A stretch of DNA of 50,181 bases from Haloarcula mannanilytica. GTDB lineage: Archaea; Halobacteriota; Halobacteria; Halobacteriales; Haloarculaceae. Within the stretch, counting starts at the first letter, position 1. Each line of letters starts with the position of its first letter. The stretch is from positions 1 to 50,181 of the forward strand of contig NZ_BIXZ01000014.1 of assembly GCF_005406125.1 (NCBI RefSeq), written 5' to 3'. The translations under genes and the position numbers were made by a program. This document shows, in pieces, positions 1 to 50,181 of this stretch. The notes beneath the pieces were generated by a model. It did not search any database. It had not been told where the DNA came from and worked only from the letters and a program-made list of their open reading frames with translations.

Positions 1-2
1 GC

Positions 3-95
3 GACGCCGTGCGTGCGCGAACCTGGTACGGTGAATTTCGTGAGCTAGTCCTGATGTGTGCGGTTCACAACATCAAGCAATCTCTGAAACCGTGA
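3..95 (+). pseudogene. IS5-like transposase C-terminal remnant (copy 1)
   Basis: Read from position 3 the frame ends ...RTWYGEFRELVLMCAVHN, then IKQSLKP and a TGA at 93-95. This matches the usual C-terminus of haloarchaeal IS5-type DDE transposases (WYREFRE...CAVYNIK). Only about 30 residues lie in the window, so it may be the end of a longer gene to the left or a fragment. A second, slightly diverged copy lies at 5924-6016 in the same orientation. The family assignment is from memory of the motif. Confidence 0.6.
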
Positions 96-502
96 AATCA
101 AGCTACGTCTGGTGATTCACCACGGCCAAGTATCTCAAATGGACGATGGCACCAATCATCGTTGAGAACGAAGCGGAAGTCAAAAACTTCGTTCAGGATA
201 CGTTCGAGAAAATAACGAAACGCGTCAGCTTTGCAAACAGGTGGTACGAACAATCCCTTTACTTCCAGAAGTTATCTTAATCATTACGGTCACCCTGTGG
301 TTCTATCGGAACATTCTGGGACTCGAGTCCTCTGAATCCCAAGCGATGGAGGTAGTGGAGGCGTTCAGTCCGACCACGGAGAATCGACTCGCTGACCTGG
401 CACCGCCGAGCGTCTACTCCACGACTCCAGTCGAAGCAGTGCCGTTTACCCTTCCGCACGAGGAATCGCCCGACAGTGGATAGTCGGGGGCTGTGGAGAG
501 AA
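96..502. other. Gap with short unassigned open frames
   Basis: No gene is recognised. One frame is open from about 116 to 280 (about 55 codons, including APIIVENEAEVKNF). A different frame is open from 241 to 483 with a hydrophobic stretch (PEVILIITVTLWFY). The two overlap and look like one decayed or frameshifted gene whose family I cannot name. Confidence 0.4.
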
Positions 503-1423
503 TCACGTCGAAGGTGCGCGCTCGCAGTCCAACAGTGCAATCGATTCCGAGCGGAGATTTTGGAACGTCACTCGCGCCCACTCGACCACCCGAGAGTTCT
601 CGGACTTGATGACCGTCGTCGCTCCCTCGGTCTTCCCCCAAGTCATCAGGAACACCGTCCGGTCGTCCACGAGATACACCTCGCAGGGGAACGGCTGGTC
701 GTAGCTGAAGAACGTCGGTGTTTCCGCCGTGGATTCGAGTGCCGTCCACTGTTCGGTGACGCTGTCGTTTTCCAGACAGACCTCAGTCGCGTCCGCGTCG
801 AACACGACCTGGTCATCGGGCCGAACCCCGTTCCGACGGGACGCGAGCCCGTTCTTCATCGAAAGCTGTGTCACCGTGCTCGCCAGCACTCGCACTGATC
901 CACTCTCAGCGATGGCGTCTGCGACGGCTCGCGAGGCGGCCATCGGGTCGGCTGCGTCGTCGACGACGACCTCACTGTCGACGAGGTGACGGAGCTGGAG
1001 TCCCCGCCAGCCGATAGGTAACTGCCCGGTTACGTGCGACTTCTCGTTGCCGACGTGAACTGTCTCGATCAGTTCGGCGACCTCCTCGTAGATGGCCGCG
1101 CCAACGTCTGTTATCGAGAGCTCCCCGTTCTCGTAGCTGCGGTCAATCCAGTTGCGGTCCTCCAGGTCCGAGAGAATGCGGCTCAGCGTCACTCTGGAGG
1201 CTCCCGTCGCAGTCAGCAGGGCATCCCTGGTTTGAGGGCCTTCAGAGAGCAACTGGAGGATGTGGATGCGGTGCTGTGACCGGATGAGGAAGGCAACGTC
1301 TTCGATTGCGGTGGAGTACGCCGAGATTGGTCCGTCGAGATGGACCGGATCGGTTTCCTCTGCTGGCAGGTTCATGCTTGCAGCGATGCTGTAGACTCGT
1401 TCGTCCGATTTCGGCTCACCCAT
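503..1423 (-). CDS. HTH transcriptional regulator, FilR1/DUF1724-like
   Basis: A 306-residue predicted DNA-binding regulator. Residues about 40-110 form a winged helix-turn-helix (SQHRIHILQLLSEGPQTRDA, then TGASRVTLSRILSDLEDRNW). The rest resembles the effector domain of archaeal FilR1-type regulators (VRVLASTVTQLS; FPCEVYLVDDRTVFLMTW). The start used is the ATG at 1421-1423; a second ATG at codon 17 is possible. A palindromic TTAGGTTTGCCTAA lies 6 bases before the start and a near-identical site precedes the iron-type transporter operon, so I infer shared metal-dependent control. It lies downstream of that operon on the same strand, about 107 bases from the ATPase stop. The ligand is unknown. 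Confidence 0.75.
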   Translation of the reverse strand: MGEPKSDERVYSIAASMNLPAEETDPVHLDGPISAYSTAIEDVAFLIRSQHRIHILQLLSEGPQTRDALLTATGASRVTLSRILSDLEDRNWIDRSYENGELSITDVGAAIYEEVAELIETVHVGNEKSHVTGQLPIGWRGLQLRHLVDSEVVVDDAADPMAASRAVADAIAESGSVRVLASTVTQLSMKNGLASRRNGVRPDDQVVFDADATEVCLENDSVTEQWTALESTAETPTFFSYDQPFPCEVYLVDDRTVFLMTWGKTEGATTVIKSENSRVVEWARVTFQNLRSESIALLDCERAPST

Positions 1424-1428
1424 AATTC

Positions 1429-1442
1429 TTAGGTTTGCCTAA
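1429..1442. promoter_or_regulatory. DtxR/Idr-like palindromic box, site 1
   Basis: TTAGGTTTGCCTAA is a perfect inverted repeat, TTAGG-N4-CCTAA, 6 bases upstream of the HTH regulator start. It resembles the bacterial DtxR/IdeR half-site and matches site 2 (4693-4706) at 13 of 14 positions. The position next to the start would suit a repressor acting on a leaderless promoter. Confidence 0.6.
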
Positions 1443-1530
1443 AAACACGAAATGGTTTCGGTTCCGGCACCGTCGGTACCGAACACAAACGGTCCGGCTG
1501 CAGAACAGGAAAGGCCGACCGTTGAGACGG

Positions 1531-2388
1531 CTATTCGGGGCCGCTTAGCGACTGTTGGGGGTGGATTCGAAGCTCCGGCTCGTATTGGACCGCCGCGTCC
1601 ACCTCGAAGACCTCTGCGAGCAGTGATTCGGTGACAACCTCTTCGGGGTGGCCCCGGTCGAAGATCTCGCCGTCCTCGAGGACCAGGAGGTGGTCGGCGT
1701 GGCGAGCCGCCTGCGCGATGTCGTGTAGGACGACGATTACGGTGATCGCCCGCTCCTGGTTCAGCCGACGGACTGTCTCCATCACCTGCAACTGATGGTT
1801 CAGATCGAGGAACGTCGTCGGCTCGTCCAGCAACAGGATGTCGGTATCCTGGGCGAGGACCATCGCCATCCACGCAAGTTGCTTCTGCCCGCCACTGAGG
1901 TCTCCGACGGAATCCTCCCGGAGGTGCTCGACGCCTGCTAGGTCAATCGCACGCTCGACGGCGGCTTCGTCCTTGTCGGAGATCCCATCGAAGAACCCCC
2001 GGTACGGATACCGACCGTGGTAGACCAGATCCTCGACGGAGAGATCCCCAGGTGACTCGTTCTCTTGTGAGAGGCGGCCGAGCGTACGCGCGAACTCCTT
2101 CTGGTCGTACTCTCGGACGGTCCGCCCATCAACGTGGACGGTACCCTCTCGTGGGCGAAGGTGGTTCGAGAGAGCCTTCAGCAGGGTGCTCTTCCCGCTC
2201 CCGTTAGGTCCAATGAGCGCGGTCACTTCGCCGTTCGGAATCCGCAGCGTGTCACAGGAGACGATGACTTCGTCCGACGACGGATACGCCAGCGACAACT
2301 CGCTCACAGAGACGACGATGTCCGAGTCGTTATTGCGTCCCTCCTGTGCGCGCCCCGAATCGGTAGTCGTGTTGACTTTCTGTGTCAT
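1531..2388 (-). CDS. Iron/siderophore-type ABC transporter ATP-binding protein
   Basis: A 285-residue ABC ATPase of the FecE/BtuD type that would power import through the adjacent FecCD-type permease. Walker A GPNGSGKST is at 60-68, signature LSGGQ at 164-168, Walker B ILLLDEP at 184-190 and the switch His at about 222. Its ATG overlaps the permease stop (ATGA, 2386-2390), so the two are translationally coupled. The C-terminus adds about 20 residues (AVQYEPELRIHPQQ) common in this family. The substrate is probably a ferric siderophore, but heme or cobalamin cannot be excluded from the ATPase alone. Confidence 0.9.
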   Translation of the reverse strand: MTQKVNTTTDSGRAQEGRNNDSDIVVSVSELSLAYPSSDEVIVSCDTLRIPNGEVTALIGPNGSGKSTLLKALSNHLRPREGTVHVDGRTVREYDQKEFARTLGRLSQENESPGDLSVEDLVYHGRYPYRGFFDGISDKDEAAVERAIDLAGVEHLREDSVGDLSGGQKQLAWMAMVLAQDTDILLLDEPTTFLDLNHQLQVMETVRRLNQERAITVIVVLHDIAQAARHADHLLVLEDGEIFDRGHPEEVVTESLLAEVFEVDAAVQYEPELRIHPQQSLSGPE

Positions 2389-3497
2389 CAGATTTCACCG
2401 AGGTTCGTCTTCTGCCGCATCAGGTAGAGGAAGTACGGCCCACCGACCAGCCCAGTGATGACGCCGACCGGCAGCTGTGTGGGGTTCAACGCCAGCCGCG
2501 CACCGACGTCGGCGCCCACGAGTAGCGCTGGGCCGACGAAGACGCAGCCGATCAGCAGCGGCTTGTAGTCGCTGCCGACGAGGTTACGGACCATGTGCGG
2601 GACGATGAGGCCCACGAACCCGACTAGGCCCGCGACGGCGATCGCCGCGGACGCACACAGGATCCCGATTGCGGACGCGCCGAACCGGACTTTCTCGATG
2701 GACATCCCCAGGGACTTCGCGGTGTCCTCGCCCAACAAGAGGACGTTCAGCTGGCGCGAGATGAGCAGTGCTAGGCCGAGCGCGAGCGCCGTGAACGGGA
2801 GTGCCAGCCGGACCTGTTCCCAGTCCTTCCCGATGAGCGACCCCGCCATCCACGTGCGGGCGGACATGACCGTCGCGAGGTCGTCGATGAAGAAGAACAG
2901 GCCGCTCTGGATGGAGCCGAACACGGTGCCGACGATGACGCCAGCAAGGACCAGTCGAACCGGGCTGGCGCCGTCCTTCCACGCAATCGCGTACACGAGG
3001 ACGAACGCCACCGCACCGCCGGCCGACGCTAGGATTGGGAGGACCGAAGCCATTGCCGGGAAGAACATTAGGACGACGATGATGACGAGCCCCGCACCCT
3101 GGCTGATACCAAGGATGTAGGGGGACGCGAGTTCGTTCCGCGTGATGGCCTGGAATATCGCCCCCGAAACGGCGAGGTTAGCACCCACGAGGACGCCGAC
3201 CAGGATGCGCGGCAGCCGGATGTTCCAGACGACGAGCGTCTGCCGGCTGAACTCCTTGGGCAGTGACCGCCCTAGGAGGAACGTCTCCCACGCGCGAACG
3301 CTGAACAGGACGTTCGGGTCCAGGACAGTGCGCCACGCTTCTGCGAGCGTGAGCTGGTAGGTGCCAAAGCTCACCTGGGCGAGCGTGGCGACGCTCAGTA
3401 CCCCGATGCTGCCCAAGATCACTGTGATCAGCGACGGGGAGATCCAGTCGTAGGTGAACCGTTCGGAGATTTGATTCCTGACTGATAATTCGGACAT
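2388..3497 (-). CDS. FecCD-family ABC transporter permease
   Basis: A 369-residue polytopic permease of the FecCD/BtuC family. It has about ten hydrophobic segments and family motifs such as RLPRILVGVLVGANLAVSG, PYILGISQGAG and GLVGFVGLIVPHMVRN. I place the start at the ATG of MSELSVRNQ (3495-3497) rather than at upstream in-frame codons, because it sits 4 bases after the binding-protein stop and gives a usual family length. It forms an operon with the ATPase (4-base overlap) and the binding protein. Confidence 0.9.
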   Translation of the reverse strand: MSELSVRNQISERFTYDWISPSLITVILGSIGVLSVATLAQVSFGTYQLTLAEAWRTVLDPNVLFSVRAWETFLLGRSLPKEFSRQTLVVWNIRLPRILVGVLVGANLAVSGAIFQAITRNELASPYILGISQGAGLVIIVVLMFFPAMASVLPILASAGGAVAFVLVYAIAWKDGASPVRLVLAGVIVGTVFGSIQSGLFFFIDDLATVMSARTWMAGSLIGKDWEQVRLALPFTALALGLALLISRQLNVLLLGEDTAKSLGMSIEKVRFGASAIGILCASAAIAVAGLVGFVGLIVPHMVRNLVGSDYKPLLIGCVFVGPALLVGADVGARLALNPTQLPVGVITGLVGGPYFLYLMRQKTNLGEI

Positions 3498-3501
3498 GGG
3501 C

Positions 3502-4686
3502 TTAGACGTTGCCGAGGATGATGTCCGTGAGCCGGTCCCGGTCGAACAGCTTCTCATCCTCCGATAGCTCTCCCACGGGGCCAGGCCACTCACCGAACTC
3601 GTCTGGGTAGATCTGCTTGGCGCCGGCTTCCAGCGAGAACAGCTCGATGATCGGCCCCATGAACGTACCCGCGACGCGGACGACGTTCTCGTTCTGCACC
3701 GCGGTGAGCTGGCTGCCCTTGTTGTTGTTCTTGAAGCCGCCCAGGATCTGGTTCTGCAGCCGGTCGTAGGTCCCGCGCGAGAGCGATGGTTCGACGATGA
3801 AGTCCGGATCGACCTCGAGGAGCGCCTCGTAGCCGACCTGGCCGCCGACCTCCATATTCGCGAACGCGTCCTTCACGCCGAGCTGCCGGAGTGTGTGCGT
3901 GTCTTTGCGCTTCCCGTTGATATTGGCGGGCGTGAAGTTTCCGCTGTCGGGCTGGATGCCGTTGATTAGCAGCGTCGCGGTTGGCCGCTCGTCTTCCGGC
4001 GGGAGACGCGACTGCACCTCCTCGAGGACCTCGTCGTGGAACTGCTCCCACGCCGCGAACTGCTCCTGTCGCTGGAAGATCTGGGCAACCTTCTCGAAAG
4101 CCTCGTACATTTCGTAGTACGGCTCCTCGCCCATGATCGGCGTGTGAAGTTGCGAGCCAAGGAACGGGGCGACGTTGTTCGCGATTTCCTCGATGTCTTG
4201 GTCGTCCCAGTCCGCCCAGTACTTCATGTGACGAGGGTCCACGAGGATAACGTCCGGGTCGACCTGATAGAACGTCTCCTTGGAGTAGTTGCTGCGTCCC
4301 TCAACCTGCGTGATCTCGTCAGGGTTCCAGTTGAGGCCCGGGAGGAGGTCGTAGAATTTCGTGTTTGGAGAGATGAACCCACCAGTCGCCTTCGGTGGGA
4401 TATTGAACGCCATGCCGAAGTCGATCCAGTTCTGCGTGAGGTACGTCTCCGGCACCTCTTCGAAGGTGTGGCTGCCGTAAGGCTGGACTGTGACGCTGTA
4501 CGACTCCGATTCTGAATCGTCGGTCGTGTCAGACCCCGATTCCCTGGATGTCGTCGACTCCGGCTCGCTCTCGTCGGTCGTGCCCGCGTTTTCTGTCGAT
4601 TGCGTACCCTCAGACCCGGAGGTACAGCCGGCGATGCTACCCACGAATAGGCTGGCGCCTGCGGTCAGATACTTTCGTCGCTGCAT
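3502..4686 (-). CDS. Iron/siderophore-type ABC transporter substrate-binding lipoprotein
   Basis: A 394-residue extracellular binding protein. The N-terminus has a twin-arginine motif (RRKYL, 3-7) and a lipobox ending at Cys21 (VGSIAGC), followed by a Ser/Thr/Glu-rich linker to about residue 65, typical of haloarchaeal Tat lipoproteins. The rest matches periplasmic binding protein type III (FepB/BtuF) folds: YQVDPDVILVDPRH, LLINGIQPDSG, LLEVDPDFIVEP, LTAVQNENVVRVAG. It is first in the operon with permease and ATPase. A DtxR-like box lies 7 bases upstream of the start, which favours iron as the cargo. Confidence 0.88.
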   Translation of the reverse strand: MQRRKYLTAGASLFVGSIAGCTSGSEGTQSTENAGTTDESEPESTTSRESGSDTTDDSESESYSVTVQPYGSHTFEEVPETYLTQNWIDFGMAFNIPPKATGGFISPNTKFYDLLPGLNWNPDEITQVEGRSNYSKETFYQVDPDVILVDPRHMKYWADWDDQDIEEIANNVAPFLGSQLHTPIMGEEPYYEMYEAFEKVAQIFQRQEQFAAWEQFHDEVLEEVQSRLPPEDERPTATLLINGIQPDSGNFTPANINGKRKDTHTLRQLGVKDAFANMEVGGQVGYEALLEVDPDFIVEPSLSRGTYDRLQNQILGGFKNNNKGSQLTAVQNENVVRVAGTFMGPIIELFSLEAGAKQIYPDEFGEWPGPVGELSEDEKLFDRDRLTDIILGNV

Positions 4687-4692
4687 GCGTTT

Positions 4693-4706
4693 TTAGGTTT
4701 GACTAA
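4693..4706. promoter_or_regulatory. DtxR/Idr-like palindromic box, site 2
   Basis: TTAGGTTTGACTAA is one base different from site 1. Extended to 4692-4707 it forms TTTAG-N6-CTAAA. It lies between an AT-rich promoter-like stretch (near 4710-4720, minus strand AATACTAT) and the binding-protein start, where a bound repressor would block initiation. Confidence 0.6.
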
Positions 4707-4848
4707 ATCACGATAGTATTTCGCCAGTTAACGAACCTTCACGCCGTGAAATGGTGCTTCAGGAAGTGTAGTCGAAGGAGACACGCTCAGTCTCGGCGTC
4801 CTCATGCTCGGCCAACCCGAGTTCGCAGCGACCGTCAATCGCCGTTGC

Positions 4849-5153
4849 TCACTCGGCCTTCACGGCGAATCCGGTTCCGTCAGCGAACGGCAATATGACC
4901 GACTGCAACTGCGGGCGGTTCACGAACCGTTCGTTGAATGCCAACAGCGAAGCGACCTCCTTATCGGGTGATTCCTCGTTAACTGCAGCCAATGGTACCT
5001 GAACACCCCACAGAAGATTGTCGACGACGAGCACCCCGCCCGGTCGCAGCAACGGCACCACGCTTTCGAGGTACGCCTCCCACTCGTCCTTCTTCGCGTC
5101 AACGAACACAAGGTCGAACTCACCGTCTAGCCCCGAGAGGAGTTTCAGTCGAT
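4849..5153 (-). pseudogene. O-methyltransferase C-terminal remnant
   Basis: The frame reads ...LLSGLDGEFDLVFVDAKKDE and continues to a stop at 4849. It contains LRPGGVLVVDNLLWG and ends FADGTGFAVKAE. This is the C-terminal ~100 residues of a SAM-dependent O-methyltransferase of the caffeoyl-CoA OMT-like family (COG4122 type). The SAM-binding N-terminal half is absent, and homology stops near 5153-5165, next to an ISH3-type remnant. An internal start could give an 86-residue peptide, but it would lack the cofactor site. Confidence 0.75.
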
Positions 5154-5329
5154 CACTTCGAGACCTCTCTAACTACTTCAGTAGAGCTTGAATCTGCGTT
5201 TTCGATGCGTGGTCAGTTCTCGAAATGACAGGAAAGGTGAATACGACGGTGAGGAGTCGCTGTCGGCGGCGGACTGCTGCCGACGTGGCGGCGCTGCACA
5301 TCACGACTTCCGTCCCTTTCGGGAGATAA

Positions 5330-5922
5330 CTACCGGAAGAATCGGTCGTCAAGTGATTGGTTCGCTGGCACAGACCTGCGCATGCCAAGCGCTGTCCAGA
5401 CTGCCCGCAGCAACATCTCACAGAACTCCGTAAACGGCCATCTCCAGAGGCGGCGCCCCCGCAGCGGGCCGCCGCCACGTACATCCAGTGGAGATACCGC
5501 CAGGTGTTCTGGAGCAGGAGGCTCACTACAAACATCACCAGTCGCAGGCCAGCATCCTGAGAACTGGTGAACGCGAGGCTCTGCTTGGCTAATCGGTAGC
5601 TCGATTCGATGCCGAAGCGCTTGCTGTAGTGCTCTCGAGCATCTCGTGGCGTGTCGATGAACGGCGCGTCACGGCTACGCCGCTGACGCGCCACCCTGTG
5701 TTCGTCGTATCGTCCTTGCTGGTAGACGCAATCGGTGAACACAGGGAACGTCACCTCACCTGCGAGATCGTGTTCGTTCTCGCGGCTCCAGCCACTGTTG
5801 AGTTTGTCCTAAATCGTCTTGCCCCACTTGACGATTGGCATGACGTAGGCGTAGTTGTGCGCGTACAGCAGTGTGAGGCAAGTGCTGTTGAAGAATCCGC
5901 GATCAAGGTAGACGGCCTTGAC
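5330..5922 (-). pseudogene. ISH3-family transposase, C-terminal half, inactivated
   Basis: On the minus strand the frame reads VKAVYLDRGFFNSTCLTLLY, YAYVMPIVKWGKTI, a TAG at 5809-5811, then DKLNSGWSRENEHDL, VTFPVFTDCVYQQGRYDE, SKRFGIESSYRLA and LLLQNTWRYLHW. This is the conserved C-terminal half of ISH3-type transposases. After YVAA a frameshift near 5470 moves homology to another frame (LRGRRLWRWPFTEFCEM ... VPANQSLDDRFFR), which ends at a TAG at 5330-5332. The N-terminal half is missing: homology starts exactly where an IS5-like tail begins (5923). The IS end probably extends to about 5160-5175, against the broken O-methyltransferase gene. Confidence 0.85.
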
Positions 5923-5923
5923 G

Positions 5924-6016
5924 CATGCCGTGCGTACGCGAACTTGGTACGGTGAATTTCGTGAACTCGTCCTCATGTGTGCAGTTCACAACATCAAGCA
6001 ATCTCTGAAACCGTGA
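5924..6016 (+). pseudogene. IS5-like transposase C-terminal remnant (copy 2)
   Basis: This encodes AVRTRTWYGEFRELVLMCA and then VHNIKQSLKP before TGA at 6014-6016. The peptide is nearly identical to copy 1 at 3-95, with about a dozen silent or near-silent base changes. It is fused directly to the truncated ISH3-type remnant, so it is a fragment and not the end of an active gene here. Confidence 0.65.
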
Positions 6017-6973
6017 AACCAAGCCATGTCTGACGACTAACCACTGCCAACTGTTAGATTTGCCAGACAGTATTCGAATCTAGGATTTTTTAACCCAGCC
6101 ACCCAGAAAATTCAGAATATCTGAAGAAAAATAGTGCTTTCTATGGGCCCGCGAAAAGGCAGTCCGTCTATCAACAAGCTGACGCCGCAGGAATTCTTCC
6201 AGGTCTCAATACCTACGTAATACACAATATTGGTTTAAATACAACTCATAGCGAGAGCGCGGTAGGATCTAGAAGCTTGGTGAATCGACAAGAGGGGAGT
6301 ACGGGGAGTGGAACGCGTGAGGAGGGCATGTCAGAGGGCACTCGGTGGGCTCCAGCCCTAATGGGGAACGGGCGAGGGCGATGGTGAGCAGGTGTGTCGG
6401 ATGCTTTTCAGAGACCGCCTCCGACCGGCGGCTACCGATACCTATTGGCCGACATGCACTAAAACCACATACGAGTTTCTGACTTGGAAACCCTACTTCG
6501 AGGTTCTACCAGCATGCTGCTGCCGATGTGGTTGATTACGTGCAACATCAGTATACGAGCTCCGTATCGATTGGACCGTCCCGCTGTCACTCTCCTTTCG
6601 AGGGTTATCGAGGAATCGATTCAGATTAAATGCCTCATATAACAATTCTATACAATCATATTCGGAAATATAAAAAGAAAGTAGGTATTATATCCTCAAA
6701 TTAGAACATAATAGATATATAAAACCCCTCTCTTATCGAAATCTATAGTTACAAACTAGAATATAGTAAAATATAGAGTGTTTTGACCTAATATAGAAAT
6801 ATATGACTATATGGGATGTTTGAGCTGTTTATAGGAATAACAGCTGATTGGCACAGTCAATGGTTCACCTGTTCGACCGTAGTGAGGGCTGTTGTACCCC
6901 ACGAGATCATTCTGCTAACCGCAAACTCGGTCCCTCACAAAGCCTGTTAGTTGAGAGGTCTGCTTGCTGAAGC
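6017..6973. other. AT-rich gene-free stretch
   Basis: No convincing gene. From about 6640 to 6840 the sequence is strongly AT-rich with repeated TATA-like runs, unlike the GC-rich surroundings. It lies between two transposase remnants and is probably IS or plasmid debris. No iterons or long inverted repeats were apparent by eye. Confidence 0.5.
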
Positions 6974-7612
6974 GTGACCAAACAACAGTAGCAAGCAGAC
7001 GGTGAAATCCACGAGGACCAGCTCCGTAACTTTCTCGTCAACGTACTCACCGGTGCATTCGGCGTGAGTCTCGGCGAGAATGCTGATATCGACCCCGAAG
7101 ACATCTACGAGGTCCTCGTCGGTGCAACCGCCGACGGGACCTTGATCTCCACACTTTGCGACCGGAGTGAAGACAGCTCATCCGGCACGAACATCCTCCG
7201 TCACCTTCGAACAAAACTTGACCTTGAGACGGTCAAAACCGTCGGAAACACGCTTCTCAGCCAATACAAGCTTGATGTGCTTCCCGAGTAGGTGGAGATC
7301 GTCGTGGAACTCCACCTACGCCCTTACTACGGCGACAAAGAGGAAACGGATGGGCTCTACTACAACGAAGCAAAGGACGGAACCACTGCATTCCACGCGT
7401 ACGCGACACTGTATGCTTGGGTTCGAAACAAGCGATACACGCTGACGGTGCGCCGTCTCACCGATAGCGACACCGCCAGCAGTGTCCTCGCGGAGTTTCT
7501 CGGCCTCGTCGATAGCGAATTCTACGACGGCAAGTGTCTCACGCTGATGCAGGCGCACAACTGCGCCTACGTGGTTCCGATCATCCCATGGGGAAGCGAG
7601 ATTCAGCAGTGA
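6974..7612 (+). pseudogene. ISH3-family transposase, N-terminal part, inactivated
   Basis: It begins GTG at 6974 (VTKQQ), meets TAG at 6989-6991, and continues QADGEIHEDQLRNFLVNVL, NADIDPEDIYEVLVGATADG, a second TAG at 7289-7291, then VEIVVELHLRPYYGDKEE, GTTAFHAYATLYAWVRNKRY and TDSDTASSVLAEFLGLVDS. A short deletion removes the usual VYLDRG segment before FYDGKCLTLMQAHN, and the frame ends at TGA 7610-7612 near IPWGSEIQQ. It is the N-terminal half of the same family as the minus-strand remnant at 5330-5922, but their orientations are opposite and they cannot form one gene. Confidence 0.88.
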
Positions 7613-7742
7613 ACTCTCTCGTCAGAAGCAGTCAGCCGACGACGCTTTGCGAGGTACTGAAACTGTAATATCCCTCCGGCGATCGGTAATCTTGGTACTT
7701 CGGCACGGGCGAGGATATCAAAAGCCAATCTCAGTATGACCG

Positions 7743-7750
7743 TATAAATT
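7743..7750 (+). promoter_or_regulatory. TATA-like element before UspA gene
   Basis: TATAAATT lies 29-36 bases before the ATG of the UspA gene, close to the archaeal TATA position for a very short leader. Confidence 0.45.
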
Positions 7751-7778
7751 ATGTACCCAGAAGCGTACAATCTGTAGC

Positions 7779-8225
7779 ATGGATACGATAGTAGTCGTGT
7801 TAGATAGTGCTGACCCAGATGAACAGTTGCTCAATGCAGCAAGAACGTATGCGACAGGTACTGAAACGGAGGTCCTACTATGTCGAATTGTAGATCAGGA
7901 TCACTATCAGGACGAGGTTCGGAATAAAGCAGAAGCAGGAAAACGTGTTGACAGTATCGACGAAATAGAATCTGAAGCTGAAGCTGAAGCTGCCGAAATT
8001 GGTGCTGAATACCTTGGTAACGAGATACCATACACACCTCTTGGAATTCTTGGCAGGATACCTGACGATATTCTTGATATTGCCGAGGAGTGGAACAGCG
8101 ATCACGTCTTTATTACTGGAAAAAAACGGTCTCCAGCTGGAAAGATGCTCTTTGGTGACCAGGCACAAAAGCTAATCCTTGATTTCGACGGGCCGGTCAC
8201 AATTATCACAGAATCTGCTTCGTAA
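7779..8225 (+). CDS. Universal stress protein (UspA family)
   Basis: A 148-residue single-domain UspA protein, likely a cytoplasmic nucleotide-binding stress protein. The N-terminal beta strand is TIVVVLDSADPDEQLL. The C-terminal nucleotide-binding-like motif is GKKRSPAGKMLFGDQAQKL (about 112-130), followed by DGPVTIITE. Gene and codon use are clearly more AT-rich than neighbouring genes, suggesting a different origin. It sits alone between a transposase remnant and the rearranged proline region. The partner or stress is not visible. Confidence 0.85.
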   Translation: MDTIVVVLDSADPDEQLLNAARTYATGTETEVLLCRIVDQDHYQDEVRNKAEAGKRVDSIDEIESEAEAEAAEIGAEYLGNEIPYTPLGILGRIPDDILDIAEEWNSDHVFITGKKRSPAGKMLFGDQAQKLILDFDGPVTIITESAS

Positions 8226-8441
8226 GCGGCTTTGTTTGTACGCTGTGGCTCTTGACTATGCAGCAAGAAGTTATCTCTTGGTTCGCTGACTCAGTTTCAT
8301 CTCGGTTTTGAGAGCCGTCTACACTGGTCTCGTTACCTTTTCATGCAACAGCCATGCTGTGAAGACTGGTAGTAGCCGGCGGAAATACTACTGAACGCAC
8401 GGCAGGAAACGGATTCGTCTCGCTGCTAAAGCAAACTCCGG

Positions 8442-8544
8442 CTAGGACCGATCTGTGACCACCCGTGAGATTCCATCTATGATCTGACGGAAGTAGGGTG
8501 AGAAGAACGTAATGACTGAGAGAAGTAGGATGATAGCGACAATC
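8442..8544 (-). pseudogene. Membrane-protein C-terminal tail (possible proline permease remnant)
   Basis: The minus strand encodes PIVAIILLLSVITFFSPYFR and then QIIDGISRVVTDRS before TAG at 8442-8444. This is one transmembrane segment plus a short cytoplasmic tail, as at the end of a secondary transporter. Upstream the sequence passes directly into the start of an aldehyde dehydrogenase gene in a different frame. A PutP-like identity is inferred only from the proline-catabolism context. Confidence 0.45.
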
Positions 8545-8727
8545 GGCTTGGACCGAGTCCGCGGCTTCAAGGGCGGCGTCGACGTCAGCCTCGGTGCCGC
8601 GGTAGAACGTCCGGAGGGATTCGCCGGTGGCGGGGTTCTCACTTTCGAACGTCTCAGTATCTTCGCTGTTAGTCCACTCACCGTCGATATAGTGGCGGCT
8701 AGCCTGTGTCGTTGCCTGTTGACTCAT
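8545..8727 (-). pseudogene. Aldehyde dehydrogenase N-terminal remnant
   Basis: It starts MSQQATTQASRHYIDGEWT and continues FESENPATGESLRTFYRG, ADVDAALEAADSV, the first ~60 residues of an NAD(P)-dependent aldehyde dehydrogenase (ALDH superfamily; about 500 residues when whole). The catalytic Cys/Glu region is absent. Homology stops near 8545 where a membrane-protein tail begins. It lies divergent from proline dehydrogenase, so it may have been the 1-pyrroline-5-carboxylate dehydrogenase gene; this is inference. Confidence 0.8.
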
Positions 8728-8974
8728 ATTTACGTTTCCTCGTAGGGTACGCTAATAACCGCACCCTCCCATGGTGGGGGCAGCAACCGTAGTGGACGGC
8801 AACATCCTAACGCGTTTACACGGCTTTAGAGTCGCTCTATAGTGATATCTGAACCCGAGTGGTGGAACCATCATGCCGTCTGTGTACCTGAGAAAGGCCC
8901 TTTATTTCATATTAATTGTCTCGGATGATTTGGTCGGGGGGCGGTTTAGGGTCATTGGCCAGAGAGAAAGACAC

Positions 8975-9814
8975 ATGATACCCCCTCTTGCTAATCGGTT
9001 TGTCGCGGGAACTACAGACTCGGAAGCGCTTGACCACGTCGCTGACCTGAATTCCGAGGGAATCGGCGGCATCCTCAACCTGCTGGGCGAGCACTATCAC
9101 GAGCGAGACCCAGCAGACGGGGACGCCGACCAGTATATCGACCTCGCCACCACGCTTGCGACCCGTGACCTCGACGGCTCCATCTCGGTCAAACCTTCAC
9201 AGATCGGCATCGACATCGGTCCGACCCCGTTCGAGGAGAACTTCGCGCGCATTGTCGAGGCAGCAGCTGCCGAGGACGTGTTCGTCTGGTGTGACATCGA
9301 AGATCACACCACGACCGATACGACTCTCGACGCCGTCGGATCAATGGCGCGCGAGTACCCTGGCCAAGTCGGTGTCGCCTTGCAGGCGAATCTCAAGCGT
9401 ACGCGTGAAGATATACGTCGCTTCGCGGATCTTCCGGCGGCAGTCCGGCTCGTGAAAGGTGCCTACGACGAACCACCATCGGTTGCCCACCAGAAAAAAG
9501 AGTACGTCAACGAAGCCTACGAAGACTACCTCGAGTTCATGTTTCGGGAGTTCGATGGTGGCATAGCCGTCGGCAGCCACGACCCGACGATGATCGACCG
9601 CGCGGTCGAACTGCACGACGAGTACGGTACCGACTTCGAAATCCAGATGCTCATGGGGGTCCGCGAGGACGCCCAGCGGGAGTTAGCCTCGCAGGGGTAC
9701 GAAGTCAACCAGTACGTCCCCTATGGAGACAAGTGGTTCCAGTACTTCTATCGACGCATCCGCGAGCGCAAGGAGAACGTCATATTCGCCGTCCGAGCCA
9801 TCGTCGGAGTTTGA
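8975..9814 (+). CDS. putA: Proline dehydrogenase
   Basis: A 279-residue FAD-dependent proline dehydrogenase of the monofunctional PRODH TIM-barrel family, oxidising L-proline to 1-pyrroline-5-carboxylate with electrons passed to the membrane. Motifs: SVKPSQIGIDIG, CDIEDHTTTD, VALQANLKRTREDIRRF, VRLVKGAYDEP, IAVGSHDPTMID, FEIQMLMGVR and the substrate-binding FQYFYRRIRERKENV. The start used is the ATG at 8975 (MIPPLANRFVAG), which matches the family N-terminus; upstream in-frame ATG codons would add an atypical hydrophobic extension. The HTH-10 regulator at 10136-10879 is a plausible local controller. The symbol refers to the PRODH activity only. Confidence 0.88.
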   Translation: MIPPLANRFVAGTTDSEALDHVADLNSEGIGGILNLLGEHYHERDPADGDADQYIDLATTLATRDLDGSISVKPSQIGIDIGPTPFEENFARIVEAAAAEDVFVWCDIEDHTTTDTTLDAVGSMAREYPGQVGVALQANLKRTREDIRRFADLPAAVRLVKGAYDEPPSVAHQKKEYVNEAYEDYLEFMFREFDGGIAVGSHDPTMIDRAVELHDEYGTDFEIQMLMGVREDAQRELASQGYEVNQYVPYGDKWFQYFYRRIRERKENVIFAVRAIVGV

Positions 9815-10135
9815 ACTGTAAGGAGATACCGGATGCAGAGGGCTGCCTAGCCTCCCGATGTTGTCGTGATTGAGACGGCGGTTAGCGCCACCTTGACCAA
9901 ATCAGGATGTTTCCAGCTGATGAGTGTGGTCTCGGCTCGTTCTGAAAACTCAAAACTGGAGCAGCCGCTAGCAAAGCTGAAGCGTGCTATCTCTCCCTAG
10001 GCCTCTAGGGACGCTACTGGCCCTCCTTTTCTGGGTGCTACCTCTTGGATCTGAAAGCCAAATGCGGTTCGGACCTCCACCGTCCCACTCGGCTCGGACA
10101 ACTAGCTTTGGCGGGGAAGACGGGGTCGGCGCCCC
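9815..10135. other. Gap between convergent genes, nothing seen
   Basis: No gene, repeat or clear terminator was recognised between the stops of proline dehydrogenase and the HTH-10 regulator. Confidence 0.4.
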
Positions 10136-10879
10136 TTAGAGTGACTCCTTGGTTTCGTTAATTGCGGGTTCGAGTAGCTTCGCTTCGGCTTTCCTGAGGT
10201 GTTCGAGTAACGTCGTCTTCGAGATACCAGCTTCATCGGCAAGTTCGCGAGTCGTGACCTCTCGCGGCCAGGAGTAGTAGCCGTGTTCGTGGGCAAGTTC
10301 GAAGATTTCGCGCTGGCGCTTCGAGAGGAGTGCCACTCTATCGCGGATTGTTCCCGTCGGACTGTCTCGTGAAGATATACTGGTGACGGTGATTTCAGCG
10401 TCATGCGAGTCTCTGACGGTATCAAGTTGCTGGCTGAGGTAATCTCTGTCGACCGTGTCGACGAACACGGCCCAGTATTCCCAGCCATCTCGGATTTCGA
10501 CGGGACCTTCCTGAATGAACCCGTGGGAGACGAGCGCATCGCTGATTGTATCCTCCGGGTCGTACTCGACAAGCAATTCGCGGCTCGCGTTGCCCAGTGA
10601 TCTGTGTGGGTGGCCGAAGTCGTATCGGTGTTGCATCTCGGCAACCGAGTGGGTTAGCCGGCTATCAGACGCTGCCTCGACAATCTTGTCGATATCCTCC
10701 GCAGAGTCACCATAGGCGGTGAAATGACCCTTGACGCGTCCGTCAGCCGCGTTGTACACAGTGTGCCCAAGCAAGTTTGCGGGCGTTTCCTCAGTCACCT
10801 CAAGTGTCCAATCGTCCGGGTGCCAGATTTTGAGTGTGAGGAGCGCGCCCTGCGCACCATCCTCCTCTTCCGTAGGCAT
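10136..10879 (-). CDS. HTH-10 family (Bat-like) transcriptional regulator
   Basis: A 247-residue regulator. The last ~60 residues form the HTH-10 domain of bacterio-opsin-activator-type proteins: LLSKRQREIFELAHEHGYYS, WPREVTTRELADEAGISKTT, LLEHLRKAEAKLL. The N-terminal ~170 residues are the sensory part common to small haloarchaeal HTH-10 proteins (LKIWHPDDWTLEVTEETPAN). Members next to proline genes are often called PutR-like; here the role is inferred from position, convergent with proline dehydrogenase. The effector is unknown. Confidence 0.8.
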   Translation of the reverse strand: MPTEEEDGAQGALLTLKIWHPDDWTLEVTEETPANLLGHTVYNAADGRVKGHFTAYGDSAEDIDKIVEAASDSRLTHSVAEMQHRYDFGHPHRSLGNASRELLVEYDPEDTISDALVSHGFIQEGPVEIRDGWEYWAVFVDTVDRDYLSQQLDTVRDSHDAEITVTSISSRDSPTGTIRDRVALLSKRQREIFELAHEHGYYSWPREVTTRELADEAGISKTTLLEHLRKAEAKLLEPAINETKESL

Positions 10880-11288
10880 ACGTCAACAAGGGAATCGCAA
10901 CGATAAAACGAGTTCGGCCGACCATGGTCGGGGTGAGGTGTCTGTGGCGTTCATCGAGGAGCTGATGGAGCAGAAGGTAGAGTCGCGGGAATAACGGCAG
11001 TATATCTCGGCCAGTCATCCCAGGCCGACGGGTGGCCTGCTCTTCGTCCGTCCGAGGGAGGCCCGTCTGCTTTCGGAAGTCACCTGGAGATCAGCGGAGT
11101 TGTGACACGCTGCTCGTACACTGGAAGCGTCGCTCGTCCTCGTTATCCCACACATGGTCGCTGTCCGGCACAGCAGGTTCGCCAGCCCAGTTCGGGCCTG
11201 CGCTCGTCTTGGTTCCTATGGTCGGGAAACGTTATTATTGACTCTGCGTCGGTTTCAGTCTCATGAGCAGAGGACCACCGACGTATCA
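10880..11288. other. Gap, probably decayed sequence
   Basis: No recognisable gene between the HTH-10 regulator start and the CoA-transferase remnant. The missing upstream part of that CoA-transferase is not visible here in any frame, so it was deleted and not merely frameshifted. Confidence 0.4.
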
Positions 11289-11753
11289 GCAGTGTACGAC
11301 TCGGCGGAGATTTCGAACAATCCCGTACTTGTCGACCGGTTCGGGGTGGTCGCAGTCAACAGTGCACTCGAAGTGGATGTCTATGGGCACGTGAACTCAA
11401 CGCACGTGAATGGGTGCCGGATGATAAACGGAATCAGCGGGAGCGATGATTTCACGCGGAACGCGTTGCTTTCAATTATCGCACTTCCTTCGACGGCTGG
11501 CGACGTTTCGCGGGTCGTCCCGATGGTTCCCCACGTCGACCACACTGAGCACGATGTCGACGTCATCATCACCGAACACGGTGTCGCCGACCTCCGGGGC
11601 CGGTCGCCCCGTGAGCGGGCGACGTCCCTGGTTGAGAACTGCGCCCATCCCGACTTCCAGCCTGCCCTTCGTCGGTACCTTGAGAAAGCCAACCGCCAGG
11701 GAGGGTACGAACCGCACGTCCTCGAACGGTCCTTCTCCTGGAACGACGAATGA
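11289..11753 (+). pseudogene. Acetyl-CoA hydrolase/CoA-transferase C-terminal remnant
   Basis: About 155 residues match the C-terminal domain of the acetyl-CoA hydrolase/transferase (Cat1) family: AEISNNPVLVDRFGVVAVNS, ALEVDVYGHVNSTHVNG, VVPMVPHVDHTEHDVDVIIT, EHGVADLRGRSPRERA, ENCAHPDFQPALRRYLEKA. Whole members are 430-600 residues, so more than half is missing at the N-terminus, including the catalytic glutamate region. An open frame runs upstream from 11154, but its sequence does not resemble the family. It is probably non-functional. Confidence 0.8.
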
Positions 11754-11903
11754 ACGTCTCCTTTACCGCAGAACGTCAGGTAGGCGACTCCTGAATCCTC
11801 CAAAGGGGCTATACGTCGTGAAGAGTTACTACGACCAGATACCCCGCCTATGGTCGGGGTCCGTTATAGGGTCGAAAAAGCGGATAGGTCTATCTGGATT
11901 AAT

Positions 11904-13373
11904 ATGTCAAACGGTAACGCGCGAACGGTACGAGAGGAATGGGGGACGCGATTCGGGTTCCTCATGGCAATGCTCGGTGCCATGGTGGGCGCCGGCAACA
12001 TCTGGCGGATGCCCTTTACGACGGGCCAGAACGGCGGCGGGACGTTTCTCATCGCGTACGCCCTGCTGCTGTTCCTCATCGCCATTCCAGGCCTCATGGC
12101 CGAAACGATGCTCGGTCGGTACACGGGCAAAGGTGTCATCGGTTCGTTCAAGCAGATACTCGGAGACAAGCGGTACGCGGGCTTCGCGCTCGTCGTCGTG
12201 CTGGTTAACGTCGCCGTGATGTCGTACTACTCGACCATCATCGGATGGTCGATGTATTATGGTGGGCACTCATTGTTGTTGACGTTCTTCGAGTCCGGGT
12301 TCGAGGCGACGCCGTTCTGGGAGAGTTTCGTCGGGTCGCCGCTGCTGACCATCGGAACGCACACGCTCACCATGGCTGCCATCGCGGGCGTGCTGGTGTT
12401 CGGCATCAAACGCGGCATCGAGAGGGTCGTGAAGTATGTAATGCCGTTTCTCGTTATCGCACTCATCGCCATCGGGGTGCGCGGCCTCACGCTTCCTGGC
12501 GGGATGGAAGGACTCGCGTTCGCATTCACCCCCGAATGGAACTACTTCCTCCGTGGCGACATGTGGGTCGCCGCGCTTGGCCAGGCGCTCTTCTCGACTG
12601 GCCTCGGCTGGGGCATTGCCCTGACCTATGGGAGTTACCTCCGCAAACACGATGACGTCGCCCTCGGCGGTGGCGTCTTCACCGCCGTCGGGAACACGAG
12701 TATCGGCCTGCTGGCCATCTTCGCGGTGTTCCCGGTGGTCTTCGCGTTCGGGCTCGAACCCGCTGGCGGCGCGAACCTCATGTTCATCTCGCTCGTACAG
12801 GTGTTCCCCCAACTGGCTGGTGGCCCGCTGTGGGCCATCGGGTTCTTTCTCGGGTTCTTCTTCGCGACGTTCTCGTCTGGGATTGCAATCACCGAGGTCG
12901 GCGTGACGACTGTGACCGAGGAGACTCGACTCAGCAGAACCCAATCGGTGCTGGCTGTCGTCGGAGTTATCTGGTTGTTGGGCTTGCCGAGCGCGTACGA
13001 TTCATCGTTCCTCAGCGCGATGGACTACATCTTCGGGAACTTCGGGTTTCCGCTCGCAACGCTCTGTATCATCTGGCTCGTCGGCTGGAAGCTCGGTCCG
13101 GAGCGCGCTCGCGTTCTTGACCTGAACCGGAACGCCGACCTCTACGTTGGGTCATGGTGGAATGGGGTTGTCAAGTACATCATTCCCGTGGTGTTGGTAT
13201 TCATCATCGGCAACGGGGCGGTCAACAGCCTCGGAACCGACAACCAGACGCTAATGATCGGCGGCATCGCGCTCATGTTCGTGTTGACCGCGGTGAGTAT
13301 CTGGATCATGCGTATCGTGCCCGATGGGAAAAGCAGTGACGACAGCGTAGCTGCGTCACAGGGAGGTGACTGA
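11904..13373 (+). CDS. Sodium:neurotransmitter symporter family (NSS/SNF) transporter
   Basis: A 489-residue Na+-coupled amino-acid importer of the NSS/LeuT-fold family in the cell membrane. TM1 carries the family signature GAMVGAGNIWRMPF, and about eleven to twelve hydrophobic segments follow. TM6 region ALGQALFSTGLGWGIALTYG is typical. The start used is MSNGNARTVREEWGTRFGF, as upstream codons add a non-family tail. A small single-TM protein starts 2 bases after the stop and is followed by a proline racemase-family enzyme, so the cargo is inferred to be proline, hydroxyproline or a D-isomer. Confidence 0.9.
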   Translation: MSNGNARTVREEWGTRFGFLMAMLGAMVGAGNIWRMPFTTGQNGGGTFLIAYALLLFLIAIPGLMAETMLGRYTGKGVIGSFKQILGDKRYAGFALVVVLVNVAVMSYYSTIIGWSMYYGGHSLLLTFFESGFEATPFWESFVGSPLLTIGTHTLTMAAIAGVLVFGIKRGIERVVKYVMPFLVIALIAIGVRGLTLPGGMEGLAFAFTPEWNYFLRGDMWVAALGQALFSTGLGWGIALTYGSYLRKHDDVALGGGVFTAVGNTSIGLLAIFAVFPVVFAFGLEPAGGANLMFISLVQVFPQLAGGPLWAIGFFLGFFFATFSSGIAITEVGVTTVTEETRLSRTQSVLAVVGVIWLLGLPSAYDSSFLSAMDYIFGNFGFPLATLCIIWLVGWKLGPERARVLDLNRNADLYVGSWWNGVVKYIIPVVLVFIIGNGAVNSLGTDNQTLMIGGIALMFVLTAVSIWIMRIVPDGKSSDDSVAASQGGD

Positions 13374-13375
13374 CG

Positions 13376-13693
13376 GTGGCGCTCTCAGCAACCACGTGGG
13401 TCGTGATGCTCGCCATTGTTGGCCTCCTCTGGGGGTCCGCGACCGTCACCATCTGGAAATCGATGCACGACGAGGAACGGAAGCTGCAACTCATCCGGAA
13501 GCAGGGAACGATCGATACCTACTCGCCGCGTGCGATGGCCGACCTCCGTGAGTGGATCGAGACCCATCCCGCGGACCCGTACGTCGACGAAGCCAGAGAT
13601 CGGTACAACGACTGCGTCGAGACGCTACGAGAGATTGACGAGCCGTTCTACGACTGGAACGACGACGAGATTGCCTCCCTCGAGAAACTGTGA
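13376..13693 (+). CDS. Small single-TM protein, putative NSS transporter partner
   Basis: A 105-residue protein from a GTG start 2 bases after the transporter stop. One N-terminal TM segment (TTWVVMLAIVGLLWGSATVT) is followed by a charged cytoplasmic part ending in an acidic region. Small one-TM subunits are known to accompany some bacterial NSS transporters (MetS of MetPS). This one is longer, with an extra ~65-residue soluble domain (YSPRAMADLREWIETHPADP). The role is inferred from the coupling: its stop overlaps the start of the next gene. Confidence 0.7.
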   Translation: MALSATTWVVMLAIVGLLWGSATVTIWKSMHDEERKLQLIRKQGTIDTYSPRAMADLREWIETHPADPYVDEARDRYNDCVETLREIDEPFYDWNDDEIASLEKL

Positions 13694-14700
13694 GCATGGA
13701 CGACGATATTCGAATCCATACTGTGGACACGCATACAGAGGGCGAGCCAACCCGCATCATCACCGACGGAATCGACCGGTCGGCGTTCGCGGGCGGCAGC
13801 GTCGCTGCCCAGCGCGAACGATTCGCAGACTCGCTTGATTGGGTCAGGGAGCTGTTGATGAAAGAACCACGCGGCCACGATGACATGTTCGGTGCCGTTC
13901 TCGCCGACCCAGCGGACGATCAGGCGGACATCGGGGCGTTCTTCATGGACAGCGGCGGCTACCTGGACATGTGCGGACACGGAACCATCGGCCTCGTGAC
14001 CGCACTCATTGAGCGTGGTGACATCGACCCCGCTCCGGTTGTCACCGTCGAGACACCAGCCGGTCTGGTAGAGACGCAACCGACGGTCGAGGACGGATTC
14101 GTCACGTCTGTCACGCTCCGGAACGTCGAGTCATTCGTGTACGACCGCACAACGGTTACTGTCGAGTGTCCCGATGGCCTTCTCACGGTTCCCATAGACG
14201 TGGTCTACGCCGGGAACTTCTTTGCACTGGTCGACAGCGAAGATGTCGGATTGACTGTCGACACGAGCAACACCGAGGCGTTCGTCGACCTTGGACTCCG
14301 GATCAGAGAGCAGGTGAACAAGGACCTCGAAATCACTCACCCATTCAGTGGCGAGGAGGAGCCCGTTGCAATCACGGAGTTCTACCAGTCGAACGCTGGC
14401 GTGGACAGTAACATCGTGGTATTCGGCAACGGCTCCATCGACCGGTCGCCCTGCGGTACGGGAACTTGCGCCAAGATGACGTTGTTACACGACATCGGCG
14501 ACCTGGCTGTCGACGAACCGTACGTCTACGAGAGCGTCATCGGCACACGGTTCGAAGGGCGGTTAGTTGATACCAAGACACGCGATGGGCGCCGCGTCAC
14601 GACTCCAGAGGTCTGCGGGTCAGCTGAAATCATTGGCGAACACACTTTTGTCCGGCGACCGCACGATTCACTCGACGGCTTCAGCGTAACGGCACGGTGA
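13690..14700 (+). CDS. Proline racemase family protein (proline racemase or 4-hydroxyproline 2-epimerase)
   Basis: A 336-residue protein from the GTG at 13690 (or 334 from the ATG at 13696). Both catalytic cysteines of the family are present: Cys95 in YLDMCGHGTIG and Cys255 in RSPCGTGTCAKM. This fits a two-base racemase/epimerase and argues against trans-3-hydroxyproline dehydratase, where one Cys is replaced. THTEGEPTRI near the N-terminus is also family-typical. It overlaps the small membrane gene by 4 bases, so transporter, partner and enzyme form one operon. It would convert D-proline or hydroxyproline epimers for entry into proline catabolism. Substrate choice cannot be settled from sequence. 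Confidence 0.85.
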   Translation: MSMDDDIRIHTVDTHTEGEPTRIITDGIDRSAFAGGSVAAQRERFADSLDWVRELLMKEPRGHDDMFGAVLADPADDQADIGAFFMDSGGYLDMCGHGTIGLVTALIERGDIDPAPVVTVETPAGLVETQPTVEDGFVTSVTLRNVESFVYDRTTVTVECPDGLLTVPIDVVYAGNFFALVDSEDVGLTVDTSNTEAFVDLGLRIREQVNKDLEITHPFSGEEEPVAITEFYQSNAGVDSNIVVFGNGSIDRSPCGTGTCAKMTLLHDIGDLAVDEPYVYESVIGTRFEGRLVDTKTRDGRRVTTPEVCGSAEIIGEHTFVRRPHDSLDGFSVTAR

Positions 14701-14879
14701 ATCGCCTCGGGGAATTCTCCTATACCACTTGTAAACAGCGTGCCAGTCGACGGGTGTGACACTCGCATCAAACCCGTTCATGGTCGGCTAGCCTCTACGG
14801 AACGGGAATCCGGGTACAATGATGTTGAACTACACATGTCTGAGCTGCGGTGGCTCAACCGACTACATACGGGGAACAT

Positions 14880-15092
14880 GTTCTCCATCGCCTTCTCGTG
14901 GATCGACATATCGGTGTACTCCTCGCGGAACGCCTCGAGGCGTTCGTTCTGACCAGCCAGTTTCGCTTCGCGAGCACGTATCTCTGCAGTCCGCTCGACC
15001 TATTCGAGTGCCGGTGTGATGTTGCTAGCCAAGATCTCCGTGAAGACTCGATCCTAATCGTCGAAGGTTGCTGCCGACGGTGAGCTGGCAAT
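14880..15092 (-). pseudogene. Decayed coiled-coil-like coding remnant with two TAG codons
   Basis: The minus strand reads TFDD, TAG (15054-15056), DRVFTEILASNITPALE, TAG (15000-15002), VERTAEIRAREAKLAGQNER, LEAFREEYTDMSIHEKAMEN. The composition is protein-like and helical, but I cannot name the family. Both stops are TAG where Gln would fit. Surrounding sequence has no other gene. Confidence 0.45.
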
Positions 15093-15147
15093 CAAAATCC
15101 CAGCCCCGCCTCGCGTCCTCTCGATCAGCCGTGTTCTATCGCCCGTC

Positions 15148-15264
15148 CGTCTGCCCCACGCTGAGGAGGACTTCGCCAGCTTCACTGCTGACAAAGGCTA
15201 CGACTAGATGGATTTATGCGAAAAACTTCGCGTAAAAGGTGTGTGGCTGCCCATTAGATATCGT
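15148..15264 (+). pseudogene. IS5-type transposase internal fragment
   Basis: The frame reads EDFASFTADKGYD, TAG (15205-15207), MDLCEKLRVKGVWLPIRYR. This matches the conserved ADKGYDW...LREKLRE.GVRPLIKHR segment of haloarchaeal IS5-type transposases, with the Trp codon changed to TAG. Flanks show no more of the gene. Confidence 0.65.
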
Positions 15265-15620
15265 AATTTAGAGATATTTCTGACAGCAATTGATCGAAAA
15301 TACGGAACTAGAGCAGGTAGATGTTTTGTTGGTAGTGATAATAGTTTCAAATACTTCTATATCTATACAATTCGGTAACATGTGCGTCTATATTGTGTTA
15401 GATCATTCACTGCACATATATCAAGCGCAACTATGTCGTATACCTCTGTTCTCAAAATTTTTCAGCCAAGTCGACGCAGAAAACAGCTAAAAGTGGAGAG
15501 CGTCGTTCAGATCTACGAAAATATCAAGTACTTGGTCACACATTAGGTCAGTCGCTGCATTCGATTGGGTGCTCCGTATGAAAGATCTTGAGCACTCAGG
15601 TACCGATATAGCTGAAAGAG
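15265..15620. other. AT-rich gene-free stretch
   Basis: About 356 bases of AT-rich sequence after the IS5 fragment and before the sugar-porter stop. No gene or clear repeat was recognised. Confidence 0.4.
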
Positions 15621-17081
15621 TTACTTGTCGAGGTAGTCGCTGTAATCTGTCTGTTCGACGTGGTCAGTAATCGCTGGTTCACGGTTCCCGACACTAGCTT
15701 CGCGAAGATCAGCCTCGATTTCCTCTAAGGTCCGTCCTTTCGTTTCGGGAACGAACACGTACACGAAAACGAACCCGACTGCTGCAATGCCGGCAAACAC
15801 CCCGAATGCGACTGTTTCGCCGACTTCGAACAGGGCCGGGAAAAATTGCGCGACGAGGAAGTTGGCGAACCAGAGTACAAGTGTGGTCACGCCCATTGCG
15901 GCCCCGCGAACGTTGAGCGGGAAAATTTCGGAGATCACCAACCAGACCACAGATCCAAGGCTAACCGCGTGGAAGGCAACGAACAGCATCAGGCTCGCAA
16001 TCGTGAGGGGGCCGAGAATTTCCCCCATTCCGGACAGGGTGTATGCTACTGCGAGGACAGTCAGCGAGACGAACATCCCAACGAGACCGACAAGCAAGAG
16101 CGGTCGACGGCCGACTCGGTCGACCAGGAAAACCGCGACAACTGTGAGCGCCACGTTGATCAGACCGATACCGATTGTTCCGAAAAGGGATGCAATGTCG
16201 CTATAGCCGGCAGCATCCAGGATTGTTGGGGCGTAGTACACAACGGCGTTGATGCCGGTTATTTGCTGTAGAATCGCGAGACCGAGACCGACAACCAAAA
16301 CTGGGCGAAGCCACGGCCGAAGGAGATCGCGGAAGCTCCCCTCGTCACGCTGTGACATCTCTAGGATATCCTGTATCTCGGCATCGATGTTTGCTCCGTT
16401 CCGAATTCGGCTCAGGACGGACCGAGCCTGTTGTTCCCGATCCTGTTCGATAAGCCATCGCGGGCTCTCCGGCATGAAAATGATGCCGGTAAACAGGACC
16501 ATCGCAGGGATCATCCCTAATCCGAGCATCACGCGCCACGAAAGGCCAGCGTCCATAGCCATGCTTGCAATGTACTGATTGGTGATATACGAGAGCAAGA
16601 TTCCGCCTGTGATGGCCACATTATTGAGCGTAACGAGCGAGCCGCGGATCTTCGCCGGCGCAATCTCTGCGATATAAAGCGGCCCGACAACGGAGGCGAA
16701 GCCAATCCCGACGCCATCAAGGATGCGACCAACGATGAGAATTCGAACCGAAGGTGCGACTGCCATAATAAACGAGCCAACAAAAAACAGGATGGCACCG
16801 ATGAGGATGAGTCGGCGTCGGCCGAGTCGGTCTGCAAGGCGACCGCCGAACGCCGCGCCGATAATTGCCCCTGCCATCGCACCACTGACGACTGTCCCCG
16901 TTAAGAACGCATCTGTCCCCAGCCGAGGGAACGTTTCGGACATGTACAACAACGCTCCAGAGACAACGCCGGTGTCAAATCCGAACAGTAACCCGTTTAG
17001 TGCAGCGAGCGCAGAAATAATGATAACGAAAGAGCCGACATCGTCGTCCGCTGCAGGCCATAGCCGTTGAAGTAAACTCAT
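15621..17081 (-). CDS. MFS sugar porter
   Basis: A 486-residue, 12-TM sugar porter of the major facilitator superfamily. Family signatures: FGFDTGVVSGALLYM in TM1, GGRLADRLGRRRLILIG between TM2 and TM3, VGIGFASVVGPLYIAEIAP, MPESPRWLIEQDREQQA, LQQITGINAVVYYAPTIL and the PETKGRTLEEIEADL tail. The start used is the ATG at 17079-17081 (MSLLQRLWPAADDD); the in-frame codon 57 bases upstream adds an unlikely tail. It probably imports a monosaccharide by cation symport. It is monocistronic, facing away from the AT-rich gap at 17082-17350. Confidence 0.88.
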   Translation of the reverse strand: MSLLQRLWPAADDDVGSFVIIISALAALNGLLFGFDTGVVSGALLYMSETFPRLGTDAFLTGTVVSGAMAGAIIGAAFGGRLADRLGRRRLILIGAILFFVGSFIMAVAPSVRILIVGRILDGVGIGFASVVGPLYIAEIAPAKIRGSLVTLNNVAITGGILLSYITNQYIASMAMDAGLSWRVMLGLGMIPAMVLFTGIIFMPESPRWLIEQDREQQARSVLSRIRNGANIDAEIQDILEMSQRDEGSFRDLLRPWLRPVLVVGLGLAILQQITGINAVVYYAPTILDAAGYSDIASLFGTIGIGLINVALTVVAVFLVDRVGRRPLLLVGLVGMFVSLTVLAVAYTLSGMGEILGPLTIASLMLFVAFHAVSLGSVVWLVISEIFPLNVRGAAMGVTTLVLWFANFLVAQFFPALFEVGETVAFGVFAGIAAVGFVFVYVFVPETKGRTLEEIEADLREASVGNREPAITDHVEQTDYSDYLDK

Positions 17082-17350
17082 AGCTTGGATACACCTCCAG
17101 AGGGACAGTTCATACTGGCACTTTGAGTGGTATCCCATACGGTCCCGTTGGATAACCGTGTCTCTTGTCGCAACCCCATATTAATGAAGATTATTATCTT
17201 TTAATTAAATCTTCCGATACTATGCTACAATAGCTATTTAGATTAATATTTTATAATGAAAGTTGATCTGAATACGGCCACGGTCCGAGTAGCGCTGTGC
17301 GTACTTGTGAGTACGCTAACGACGTTGCTACAGTCCAGTTGAAACCGTGC

Positions 17351-19648
17351 TCAACGGATCGTATCAACCAGTAGCTTCTGCTCGACGCGTTTGACTTCCT
17401 GTTGGACATCCCGAACTGCATCGACGTTTGGCGACAACGATGTGATGCCGGCGTTGACGAGCGCCTGAACCATCGCCGGCTTCGAGGCCGCCTGCCCGCA
17501 GATACTCGTGTCCACGTCGTTGGCCCGGCAGGTCTCGATCACGTCGGTCATCAGTGTCCGGACCGCGGGGTGGAGCTCGTCGTAGCGGTCGGCGACGTTG
17601 CTGTTGTTCCGGTCGACCGCGAGTGTATACTGGGTGAGGTCATTCGTCCCGAAAGAGACGAAATCGACACCCGCATCGGCGATTTCTTCGATCGAGAGCG
17701 CGCTCGCCGGTGTCTCTATCATCACGCCCCAGCGGCGTTTGTCAGGGTCGATACCGACGTTCTGCATGTGTGACTTCGCCCGGAGCACGTCCTCCGCGTC
17801 GGTCACTAGCGGGAACATCAGCTCGACGTTGTCATAACCCATCTCGTGTAGTCGCCGGACTGCCTCCAACTGGAGCTCAAACGCCGCTGGCTTGTCAAGA
17901 CTCCGTCGGATGCCCCTGTAGCCCAGCATCGGGTTGTGCTCTGTCGGTTCGTCCTCGCCGCCGGCGAGTTGGCGGAACTCGTCGCTTGGCGCATCGAGCG
18001 TCCGCGCGCGGACGGGACGAGGGTAGAACTCCTCTGCGACCGTCCGAATACCGTCGATGATCTCCTGTCGGAACGCCCGGTCGCCGTGGTCCGCGATGTA
18101 CTTCTCGGGGGTCTTGCCCAGCGACAAAACCATGTGCTCGATGCGCAGTAGACCGACGCCGTCAGCCCCTGACGCCGCAGCACGCTCGGCGGCTTCTGGA
18201 ATAGAGACGTTGACTTTCACCTCCGTCGCCGTCATCGGCTTCGGAACGCGCCCCGTGTCGGATGCGGTCGTTTCCCCGGAGCTACCGGGATCGCCTGTCT
18301 CACCCGCCGGTGACTGTCCATTGCTCAGTTCCGCCTCCGTGGCCGCACCGTCCACGACAGTCCCCTTATCCCCGTCGACAGTCACGTACTGGTCATCGGC
18401 CAACGTCGCCGTCGCCGACTCCGTTCCAATGACGGCCGGGACGCCCAACTCGCGCGAGATGATAGCGGCGTGGCTCGTCATCCCGCCCTCGTCGGTGACG
18501 ATCGCCGACGCCCGCTTCATCGCCGGAACCATGTCTGGTGTCGTCATCTCGGCGACAATGATGTCACCGTCGGTTACCGCATCGAGGTGGTCGAGCTTAC
18601 CGACCGAGCGGACGCGTCCGGAGACGGTCCCCGGGCTCGCACCTAACCCGGAGACGAGGAGTTCACCGTCGCTGTCGCCATCTGTCGAGGCCGCGCCGTT
18701 CGTTGACTCGTCGATGGTCGTAATGGGACGGGACTGGAGCATGTACACGTCGCCATCAGCGATGGCCCATTCTACGTCCTGGGGGTCGCCGTAGTGGTCT
18801 TCGACCAGCCGACCGACCTTCCGGAGTTCGTCGAGTTCGTCCTCGTCGAGGACGCGCTCGTCTCGCTGCTCTGTCTCGACGGCCTTTTCGACGGTCTCAC
18901 CGGTCGCTGCGTCACGGACGCATTTGATCTTCTTCGTCGTGACGGTCACGTCCTCGATCTCGCCGCTTTCTTTGTCGATGATGTAGTTGTCGGGTGAGAC
19001 AGATCCGGAGACAACGGCTTCGCCGAGCCCCCACGCGCCCTCGACGACGATTTCGGAGTCCCCCGTCGAGGGGTGACTGGTGAACATAACACCGCTCTTG
19101 TCGGCGTCGACCATCCGCTGGACGACAACGGCGATGTCGACGTTCTCGTGATCGAACCCCTGTTCGTCGCGGTAGTAGATGGCCCGCTGTGTGAACAGTG
19201 AGCCCCAGCAGCGCTTGATCTGGTCAAGCAAGGCCTCGCGATCGACGTTGAGGAACGTCTCTTGCTGGCCGGCGAAGGAGGCGTCGGGGAGGTCCTCAGC
19301 CGTCGCCGACGACCGAACGGCCACGAACGGGTCGTCGCCGAAGTCGGCGTAGGCGTCGAGAATCGTCTCCCGGACCGAATCGGGCCATTCGGTGTTCATG
19401 ATGAGCTCGCGGGCATGCTGTTCGGCCGAAGCGAGTGCCGTCGAGTCCTCGCTGTCCACGTCGACGGCCTCGAACAGTTCCTTAGTGATGCCCGCCTCGT
19501 CGATGAAGGTGCGATATGTGTCAGCTGTGACGATGAATGCCGACGGTACGGGCAAGCCGGCACCGCGTAGTTCGCCGAGTGATGCCCCCTTCCCGCCGGC
19601 GGTATCGATGTCACTCCCGCTGACTGCGTTCAGCCAAGCTACTGGCAT
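17351..19648 (-). CDS. ppsA: Phosphoenolpyruvate synthase
   Basis: A 765-residue PEP synthase that converts pyruvate, ATP and water to PEP, AMP and phosphate for gluconeogenesis. The N-terminal ATP-grasp domain (GGKGASLGELRGAGLPVPSA; VAVRSSATAEDLPDASFAGQ) is followed by the phosphohistidine domain with His393 in GGMTSHAAIISRELG. The C-terminal TIM barrel has catalytic Cys717 in CGQAASKP and SFGTNDLTQYTLAVDR. A Gly/Ser/Thr-rich linker (SPAGETGDPGSSGETT) joins the middle and C-terminal domains, as often in haloarchaea. It would let a three-carbon product of the nearby catabolic cluster enter sugar synthesis, but no operon link is visible. Confidence 0.93.
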   Translation of the reverse strand: MPVAWLNAVSGSDIDTAGGKGASLGELRGAGLPVPSAFIVTADTYRTFIDEAGITKELFEAVDVDSEDSTALASAEQHARELIMNTEWPDSVRETILDAYADFGDDPFVAVRSSATAEDLPDASFAGQQETFLNVDREALLDQIKRCWGSLFTQRAIYYRDEQGFDHENVDIAVVVQRMVDADKSGVMFTSHPSTGDSEIVVEGAWGLGEAVVSGSVSPDNYIIDKESGEIEDVTVTTKKIKCVRDAATGETVEKAVETEQRDERVLDEDELDELRKVGRLVEDHYGDPQDVEWAIADGDVYMLQSRPITTIDESTNGAASTDGDSDGELLVSGLGASPGTVSGRVRSVGKLDHLDAVTDGDIIVAEMTTPDMVPAMKRASAIVTDEGGMTSHAAIISRELGVPAVIGTESATATLADDQYVTVDGDKGTVVDGAATEAELSNGQSPAGETGDPGSSGETTASDTGRVPKPMTATEVKVNVSIPEAAERAAASGADGVGLLRIEHMVLSLGKTPEKYIADHGDRAFRQEIIDGIRTVAEEFYPRPVRARTLDAPSDEFRQLAGGEDEPTEHNPMLGYRGIRRSLDKPAAFELQLEAVRRLHEMGYDNVELMFPLVTDAEDVLRAKSHMQNVGIDPDKRRWGVMIETPASALSIEEIADAGVDFVSFGTNDLTQYTLAVDRNNSNVADRYDELHPAVRTLMTDVIETCRANDVDTSICGQAASKPAMVQALVNAGITSLSPNVDAVRDVQQEVKRVEQKLLVDTIR

Positions 19649-19740
19649 TGTTCAATAACACTAAACGGAATACCATGAATGTATGGGTTCAATTGTCCTA
19701 CGCCACACTACAAATGTCCGACAGCCATTCAAGAACCGAC

Positions 19741-20904
19741 CTACATATCGGGCCAAGCCTTAGCGGCCCGACCGATACCGGTTATATCGTTGATCCAGCG
19801 TGCGGCGATGGCTTTCTTGAGAAGTTTCGCCGTCGTACCGCCGAACGTCGCAATCGGGACGTTCATCACGTCGTGGGCGACGGCTTTCTCGCCGACTGAG
19901 ACGACTGTTCCCTTATCCTCATGAGTCCAGGTCTTCAGCGGCTGGCCACGCACAGCACGGGCAAGGTTCTCACCGGCAACCTCCGCGGCCTGCCAGGCGG
20001 CCTGAGCCGTCGGCGGTGCGGGCTGGTCGCCCGGTTGGTCGATCAGCGCCGAGTCACCGATGGTGAACACGCGCTCGTCGTCGGTCTGGAAGTTCCCTTC
20101 CGCGTGGACTCGGTGATTGCGTTCGTCTTTCTCTAGATCTACATCTGCCACGCAATCACGGCCGGTGATACCGCCTGTCCAGACCAGCACGTCGTAGTTA
20201 AGTTCGTCTTCGTCGCCAATGTAGACGGTTTCCTCGTCAACCTCACCGATGAATTCTCCGCATTTGATGTTCACGTCGCGCTCTTCGAGGCGCTTGCGCA
20301 GGGCACCCTGGAGTTCGGGGTCGCTGTTGGGAAGCACCTGATCCAGTCCTTCCACAAGATGAATGTCGATAGATGCGTTGTGGTCCTCGCGGAACTCGGC
20401 AATCTCTCCAGCAGTCTGGATGCCCGAGAGCCCCGCACCGCCGATAACGACCTGTGCATGGTCGTTCGTCGACGCCTCTTGAGCAGCATTCTGTATCGCG
20501 TCGTGAATCTCCAGCGCGTCGTCGAGGCTTTTCAATGTCAGGGCGTGTTCTTCGAGGCCGTCGATACCGAAGAAAGCGGTCTGGGAACCAAGTCCAACGA
20601 GAAGATAGTCATACTCGATAGGGTCGGAATCGGTGAGGACGACCCTCTGTTCTTCTGTGTCGATATCCACGACCTCGTCCTGGACAAACGAGGTCGATGG
20701 CTGTTTGATCTCGTGTACCGGAATAGCGATTTTCTCCTGAACGCTGGGGTCCCGAATGCACCGATGGGACTCGTGTAACACAAGGTGATAGTCCGTGTCC
20801 GAAACCCACGTCACGTCCGCTTCGCCGTTCAGTTCGTTTTCCAGGCTTTTGATCGTGCCTGCACCTGCATACCCTGCTCCGAGTACTACCACACGCTCTG
20901 TCAT
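19741..20904 (-). CDS. NAD(P)/FAD-dependent oxidoreductase, type II NADH dehydrogenase-like
   Basis: A 387-residue pyridine nucleotide-disulfide oxidoreductase-fold flavoprotein of the Ndh/sulfide:quinone reductase group. FAD-binding GAGYAG is at 9-14, the second dinucleotide site VVIGGAGLSGIQTAGEIAEF near 155-175, and the FAD C-motif FTIGDSALIDQPGDQPAPPT follows. It lacks an obvious redox-active CxxC pair and ends with AARWINDITGIGRAAKAWPD. It likely passes electrons from NADH to quinone at the membrane surface. It is divergent from a UspA gene. Confidence 0.8.
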   Translation of the reverse strand: MTERVVVLGAGYAGAGTIKSLENELNGEADVTWVSDTDYHLVLHESHRCIRDPSVQEKIAIPVHEIKQPSTSFVQDEVVDIDTEEQRVVLTDSDPIEYDYLLVGLGSQTAFFGIDGLEEHALTLKSLDDALEIHDAIQNAAQEASTNDHAQVVIGGAGLSGIQTAGEIAEFREDHNASIDIHLVEGLDQVLPNSDPELQGALRKRLEERDVNIKCGEFIGEVDEETVYIGDEDELNYDVLVWTGGITGRDCVADVDLEKDERNHRVHAEGNFQTDDERVFTIGDSALIDQPGDQPAPPTAQAAWQAAEVAGENLARAVRGQPLKTWTHEDKGTVVSVGEKAVAHDVMNVPIATFGGTTAKLLKKAIAARWINDITGIGRAAKAWPDM

Positions 20905-21158
20905 ATGACCATCTGTGACACCAACCGATACAAAGCCTTTGGAATTAAGACGCAGTATCGGGACGACATTCCGGCATCGTCGTCGGCTCGGGACCGCCTA
21001 CCGTGTCACTCGGACGGGAGGAATTCAGATACCCTTCTGCGAAGGCCAGAACTCAAAAAAAGCAACCCGGAAGCAATCATCAGGTGCACTATCCACAGAC
21101 GTTGTGAACGCTACAGGAGGCACAACAGTTAATGGAGTCGTGATCGAATAATTGAATC

Positions 21159-21617
21159 ATGTCAGAGACCATCGAAAATGTCATGCTCGCAATCGGGCCG
21201 AACGACCGCGACCACGTCGAGCGGTTACTCGAAAGCGTGATTGCAGTCGCCGGGCCGACTGACGCTACGGTGTACTTAGTACACGTCTTCACGAATGACG
21301 AGTACGATCAGCGCATGGATGATCTCGATCTGGACCCGACCTCAGGGGCGCTCCAACCGGATGAAATGGCGTCGCGACACGAAGGTGTCAGGACGCCGGC
21401 GGGTCGCCTCGAAGAACTAGGCATCGAATACGAGATTCGGGGGATCGTCGGTAATCCCGAGACTGAGGTCGTCCGTCTCGTGGACGAACTGGACATCGAT
21501 CAGTTGTTCATCGGCGGCGCTGGGCGTTCGCCGGCCGGGAAGGCGATATTCGGTGACCACGCACAGCAGATCCTCTTGAATGCAGATTGTCCGGTAACCT
21601 ACGTCCAGCGCGAGTGA
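21159..21617 (+). CDS. Universal stress protein (UspA family)
   Basis: A 152-residue UspA-domain protein. The N-terminus IENVMLAIGPNDRDHVERLL and the C-terminal nucleotide-binding-like GGAGRSPAGKAIFGDHAQQI with NADCPVTYVQRE are typical. It is divergent from the NADH dehydrogenase-like gene. It differs strongly from the AT-rich UspA at 7779-8225 and has the normal GC-rich codon use of the region. Confidence 0.87.
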   Translation: MSETIENVMLAIGPNDRDHVERLLESVIAVAGPTDATVYLVHVFTNDEYDQRMDDLDLDPTSGALQPDEMASRHEGVRTPAGRLEELGIEYEIRGIVGNPETEVVRLVDELDIDQLFIGGAGRSPAGKAIFGDHAQQILLNADCPVTYVQRE

Positions 21618-22084
21618 AACTGCCTGGAACATCCTTTTTCTAACTGTGTCGGCGACCGTTAATCGAAGCTGTCTGTGACTCACTGGAAACGGTTCCGTCC
21701 GGTTCGGTCGCCGATCCGTTCGGAGCATTCAAACACCGGTGATGCCGCTGGACGGTGATACAGAATAGCGTTGCTTCCGGGGGGAAGGTGCTAACCAACC
21801 GGGCAACAACTGTCATTAGGCATTTTCAATAACAGACGTACACATGTTATCCATGGATCGCAGACCGTTCGGCCAATCCGAACGTAGTGCAGGCCCCATA
21901 CGGGAAAGGTTCCAGAAGCGCCTGGTTCATCGCTTCACCTAGTGTGAGTGTCCGATTCAGCCGAATTGCGTTCGTCCCATACGAACGGTATGTGCGACTA
22001 TCTAACGTACTGTGTCAGTCAGCAGGTGAGCTCGAAACAATTGGCGTCATTGTTGAGCATGGTGAGCGTCAACGGGTTCCCCAA
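21618..22084. other. Gap before the catabolic cluster
   Basis: No gene recognised over about 470 bases. Short open frames here lack start context and family resemblance. The right end holds the promoter of the first isomerase gene. Confidence 0.4.
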
Positions 22085-22092
22085 TTTATATA
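22085..22092 (+). promoter_or_regulatory. TATA box of the first IolE-like gene
   Basis: TTTATATA lies 25-32 bases before the ATG at 22117. That is the haloarchaeal spacing for a leaderless transcript and supports this start over one 12 bases upstream. Confidence 0.6.
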
Positions 22093-22116
22093 TCGACTTG
22101 GGATGTGGTGTGTTGT

Positions 22117-22935
22117 ATGGGAGTCGGATTCACGACTATCATGTACGGCGAGGAATCGCTGCTTGACGGACTCGCGGACATCGGCGCCTGTCGATACGAC
22201 GGTGTCGAGACGAGCCTGGGAGAAATCGAGACGGTGGGCGCGGACGCGTTCGCCGAGCAACTGGATGCCTACGACCTCGATCTCTACTGCACGATGGGCG
22301 AGTGGCTGGAGACACAGGGCGCGGCCGACCGCATCGCCGCCGGCGCGGAGACGGCGGCCGACCTCGGCGCCCCATACCTTGGCATCCTGCCGCCCCATCG
22401 CGGGACGACCAACGACGACGACTTCGAGCGATGGCTCGGAGAGGTCTGTGACGCCGCGGCCGACGCCGGTGTTACGCCTGTCCTCCACCATCACGGCGGA
22501 ACCAAGGTAGAACAGCTCGACGAGATCGAGGAGTGGCTCGACCGTGGGCCGGACAATCTCGGTCTTCTCTGGGACTCGGCACATCACTACCCCTATGACC
22601 CAGAGAGCGCCGATGGCGATGTCTCGAACGGAATCCGGCGGTTCGCCGACGATATCGAGTACGTTCACCTGAAGGACGTGGCACCGGGCGCGAACTTCGA
22701 CGACCTCGTCGACGCGATCTCTGCTGGAGAGTTCAAACTCGATACGGTCTTCCTGTACTACGACGCCTTCACGGATCTCGGCGAGGGCGTAATCGATTTT
22801 GGTGCTGTCCACGAGGCGCTCGACGAAATCGGGTACGACGGTCACATAACCATCGAGGTCGAGAACCAGAACAAGCCCCCGGCCATCCACGCCAAGGAGA
22901 ACCTGGACTACTGGTGGGCGATCACCGGGCAGTAA
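22117..22935 (+). CDS. Sugar phosphate isomerase/epimerase family (IolE-like), paralogue 1
   Basis: A 272-residue TIM-barrel protein of the xylose isomerase-like (AP endonuclease 2) family, which includes inosose dehydratase (IolE) and sugar epimerases. Motifs: MGVGFTTIMYGEESL start, LGILPPHRG, GVTPVLHHHGGTKVEQLDEI, LGLLWDSAHHYPY, YVHLKDV, FTDLGEGVIDF and HITIEVENQNKPP. The D/H/E residues in WDSAHH, HLKD and EVENQ fit the metal site. Two close paralogues lie at 23053 and 31515. It is inferred to dehydrate or epimerise a keto-cyclitol or keto-sugar. Confidence 0.82.
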   Translation: MGVGFTTIMYGEESLLDGLADIGACRYDGVETSLGEIETVGADAFAEQLDAYDLDLYCTMGEWLETQGAADRIAAGAETAADLGAPYLGILPPHRGTTNDDDFERWLGEVCDAAADAGVTPVLHHHGGTKVEQLDEIEEWLDRGPDNLGLLWDSAHHYPYDPESADGDVSNGIRRFADDIEYVHLKDVAPGANFDDLVDAISAGEFKLDTVFLYYDAFTDLGEGVIDFGAVHEALDEIGYDGHITIEVENQNKPPAIHAKENLDYWWAITGQ

Positions 22936-22996
22936 GTACCTCGTCTGTCGCTTGTCGGGCACGTTCCAATCCGTTGCTCGATCTGACCGCCGACCG

Positions 22997-23026
22997 ACGA
23001 ATCGATTCGTGTACAAAACGTTTTGT
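22997..23026. promoter_or_regulatory. Two adjacent 14-base perfect palindromes
   Basis: ACGAATCGATTCGT (22997-23010) and ACAAAACGTTTTGT (23013-23026) are both perfect palindromes, separated by 2 bases. They end 26 bases before the ATG of IolE-like paralogue 2, over the expected TATA/BRE position. They are a likely operator, but I see no repeat of either at other promoters of the cluster. Confidence 0.55.
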
Positions 23027-23052
23027 CCCTGGCTTGTGTGAGGTAGATCTGT

Positions 23053-23856
23053 ATGGGAACCGGATACGCGACCATCATGTACGACTCGGAGGCGGTCGTC
23101 TCCGAGGGCATCGGCGACTTCGCTGCCTGTCGCTACGACGGCGTCGAAATCGGTCTCGGCAAAGCCGAAGCTGTGGGCGAGGCGAAGCTGAGTGAACTGC
23201 TCGAAGAATACGACCTCGACCTGTACTGCGTCATGGCGGGTTGGCTCAACACCGAGGAGGACCTGCAGGCGGCCGTCGACGGCGCTGCATTGGCCGGTTC
23301 GTTGGGTGCTGACTTCCTCGGTATCCTCCCGCCGCCACGCGGCGTCGTCGACGACGAAACCTTCGCCGACTGGCTTGACCGGATTGGGGCTGCCGCAGCC
23401 GAGGCCGGCGTGACACCCATCGTGCACCATCACTTCGGCGCACACGTCGAACAGCCCGAGGAGATCCGCCGCTGGCTCGATGAGGGACCGGACAACCTCG
23501 AACTCCTGTTCGATACCGCCCACTACTACGCTTACGGCGACATCACCGAGGGCATCGAACGGTTCGCCGACGACATCGCCTACGTCCATCTCAAGGACAT
23601 CGACCCGCCCGCGGAGTTCCAGACGCATGTCGAGAACCTCACCGCTGGCAAGAAGGACTACGACAGCATCGTGAACTACATCTGGGCCTTCACGGATCTC
23701 GGCAAGGGCGTCATCGACTTCGGCGAGGTCTCAGCGACCCTCGACGCGGTCGGTTACGAGGGCCACCAGACCATCGAAATAGAGAATCAGAAGGACCACC
23801 CGCTGGTTCACGCGAAAGAGAACATCGACCACCTCCGGTCGGTCACCGAGCGCTGA
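23053..23856 (+). CDS. Sugar phosphate isomerase/epimerase family (IolE-like), paralogue 2
   Basis: A 267-residue TIM-barrel protein, same family as paralogues 1 and 3. It opens MGTGYATIMYDSEAVVSEGI and has FLGILPPPRGVVDDE, VTPIVHHHFGAHVEQPEEIR, LELLFDTAHYYAYGD, AYVHLKDIDPP, FTDLGKGVIDFGEV and HQTIEIENQKDHP. It is separated from paralogue 1 by 117 bases with its own palindromic control region, so it may be separately regulated. It converges on the IolG-like gene at 23898. Exact reaction unknown. Confidence 0.82.
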   Translation: MGTGYATIMYDSEAVVSEGIGDFAACRYDGVEIGLGKAEAVGEAKLSELLEEYDLDLYCVMAGWLNTEEDLQAAVDGAALAGSLGADFLGILPPPRGVVDDETFADWLDRIGAAAAEAGVTPIVHHHFGAHVEQPEEIRRWLDEGPDNLELLFDTAHYYAYGDITEGIERFADDIAYVHLKDIDPPAEFQTHVENLTAGKKDYDSIVNYIWAFTDLGKGVIDFGEVSATLDAVGYEGHQTIEIENQKDHPLVHAKENIDHLRSVTER

Positions 23857-23897
23857 GCGGCCGGTTCGACTGTTCTTTAGGGTCACGGCTCAGAGCG

Positions 23898-24986
23898 TTA
23901 CGTCCGGGCGTCGCCGACGAGATCGTGACCCTCGAACTCCCGGAACAGGTCGGCGATGAGTTCCACGTCGTGTTGTGCGTCGGTCGGCGTAGTCCGCGGT
24001 GTCGCGTCGCCCTCGACACAGCGCACGAAGTGTTCAAGCTCCCGCTTGAATGCCTCGTCATACGACGGCGTGTGGATCGTCTCTTCCATTTCCGCTGTGC
24101 CCTTCTTGACGCGTACGTCCGACGGCGTGTTCTTGATGAACGCGTTAGAAAAGCCAATGGAGACCGAACGGTCCGGCGCGTCCACCTGGATGCGCTCGTC
24201 GTACCACAGCCGGTCAGTCGCGCCGGATTCGAGCATACACCGGAGGTCGCCCTCGTAGCGGAGCTGTGCGGTCAGGTACTTCCAGTCGTTGAACACGTCG
24301 ACGTGATCAATGTCGGTGACGGAACCGAGCACGCCGCGCAGCGCGTTGATGTCGTGACAGATGCTCTCCAGATGGTAGCCGTAGGCGCGGCCAAGCGTCT
24401 CGTCATCGGTACCGATGGCCTCGGCGCACTGTTGCTGCCGGGCGGCCATGCTCTCTTCGATGAACTCGTCGTCTAGGTAGGCCTGGATGAGGTCGTATGT
24501 GTCCTCAAGAACTGCTCCCACATCCGGTGGGATGACGACGCTAGTCGCGAGGTCAATTGTATCGATGTCGTCGACCAGTTCCGCGAAGCGCTGGTAGCCC
24601 GGGTCGTAGCGCTTCATGTAGCCGACCATGCACTCCGCATCGGTGTTCTCGGCCGTCTCGACGACGCGCTCGGCGTCTTCGGGCGTAACCGCGATGGGCT
24701 TCTCGACGAACGTGTGCAGCCCCGCTTCAAGCGCGGCGATGGCGAGGTCGGCGTGAGTCTGCATTGGTGTAGCGATGACGACCCCGTCGAGGTTCTCCTG
24801 TTGCTCGTTGATGAGTTCTTCGCTGTCCTGGTAGCGGTTGGGGACGTTGTACCGCTCGGCCAATGTCTCCGAGGTGTTCGCGCCCGGATCGGCCAGCGCC
24901 TCAATTTCGACTTCGGGGATCTCCGCGAGATACGGGAGATGCATTATCTGGGCAATGCTACCTGCTCCGATCATTCCGACTTTCAT
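23898..24986 (-). CDS. Gfo/Idh/MocA family dehydrogenase (IolG-like) 1
   Basis: A 362-residue NAD(P)-dependent dehydrogenase. The Rossmann motif is MKVGMIGAGSIAQIMHLPYL, the family EKP motif is HTFVEKPIAVTPEDA, and a C-terminal GFO_IDH_MocA domain follows (YGYHLESICHDINALRG). I start at the ATG of MKVGMIG (24984-24986), not 24 bases upstream. It stands before the CUT2-type ABC genes on the same strand and beside IolE-like genes, so an inositol or sugar 2-dehydrogenase role is reasonable but unproven. Confidence 0.85.
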   Translation of the reverse strand: MKVGMIGAGSIAQIMHLPYLAEIPEVEIEALADPGANTSETLAERYNVPNRYQDSEELINEQQENLDGVVIATPMQTHADLAIAALEAGLHTFVEKPIAVTPEDAERVVETAENTDAECMVGYMKRYDPGYQRFAELVDDIDTIDLATSVVIPPDVGAVLEDTYDLIQAYLDDEFIEESMAARQQQCAEAIGTDDETLGRAYGYHLESICHDINALRGVLGSVTDIDHVDVFNDWKYLTAQLRYEGDLRCMLESGATDRLWYDERIQVDAPDRSVSIGFSNAFIKNTPSDVRVKKGTAEMEETIHTPSYDEAFKRELEHFVRCVEGDATPRTTPTDAQHDVELIADLFREFEGHDLVGDART

Positions 24987-25118
24987 GACGAAAGAAAATG
25001 CGGGTGACATTCACAAATAGGTTTCCCTCGACAGGCGAATTTGCAGCGGTCCGGATGCCGAGCGGGCCGCTAACATAGACAGCGAGTCAGAGAACGAGGT
25101 AGGGCAGACGACAGAACG

Positions 25119-25952
25119 CTACTGGATCGCGCCGGTCATCCGACCGACGAGATCCTCGCGGTCGATGGTGCCGTCGTTGTCAAGTTCCGCGACGAGGTTC
25201 CCCGAGCGAAGCACGGCCACGCGGTCGGCCACGTCGAAGACTTCCTGGAGGTTGTGCGTGATGAAGATGACCGTCTTTCCGGAGGCCTGCAGCTCCTCGA
25301 TCAGATCGAGAATCTTCTGTGACCCCTCGACGGACACCTCAGCGGTCGGCTCGTCGAGGATGACGATTCGGGGGTCGGAGATGAGCGCGCGGGCCACCGC
25401 TACGGCCTGCTGTTGCCCGCCGGAGAGCTCCTCGGTGATCGCCCTCGGGTCGATCTCAAAGCCAATCTCATCAAGGGCCTCGATGGATCGCTGTTCCATG
25501 TACTCACGGTCAATCCGACGGAACAGTTTCCCAGAGATGCCGTCTTTCAGCGGCTCGCGACCCATGAACACGTTCGAGGCCACGTCATGTTGCATCGAGA
25601 GGGACATGTCCTGGAACACCGTCTCGATGCCAGCCCGTTTGGCCATCGACGGGGATTCGAGGACGATGTGTTCCATCTCGTCCGTCTCTTCGTCGCGCAT
25701 GTAGAACTGGCCGGACGTGGCGGGGATGACGCCCGAGAGGAGCTTGATAAACGTCGACTTTCCGGCCCCGTTGTCGCCGACGATGGACAACACTTCGTTT
25801 TCCTTGATCGAGAGCGAGACATCTTCGAGGGCGACGACTCCGCCGTAGTGCTTTGAGACGTTCTCGACGGAGAGGATGGTGTCGTCGTCAGTCTTCGAAG
25901 CGGTGGCGGTGCTCACGTCAGTGCTTACCGTAGATTCGTCTGCCTTTGACAT
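25119..25952 (-). CDS. CUT2-type sugar ABC transporter ATP-binding protein
   Basis: A 277-residue ABC ATPase with a single nucleotide-binding domain, like FrcA and unlike the tandem RbsA. Walker A GDNGAGKST, signature LSGGQQQAVAVARAL, Walker B IVILDEPTAEVSVEG and the H-loop VIFITHNLQEV are present; ETVFQDMSLSMQHDVASNVF is typical of the group. A TATA box 23-30 bases upstream fixes the start at 25952 (MSKADEST), giving a leaderless mRNA. It works with the permease at 26168 and binding protein at 27956, each with its own promoter. Confidence 0.9.
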   Translation of the reverse strand: MSKADESTVSTDVSTATASKTDDDTILSVENVSKHYGGVVALEDVSLSIKENEVLSIVGDNGAGKSTFIKLLSGVIPATSGQFYMRDEETDEMEHIVLESPSMAKRAGIETVFQDMSLSMQHDVASNVFMGREPLKDGISGKLFRRIDREYMEQRSIEALDEIGFEIDPRAITEELSGGQQQAVAVARALISDPRIVILDEPTAEVSVEGSQKILDLIEELQASGKTVIFITHNLQEVFDVADRVAVLRSGNLVAELDNDGTIDREDLVGRMTGAIQ

Positions 25953-25969
25953 GGTAGAGTTCTCGCCAT

Positions 25970-25990
25970 CCACCAATATAAATGTGGTGG
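25970..25990 (-). promoter_or_regulatory. TATA box enclosed by an inverted repeat (ABC ATPase promoter)
   Basis: CCACCA (25970-25975) and TGGTGG (25985-25990) form a perfect inverted repeat around the minus-strand TATA element TTTATATT (25975-25982), 23-30 bases from the start codon. A protein bound here would block TBP. Confidence 0.5.
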
Positions 25991-26167
25991 GTTACGACAC
26001 CGATGTTAAGCCGCCCTACCGGTAGTTCTCGGCAGCCAGGACTCGCGAGTGTCGCAGAGGACGAACCGAAAACGAACGACCAGATCGAGGATCATATGGA
26101 CTTCCGTTCTTCGGGAGCGACCGAGGACAGAGTCAACGGACGGCGAAACCAAAGATAACCGTTTGAA

Positions 26168-27793
26168 TCAGTTGATGGTCGATATCTGCGTCAGCGTGAA
26201 GGCGACGACCAGCGCCCAGAGGATAACCATCATTGCAACCGAGAGAGCCGCGTTCCGTCCGCTGAACTCGTGGAGGACCTGCGTCGAACGGTACAGGAGA
26301 TACAGCGTCGGGAGGAACACGAGCGCGGCCACGCCGATCACAAGCGGCGCGATGAAGTCCCAGCCCGAGAGGAGGACCGGAATGAACAGCAGGACAGCCG
26401 GCGAGAAGCTGTAGATCACGCCTTGGAGCGTGGTGTCGAAGTCTCGCCGCGTGCCGATTGTCTTCACACCGGCGTGCAGGAATACCGTCGACAGCAGGAT
26501 GAGTCCCGCCATCATCATGAACATCACCAGCGGGAGTGTGCCCAGCGCCGCGACGCCCGGACTCACGATGGCGAAGGAGAAGCCCCAGCCAACCATAACA
26601 TCCACGACGGTCATCACGACCAGCGTCACGAGCGTCAGGATGATAGTCCCCACAGTCGCAAACATGAGCGGCTCGTCAATGCCTTGCACGTCGCTGCGGA
26701 CGTACTCGAAGAACGACTCCGCATCGCTGACGAGGTCCGTGAGCGGTTCGATGTACCCGTTAGTCAGGTGCTCAGCGCGAACGTCGCGGCTCAGCACCTC
26801 GATTAGCACGGCCGAAATGATGAAGATCCCAGTGAACACCTGGAACAGGCGAACACCCAGCCCCGCGAGCACGAGGATGTTCTGGGTGAGCGCAAACACG
26901 AGCGCCCCGAGGAACGTACCGGGCATCGAGCCCTCGCCGCCGAAGAGGTTCGTCCCGCCGATGACGACACTCGCGATGACGATCAGTTCGGTCCCCTGTC
27001 CGGTTGACGGGGAGACAGCCTGTGTGAACGCGAGTTGGCCGATACCGGCGAAGGCTGCCAGCAGTGCGACCAGCATGAAGTTGATTATCTTGATGTGGTC
27101 GGTCTTGATACCCGTCCGGCTCGCACTTTCCTGGCTCCCGCCAGTGAACATCGAGCGGTAGCCGAATGCGGTCCTGTTGAGGACGTAGTAGCCGAGGACC
27201 AGGAACAGGATGGTCCAGACGATCTGGATCGGGAACTGCTGGATCAGGGCGGGTCCGGAGGCTAGTTCCGCGACACCACCGATATAGAACAACAGGTCGG
27301 GGTAGTTGTCGCTGCTAATCGTCGCGGTTTGTCCCTGCAAAATAACGAGGTTCGCGCCCCGAAGTAGTGTCAACGTCCCGATGGTGACGATAAGTGACGG
27401 GAGTCCCAGTTTGGTAATCATCAGACCCTGGAACAGCCCGTACAGGGCCGCAAACAGGAGCACCAGCAACACCACAAACAGGATTGGGTAGCCGGTTCCG
27501 TACATAGTCGCCACCAGTGCGCCACAGACGGCCATCAGCGAGCCGACTGAGAGGTCGAACTCCCCGGAGACCATCAGCAGGGTCATCCCGTATCCGATGA
27601 TGGCCGTCACTGCGGTGTTTCGAACAATACCAACCATGTTGTCCGTGCTGAGGAATACGTCTGCCCGGACGAGCGTCCCGAGAATCAGAAGGACACTCAC
27701 TGCGAGTATCGCCCCGACTTCCCGACTTTGTAACAGTCGCGATACGCTGCCTAATCCACTGTCTCTTGATACTGAGGCATCGACCTCTGCCAT
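26168..27793 (-). CDS. CUT2-type sugar ABC permease with C-terminal Yip1-like domain
   Basis: A 541-residue membrane protein. Residues about 30-330 are a ribose/inositol-type permease (BPD_transp_2): MTLLMVSGEFDLSVGSLMAV, TLTLLRGANLVILQGQ, VIASVVIGGTNLFGGEGSMP and NILVLAGLGVRLFQVFTGIF. RbsC-like proteins end near here, but this one continues for about 200 residues with a linker (DAESFFEYVRSDVQGIDEPL) and five hydrophobic segments resembling a Yip1 domain (DFDTTLQGVIYSFSPAVLLF). The start at 27793 fits a TATA box 23-30 bases upstream. It would import the substrate of the cluster; the role of the extra domain is unknown. Confidence 0.85.
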   Translation of the reverse strand: MAEVDASVSRDSGLGSVSRLLQSREVGAILAVSVLLILGTLVRADVFLSTDNMVGIVRNTAVTAIIGYGMTLLMVSGEFDLSVGSLMAVCGALVATMYGTGYPILFVVLLVLLFAALYGLFQGLMITKLGLPSLIVTIGTLTLLRGANLVILQGQTATISSDNYPDLLFYIGGVAELASGPALIQQFPIQIVWTILFLVLGYYVLNRTAFGYRSMFTGGSQESASRTGIKTDHIKIINFMLVALLAAFAGIGQLAFTQAVSPSTGQGTELIVIASVVIGGTNLFGGEGSMPGTFLGALVFALTQNILVLAGLGVRLFQVFTGIFIISAVLIEVLSRDVRAEHLTNGYIEPLTDLVSDAESFFEYVRSDVQGIDEPLMFATVGTIILTLVTLVVMTVVDVMVGWGFSFAIVSPGVAALGTLPLVMFMMMAGLILLSTVFLHAGVKTIGTRRDFDTTLQGVIYSFSPAVLLFIPVLLSGWDFIAPLVIGVAALVFLPTLYLLYRSTQVLHEFSGRNAALSVAMMVILWALVVAFTLTQISTIN

Positions 27794-27815
27794 ACTTGGT
27801 CCGATGCCTTCATCA

Positions 27816-27835
27816 ATTATAAAACATTGGTTTTA
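27816..27835 (-). promoter_or_regulatory. TATA box and inverted repeat before the permease
   Basis: The minus-strand TTTATAAT (27816-27823) lies 23-30 bases before the start. It overlaps an inverted repeat TAAAAC-ATTG-GTTTTA (27820-27835). This supports an independent, controlled, leaderless transcript for the permease. Confidence 0.5.
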
Positions 27836-27955
27836 CGGCATATATCGTATGACTATTCGAGGGGCTAGCACGCTCTCGACGAGCGGGAACCACAGCGATA
27901 AATGACTGGGAATTACCCTTGAAGGGGTCGGTAGAGAGGATGAGGTACAATCGCG

Positions 27956-29209
27956 TCAGTAGTTGTTGTCCTGCCAACTCTGTAAGTCACCCCACGATCC
28001 GGAACGACGCCGAGCAAAGTCGAGGTTCGATTCGTCGATGACGGAAATCCCGGTGTTGAAGTCTTTCATTGGGACACCGCGCTCCATGTAGTTCCACATC
28101 ATGTTGACCGGCATACTCCCTTGGCTGTAGGGATCCTGCCCCGCAGTGAAGTCGATAGTTCCCTTTTCGATCCCGTCCAGCGTCGGCCCGGGGAGGTCAA
28201 AGCCACCGACCGTCATTTCGTCTTGGAGGCTGTTGTTCTCAACGAGGCGGCCGCCGGCGATTGCCCCCTGGAGGGCGGTCCCTAGGATGAGATTGATATC
28301 CGGGGTCGAACTGTACTTCGTGTCGACACGGTTGATTGCCTGTGACAGATCGCCACTGACGTTCAGCGTATCTAACACGGTGACATCGTCCTGTGCTTCG
28401 AGTGCCATTCGAATCCCTTCAGCACGTGCTGAGAGTGCCGGGTGGTCCGGTGCAGACGTCGTCGGCAGTGCGACGATCTCCCCGTCAACTTTCTCGGTGG
28501 CCCGCTCGTACCCGGTCTGACCGACTGCCACGCCAGCTTCAACGAACTTCTGTCCCACGTAGGGGATGACGGTTCCGAACGTGTCCATCATCTCGCTGTA
28601 TTGACCCGAATAAACGCTCGTGTTGAACGAGGCAACGGGAATGTCGTTGTCGATAGCGTTCTGAATCGGACCGGTGTACTGGTCCTTGTTCAGAATGCTC
28701 GTCGCAATGGCATCTTCGCCGTTATTGAGTCGCGAGATCGTGGTATTAAGTGTCTCTATCTGCTGGGCGGGGTCGTGACTCGACGGACCGATGAACTCGC
28801 CCGTCCAGCCGACGTTGTTCAGTGCATCGTTCATTCCAACGATGATGCCAGTCATGAACTCGTCGACGACGTGTGTGACAAACACCATCTCTCGTTCCTC
28901 GTGAGTTGGGTTCGAGAGATCCATGCTGTCGGCGGTTGGCGGGGGGACGAGCGGGACTCGAAGCGCTGTTGGAAGCGAGTCCGATCCACCGCCACCGTCG
29001 CTCTGCCCACCGGAGCCATCACCGCTTTCTCCGTCGGCAGATTCCGTCGGTGTCTGACTCTCAGATCGGAGCCCACCACAGCCGGCAAGCGCCGACAAAC
29101 CGCCCGCGAGACCGACTGCACTCATCTGCTTCATCAAGTTCCGTCGTGATACACCGAGGTCAATCGACACGATGTCGTCACCGTGATCGGGTGCGTTACC
29201 GTCAGGCAT
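27956..29209 (-). CDS. CUT2-type sugar ABC substrate-binding lipoprotein
   Basis: A 417-residue periplasmic-binding-protein-like I protein (ribose/inositol-binding type), anchored outside the cell. After a 26-residue lead comes a twin-arginine motif SRRNLMKQ and a lipobox LSALAGC, then a Gly/Ser/Asp linker. Fold motifs: VTHVVDEFMTGIIVGMNDAL, DIPVASFNTSVYSGQ, DVTVLDTLNVSGDLSQAINR, GGFDLPGPTLDGIEKGTIDF and TAGQDPYSQGSMPVNMMW. The start at 29209 is fixed by a TATA element 25-32 bases upstream; longer in-frame reading adds a non-signal tail. Confidence 0.88.
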   Translation of the reverse strand: MPDGNAPDHGDDIVSIDLGVSRRNLMKQMSAVGLAGGLSALAGCGGLRSESQTPTESADGESGDGSGGQSDGGGGSDSLPTALRVPLVPPPTADSMDLSNPTHEEREMVFVTHVVDEFMTGIIVGMNDALNNVGWTGEFIGPSSHDPAQQIETLNTTISRLNNGEDAIATSILNKDQYTGPIQNAIDNDIPVASFNTSVYSGQYSEMMDTFGTVIPYVGQKFVEAGVAVGQTGYERATEKVDGEIVALPTTSAPDHPALSARAEGIRMALEAQDDVTVLDTLNVSGDLSQAINRVDTKYSSTPDINLILGTALQGAIAGGRLVENNSLQDEMTVGGFDLPGPTLDGIEKGTIDFTAGQDPYSQGSMPVNMMWNYMERGVPMKDFNTGISVIDESNLDFARRRSGSWGDLQSWQDNNY

Positions 29210-29233
29210 ACACCTATCACAATACAGAACACA

Positions 29234-29241
29234 CAAATAAA
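29234..29241 (-). promoter_or_regulatory. TATA-like element before the binding-protein gene
   Basis: The minus-strand TTTATTTG lies 25-32 bases before the ATG at 29207-29209, as for a leaderless haloarchaeal mRNA. Confidence 0.45.
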
Positions 29242-29315
29242 CATTTCTATTAATCACCCATAATTCAGGGAGGTAGCGAGCGACAGTTCTGCTGTGGATG
29301 GAAGCGACAGAGCGC

Positions 29316-30413
29316 TCAGACCTGTACCCACTCTCCACGGTCGTCGCTCTCGCGGATAGCCTCGACCACGCGCTGGACCGCGACACCGTCCTCGAAATCG
29401 GGCCGATGCCGCCGGCGGTCCGCGACCGCCGAGAGGAACTCGTAGTTCTCGTGGACGAACGTGTGCTCCCAGCCGATGATATGGCCCGCCGGCCACCAGC
29501 GATCCATGTACGGGTCGTCGTCGTCCGTCACCAGTATCTGCTGATAGCCGCGGTCCTCCGGGCCCTTGACCTGTAGTTCGTTAAGGCGCCGGAGTGAGAA
29601 CTTCAGTGCGCCCTCGGAGCCATAGATCTCAATGGCGTTGTCCGCCTTCCGTCCGGTGGCAATGCGGGAGCCCTCGAGGACGCCCTCTGCGCCGTTCTCG
29701 AACTCGATGAGAGCCGAATACTCGTCATCAGTGGTTACCGGCCGGTTCCCATCGCCGTCGGGGTCCGTCCGTTCCGTGACCTGTGTCACGAGCGACCCGC
29801 TGAGTCGGTCGATGTCGCCAACGATCCAGCGCACCAGGTCGATGGTGTGGGAACCCACGTCGCCTACGACGCCAGTGCCGGAGGCATCAGCGTCACAGCG
29901 CCAGTTCCAGGGAAGGGTCGGGTCAGCTAACCAATCCTGGAGACACCGGCCCTTGACGCGGTAGATCTCGCCCAGTTCGCCTGCGTCGACCAGTCGCTTG
30001 GCCAGCTGGATCGCAGGCACGTAGCGGTAGTTGAACCCCGTTGCGGCGATAGCATCGCTCGCGCGGGCGGTGTCGCGCATCTCCCGCGCCGTCTCGATGT
30101 CGGGCGCGAGCGGCTTCTCGCAGAGGACGTGGATATCCGACTCCAGCGCCGCGATGGTCGGCTCGGCATGGACGTGATTCGGCCCGAGGTTGTAGAACAC
30201 GTCCACCTCGTCGATCACGTCGCGCCAGTCCGTCGCGACCCGGTCGAAGCCGAACCGGTCGGCCGCGTCGCTGACAGCCGACTCGTTCCGGCCGATGAGC
30301 ACGTCCCGATTCGTAGCCGGTGCGTCGGGGAAGAACATGGGGAGTCGTGCGAGCGCGTTCGCGTGTGCCTTTCCCATAAACCGATAGCCGAGGAAACCGA
30401 TGTCGAGTGTCAT
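29316..30413 (-). CDS. Gfo/Idh/MocA family dehydrogenase (IolG-like) 2
   Basis: A 365-residue NAD(P)-dependent sugar or cyclitol dehydrogenase. It opens MTLDIGFLGYRFMGKAHANA (glycine-rich nucleotide site), has the EKP motif HVLCEKPLAPDIETA, then GFNYRYVPAIQLAKRLVDAG and the active-site region GVVGDVGSHTIDLVRWIVGD with conserved Asp/His. The C-terminal domain includes FVHENYEFLSAVADRRRHRP. It is only distantly similar to the first IolG-like protein. It is divergent from the aldo/keto reductase across a 219-base region with a 12-base palindrome. Confidence 0.87.
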   Translation of the reverse strand: MTLDIGFLGYRFMGKAHANALARLPMFFPDAPATNRDVLIGRNESAVSDAADRFGFDRVATDWRDVIDEVDVFYNLGPNHVHAEPTIAALESDIHVLCEKPLAPDIETAREMRDTARASDAIAATGFNYRYVPAIQLAKRLVDAGELGEIYRVKGRCLQDWLADPTLPWNWRCDADASGTGVVGDVGSHTIDLVRWIVGDIDRLSGSLVTQVTERTDPDGDGNRPVTTDDEYSALIEFENGAEGVLEGSRIATGRKADNAIEIYGSEGALKFSLRRLNELQVKGPEDRGYQQILVTDDDDPYMDRWWPAGHIIGWEHTFVHENYEFLSAVADRRRHRPDFEDGVAVQRVVEAIRESDDRGEWVQV

Positions 30414-30477
30414 GCGGTCACCTCCGCCGGCTCGCGAGCAAGCGCGGACAATGGCCTGATCGGGGAGCGATTCCCTA

Positions 30478-30489
30478 CTGACGCGTCAG
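30478..30489. promoter_or_regulatory. 12-base palindrome in a divergent intergenic region
   Basis: CTGACGCGTCAG is a perfect palindrome between the IolG-like gene 2 (minus) and the aldo/keto reductase (plus). Its position 65-76 bases before the minus-strand start would suit a shared regulator site, but no second copy was seen. Confidence 0.4.
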
Positions 30490-30632
30490 GGCGACAGCGG
30501 GTACTGTCAGTGTGGAACTCTGCGCACATCGAGTAAAGTCTCGGGAGCCCGCGAGAAAAAGATTTGGAGAGATGGAAGGAGTGATTCGCCGAAGCCGACA
30601 CCACTATACGACTCGCATGGAAATGCGCAGAT

Positions 30633-31436
30633 ATGCTCGAAGACGAAACACGACTCGGACTCGGGACGTATACGCTCACCGACGCGGACGGTGTAGAGAC
30701 GATCAAAGCGGCGATCGAACACGGGTATCGCCACATAGACACCGCTCGGCTCTACGGGAACGAGGAGGAGGTTGGAGAGGCCATCGCCGCCGCCGATGTC
30801 GACCGCGACGACCTTTTTGTCGCGACGAAGGTTGCACACTTCGAGGAGCCCGAAAAGACCCCCCAGTACGTCGAACGCGCGGTCGACGAGAGCTTCGAGA
30901 AGCTCGGTCTCGACCGCATCGACCTGCTGTATCACCACTGGCCGCGTGGCCAGGACGATATCGAGACGGTCCTGCCCGTCCTTGCCGACCGCGTCGACGA
31001 CGGCCGGGTCGACAATCTCGGAGTGAGCAACTACACCGTCGACGACCTCGAACTCGCCGACGACCTGATCGACCACCCCATCGACGCCCTCCAGGTCGAG
31101 ATGCACCCCCTGCTCCAACAGGACGGGATCCGGGAACACCTCGCCGGTACCGAGACGGACCTCGTGGCGTACTCGCCGCTGGCCCAGGGCGAAGTGTTCG
31201 ACGTCGATGTCATCTCGGATATTGCCGAGAAGCACGGTGTCTCGGAGCCGGTCGTCTCGCTCGCGTGGCTGCTCTCGAAGGATCGCGTGACGGCAATCCC
31301 GCGAACGAGTTCCGTCGACCACCTGCGCGACAACTTCAGTGCGCTAGGGGTCGACCTCGATGCCGAGGACATTGAGCGCATCGACGCCATCGAGCGGACC
31401 CACCGCTGTGAAGACCCCGACTGGATGACCTGGTAA
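30633..31436 (+). CDS. Aldo/keto reductase
   Basis: A 267-residue NAD(P)H-dependent aldo/keto reductase of the 2,5-diketo-gluconate reductase-like group. Catalytic tetrad residues are visible: Asp and Tyr in YRHIDTARLYGNEEEVGEAI, Lys in VATKVAHFEEP and His in LLYHHWPRG. Cofactor-binding AIPRTSSVDHLRDNFSAL is near the C-terminus. A TATA-like ACTATACG lies about 25-31 bases upstream. IolE-like paralogue 3 begins 78 bases downstream on the same strand, so both may act on the same carbonyl compound. Confidence 0.87.
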   Translation: MLEDETRLGLGTYTLTDADGVETIKAAIEHGYRHIDTARLYGNEEEVGEAIAAADVDRDDLFVATKVAHFEEPEKTPQYVERAVDESFEKLGLDRIDLLYHHWPRGQDDIETVLPVLADRVDDGRVDNLGVSNYTVDDLELADDLIDHPIDALQVEMHPLLQQDGIREHLAGTETDLVAYSPLAQGEVFDVDVISDIAEKHGVSEPVVSLAWLLSKDRVTAIPRTSSVDHLRDNFSALGVDLDAEDIERIDAIERTHRCEDPDWMTW

Positions 31437-31514
31437 GGGCAATCGCACCATTTCGACGTACTGGTTGGTGTGACCGACCCACACATTTTTGATTTCGACG
31501 GAACAGTCCCGAGT

Positions 31515-32333
31515 ATGGGGACCGGATACACCACCATGATGTACGACAGTGCCGATGTCGAACGAGGTTTCGAAGACATCGCTGCGTGTCGGTACGACGG
31601 CGCGGAGATCGGGCTCGGGAAGATCCAGGCCGCCGGCTCCGACACGGTCGAGCGTGCCCTCGACGAGACGGGATTGGACCTCTACTGTGTCATGAGTGAC
31701 TGGCTGGAGACAGAAGCGGCGGTCAAGCGAGTCGAAGGCGACCTCCAGATGATAGCTGATCTCGGGGCCGAGTTCATCGGTCTGCTCCCGCCCCAGCGCC
31801 ACCGCCACGACGACGCGACCGTTGAGCAGTGGGTCGGCCGTCTCGCCGACGCGGCCACCGAGGTCGGCGTGACGCCGCTCGTCCACCACCACGGCGCGAC
31901 ACACGTCGAGCAGCCGGAGGAGACGCGGCGGCTTCTCGACGCCGTGAACGACCTCGAACTGCTGTGGGACTCGGCGCATCACTACCCCTACGGCGAGCAC
32001 TTCCCCGACGGCGACGTCTCCGACGGCGTTGAGCGGTTCGCCGACGACATCGCGTACGTCCACCTGAAGGACGTAGCCCCGCCGACCGGGTTCGACGATG
32101 TCCGAGACAGCCTCACCGAGGGCGAGTTCCACCTTGACAACGTCATTAACTACTTCCGCTCGTTCACTGACCTCGGTGAGGGGGTACTAAACTTCGAAGG
32201 GCTGTCCGACGCGCTGGAGGAGGTGGGCTACGACGGCCACTGCACCATCGAAATCGAGAATCAGACCGAGAAGGCGCTCGTCCATGCCAAGGAAAACGCC
32301 GACTACTGGCGGGCGGCAAATGACGGTCGCTGA
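31515..32333 (+). CDS. Sugar phosphate isomerase/epimerase family (IolE-like), paralogue 3
   Basis: A 272-residue TIM-barrel protein closely related to paralogues 1 and 2. It begins MGTGYTTMMYDSADVERGFE and contains FIGLLPPQRHRHDDATVEQW, VTPLVHHHGATHVEQPEETR, LELLWDSAHHYPYGEHF, AYVHLKDVAPP, FTDLGEGVLNFEGL and HCTIEIENQTEKALVHAKEN. The start was chosen by alignment with the paralogues; an open frame extends 45 bases further upstream. It follows the aldo/keto reductase. It keeps the same metal-site residues, so it should be active. Confidence 0.82.
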   Translation: MGTGYTTMMYDSADVERGFEDIAACRYDGAEIGLGKIQAAGSDTVERALDETGLDLYCVMSDWLETEAAVKRVEGDLQMIADLGAEFIGLLPPQRHRHDDATVEQWVGRLADAATEVGVTPLVHHHGATHVEQPEETRRLLDAVNDLELLWDSAHHYPYGEHFPDGDVSDGVERFADDIAYVHLKDVAPPTGFDDVRDSLTEGEFHLDNVINYFRSFTDLGEGVLNFEGLSDALEEVGYDGHCTIEIENQTEKALVHAKENADYWRAANDGR

Positions 32334-32360
32334 GACGAACTGTCATTCTTACAGCCTGAG

Positions 32361-33293
32361 TCAGGACAACTGCATCAGCGTGGCCCCGGCAATGATTGCG
32401 GTGATACCGGTAAGTACACGTGGGGACTTCGGGAACTGCCGAGCGAGCCCATACGACAGGGCAACGATGACCAGCGGATAGACATTCGAGAGCGGGACGA
32501 CAGTCACGACGGTCCCGATCTGAAGTGCAGAGAACCAGGCCAACCAGTTCCCGGTCACAAACACGCCGGCGAAAACGAATGCCACCAGCGCCGTCCGGTC
32601 ACTAATTCTGACCCGCCGCCGGGAGTCCGAGGAGACGCCGAACAGTCCGACAAAGGCGACCAGTGCGGCCGTCTGTCCCACTGCAGTCGCGACCAGCGGC
32701 TTCGAGTAAGCGTTGAGCCCGACCTTCACGAGGACGAACGAACAGCCCAACAGCGCCATCGCGGTGATAGGAAGGACGAGATCACGGGCGGTCATCTGCC
32801 CGAGCTCTGCGGTGATGATGTCCGTCGTCTCGTCGGCATCAGTCCCCGAAAGCTGGAGCAGGACCCCGCCGGCCATGATACAGAGCAGCCCGACGCCCGT
32901 GAGGACGGTAAACGGCTCGCCCAAGAGCGGCAAGGCGAGCACTGTGGCGACCGCTGGATTCGCACTGACGATTGCTGACGAGACGCGTGCCCCGATGCGG
33001 TCGATACTCCGGAAGTACAACAGCCGGAATGCCGCGGGGTTGGCGAGGCCGGCCACGGCGAAGGGTGCAAGCTTCAACGGGTCGACCCCGGCAAATGAGG
33101 TCCCACGGGCGACCAGTAGCGTCCAGAATACGACGACACTGACGACGATACTGGTGACAGCCGCGGTGAGGGTCGGTTCCCTATCCTTCAGGAACGTCCC
33201 GTTGTCGAGACCTTACTCGACGGAGAGCGACTGGAGGGCCGAGAACACTGATGCTAGCAGCGCCAGTCCAACGCTCAGTTCCAGCAGTGCCAT
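32361..33293 (-). pseudogene. EamA/DMT-family transporter interrupted by a nonsense codon
   Basis: The reading frame from ATG 33291-33293 runs MALLELSVGLALLASVFSAL, QSLSVE, TAA (33213-33215), GLDNGTFLKDREP, then about 280 codons of a ten-TM drug/metabolite transporter (LANPAAFRLLYFRSIDRIGA; LPLLGEPFTVLTGVGLLCIM; AGVFVTGNWLAWFSALQIGT). Without codon 27 it would be a usual 310-residue EamA protein. The stop could be a true mutation (TAC or TAT to TAA), a sequencing error, or bypassed by an internal start. It would have exported or imported a small metabolite. Confidence 0.8.
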
Positions 33294-33318
33294 GGCTACG
33301 CGGGACGTTCGGCTGCGG

Positions 33319-34386
33319 TCATGGTTCGACGAGGATTTTGACGTGGTCGGTGTCCGGTGAGGCTAGTTCCTCGATGCCCTTTTCGACGAGATTGTCCAGT
33401 CTGATTCGCCTCGTAACGAAGGTGTCTACGTCCACGTCACCATCGGCCAGCGACTCAATGACGGCGTCGAACTCCGTTCGGAACGACAGCGGCGGGAAGC
33501 CATAGCAGTACGTGCCACGGATGGTCCGCTCGCCTGTGACCACCTTCTGGAGGGCCACACTCGTCGTTCCGCTGGTCATGCTGCCGACGGTGAGACAGCC
33601 GCCTCGGCGCGTGCTCTCGATGGCAGCGTTGACCGCTGGAGCCACGCCGGCGAACTCGAATGACGTGTCCACACCGCCGTCGGTTGCGGTCGCGATCTGC
33701 TCCCCGGCGTCGGACTCAGTCGGGTCCACAGCGACGTCAGCGCCGAGTTCGAGCGCGACCTCTCGCCGTACCGGGTTCGGCTCGGAGGCGAATATCCGCT
33801 TTGCGCCTGCGTCCCTAAGCGCGTGGACAACGGTCAGTCCAATGGGACCACAGCCGAAGACTGCGGCGGTTTCGCCGGCGCACAGTTCCGACCGCCTGAC
33901 CGCATGAAGACCCACCGCGAGCGGCTCGACCAGTGCGCCCTGCCAGGCGGGTACGCCCTGTGGGAGTCGGTGGATCTGCCCGGCCGGGATGACGGCTGAC
34001 TCAGCGAAGCCACCCTCACCGGTCTGGAGCCCGACCGCTAGCACGTCCTCACAGCGGTTGTACGCCCCATCCTCGCAGTACCGACAGTCATTACAGGGGA
34101 TATTGGGGTGCACGGCGACCGAGTTCCCGACCTCGACGCCGGTCACGTCGTCGCCGACCTCGCTGACGGTCCCACCGAACTCGTGGCCGATAGTAATCGG
34201 CCGGCTGGCGCCCGACCTCGGATTGGGATCTGCTGGCGTATATTCAGCGTGTTCGTACTCGTGAACGTCCGTGCCACAGATGCCACAGGCCGCTACGTCG
34301 ACCCGTACGTCGGCCGGCCCGATCGCGGCCGGCTCCACGTCGTCGATCCGTACGTCGCCCGCGCCGTAGAAGCGCGCGGCTCTCAT
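33319..34386 (-). CDS. Zinc-dependent alcohol/polyol dehydrogenase 1
   Basis: A 355-residue medium-chain dehydrogenase of the sorbitol/butanediol dehydrogenase group. The catalytic zinc site has CGICGTDVHEYEHA and GHEFGG; the structural zinc cysteines are in CNDCRYCEDGAYNRC. NAD-binding AAVFGCGPIGLTVVHALRDA is followed by Glu in ASEPNPV, in place of the Asp that usually selects NAD. The stop lies 25 bases after the transporter start region and the dehydratase gene lies 118 bases upstream on the same strand. It likely oxidises a secondary hydroxyl of the cluster substrate or an aldolase product. Confidence 0.88.
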   Translation of the reverse strand: MRAARFYGAGDVRIDDVEPAAIGPADVRVDVAACGICGTDVHEYEHAEYTPADPNPRSGASRPITIGHEFGGTVSEVGDDVTGVEVGNSVAVHPNIPCNDCRYCEDGAYNRCEDVLAVGLQTGEGGFAESAVIPAGQIHRLPQGVPAWQGALVEPLAVGLHAVRRSELCAGETAAVFGCGPIGLTVVHALRDAGAKRIFASEPNPVRREVALELGADVAVDPTESDAGEQIATATDGGVDTSFEFAGVAPAVNAAIESTRRGGCLTVGSMTSGTTSVALQKVVTGERTIRGTYCYGFPPLSFRTEFDAVIESLADGDVDVDTFVTRRIRLDNLVEKGIEELASPDTDHVKILVEP

Positions 34387-34504
34387 GGCTGTCGCCCCGC
34401 TGTGTCACTCGGTTGCATGTGCAATTGGATGGCTCTCCGGGGAGCGTGCTAACACTTTCGGTCAAACTGTCGCGGGAAAACGAACCGACGGCGAGTGAAC
34501 CGTG

Positions 34505-35740
34505 TTACTCCTTGCGATGCTGCTCGACGACGTCCCAGTCCAGTTCGATGCCCAAGCCCGGCGAGTCGGGGATCTGGATGCGACCGTTCTGGATGAAATC
34601 TGTCTCGCGGGCGAGCAGATCTTCCCACCATGGTACCTCACGGGCGTGATACTCCAGCGCTACGAAGTTCGGCACCGTCGCACCGACGTGGGCCGTCGCG
34701 GCCGTGGCGACTGGGCTCCCGATGTTGTGGGGGACCAGCGCCTGGTAGTACGCTTCAGCCATGTCGGCGATCTTCTTCGTCTCGGCGATGCCGCCCGTCT
34801 TCGGCACGTCGGGCGCGAGGAAGTCGACGGCCTGATCTTCGATGAGGTCGCGGAAGCCGTGGCGGCCGTAGCGGTTTTCGCCGGTGAGGATAGTCGCATT
34901 CACTCGGCGCTTGAGCTCCCGCATCGCATCAGTGTTCTCCGGCGGCAGCGGGTCCTCAATCCACGCGAGGTCGTACGGTTCGAGCGCGCGACAGAGCCGT
35001 TCAGCCGTCTCCGGGCTGAAGTTCCAGTGGAGGTCAACGGCGATTTCCGCGTCGTCACCGATCTCTTCCATCACGGCCGCGACGACGCGTTCCTTGTGGT
35101 CGATCTCCGCCGGGTCGAAGTGCCGCGATAGCGTGTCGATCTCGCGGCCCGAGGGCACGTCGAGGTCGAATTTCACGATATCGAATCCATCCTCGACGGC
35201 GGCGCGGGCGGCCTTCGCATAGGCCTCCGGTTCGTAGGTCTCCTCCTCTTGGCCCTCTTTGGCTGACTCGACCATCGCCTCGCCGGCGTGACAGTCAGCG
35301 TAGACAGCCACCTCCTCGCGGACCTTTCCGCCGAGCAGCTGGTAGACCGGCTGGTCCAGCAGCTTGCCCGTCGCGTCCCACAGAGCGAGTTCAACGCCAC
35401 TGATGGCGATGGTACCGACGCCTTCTTGGGAGCCGCGCCCGGAAAGACTCTCTCGCATGAGATTGTAGAGGCGTTCTACATCTGTCGGATTCTCCCCGAC
35501 CAGTACCGGACGGAGGTAGTCCGTGATAATCTCGTGGACGCCAGGCGAGGGGTAGGCCTCGCCGATACCGGTGACGCCTTTGTCTGTTTCGACGGTGACG
35601 ATGGTCCACGGGAAGTTCCCGTCGATGACCATCGTGTTCAGGTCGGTAATCTCTGCTGGTGGGCCGTCCGCGCGGCGCGGTGTCTCGTCGAAGTCGGCCC
35701 ACATCGTCGCTGCGAGCTTGGATGCGAAGTCTTCGTACAT
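34505..35740 (-). CDS. Enolase-superfamily sugar-acid dehydratase
   Basis: A 411-residue mandelate racemase/muconate lactonising enzyme-family protein, likely an aldonate dehydratase giving a 2-keto-3-deoxy acid. Metal ligands are visible in order: Asp in AVDLHWNFSP, Glu in WIEDPLPPEN and Glu in LTGENRYG. The barrel has KFDLDVP at the usual KxK position and a general-acid His in LVPHNIGSPVA. I start at the ATG 35738-35740 (MYEDFASKL); the frame is open further upstream. It is divergent from the aldolase, its probable partner. The substrate is not identifiable. Confidence 0.85.
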   Translation of the reverse strand: MYEDFASKLAATMWADFDETPRRADGPPAEITDLNTMVIDGNFPWTIVTVETDKGVTGIGEAYPSPGVHEIITDYLRPVLVGENPTDVERLYNLMRESLSGRGSQEGVGTIAISGVELALWDATGKLLDQPVYQLLGGKVREEVAVYADCHAGEAMVESAKEGQEEETYEPEAYAKAARAAVEDGFDIVKFDLDVPSGREIDTLSRHFDPAEIDHKERVVAAVMEEIGDDAEIAVDLHWNFSPETAERLCRALEPYDLAWIEDPLPPENTDAMRELKRRVNATILTGENRYGRHGFRDLIEDQAVDFLAPDVPKTGGIAETKKIADMAEAYYQALVPHNIGSPVATAATAHVGATVPNFVALEYHAREVPWWEDLLARETDFIQNGRIQIPDSPGLGIELDWDVVEQHRKE

Positions 35741-36094
35741 GGTTTGTGTGTTAGTCCGTACCTGCATCCGGTACGGGATGAGTATGTCGGAACGAGCGAT
35801 CTCCGCTCGTAGTTCTGTCTCGGCAACCCGGTGTCGTCTGGCCCAACGACTCCAAACGGGAACCGCCGGACCCGACAATACCGAATCGCATCGTTTGCGA
35901 TATACACGTTTGTCCTGTTATAAGTTCCGATGAGATGGACGATCTGGTGACTCGCCCGAAGGGCCCATCCTCGCATGCGGCGCTCACCCGCATTTTTTTA
36001 TGCATTGACCTGAATAACTATCATAGATAGACCGATAGACAGCCGAGACTAGTCTGGCCTCCCACCGACTGTCACGGCATGGACTCTGATACAC
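35741..36094. promoter_or_regulatory. Divergent control region with a 7-base inverted repeat
   Basis: This region separates the dehydratase (minus) and the HpcH/HpaI aldolase (plus). At 35756-35776 it holds CCGTACC-N7-GGTACGG, a perfect inverted repeat just upstream of the dehydratase start. A TTATAAC-like element occurs near 35920 on the minus strand, suggesting a long leader or a more distal start. The remainder shows no gene. Confidence 0.45.
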
Positions 36095-36886
36095 ATGACT
36101 CACATCAAAGACGCAATCGAAGCAGACGACAACCCTCTCGGGACCTGGATCTCGGTCGGGCATCCGACGATTGCTGAGGCGACAGCCCAGCTCGACCTCG
36201 ACTTCCTCCTCGTCGACATGGAACATACGACGATGGACTTAGAAACAATAGAGAGCATGGCACGCGGCGTCGACGCCGCGCCCGGCGACACGGACATGAT
36301 CGTGCGTGTCCCGTGGAACGACCCGGTCCGGCTCAAGCGCGTCATCGATATCGGCGTCGCCGGCGTCATGGTTCCGATGATCGGCTCTGCCGAGGAGGCA
36401 GAAGAACTCGTCCGCTCGCTCCGATATCCCCCGGACGGCATCCGCGGCATCGCCGGCAGTCGGGCGACCCGCTACGGGAAGAACTTCGAGGAGTACGTCA
36501 CCAGCGCGAACGGTTCGATCCTCACTATTGCGCAAATCGAGACCGAGGAGGGGATGGAGAACGCACAAGAGGTGGCCGCCGTCGACGGCATCGACTCGCT
36601 GTTCGTCGGCCCAGCCGACCTCTCTGGCTCACTCGGGATGTTCGCCGAGTGGGACTCCGAGGAGTTCGACGAGGCTGTCCAGTCGATCATTGACGACAGC
36701 CACGCGGTCGACGTACCCGTCGGGACGCTGACGACCGACATCCATGCCATCGAGTCCCGCGTCGACCAGGGCTTTGACTTCCTCATCGCCGGCAAGGACG
36801 TGGCTCTCCTGATGGACAGCGTCGAAACAGCCATCGACAACTACGCTGAGGCGCTCGACAAGCCGGTCTCCGCCTCCAGCGACTGA
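36095..36886 (+). CDS. HpcH/HpaI-family aldolase
   Basis: A 263-residue class II, divalent-metal pyruvate aldolase of the HpcH/HpaI family, as in 2-keto-3-deoxy-L-rhamnonate aldolase. Motifs: LLVDMEHTTMDLETIESMAR (base His), GIRGIAGSRATRYGKNFEEY, AQIETEEGMENAQE (metal Glu) and FVGPADLSGSLGMF (metal Asp). It would split a 2-keto-3-deoxy acid from the divergent dehydratase into pyruvate and an aldehyde. Pyruvate could be used by PEP synthase in this window. Confidence 0.88.
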   Translation: MTHIKDAIEADDNPLGTWISVGHPTIAEATAQLDLDFLLVDMEHTTMDLETIESMARGVDAAPGDTDMIVRVPWNDPVRLKRVIDIGVAGVMVPMIGSAEEAEELVRSLRYPPDGIRGIAGSRATRYGKNFEEYVTSANGSILTIAQIETEEGMENAQEVAAVDGIDSLFVGPADLSGSLGMFAEWDSEEFDEAVQSIIDDSHAVDVPVGTLTTDIHAIESRVDQGFDFLIAGKDVALLMDSVETAIDNYAEALDKPVSASSD

Positions 36887-37092
36887 CCGCCCGACTTCTG
36901 TATGCCGGCTCTTTCGCGTTCCGAATCGACAGGCACGGAGCCTGTTGTTCATAATGTAGACAGACCGTAAGACTGGGCTGTTCGCGACACGAGCGACATA
37001 CTGTTCGCTATCTGAGGGCGTTAGCGCGAAATGAGAGAAACGTCGGAAACGAGAAACGACGTAGGGGAGCTGGGGCTACGACGGCTGGGACG

Positions 37093-38595
37093 TCAGTGGC
37101 TGTAGTAGCGCTCGATGGTGATGGTCTTGTCCGTGTAGAAGTTGATGGCGTCCTCGCCTTGGGCGTGGAGGTCTCCAAAGAAGGAGTCCTTGCGCCCACC
37201 GAAGTGGAAGAAGCCCATCGGCGCACAGACACCGACGTTGATGCCGATGTTTCCGGCGTCAACCTCGTAGCGGTACTTTCGGGCTTCCGCGCCGTTCTCC
37301 GTGTACAGCGAGGAGGCGTTGCCGTACTGGGTGCTATTGACCATCTCGATGGCTTCGTCGATGTCCTCGGCCTTGGTCAGTGCCATCACCGGGCCGAAAA
37401 TCTCGGTCTGGGTGATGTCCATGTCGGTCGTGACGTTTTCGAGCAGCGTGGGCCCGAGGAAGTTTCCATCAGGGTAGTCGGGGTGCTCGAAGTCACGGCC
37501 GTCGACAACGAGGTCCGCGCCCTCGTCGATTGCATCCTCGATCATGCCCTTGACACGCTCTGCGGACTCGCCCGTGATGAGCGGGCCAACGTCGGTGTCT
37601 TCTTCGAGGCCGTTGCCGACGGTGAGGTCGTCGACGGCGTCGAGGACCTCCTCACGCAGCGGCTCGTAGCTGTCGCCGACGCCGACGACTACGTCGTTGG
37701 CGAGACAGCGCTGGCCGGCGTTGCCGTATACCGAGCCGATGACGTTCGGGACTGCCTCTTCGAGTTCGGCGTCTTCGGAGACAACAGCGTAGTTCTTCGC
37801 ACCGCCCTGGGCCTGCACGCGCTTGCCGTGCTCGGCAGCGGTCTGGTAGATGTGCTGAGCGACGGGGGTCGACCCGACAAAGGAGATGCCCTCGATATCG
37901 TCGTGTTCCAGCAGGGCGGTGACAGTGTCGACACCGCCGTTGACGAGGTTAACAACCCCGTCAGGGAAGTCAACCGCGTCGACGGCTTCGAAGATGATCT
38001 GGGAACTGAGCGGGACTTTTTCGCTCGGCTTGAGGATGAAGGTGTTACCCGTAGCAACGGCGTACGGCAGGAACCACAGCGGAATCATCGCCGGGAAGTT
38101 AAACGGCGTGACCGCGGTGAACACGCCCAGCGGCTGTCGGATAGCGTGTTCGTCCATGCCGGTGGCCACGTCTTGGACGTTGCCGCTGCCCTCGCGCATC
38201 ATGTTTGGGATGCCAGCGGCGACCTCGACATTCTCGATACCGCGGCGGATCTCGCCGCGTGCCTCGTTCAAGGTTTTGCCGTGCTCGCGGGTCAGTGCTT
38301 GCGCGATGTCCTCTTGGCGGTCTTCGAGTTCCTGTTTGAGGTCGAAAATGTACTGGACGCGCTCGACCGGCGGTGTACGTGACCACTCCTCGAATGCCTC
38401 GCTCGCGGTCTGGACGGCCTCGTCGACATCGTCTGCGTCGGCAAAGGACACGTCGGCCAGTGTCTCGTTCGTCGCCGGGTTGACGACGGGCTGGCCCTGG
38501 TCGGACTCAACCGAGACCCACTCGCCACCGACGTAGCTGTCTACGGTGTCTGGGACGGCAGCCGTGTCTGGCGACTGCTCTTGCTTGCTCGTCAT
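37093..38595 (-). CDS. mmsA: CoA-acylating methylmalonate/malonate-semialdehyde dehydrogenase
   Basis: A 500-residue aldehyde dehydrogenase of the MmsA/IolA type, oxidising malonate or methylmalonate semialdehyde with NAD and CoA to acetyl- or propionyl-CoA. Motifs: GVFTAVTPFNFPAMIPLWFL, ILKPSEKVPLSSQI, GISFVGSTPVAQHIYQTAAE and the catalytic Cys in GNAGQRCLANDVVVG. INVGVCAPMGFFHFGGRKDS near the end is typical of MmsA. The start MTSKQEQ (38595) is favoured over MCMTSK by a TATA box 23-30 bases upstream. It would match the last step of inositol breakdown (IolA). Confidence 0.9.
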   Translation of the reverse strand: MTSKQEQSPDTAAVPDTVDSYVGGEWVSVESDQGQPVVNPATNETLADVSFADADDVDEAVQTASEAFEEWSRTPPVERVQYIFDLKQELEDRQEDIAQALTREHGKTLNEARGEIRRGIENVEVAAGIPNMMREGSGNVQDVATGMDEHAIRQPLGVFTAVTPFNFPAMIPLWFLPYAVATGNTFILKPSEKVPLSSQIIFEAVDAVDFPDGVVNLVNGGVDTVTALLEHDDIEGISFVGSTPVAQHIYQTAAEHGKRVQAQGGAKNYAVVSEDAELEEAVPNVIGSVYGNAGQRCLANDVVVGVGDSYEPLREEVLDAVDDLTVGNGLEEDTDVGPLITGESAERVKGMIEDAIDEGADLVVDGRDFEHPDYPDGNFLGPTLLENVTTDMDITQTEIFGPVMALTKAEDIDEAIEMVNSTQYGNASSLYTENGAEARKYRYEVDAGNIGINVGVCAPMGFFHFGGRKDSFFGDLHAQGEDAINFYTDKTITIERYYSH

Positions 38596-38617
38596 ACACA
38601 AAACATCTCTCGTTCCA

Positions 38618-38645
38618 CCTATAAATGTGTTACGCCATAAACACA
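38618..38645 (-). promoter_or_regulatory. MmsA promoter: TATA box with adjacent inverted repeat
   Basis: The minus-strand TTTATAGG (38618-38625) is 23-30 bases before the start. Immediately upstream TGTGTT-N8-AACACA (38626-38645) forms a perfect 6-base inverted repeat over the BRE position. The half-site resembles the TGTT...AACA ends of the sites before the IclR gene, with different spacing. Confidence 0.5.
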
Positions 38646-38694
38646 GTTCCGTCGGATCCGTACAACTCTTATCCGTGCAGCCGTAAATCGGGGT

Positions 38695-39480
38695 ATGGGT
38701 TCAGTAGCGTACGATTTCGAGGGAGACACGGTTATCGTCACCGGCGGTAGTTCGGGTATCGGACGGGCCATTGCGCTGGCATTCGGTAATGCCGGTGCGA
38801 CGGTTATCAATGCCGACATCACGCCGGAGACGAAAGACGCTGATGCGAGCAAACCGACGCACGAGGTTATCCAAGACGACGGGGGACGTGCCGTCTTCGT
38901 CGAGACGGACGTCTCGGAGCGGTCGGACATCGAATCCGTCGTGGAGGCTGCCCGAGAGTTCGGCGGCGTCAACGTGATGGTGAACAACGCCGGCTGGTTC
39001 ACCCGCGGCGACCTCTTCTCGGTCGACGCCGAGACCTTCCACCGGATTCACGACATCAATTCTCACGGCGTGTTCTTCGGTTGTCAAGCCGCGGCAGCGG
39101 ACATGCGTGACCGCGGCGACGGCGGTGCGATCGTCAACACAGCCTCCATCAGTTCGACCCACGCGCAGGTCGATCAGATTCCATACGATTCGACGAAGGG
39201 TGCGATCAAGATGATCACGCGCGGTGCGGCGCTCGAACTCGCGGGCGACGACATCCGAGTCAACGCGGTCGCGCCAGGTCACATCGCCACCGAGTTCGGC
39301 TCTGGAGCCGAGCAGAAAGAAGAATCCGTCGAGGCCGGCGACCTGATGAAACCGATTCCACTCGCCCGGCCGGGTTACCCAGAAGACATCGCCCCGGCGG
39401 TCCTATTCCTGGCTAGCGAACAAGCAGGGTACGTGACTGGCGAGATGGTGTACGTTGACGGCGGTTGGCAGACATTCTGA
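38695..39480 (+). CDS. Short-chain dehydrogenase/reductase
   Basis: A 261-residue classical SDR. The cofactor site is VTGGSSGIGRAIALAFG, then NVMVNNAGWFTRG (NNAG), catalytic Ser in VNTASISSTH, Tyr and Lys in PYDSTKGAIKM, and the C-terminal GYPEDIAPAVLFLASEQAG plus TGEMVYVDGGWQ. It likely oxidises a sugar, aldonate or keto-deoxy acid in the cluster. It is divergent from the semialdehyde dehydrogenase across 99 bases and precedes the second zinc dehydrogenase. Confidence 0.9.
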   Translation: MGSVAYDFEGDTVIVTGGSSGIGRAIALAFGNAGATVINADITPETKDADASKPTHEVIQDDGGRAVFVETDVSERSDIESVVEAAREFGGVNVMVNNAGWFTRGDLFSVDAETFHRIHDINSHGVFFGCQAAAADMRDRGDGGAIVNTASISSTHAQVDQIPYDSTKGAIKMITRGAALELAGDDIRVNAVAPGHIATEFGSGAEQKEESVEAGDLMKPIPLARPGYPEDIAPAVLFLASEQAGYVTGEMVYVDGGWQTF

Positions 39481-39510
39481 GGTTAGCGTTCCTGTATTTG
39501 GCGCAATGTT

Positions 39511-39560
39511 GGATTCAAGTAACGTCAGTGTCCGTCACCGTTTTCCCGGTGTGTGAATCC
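39511..39560. promoter_or_regulatory. Nested inverted repeats between SDR and zinc dehydrogenase
   Basis: GGATTCA (39511-39517) pairs with TGAATCC (39554-39560), and within it CACCG (39536-39540) pairs with CGGTG (39547-39551). The structure lies just after the SDR stop and 37 bases before the next start. It could end the SDR mRNA or be an operator. No T-run follows. Confidence 0.4.
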
Positions 39561-39596
39561 AGTACAGTTATGTCACCGGGAGTCACAGTGAGTTAT

Positions 39597-40751
39597 ATGC
39601 GTGCGTTAGTGCTCGATGCGGAGTGGAACCCGCAATCAAGCTACGACCTGACGGATGACGAGAAGCAACGCCACCGGGCGATGGACAGTTCAAGCATCTG
39701 GCAGAATCCCGAGCTACGCGTTGAGGAACGCGAGCGACCCGAACCGGCCGAAGACGAGGTCCTTGTCCGTGTGAAATACGCCGGGATCTGCGGCAGCGAC
39801 GTCGCCATGACAGAGACTGACGACGACGGGTACATGCACTACTCGGCGTACACGCAGCTCCCGAACGTCATCGGCCACGAGTTCTCCGGTGAAGTCGTCG
39901 AGACTGGCGACGACGCTGACCTGTTCGAAGCCGGCGATCCCGTAACCGCGGAGGTCACCGACTATTGCGGGCGCTGTCAGATGTGCCGGCAGGGTTTCCA
40001 CGGCCACTGTGAGAACTTTGAGCAAATCGGCTTCACGCTCGACGGTGCGTTCGCGGAGTACGTCACAGTACCCGAGAAAATCCTTTGGGGCGTCTCGGAA
40101 CTGTCCCAGCAGTATGAGGACGAAGACGAACTGTACCGCGCCGCCGCGACCATCGAACCCAGCACAATCACGTTTTACGGCCTTTTCGGGCGGGCCGAAG
40201 GCATCTGGCCCGGCGATTACCACGTCTACCACGGCGTTGGGCCCATTGGTCTAACCGGGATGAATGTCTCGCGGGCCGCGGGCGCGGGGAAGGTCATCGC
40301 CTTTGAGCCATCCGACGAGCGTCGCGAGATTGCCCATGACCTCGGCTTCGAGCACGTCTACAACCCAATCGAGGTTGACCCGGTCGAGATGGTCAACGAG
40401 GTCACCGGCGGCGAGGGTGCGGACGTACACGTTGAGACAAGCGGTGCGGTCGGTGCAACGTATCCCGTCATTGAGGACACGCTCGCCGAACGAGCGAACG
40501 TCGTCCACATCAGCAACGCCGGCAGCGATCCGGACCTTGCCCTCCGGAAATATCAGGGCTCGAGCGCCCAACTGTACGGCTCCGAGGGTCACACCGGCCA
40601 GCAGGTGTACCCGCGCACCATCCGACTGATGGCCAGCGGCCAGCTGGATAACCTCCCGATCATTACGTCGACGTTTGACCTCGAAAACGCCGACGAGGCC
40701 GTCGCGCAGGCTCGCAAGCGCGTCGACGGCAAGGTTCTGATCGAGATGTAG
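39597..40751 (+). CDS. Zinc-dependent dehydrogenase 2, resembling scyllo-inosose dehydrogenase (IolM-type)
   Basis: A 384-residue medium-chain dehydrogenase. The catalytic zinc site has YAGICGSDVAM and GHEFSGEVVE; structural-zinc cysteines are in CGRCQMCRQGFHGHC; the nucleotide site is GVGPIGLTGMNVSRAAGAGK. The long N-terminus (MRALVLDAEWNPQSSYDLTD ... SSSIWQNPELRV) and the C-terminal LYGSEGHTGQQVYPRTIRLM resemble, from memory, the Thermotoga inositol-pathway scyllo-inosose 3-dehydrogenase. I start at the ATG 39597; longer in-frame reading adds a non-family tail. Oxidation of a keto-cyclitol is a specific, testable prediction. Confidence 0.82.
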   Translation: MRALVLDAEWNPQSSYDLTDDEKQRHRAMDSSSIWQNPELRVEERERPEPAEDEVLVRVKYAGICGSDVAMTETDDDGYMHYSAYTQLPNVIGHEFSGEVVETGDDADLFEAGDPVTAEVTDYCGRCQMCRQGFHGHCENFEQIGFTLDGAFAEYVTVPEKILWGVSELSQQYEDEDELYRAAATIEPSTITFYGLFGRAEGIWPGDYHVYHGVGPIGLTGMNVSRAAGAGKVIAFEPSDERREIAHDLGFEHVYNPIEVDPVEMVNEVTGGEGADVHVETSGAVGATYPVIEDTLAERANVVHISNAGSDPDLALRKYQGSSAQLYGSEGHTGQQVYPRTIRLMASGQLDNLPIITSTFDLENADEAVAQARKRVDGKVLIEM

Positions 40752-40880
40752 TATCGCGCGGGCGACCGTCGCCCGCTGACCGCCGAGAGCAGTTTGCTGT
40801 CCTACTTTCTTGGGATGTGTCTGTATCGGAACAGGGTTGGCCCGAACAGATGACCGCAGCGAGAAAAGCGCCAGTCGCGG

Positions 40881-42620
40881 TTACTCTTCGAGGTCCGCGA
40901 GGTCCCACTTGCCGGTGATGATCGCACCAGAGTCGGGGTTATCCGGCTCAACGACGGCTTCGACAAACGAGGGACCGTCGTGGGCGAACGCCTCTTCGAG
41001 GACGCCGTTGAGGTTCTCGGGCTTGACGACGCGCTCGGCGAAGCCAACGTTGAACGAGTTAGCCATATCCATGAAGTCAACCATCTTCTCGTCGTCGAAC
41101 TCCGTGTCGAGGACGCGGTCCCAGCCATACTTGTTCACCTGGAGGTTCCGGATGGACTTCCAGCCGCTGTTGTTGACGACGACGTAGTTCACGTCGATGT
41201 CGTGTTCGACGGCGCAGGCGACCTCCTGGTTACACATCAGGAAGCTGCCGTCACCCTCGAAGTCGACGACCGTCCGCTCGGGATTGGCGAGCTTCGCACC
41301 GATTGCGGCCGAAACACCCCATCCCATCGTCGAGAAGCCACCACAGGAGATGTTCGTCCGTGGTTCGTACACTGGGAACTCGGGGTTGATCGTTTCTTGG
41401 GGCTGGCCGGCGCTCGTGACGATGCTGCCGTCCCGTGGGAGTACCTCACGGACCGCTCTGGCCACGCGTGAGATGCTCATCGGGACCTGGTCGTTCTCCC
41501 AGCGTTCGTCGACTTGCGTTTGCCAGTCTTCCCACAGCTCCTGGATCTCGTCGTAGTACTCGTTGTTCTCCGTTGAGACGGGGTCGACGCGGTCCTGAAC
41601 GGCTTCCGTGATCTGTCGGGTGACGACCTTCGCGTCGCCCTGGATGCCGACCTCGACCGGGTAGTTCTTTCCAATCTCCTGGGGGTCGATGTCGACATGG
41701 ACCAGCTTGCTCGGCGGTATCTCGAAGCTCACACCCTCCTCGAAGGAAGAGGTGTGCATGTCCGTGAACCGGCAGCCGACGGCCAGGATCACGTCTGCGT
41801 TGGAGGCAAGTTCGTTGCCGGCCGAGGACCCGATCCAGCCCGCGTAGCCCACGAACAGGTCGTGGTCCTCCGGGATGATGCCCCGTGACTGGAATGTCGG
41901 AATGACGGGGGCCTGGAGATGTTCGGCGAGTTCCTGGACCTCATCCCAGGCCTCTGCGATCATCGTGCCACCACCAGGAACGATGACTGGGCGGTCAGCC
42001 TCGGCCAGCAGATCCGCGGCATCCGAGACCGTCTTGGGATCACCGCCGGGTCGGCTGTGGGGGCGGTGCTTTGTCGGTTCGGGTAGTTCCACGTCCGCTG
42101 CCGCACCCTGAACGTCCATCGGGACATCGACATGGACAGGCCCGGGACGACCGGACAGTGCGCACTGGAACGCCCGGCGGAGGATGCGCGGGAGCTGTTC
42201 CACGTCGTTGACGACGAAACTCTTCTTCGTGACGGGCTCCATCACACTGGGGAAGTCACCGGGCTTCTGTCGCTCAATCTCCTGAAGGATCCCCTGTCCG
42301 TATTCGTGTGTCTGGGGTGCACCGGTGAAAATGACCATTGGGATCGAGTCCACGTAGGCTGTCGCCGCCCCTGTCACGGTGTTCGTTGCGCCGGGACCGA
42401 TGGAGGTGAACACGGCCAATGGTTTCCCGGACGCGCGTGCGTACCCGTCAGCGAGGTGTGTCGCGCCCTGCTCATGTCGCGGTTGGATTATCTCAACCTC
42501 GGAGTCGTTGAAAGCGTCGAGGAGATTCGTACTCCCGTGACCGGGAATCCCGACGAGGTACTCAACGCCCTCTTTCTCTAGGTAGTTGGCGATAATCTCG
42601 CCACCGTTCAGTCTAGGCAT
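40881..42620 (-). CDS. TPP-dependent acetolactate-synthase-like enzyme (possible IolD counterpart)
   Basis: A 579-residue thiamine diphosphate enzyme with the three-domain acetolactate synthase architecture. The catalytic Glu of the pyrimidine domain is in IIQPRHEQGATHLADGYARA. The central domain has VIVPGGGTMIAEAWDEVQEL. The TPP/metal motif GDGSFLMCNQEVACAVEHD runs to VVVNNSGW. It is not a standard ilvB by context and lacks sequence I recognise as typical bacterial IolD, but ring-opening of a cyclic diketone would fit the cluster. The start at 42620 (MPRLNGG) is supported by a TATA element 24-33 bases upstream. Confidence 0.8.
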   Translation of the reverse strand: MPRLNGGEIIANYLEKEGVEYLVGIPGHGSTNLLDAFNDSEVEIIQPRHEQGATHLADGYARASGKPLAVFTSIGPGATNTVTGAATAYVDSIPMVIFTGAPQTHEYGQGILQEIERQKPGDFPSVMEPVTKKSFVVNDVEQLPRILRRAFQCALSGRPGPVHVDVPMDVQGAAADVELPEPTKHRPHSRPGGDPKTVSDAADLLAEADRPVIVPGGGTMIAEAWDEVQELAEHLQAPVIPTFQSRGIIPEDHDLFVGYAGWIGSSAGNELASNADVILAVGCRFTDMHTSSFEEGVSFEIPPSKLVHVDIDPQEIGKNYPVEVGIQGDAKVVTRQITEAVQDRVDPVSTENNEYYDEIQELWEDWQTQVDERWENDQVPMSISRVARAVREVLPRDGSIVTSAGQPQETINPEFPVYEPRTNISCGGFSTMGWGVSAAIGAKLANPERTVVDFEGDGSFLMCNQEVACAVEHDIDVNYVVVNNSGWKSIRNLQVNKYGWDRVLDTEFDDEKMVDFMDMANSFNVGFAERVVKPENLNGVLEEAFAHDGPSFVEAVVEPDNPDSGAIITGKWDLADLEE

Positions 42621-42643
42621 CTCATCACAAACGTGCACGCGGG

Positions 42644-42653
42644 CTTTATTAAA
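42644..42653 (-). promoter_or_regulatory. TATA-like element before the TPP enzyme gene
   Basis: The minus-strand TTTAATAAAG lies 24-33 bases before the ATG at 42618-42620. An 8-base palindrome CGTGCACG is next to it at 42632-42639. Confidence 0.45.
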
Positions 42654-42674
42654 CGTTCCCCCACACAGTTCCCG

Positions 42675-43652
42675 TCATAGTGAAGGGATGACCTCGTCGC
42701 CCATCACTTCGAAGAGACGTTCCGGTTCGGGGCTGGTGTTACCCAGCGCGATGCGGTCAAAGCCCATCTCGGCGTATTCCTCAAGTTGGGCGGCGATTGT
42801 CGAAGGGTCGTCGGCAATGAGGAACTTCGCCTCAATCTCTTCTTCGGTCGCCTTCTCCCCTTCCTGTTCGATCTCTTTAGGGTTGGCCATCGCGCGGTCG
42901 AAGACGTTCTGCGTCGTCGCCCACCACGGGCGGGTAGCTTCCACGGCGCGTTCGTAGTCCTCATCGTAGGATGCGATGACGAGTAGCGTCGTCTCGATGC
43001 TGTCCGGATCGCGACCTTCCTCCTCAGTGTAGCGGCGGATAGCGGGGTAGAGGCGGTCAGTGAACTCCTCTCCCTTTTTGACCGTGATGAAACCGTCGCC
43101 GTAGACGCTGGTCAGCGATGCCGTCGTCGGGCCGTTGGCGGCCAGGTGAATCTCTGGTCGCTCTTCGGGCATGGTGTAGAGCTTAGCCTCGTCAACCTCG
43201 AAGTGTTCACCTTCGTAGCTGAAGAAGTCGTCCGAGTCATAGAGTCCATGGATGATTTCTAGGGTCTCTTCAAGGCGGTCGCGACGCACTGAGTACTCCG
43301 GCCACTCGTGACCGAGGGGCTTCTCGTTCATTGCTTCACCCGTCGAGAGCCCGAGGACGACGCGTTCGCCGTGCATCTCCTGGCGGGTCGCAAAGGCCTG
43401 TGCCATCATCGCCGGGTGGTAATGTTCGCCAGCTGGCGTGACGCAGGTTCCAATCGGGATATCGACGCGTTCGGTGGCGGCCCCGAGCCAGGACCAGGCA
43501 AAGCCCGCCTCGGCGTCCGTGTGGAACCACGGGTGAAAATGATCCGAGGTCCAGATGAAGTCGTAGCCATTCTCCGAGGCAAGTTCGGAGTATTCCAGCA
43601 GTTCCGATGGGCTGTACTGCTCCTGGTGAGCCATGTAGTCGATTTTGACCAT
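42675..43652 (-). CDS. LLM-class (F420-dependent) oxidoreductase
   Basis: A 325-residue luciferase-like monooxygenase-fold protein of the group that includes F420-dependent glucose-6-phosphate and sugar dehydrogenases. Motifs: SENGYDFIWTSDHFHPWFHT, IPIGTCVTPAGEHYHPAMMA, RVVLGLSTGEAMNEKPLGHE, EIHLAANGPTTASLTSVYGD and GFDRIALGNTSPEPERLFE. The start used is the ATG of MVKIDYMAHQ (43652); the frame is open for 54 more codons without family resemblance. Haloarchaea make F420, so a hydride transfer step in sugar or cyclitol oxidation is plausible. Confidence 0.85.
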   Translation of the reverse strand: MVKIDYMAHQEQYSPSELLEYSELASENGYDFIWTSDHFHPWFHTDAEAGFAWSWLGAATERVDIPIGTCVTPAGEHYHPAMMAQAFATRQEMHGERVVLGLSTGEAMNEKPLGHEWPEYSVRRDRLEETLEIIHGLYDSDDFFSYEGEHFEVDEAKLYTMPEERPEIHLAANGPTTASLTSVYGDGFITVKKGEEFTDRLYPAIRRYTEEEGRDPDSIETTLLVIASYDEDYERAVEATRPWWATTQNVFDRAMANPKEIEQEGEKATEEEIEAKFLIADDPSTIAAQLEEYAEMGFDRIALGNTSPEPERLFEVMGDEVIPSL

Positions 43653-43870
43653 CGCAAGTTGGACTTGTGGTGTCCGTGTAATATCGTTTTCCCCCGCGGA
43701 CCGGTTCACGAACCGATGCGTTGCGACGAACCTCCGTACTCCTGTAGCATCCCACGTTCGTGCAGTGCGAACGCGCGATAAACTCTCTGGTTGGTGAATG
43801 AGGGGCTGACCCATGATAATTCGGGATAGGCCTACAATCGGTTACTTCGTCCGCTGTTTCCGATTAATTA

Positions 43871-43923
43871 TGTTCGTGTCTAACAAACACCCAAATCGTT
43901 CGTAGGTGACGAACACATTTATA
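43871..43923 (+). promoter_or_regulatory. Two inverted-repeat operators and TATA box of the IclR gene
   Basis: Two sites of the same design: TGTTCGT-N5-ACAAACA (43871-43889) and CGTTCGT-N5-ACGAACA (43897-43915), with centres 26 bases apart. The second abuts the TATA element TTTATA (43918-43923), which is 24-29 bases before the ATG at 43947. This is the expected layout for an autoregulated leaderless promoter. Confidence 0.65.
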
Positions 43924-43946
43924 CAGGTGGCGGTAAATGTCAGGGT

Positions 43947-44711
43947 ATGGCAACGCACGACGGGTCTCGAACGGTGGAGGCGGTCCAGACCACGCTTGAC
44001 ATCATCGAACTGCTCCTCGAACGGGACGGCGCCGGCATCACGGAGATTGCCTCTGAATTGGACCGGTCAAAGGGGACGATCCACGGGCACATGGCCACGC
44101 TCTCACAAAACGAGTTCGTCGTGAAGGAGGGCGAGACGTACCGTCTGAGTCTGCGATATCTTGAACTGGGGGAAAAGGTTCGTGACCGGCTCCAGATCTA
44201 TGATGTCGTCACAGAGGAACTCGACGACCTCTCTGCGTCCTGTGGCGAACTCGCCCAATTCGCAATGCCTGAACACGGGCGTGCTGTGTATATCTACAAG
44301 AGCGCCGGAGAGAAGGCTATCCAGTCTGCCTCATCCCCGGGGAAGCGAGAGTACATGCACTGTCTCTCGCTGGGCAAAGCGATGCTGGCACATATGCCCA
44401 GAGAACGCGTTGAAGAGATTATCGACCGCCACGGCCTCGTCGGATACACGGACAACACTATTACCGACCCCGACACGCTGTTCGAAGAACTCGAAACGAT
44501 CCGGGAGCGCGGCTACGCCTTCGACCGTGAGGAAAAGATCGAAGGCCTGCGTTGTGTCGCCGCCCCGGTGAAGACGAAAGAAGAGATAATCGGCGCGATC
44601 AGCATCTCTGGCCCCGCCAGTCGGTTTGAAGGCGAGTTCTACGAGGAGGAACTCCCCAGCAAAGTCACGCGGTCGGCAAACGTCATCGAAATCAACTCAC
44701 AGTTCTCGTAG
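43947..44711 (+). CDS. IclR-family transcriptional regulator
   Basis: A 254-residue IclR protein. The N-terminal winged HTH (residues about 10-70) reads TLDIIELLLERDGAGITEIA, SELDRSKGTIHGHMATL. The C-terminal effector domain has ELAQFAMPEHGRAVYIYKSA, YMHCLSLGKAMLAHMPRERV, RERGYAFDREEKIEGLRCVA and IGAISISGPASRFEGEF. Haloarchaeal IclR proteins such as XacR control sugar catabolism. This is the only regulator gene inside the cluster, at its right end, so it is the best candidate for its control, probably with a sugar-acid or cyclitol ligand. Confidence 0.9.
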   Translation: MATHDGSRTVEAVQTTLDIIELLLERDGAGITEIASELDRSKGTIHGHMATLSQNEFVVKEGETYRLSLRYLELGEKVRDRLQIYDVVTEELDDLSASCGELAQFAMPEHGRAVYIYKSAGEKAIQSASSPGKREYMHCLSLGKAMLAHMPRERVEEIIDRHGLVGYTDNTITDPDTLFEELETIRERGYAFDREEKIEGLRCVAAPVKTKEEIIGAISISGPASRFEGEFYEEELPSKVTRSANVIEINSQFS

Positions 44712-45351
44712 CTCCGCCAACCGCTATGATATGGAGTTCGCCAGACCCGAACACCAGCTGTCGGTGACAGGGACACAACGTCGTAGGGGATCCGGTTATC
44801 GGATCAGAACAGTAATCCCAGTTCCTGGTAACACACGTACGACTGTTATCCTTGATATCCACACTGATATTCATAATTTATCAGAAGGCCAATTCACAAC
44901 CCGCCAGCGGTAATGTACCGAACCAGAGTTCGGTTATCGTATCCGTGGTTCGGCTCAACGACCAGCAGTTCTGGCGATATACCACCGCGAACCTACTGAC
45001 AAATCAATTCTCTATTTGCGGTTCTCTTCGGCCACAATAACCACTCCTTCTGAAATCTCTCTCAACGAACCACGGCCGACACACGATGTCGAAACAGCGT
45101 CTTTCGTTGACGACGCAACATCCCCCAAAGTGTTCTTCAACGAACTATACTCCAATTTCAATCAGAATGCCACGGAAGCCCGAACGTCACCAAACGTATA
45201 TATTGAGCAATTAAATCTCAAATCATTCGCTTTCAGAACATTTTAGCCACGTCAAACTGAGCACAACCGAAGGTTGGTTCCAAAGCTTCGCTTATTGGCA
45301 CAGTGCTCCTAACGAAACACCATCAAATAGGGCAGATAGACTTCTTTGCGC
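44712..45351. other. Gene-poor gap
   Basis: About 640 bases between the IclR gene and the SMC-like gene stop. An open frame at 45016-45246 (SEISLNEPRPTHDVETASFV...) has no recognised family or promoter. The stretch becomes AT-rich towards 45200. Confidence 0.4.
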
Positions 45352-47313
45352 TTAGAGCGATGTGATGCGATTGAAGTCGTCGTCGAGCGCCTGGGCGTCC
45401 TCCGGCAGGAGGGCGACGACCAGATGCTCGGCGTAGTCGGCGAAGTACTCGACGAGTTCGGCGATCCGTGCCGAGTCGATGGCCTCCAGCGAGTCAAGCA
45501 GCATGAACGGAACGCTCTCGTGGAGGTCATGCACCAGATAGCCCGCAAGCGCGAAGATGAGCCCCGTCACTTCGCGTTCGCTCTCGCTCAAGTGCTCGAT
45601 GGTGTCTTCGTAGGCCGCGCCGTTCTCCGTCGTCCGGACGATGTGGAGTTCGAACACCGTTCGGTCGACCTTCTGACGGCCCTCGCGAACGGTCTGCTCG
45701 ACGCGCTCGATCCAGATGCGTTCGAGGTTCTCGTACTCCAGAATGCCGAGAATGGCGTCCATGTGCTCGTTGAACTGGTCGACAGCGTTGGCCTCGATCT
45801 GGTCGATCTTCGTTCGCTTGTCGGTGAGTTCATCCACTAGCGCATCGCGTTCCTCGCGGAGGTCGTCGGCCTGCTCGACCATCGCTTCGATTTCCTCGAT
45901 TTCCTCGCTCACGTCGTCGAGGTCTGATTCCAGGCTGTCGATCTCGAACTCCAACTGGTTGGCCTCCCGGTGCAGCGAGAGTATCTCGTCGAAGTCCTCG
46001 GATTCGAGGTTGTCGACCTCGTCTTCCAGTGACTCGACATCCTCGGTCAGCTCCTCGCGGCGATCCTTCAGGGAGGTGATCTGCTCTTCGCGGCGCTCGA
46101 TCTCCGTTTCGGTCTCCGTGATCTTTCGCTCGACGTTCTCGCGGCGGCGCTGCTTTTTCTCGGCCTCGCGCTGGTCGGACTTGAGGTCGTCGAGCTCTGA
46201 TTTGATGTCGTTGAGGTCTTCGACTTTCTGCCGGCGGAGGTCCTGCAGGCGCTCGACGGTGTCTTCGATCTGCTCGCGGTCGACCGTCGACCCACACGTC
46301 CAGCAGACGACGGATTCGCCGTCGTCGCCTTCGAGGAGTTGCTCCGTGACATCGCCATCGGAGCCCTCTGGCGCGTCTTCGAGCGACTGGATGACGTCGT
46401 AGTCTTCCTCTTCGAGGCGCTCCTCGTTGTACTGGATGAGGCTCTGCAGGTCGGATATCTCGCTGTTCAGTTGCTGACGCTGGTCACGCAGGGTTGCGAT
46501 CTCGTCTTCGAGGTGCTGCTGGTCGCCCATCGGCGTCTCGGGCAGTTCGTCCAGTTCGTCCTTGAGATCGGACCGTTCGCGTTTCAGCGAAGAAATGCTC
46601 TCTTCCTGGGCCTCGATGTCCCGGCGGACGGATTCGAGGTCGGACCGCGTCGAACGGAGTTCGTCGAGCTTCTCTTCGAGCACGTCCTGTTCCTGGCGGC
46701 TCTCCTCGATATCCCGGCTGCTGTTGTCGATTTCCTCTTCGCGCTCAGCCAGTTCCTCGCGTTTCTCCTCGATCTGCTCGCGGAGTTCGGTCCGGCGCTG
46801 TTCGAGGTCCGGGAGGTCACGCTGGCGGGATTCGATAGTGGCGAGTTCGTCGTTTATCTCGCCTTTTTCCTCCTCTAGTTGTTCGACCTCAGAGCGGATG
46901 GCGTCGATGTCGACCGGCCGCATGATGATTTCGCGGAGGTCGTCACCTCGTGCCACGGAGCGGCGCGCCTCGTTGGTTTCGAGCAGGAACGCGAACAGGT
47001 CGGCGACTTCAGGGTCGTCGAGATAGCCCTCGCCGTTGAACTGGACGGCGTCCCCCGCTCGCGTGAGTGTGCGCTCGTATATCTCATCCCCGTACGTGAG
47101 GGTAACGCTCCCCTCATCGGCATCGCCTTTCAGCGTCGCCTGCGTGCTTCCCATCGCCGCCATGATAGATTGCAGAAACGATGTCCGGTTCGTCGCGTTC
47201 TTGCCCGTCAGGACCGTTACGCCCGGCGGAATATCGACTGTCGTCTCGTCGATCCCACCGATATTGGCCACTTCAAAGTGGGCGACACTAGATTCTTTCT
47301 TTGATTCTGCCAT
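45352..47313 (-). CDS. Archaeal SMC-like coiled-coil ATPase (Rad50/Sph-type)
   Basis: A 653-residue protein. The N-terminal ATPase part has a degenerate P-loop, TGKNATNRTSF (about 36-46), where the canonical Lys is Arg. Long Glu/Arg-rich coiled coils (about 125-330 and 345-545) flank a zinc-hook-like CWTC (Cys337, Cys340). The C-terminal lobe has a signature-like LSESEREVTGLIFALAG and a Walker-B-like PFMLLDSLEAID (about 605), with Ser where Glu is usual. These traits match archaea-specific SMC-related (Sph-like) proteins from memory. The TATA box 23-30 bases upstream fixes the start at MAESKKESS. A role in DNA organisation or plasmid maintenance is inferred. Confidence 0.82.
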   Translation of the reverse strand: MAESKKESSVAHFEVANIGGIDETTVDIPPGVTVLTGKNATNRTSFLQSIMAAMGSTQATLKGDADEGSVTLTYGDEIYERTLTRAGDAVQFNGEGYLDDPEVADLFAFLLETNEARRSVARGDDLREIIMRPVDIDAIRSEVEQLEEEKGEINDELATIESRQRDLPDLEQRRTELREQIEEKREELAEREEEIDNSSRDIEESRQEQDVLEEKLDELRSTRSDLESVRRDIEAQEESISSLKRERSDLKDELDELPETPMGDQQHLEDEIATLRDQRQQLNSEISDLQSLIQYNEERLEEEDYDVIQSLEDAPEGSDGDVTEQLLEGDDGESVVCWTCGSTVDREQIEDTVERLQDLRRQKVEDLNDIKSELDDLKSDQREAEKKQRRRENVERKITETETEIERREEQITSLKDRREELTEDVESLEDEVDNLESEDFDEILSLHREANQLEFEIDSLESDLDDVSEEIEEIEAMVEQADDLREERDALVDELTDKRTKIDQIEANAVDQFNEHMDAILGILEYENLERIWIERVEQTVREGRQKVDRTVFELHIVRTTENGAAYEDTIEHLSESEREVTGLIFALAGYLVHDLHESVPFMLLDSLEAIDSARIAELVEYFADYAEHLVVALLPEDAQALDDDFNRITSL

Positions 47314-47335
47314 TATGGACATATAGTAGAAGAAG

Positions 47336-47343
47336 GTATAAAA
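47336..47343 (-). promoter_or_regulatory. TATA box of the SMC-like gene
   Basis: The minus-strand TTTTATAC lies 23-30 bases before the ATG at 47311-47313. The spacing favours this start over the in-frame ATG 9 bases upstream. Confidence 0.55.
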
Positions 47344-48047
47344 TGATACTGCACCGAGATGGTCAGTTTTGGCCGTCATATCGGCAGCCAGTCAATTCTA
47401 TGATTGGTTCCATAGATTTACCTCACGTATTCGTGGCCAACTCATAGATCGAACAGTAGTTACCTGAGACTTCGATGGCAGCCGCCTCCATCGTACTGCA
47501 TGACGAGTTCGTCAAGTCAGTTGCTTGGGAGAGGCAACTCCTCTTGCAGGTTGCCGTCACTGTCGTTGTCACAACCATGTTCGGATAGTATCCAAACCAA
47601 TGGAGTCCGAATGGACGGAGCCGAAGCATTGGACCGAACGGAGTTGTTCTTGATACCAATCTCCTTGCACACAAAGTGCGATTCAAACTATTCATGTTCG
47701 GTTCTGCTGTAGATACCATTTCAGTCCAAAGGCGTTCAATACGAAATCGTCTTAAATGACGGAATTTAGTCAGAAATAGATCTATACCATCCTAAAAAAT
47801 GAATAATACAATCAAATTAAATGGTAGTAGTGGTAACTAGCCAAAACCAAGATATATACTAGTGGATTTGGCCTCAATAAATCCAAATGAAATAGCTCGG
47901 GCAAGCCTGAGTTTACCAATCTGAAGATCGAGTCCTTGACGGAGCTGGTATCTGGAGAGCTGTTATTATCGGTTGGCCGTTGACGCATTACTCTACGCCA
48001 AAACTGCTATACCTGTTGCAAGAATTTCAGTCGGTTCAGTATTTATG
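47344..48047. other. Gap, increasingly AT-rich toward the partition locus
   Basis: Short open frames around 47420-47720 on both strands match no family I know. From 47750 on the sequence is AT-rich and leads into the palindromic repeats at 48048. It could hold plasmid cis-elements, but no iterons were seen by eye. Confidence 0.4.
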
Positions 48048-48078
48048 AATAGTATACTATCTTAAAATAGTATACTAC
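48048..48078. repeat. Partition-type palindromic repeat, copy downstream of parA operon
   Basis: Two copies of the 12-base palindrome ATAGTATACTAT (48049-48060, and 48067-48078 with last base C) are separated by CTTAAA. It lies just after the stop of the small partner gene. The flank ATTTATGAATAGT (48041-48053) recurs exactly inverted at 49503-49515. Confidence 0.75.
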
Positions 48079-48082
48079 TTTT

Positions 48083-48475
48083 CTATTCTAAAGACTGGGT
48101 TTCACGCGCTTGTTCGAACCGTTTGGCGACCTCATCCACGAGATCTTCTTCCACGACGGTCCGGAGAAGAGCATCCGTCATCTCCCGAACCACGATGTTC
48201 TGGTAGCCCTGCTGATTGAGTTCACGCTCCAGTTCGTATTTCAGCCACGAATCGAAGTTCTCGATTGTTTCCTCACGGGCATAGAACGGCCGCTGGTTGG
48301 CTTCTTCATAGCTGAATGCACTATCGGTCATCGGATCTCGTTGCTCGACGGACTCCCGAGAATGTGACTCTTCAGTCACCGTTGATTCGGATCCATCATC
48401 TGTGTCCTGTGATTCGTTATCTGGTTCATCTTCGAGCGTCTCCCCGAGATCAGCAAACGGATCGTCCTCAGCCAT
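48083..48475 (-). CDS. Small ParA partner protein (putative centromere-binding)
   Basis: A 130-residue acidic protein from the ATG at 48473-48475 (MAEDDPFADLGE). The first ~60 residues are disordered and rich in Asp, Glu and Ser. The C-terminal part (NFDSWLKYELERELNQQGYQ; VVREMTDALLRTVVEEDLVD) looks like a compact helical domain. Its start overlaps the ParA stop by 8 bases, so the pair is translationally coupled, and palindromic repeats flank the operon. By analogy with ParA partner proteins it should bind those repeats; no standard ParB signature is present. Confidence 0.7.
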   Translation of the reverse strand: MAEDDPFADLGETLEDEPDNESQDTDDGSESTVTEESHSRESVEQRDPMTDSAFSYEEANQRPFYAREETIENFDSWLKYELERELNQQGYQNIVVREMTDALLRTVVEEDLVDEVAKRFEQARETQSLE

Positions 48476-49415
48476 GGCGGACCACCTCCCCGGCTTCAAC
48501 GATGTGTGCCAATTCATCGAAACACTTCAGTTGGTCACAGTCTGGATCGTAGTCCAGCAGTGGCTTTCGTTCGCCGTAGGCTTTCGTGATGCTAGTACGG
48601 TCCCGAATGCCCGGTGAGGGGTTGCTGTCGCCGACATCAACAGCGTTCCAGTCCGTAATCCGCGCGAAATTTGGAATACGATCCTGGAGGGTATCGTGCG
48701 AATTGAGCCGTTCAAGCAGCTGGCGGTCCTGTGTTTGTTGGTCGATACGGCCGCTCAACATATTCGGAACCAAGGCTAGAACGTCGACATCCATGTGCTG
48801 CCGGAGCGGTGAGATCTGTCGCTCAATAGTTCGCTCTAGGCCAGCCATTGCCTCGTTCCCGGGAGCGAGGGGAAGCACAAGATTCCCCGTCGCGACCAGC
48901 GCATTGTCTGTGAGCCGAGACCGATAGGCCGGCGAATCCGTCACGATATAATCGTACATGTCCCCAAGAAGTGGATCGACGACCGCTCGTTTGAGCAGCG
49001 CAGAGGGCTGGAACACGTCGCCGACGACAATCTCCCGTTCAACCTGTTCTAAGTCCTCGCTGGATGGGAGAATATCGAACTCAAAGCCGGTATCATAGAC
49101 GACAGAAGCCGGGTCAGCATCGTCGAAGAAGACATCGCCAATTGTCTCGTCTGTGTTGTGATATTGATCATCGAATCCTAGGCCGACGGATGCATGGCCG
49201 TTCGGGTCAAGATCAATGAGGAGAGTGTTGTGGCCTTGGGCGGCCAACTGCCGGGTAAGGTTCACAGCGAGCGTCGATTTGCCAACGCCTCCCTTCAGCA
49301 TGCAAACCGAAACAGCACGAGAATTCCCGTTGGTTTGTCCCGAGTTATATGGGCTATTTGGACTATTCGTGCTATCTATACTATTCGTTCTATCTGAACC
49401 ACTCATACTATTCAT
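48468..49415 (-). CDS. parA: ParA/MinD-family partition ATPase
   Basis: A 315-residue ATPase with the deviant Walker A KGGVGKSTLAVNL (41-53) and LLIDLDPNGHASVGLGFDD, and DYIVTDSPAYRSRLTDN as the second acidic motif. It is typical of plasmid ParA proteins in haloarchaea. The N-terminal ~33 residues are Asn/Ser-rich (DRTNSIDSTNSPNSPYNSG), encoded by repeated ACTATTC-like DNA. The start is the ATG at 49413-49415 or 49404-49406. It is followed by an overlapping small partner gene, and both ends of the operon carry the same palindromic repeats. It should drive segregation of the replicon. Confidence 0.9.
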   Translation of the reverse strand: MNSMSGSDRTNSIDSTNSPNSPYNSGQTNGNSRAVSVCMLKGGVGKSTLAVNLTRQLAAQGHNTLLIDLDPNGHASVGLGFDDQYHNTDETIGDVFFDDADPASVVYDTGFEFDILPSSEDLEQVEREIVVGDVFQPSALLKRAVVDPLLGDMYDYIVTDSPAYRSRLTDNALVATGNLVLPLAPGNEAMAGLERTIERQISPLRQHMDVDVLALVPNMLSGRIDQQTQDRQLLERLNSHDTLQDRIPNFARITDWNAVDVGDSNPSPGIRDRTSITKAYGERKPLLDYDPDCDQLKCFDELAHIVEAGEVVRHG

Positions 49416-49458
49416 CAGTATACACCCCTCTCGACTTAACTTTGTGGTGAATAGTTTA

Positions 49459-49489
49459 GATAGTATACTATTTTAAAATAGTATACTAT
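49459..49489. repeat. Partition-type palindromic repeat, copy upstream of parA
   Basis: Two perfect ATAGTATACTAT palindromes (49460-49471, 49478-49489) are separated by TTTAAA, so the whole 30 bases is itself a perfect palindrome. It lies 44 bases before the parA start, over the expected promoter. It is thus both a possible parS and an autoregulatory operator. Confidence 0.8.
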
Positions 49490-49556
49490 CTTATTTAATC
49501 GCACTATTCATAAATATCGAAAATTTCATCAGTAGGGTCCAATGCCGGATTTTGTA

Positions 49557-49587
49557 GATAGTCTTCTATTTTAGAATATTATTCTAT
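49557..49587. repeat. Degenerate third copy of the palindromic repeat
   Basis: This 31-base stretch (GATAGTCTTCTATTTTAG...) matches 49459-49489 at 26 of 31 positions. It begins 98 bases further on, before the plus-strand hypothetical gene. Confidence 0.6.
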
Positions 49588-49677
49588 TTCCAAATAGCTC
49601 TATCTGCAGTTAGAATCTCGAGAGTACGGAGACTATCAAGGTGGATTTGTGTCACCTCGCGACTGGAGGTTCCCACC

Positions 49678-49965
49678 GTGTCCAATCCAGATAACGTTGA
49701 CAGCCGCGTTTTGCTTACTGAACTTGCAACCTACCAGAACCGAAAGCTCCTGCTCTGGCAACTCGCAGCCGACGGCCGCTCGTTCTGCGGTGTCCGATTC
49801 GTTGCTCGGGAACGCGACCTGCAGAACGCGCCCGTTAAGAAACAAGTTCAGGCCTTCGTCGACGACATGCTCTCAGATGGTGAGATCCGGCCAGAATACG
49901 ATGCGATGGCTGACTGGGAAGCGCTTGAAGCAGCCCACGGTGACACTGCCGACCAGTTCCTCTAG
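49678..49965 (+). CDS. Hypothetical small acidic protein
   Basis: A 95-residue protein from a GTG start (VSNPDNVDSRVLLTELATYQ). It is helical with no TM segment or signal, and contains LLLWQLAADGRSFCGVRFVA and VKKQVQAFVDDMLSDGEIRP. I do not recognise the family; a helical nucleic-acid-binding fold is possible. It is divergent from parA, and the palindromic repeats lie between them, so it may belong to plasmid maintenance. Confidence 0.6.
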   Translation: MSNPDNVDSRVLLTELATYQNRKLLLWQLAADGRSFCGVRFVARERDLQNAPVKKQVQAFVDDMLSDGEIRPEYDAMADWEALEAAHGDTADQFL

Positions 49966-50132
49966 ATAGGACTCCTCCGAAAGAGCGATTTTGTGTCGCC
50001 TCAGTGGCTGGAGGCTTTCCAGTATGTTGCCTACAGCCGATGTTCCGTTCGAACGGCTCTGGTGAATCGCTGGACAGCGTCGGTTTCGACCGTCAGAACT
50101 AGGAAGTTGAAGCGGGAAACCGCCGATGGTCT

Positions 50133-50181
50133 ATGTCGAAGATTTCCCGCTTCACGAGCAAAGCGGTCCAGTTAGCTAAAA
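50133..50181 (+). mobile_element. IS5-type transposase, N-terminal start cut by the window end
   Basis: ATG at 50133 begins MSKISRFTSKAVQLAK, the usual N-terminus of a haloarchaeal IS5-type transposase group. Only 16 codons are inside the window, so whether the element is intact cannot be judged. Confidence 0.7.

Follow-up and report, generated by a model that had tools for sequence, protein, structure and literature searches.

The parA operon of Haloarcula mannanilytica is bracketed and entered by an array of 6-bp half-sites, GAATAG/CTATTC, set in a 9-bp register, whose anatomy, conservation, register and constraint on codons we document here in the window (the whole 50,181-nt stretch analysed from contig NZ_BIXZ01000014.1) and in its relatives. 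The sequence evidence makes it likely that this array represents the parS centromere and the operator of a partition system that pairs a ParA-type ATPase with a small acidic partner. Arrays with the same 9-bp period are probably a centromere and self-control switch common to most of the related par loci sampled across one order, the Halobacteriales. A broader proposal, which we hold with about equal belief and doubt, is that haloarchaeal ParA/small-partner systems, whether plasmid-borne or, in some cases, located on chromosome-sized contigs, share a fixed 9-bp register with group-specific half-site words that separate co-resident replicons, and that in one plasmid clade the centromere expanded into the coding part of parA and into the partner stop codon, so that selection on the site writes the protein tail. 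The arrays offer a concrete family-wide centromere candidate for halophilic archaea, and the presence of an array on Halobacterium pNRC100 makes the proposal testable in an established laboratory organism. Our search of the literature, limited to open-access papers, found no account of such a 9-bp register array.

Anatomy of the array in the window and in close relatives

Table 1. Components of the par locus in the window.
Feature	Positions	Strand	Details
Downstream block	48047..48088	.	Half-sites at 48047, 48057 and 48065; degenerate CTACTT at 48075; CTATTC at 48083-48088
Small partner gene	48083..48475	(-)	130 aa; candidate centromere-binding protein; overlaps the 3' end of parA; adjoins parA in relatives (family alignment)
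parA	48468..49406	(-)	Walker-type partition ATPase; Pfam AAA_31 1.2e-27; PHROG ParA-like partition protein 6.8e-38
In-ORF array	49354..49413	.	9-bp units at 49354, 49363, 49372, 49381, 49390, 49399 (degenerate CCACTC) and 49408
Promoter segment between two arrays	49414..49448	(-)	TATA-like GTTAAG at 49435-49440; putative promoter role
Upstream block	49449..49509	.	Half-sites at 49449, 49458, 49468, 49476, 49486 and 49504 in a single register; includes palindrome 49460-49489
Third block	49556..49597	.	Half-sites at 49556, 49566, 49574, 49584 and 49592 in a single register

The original prediction described a 30-base palindrome built of two spaced units, repeated on both sides of the parA operon. 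Such spaced pairs are indeed present, although they start one base later than was first noted. Upstream of the operon lie two exact copies of ATAGTATACTAT (49460-49471 and 49478-49489), whereas downstream an exact copy at 48049-48060 is paired with a one-mismatch copy, ATAGTATACTAC, at 48067-48078; the paired units are 18 bp apart, start to start. This arrangement exceeds chance: with up to two mismatches allowed, the window contains seven matches to ATAGTATACTAT, six of which lie at the operon, none of 100 dinucleotide shuffles produced as many, and the rest of the 4.2-Mb assembly contains a single further copy, with one mismatch. A degenerate third copy was also correctly recognized at 49558-49587 (units 49558-49569 and 49576-49587, with two mismatches to ATAGTATACTAT in each), as was the inverted match of the outer flanks, which agree at 17 of 19 positions between 48035-48053 and 49503-49521.

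Taken as a whole, the segment 49460-49489 forms a perfect 30-bp palindrome, and the downstream pair (48049-48078) has one mismatch. The palindrome was nevertheless rejected as the repeat unit, because the upstream DNA of relatives does not keep it; it is a local special case of an array whose unit is the 6-bp half-site. The 18-bp repeat of the window is two steps of a 9-bp lattice, its two 30-bp pairs are adjacent half-sites that are nearly perfectly inverted by chance, and the third copy is simply another block of one array that also enters both ORFs. The blocks of the window do not share one continuous register, and the half-site at the stop codon of the small gene is one base off the register of the downstream block. 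The TATA-like element is located approximately 30 bp before the start codon and reads GTTAAG or TATAAG in relatives (alignment of 24).

Relatives of the operon were drawn from PLSDB and from GTDB genomes. The PLSDB relatives, with ParA proteins 80–93% identical and small proteins 64–89% identical, are on plasmids; several of the genome-contig relatives are located on named plasmids and the rest on draft contigs. The upstream DNA of these relatives keeps GAATAG and CTATTC, at 9-bp steps, but not the palindrome. Among 26 nonredundant related loci, the conserved unit is this half-site in both orientations on one 9-bp lattice: multiples of nine account for two thirds of the same-strand spacings no longer than 60 bp, and the opposite-strand half-sites fall on the same lattice. 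When the count was restricted to half-sites in the non-coding DNA upstream of parA (24 relatives), 350 of the 408 pairs no more than 45 bp apart (86%) kept to the lattice, as compared with 11% (sd 2%, maximum 19%) for random placement of the same number of sites; since the related loci share ancestry, P values overstate independence, and the figures should be read as a measure of conservation, not as a tally of independent events. In a scan of 195 genomes with a triple CTATTC unit, most strong matches were no more than about 2 kb away from one of these parA genes, and a reversed control pattern was rare. Two further loci deserve mention: a CTATTC array with the 9-bp step that is separated by about 90 kb from the ParA gene detected on its contig (G156 contig C29:329293-329723), and a decayed copy of the window-clade ParA, interrupted by stop codons, on one contig of 2.8 Mb (G132 contig C1:2561234-2562162).

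The contig of the window has no match to Cdc6/Orc1 (Cdc6_C) that would mark it as a plasmid by its own evidence. Directly beyond the par cassette, a gene for an archaea-specific SMC-related protein was identified at 45352-47379 on the minus strand (NCBIfam ASRP, 693 bits), which is an inconstant neighbour among the relatives. On the other side, the similar stretches TGTGTCACCTCGCGACTGGAGG (49643-49680) and TGTGTCGCCTCAGTGGCTGGAGG (49988-50020) flank a 95-aa ORF without a family match, and a 19-bp inverted repeat (84%) with a 9-base loop near the contig end (50108-50154) is possibly the end of a mobile element.

Sites within the parA start and the partner stop codon

The parA start kept in relatives is the ATG at 49406, and use of the ATG at 49415 would give a 315-aa ORF. 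The sequence GAATAGyATG is kept at this start in 24 of the 26 nonredundant relatives. The seven consecutive 9-bp positions of the in-ORF array cover the first parA codons, as does the array in relatives including pNRC100, and encode an N-terminal Asn/Asp-Ser-rich tail of ParA. Codon choice in the tail differs sharply from that in the gene body: the AAT:AAC ratio of Asn codons is 99:15 versus 92:184 (P 5e-23), and AGY codons for Ser stand at 128:39 versus 116:265 (P 6e-24). Dipeptides N/D-S of the tail are written xxT-AGY in 102 of 116 cases, whereas AGY occurs in none of the 20 control N-S pairs just before the conserved RAVSV, a few codons on and off the array. ParA proteins of other clades start near their PRAVSV motif and have no tail, and therefore the extension of the array into the parA ORF belongs to the clade of the window.

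The small gene lies directly downstream and overlaps parA by 8 bp in the window; with a simple motif rule, 75 of 87 loci yielded a partner ORF at the end of parA. In the window, its TAG stop codon (48083-48085) forms a CTATTC half-site together with the preceding GAA codon. All 31 genome-contig relatives in which the small gene is intact likewise end it with TAG, and the codon before the stop is GAA or AAA in every case; the two together make up the half-site opening the downstream block. TAA replaces TAG in one of the 20 window-clade loci sampled from whole genomes, and the background frequency of TAG is 5 of the 32 long ORFs of the window. The constraint imposed by the putative binding sites extends into both genes, at the beginning of parA and at the termination codon of the partner.

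The partner protein of the window combines an N-terminal DPFADL, an acidic linker and a C-terminal helical domain. Across the family, the N terminus carries PF-[AD]-D-L, the linker is again acidic, and the conserved C-terminal domain centres on Q-x-P-x-Y-A-R and R-E-x-x-D-A-x-L. The 130-aa protein has no Pfam or NCBIfam match, and its sequence profiles gave only low-complexity or chance matches in PDB, none of them credible. AF2 models of the whole protein and of its C-terminal domain contain helices only, at low confidence (pLDDT 64-65), and a Foldseek search of PDB with this low-confidence model returned no match; a ribbon-helix-helix (RHH) fold is plausible. Relatives of the partner were also sought in viral contigs, and none were found.

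The 9-bp period across Halobacteriales

We fetched 80 ParA loci from genomes across the order, read eight distant plasmid loci directly, and scored periods of 5–15 bp upstream of parA in 86 loci. The strongest period was 9 bp in 82 of them, and the other four have no 9-bp peak. In control sets taken from the window, the parA body and regions further upstream, 9 bp was the best period in 26/133, 12/87 and 15/83 cases, these controls being dominated by coding multiples of three bases. The core words vary by clade and include CTATTC in the clade of the window, TACCTA/TAGCTA, CCTAAG, TCTACT, TACGAT, ATCTAC/TGTAGA and others. Similarity of the core sequences tracks ParA identity, and co-resident systems differ in their cores (mean cosine 0.03); the second ParA locus in the genome of the window has unrelated words. 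Whether systems of one group avoid sharing a cell was tested statistically, and no significant effect emerged (P 0.29).

This second ParA system (L049, G000 contig C9:4936-5760, together with L116-L124) possesses its own 9-bp array with ATGTAC/ATCTAC words. Genomes from several families encode an almost identical version of its 161-aa partner, which suggests that the element spread recently. Among members of one genus (g31), ParA/small-partner loci with 9-bp arrays (L100, L102, L103, L108 and L113) are located on contigs of 1.1-2.9 Mb, mostly chromosome-sized, and represent a candidate chromosomal partition system.

Proposed role and comparison with known systems

The locus shows type Ib-like features, namely a Walker ParA without an N-terminal HTH, an overlapping downstream small gene and iterated sites by the operon. 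Its ParA matches AAA_31 and CbiA, has its P-loop some 33-36 residues into the protein, and gave no Pfam match to an HTH domain. In the proposed mechanism, the small partner would bind the half-sites, and would probably do so as dimers that stack at 9-bp intervals via the conserved C-terminal domain. Because the blocks flank the TATA-like element, their occupancy by the partner should repress the operon by acting on the parA promoter. The partner coating the sites may also engage nucleoid-bound ParA, by analogy with omega/parS and ParG/parH, and the partition complex built in this way on the plasmid would be pulled by ParA. Plasmid groups would keep the 9-bp register and swap the core, which may keep co-resident systems apart. 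The original suggestion of a parS/operator set for the small partner appears to be the best reading of the sites, which accompany the ParA/small-gene operon through dozens of genomes and lie on both sides of its putative promoter, but with the half-site rather than the palindrome as the unit.

The position of the blocks on either side of the TATA-like box right before parA would also suit an operator that merely autoregulates the parA operon, the true centromere being elsewhere. We consider this unlikely, since a separate block lies at the operon end, remote from the parA promoter, and is kept down to the stop codon; a centromere fits this extra block better than an operator alone. Furthermore, the arrays are long, with up to about 17 CTATTC-like hexamers along one strand in one relative, and known RHH systems give the same repeats both roles (PMC9499535, PMC7308502). 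It is highly improbable that the array consists of replication-origin iterons bound by an initiator: the sites hold fixed positions at the start of parA and at the stop codon of the small gene, the cores change with the ParA clade, and orc1 is absent nearby in many relatives, as is any Cdc6_C match on the contig of the window, even though the arrays are AT-rich and orc1/cdc6 genes occur near some relatives.

Hardly any credence can be given to the palindromes as transcription terminators or RNA hairpins insulating the cassette. The segment 49458-49491 does score as a terminator-like hairpin, but such matches are no more frequent than in shuffled sequences, perfect palindromes are unconserved, the direct repeats of many relatives are unable to fold, and part of the array is coding sequence. 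Finally, the Asn/Ser repeats of the ParA tail might have been selected as protein, with the DNA periodicity there arising as a by-product of coding repeat expansion. Such a low-complexity repeat may serve ParA; however, the non-coding units have the same motif profile as the coding tail units, both site orientations occur outside the ORF, and the strong synonymous bias is not matched by the control N-S codons, which makes this explanation very doubtful. Selection on the DNA site accounts for the tail codons and the TAG stop better than selection at the protein level.

The centromere-operator reading has close parallels among known systems. The delta/omega/parS system of pSM19035 likewise has short non-palindromic contiguous repeats in mixed orientation that overlap the par promoters, and a ParA ATPase with a small partner, which is DNA-binding in pSM19035; at least four contiguous 7-bp sites are required there for ParA activation (PMC9499535). 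It differs in its RHH ParB and 7-bp WATCACW repeats, as opposed to the 9-bp register and GAATAG/CTATTC core of the window, where the array enters parA and uses the small-gene stop, and where the system is archaeal and an RHH fold of its partner is no more than plausible. In TP228 ParF-ParG-parH, a ParA ATPase also works with a small partner, parH consists of degenerate short boxes with AT-rich spacers, and ParG acts at the centromere and represses at an operator upstream of parFG, the same dual role as proposed here (PMC7308502). The box sequence and spacing are different, ParG has an RHH fold, and the sites of the window lie on both sides of the operon and within the ORFs.

Among archaea, SegAB of Sulfolobales resembles the window in having a ParA homologue, an overlapping downstream small gene (SegB, a site-specific DNA-binding protein) and sites that precede the first start codon (PMC5120986, PMC12284271). 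The SegB motif is a single palindrome, TCTAGASTCTAGA, scattered over the chromosome, whereas the lattice is mostly confined to the par locus; the arrays here have GAATAG/CTATTC or other cores on the 9-bp lattice instead of TCTAGASTCTAGA, and the partner showed no sequence match to SegB chains in the PDB profile search. HTH/CTPase ParABS does not fit, as no Pfam or NCBIfam match marks a ParB CTPase/HTH domain in the 130-aa partner, and neither does the three-gene cassette pNOB8 AspA-ParB-ParA, since the operon of the window has two genes and the next gene is the separate SMC-related one. In R388 StbA/stbDRs, 9-bp repeats, which are direct, surround the promoter of an operon for a binder and a ParA-like protein (PMC3098194); the stbDRs (TTGCATCAT) differ in sequence and have a 2-nt spacing that gives an 11-bp period, and StbB is dispensable for stability. 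In arrangement, the locus resembles par2 of E. coli pB171 (parC1/parA/parB/parC2), where centromere sites are likewise named on both sides of a parA-parB operon, as in the constructs of PMC4270457. The design as a whole resembles the omega/parS or ParG/parH arrays, but it has a register of its own and a partner for which neither Pfam and NCBIfam nor, credibly, PDB gave a match.
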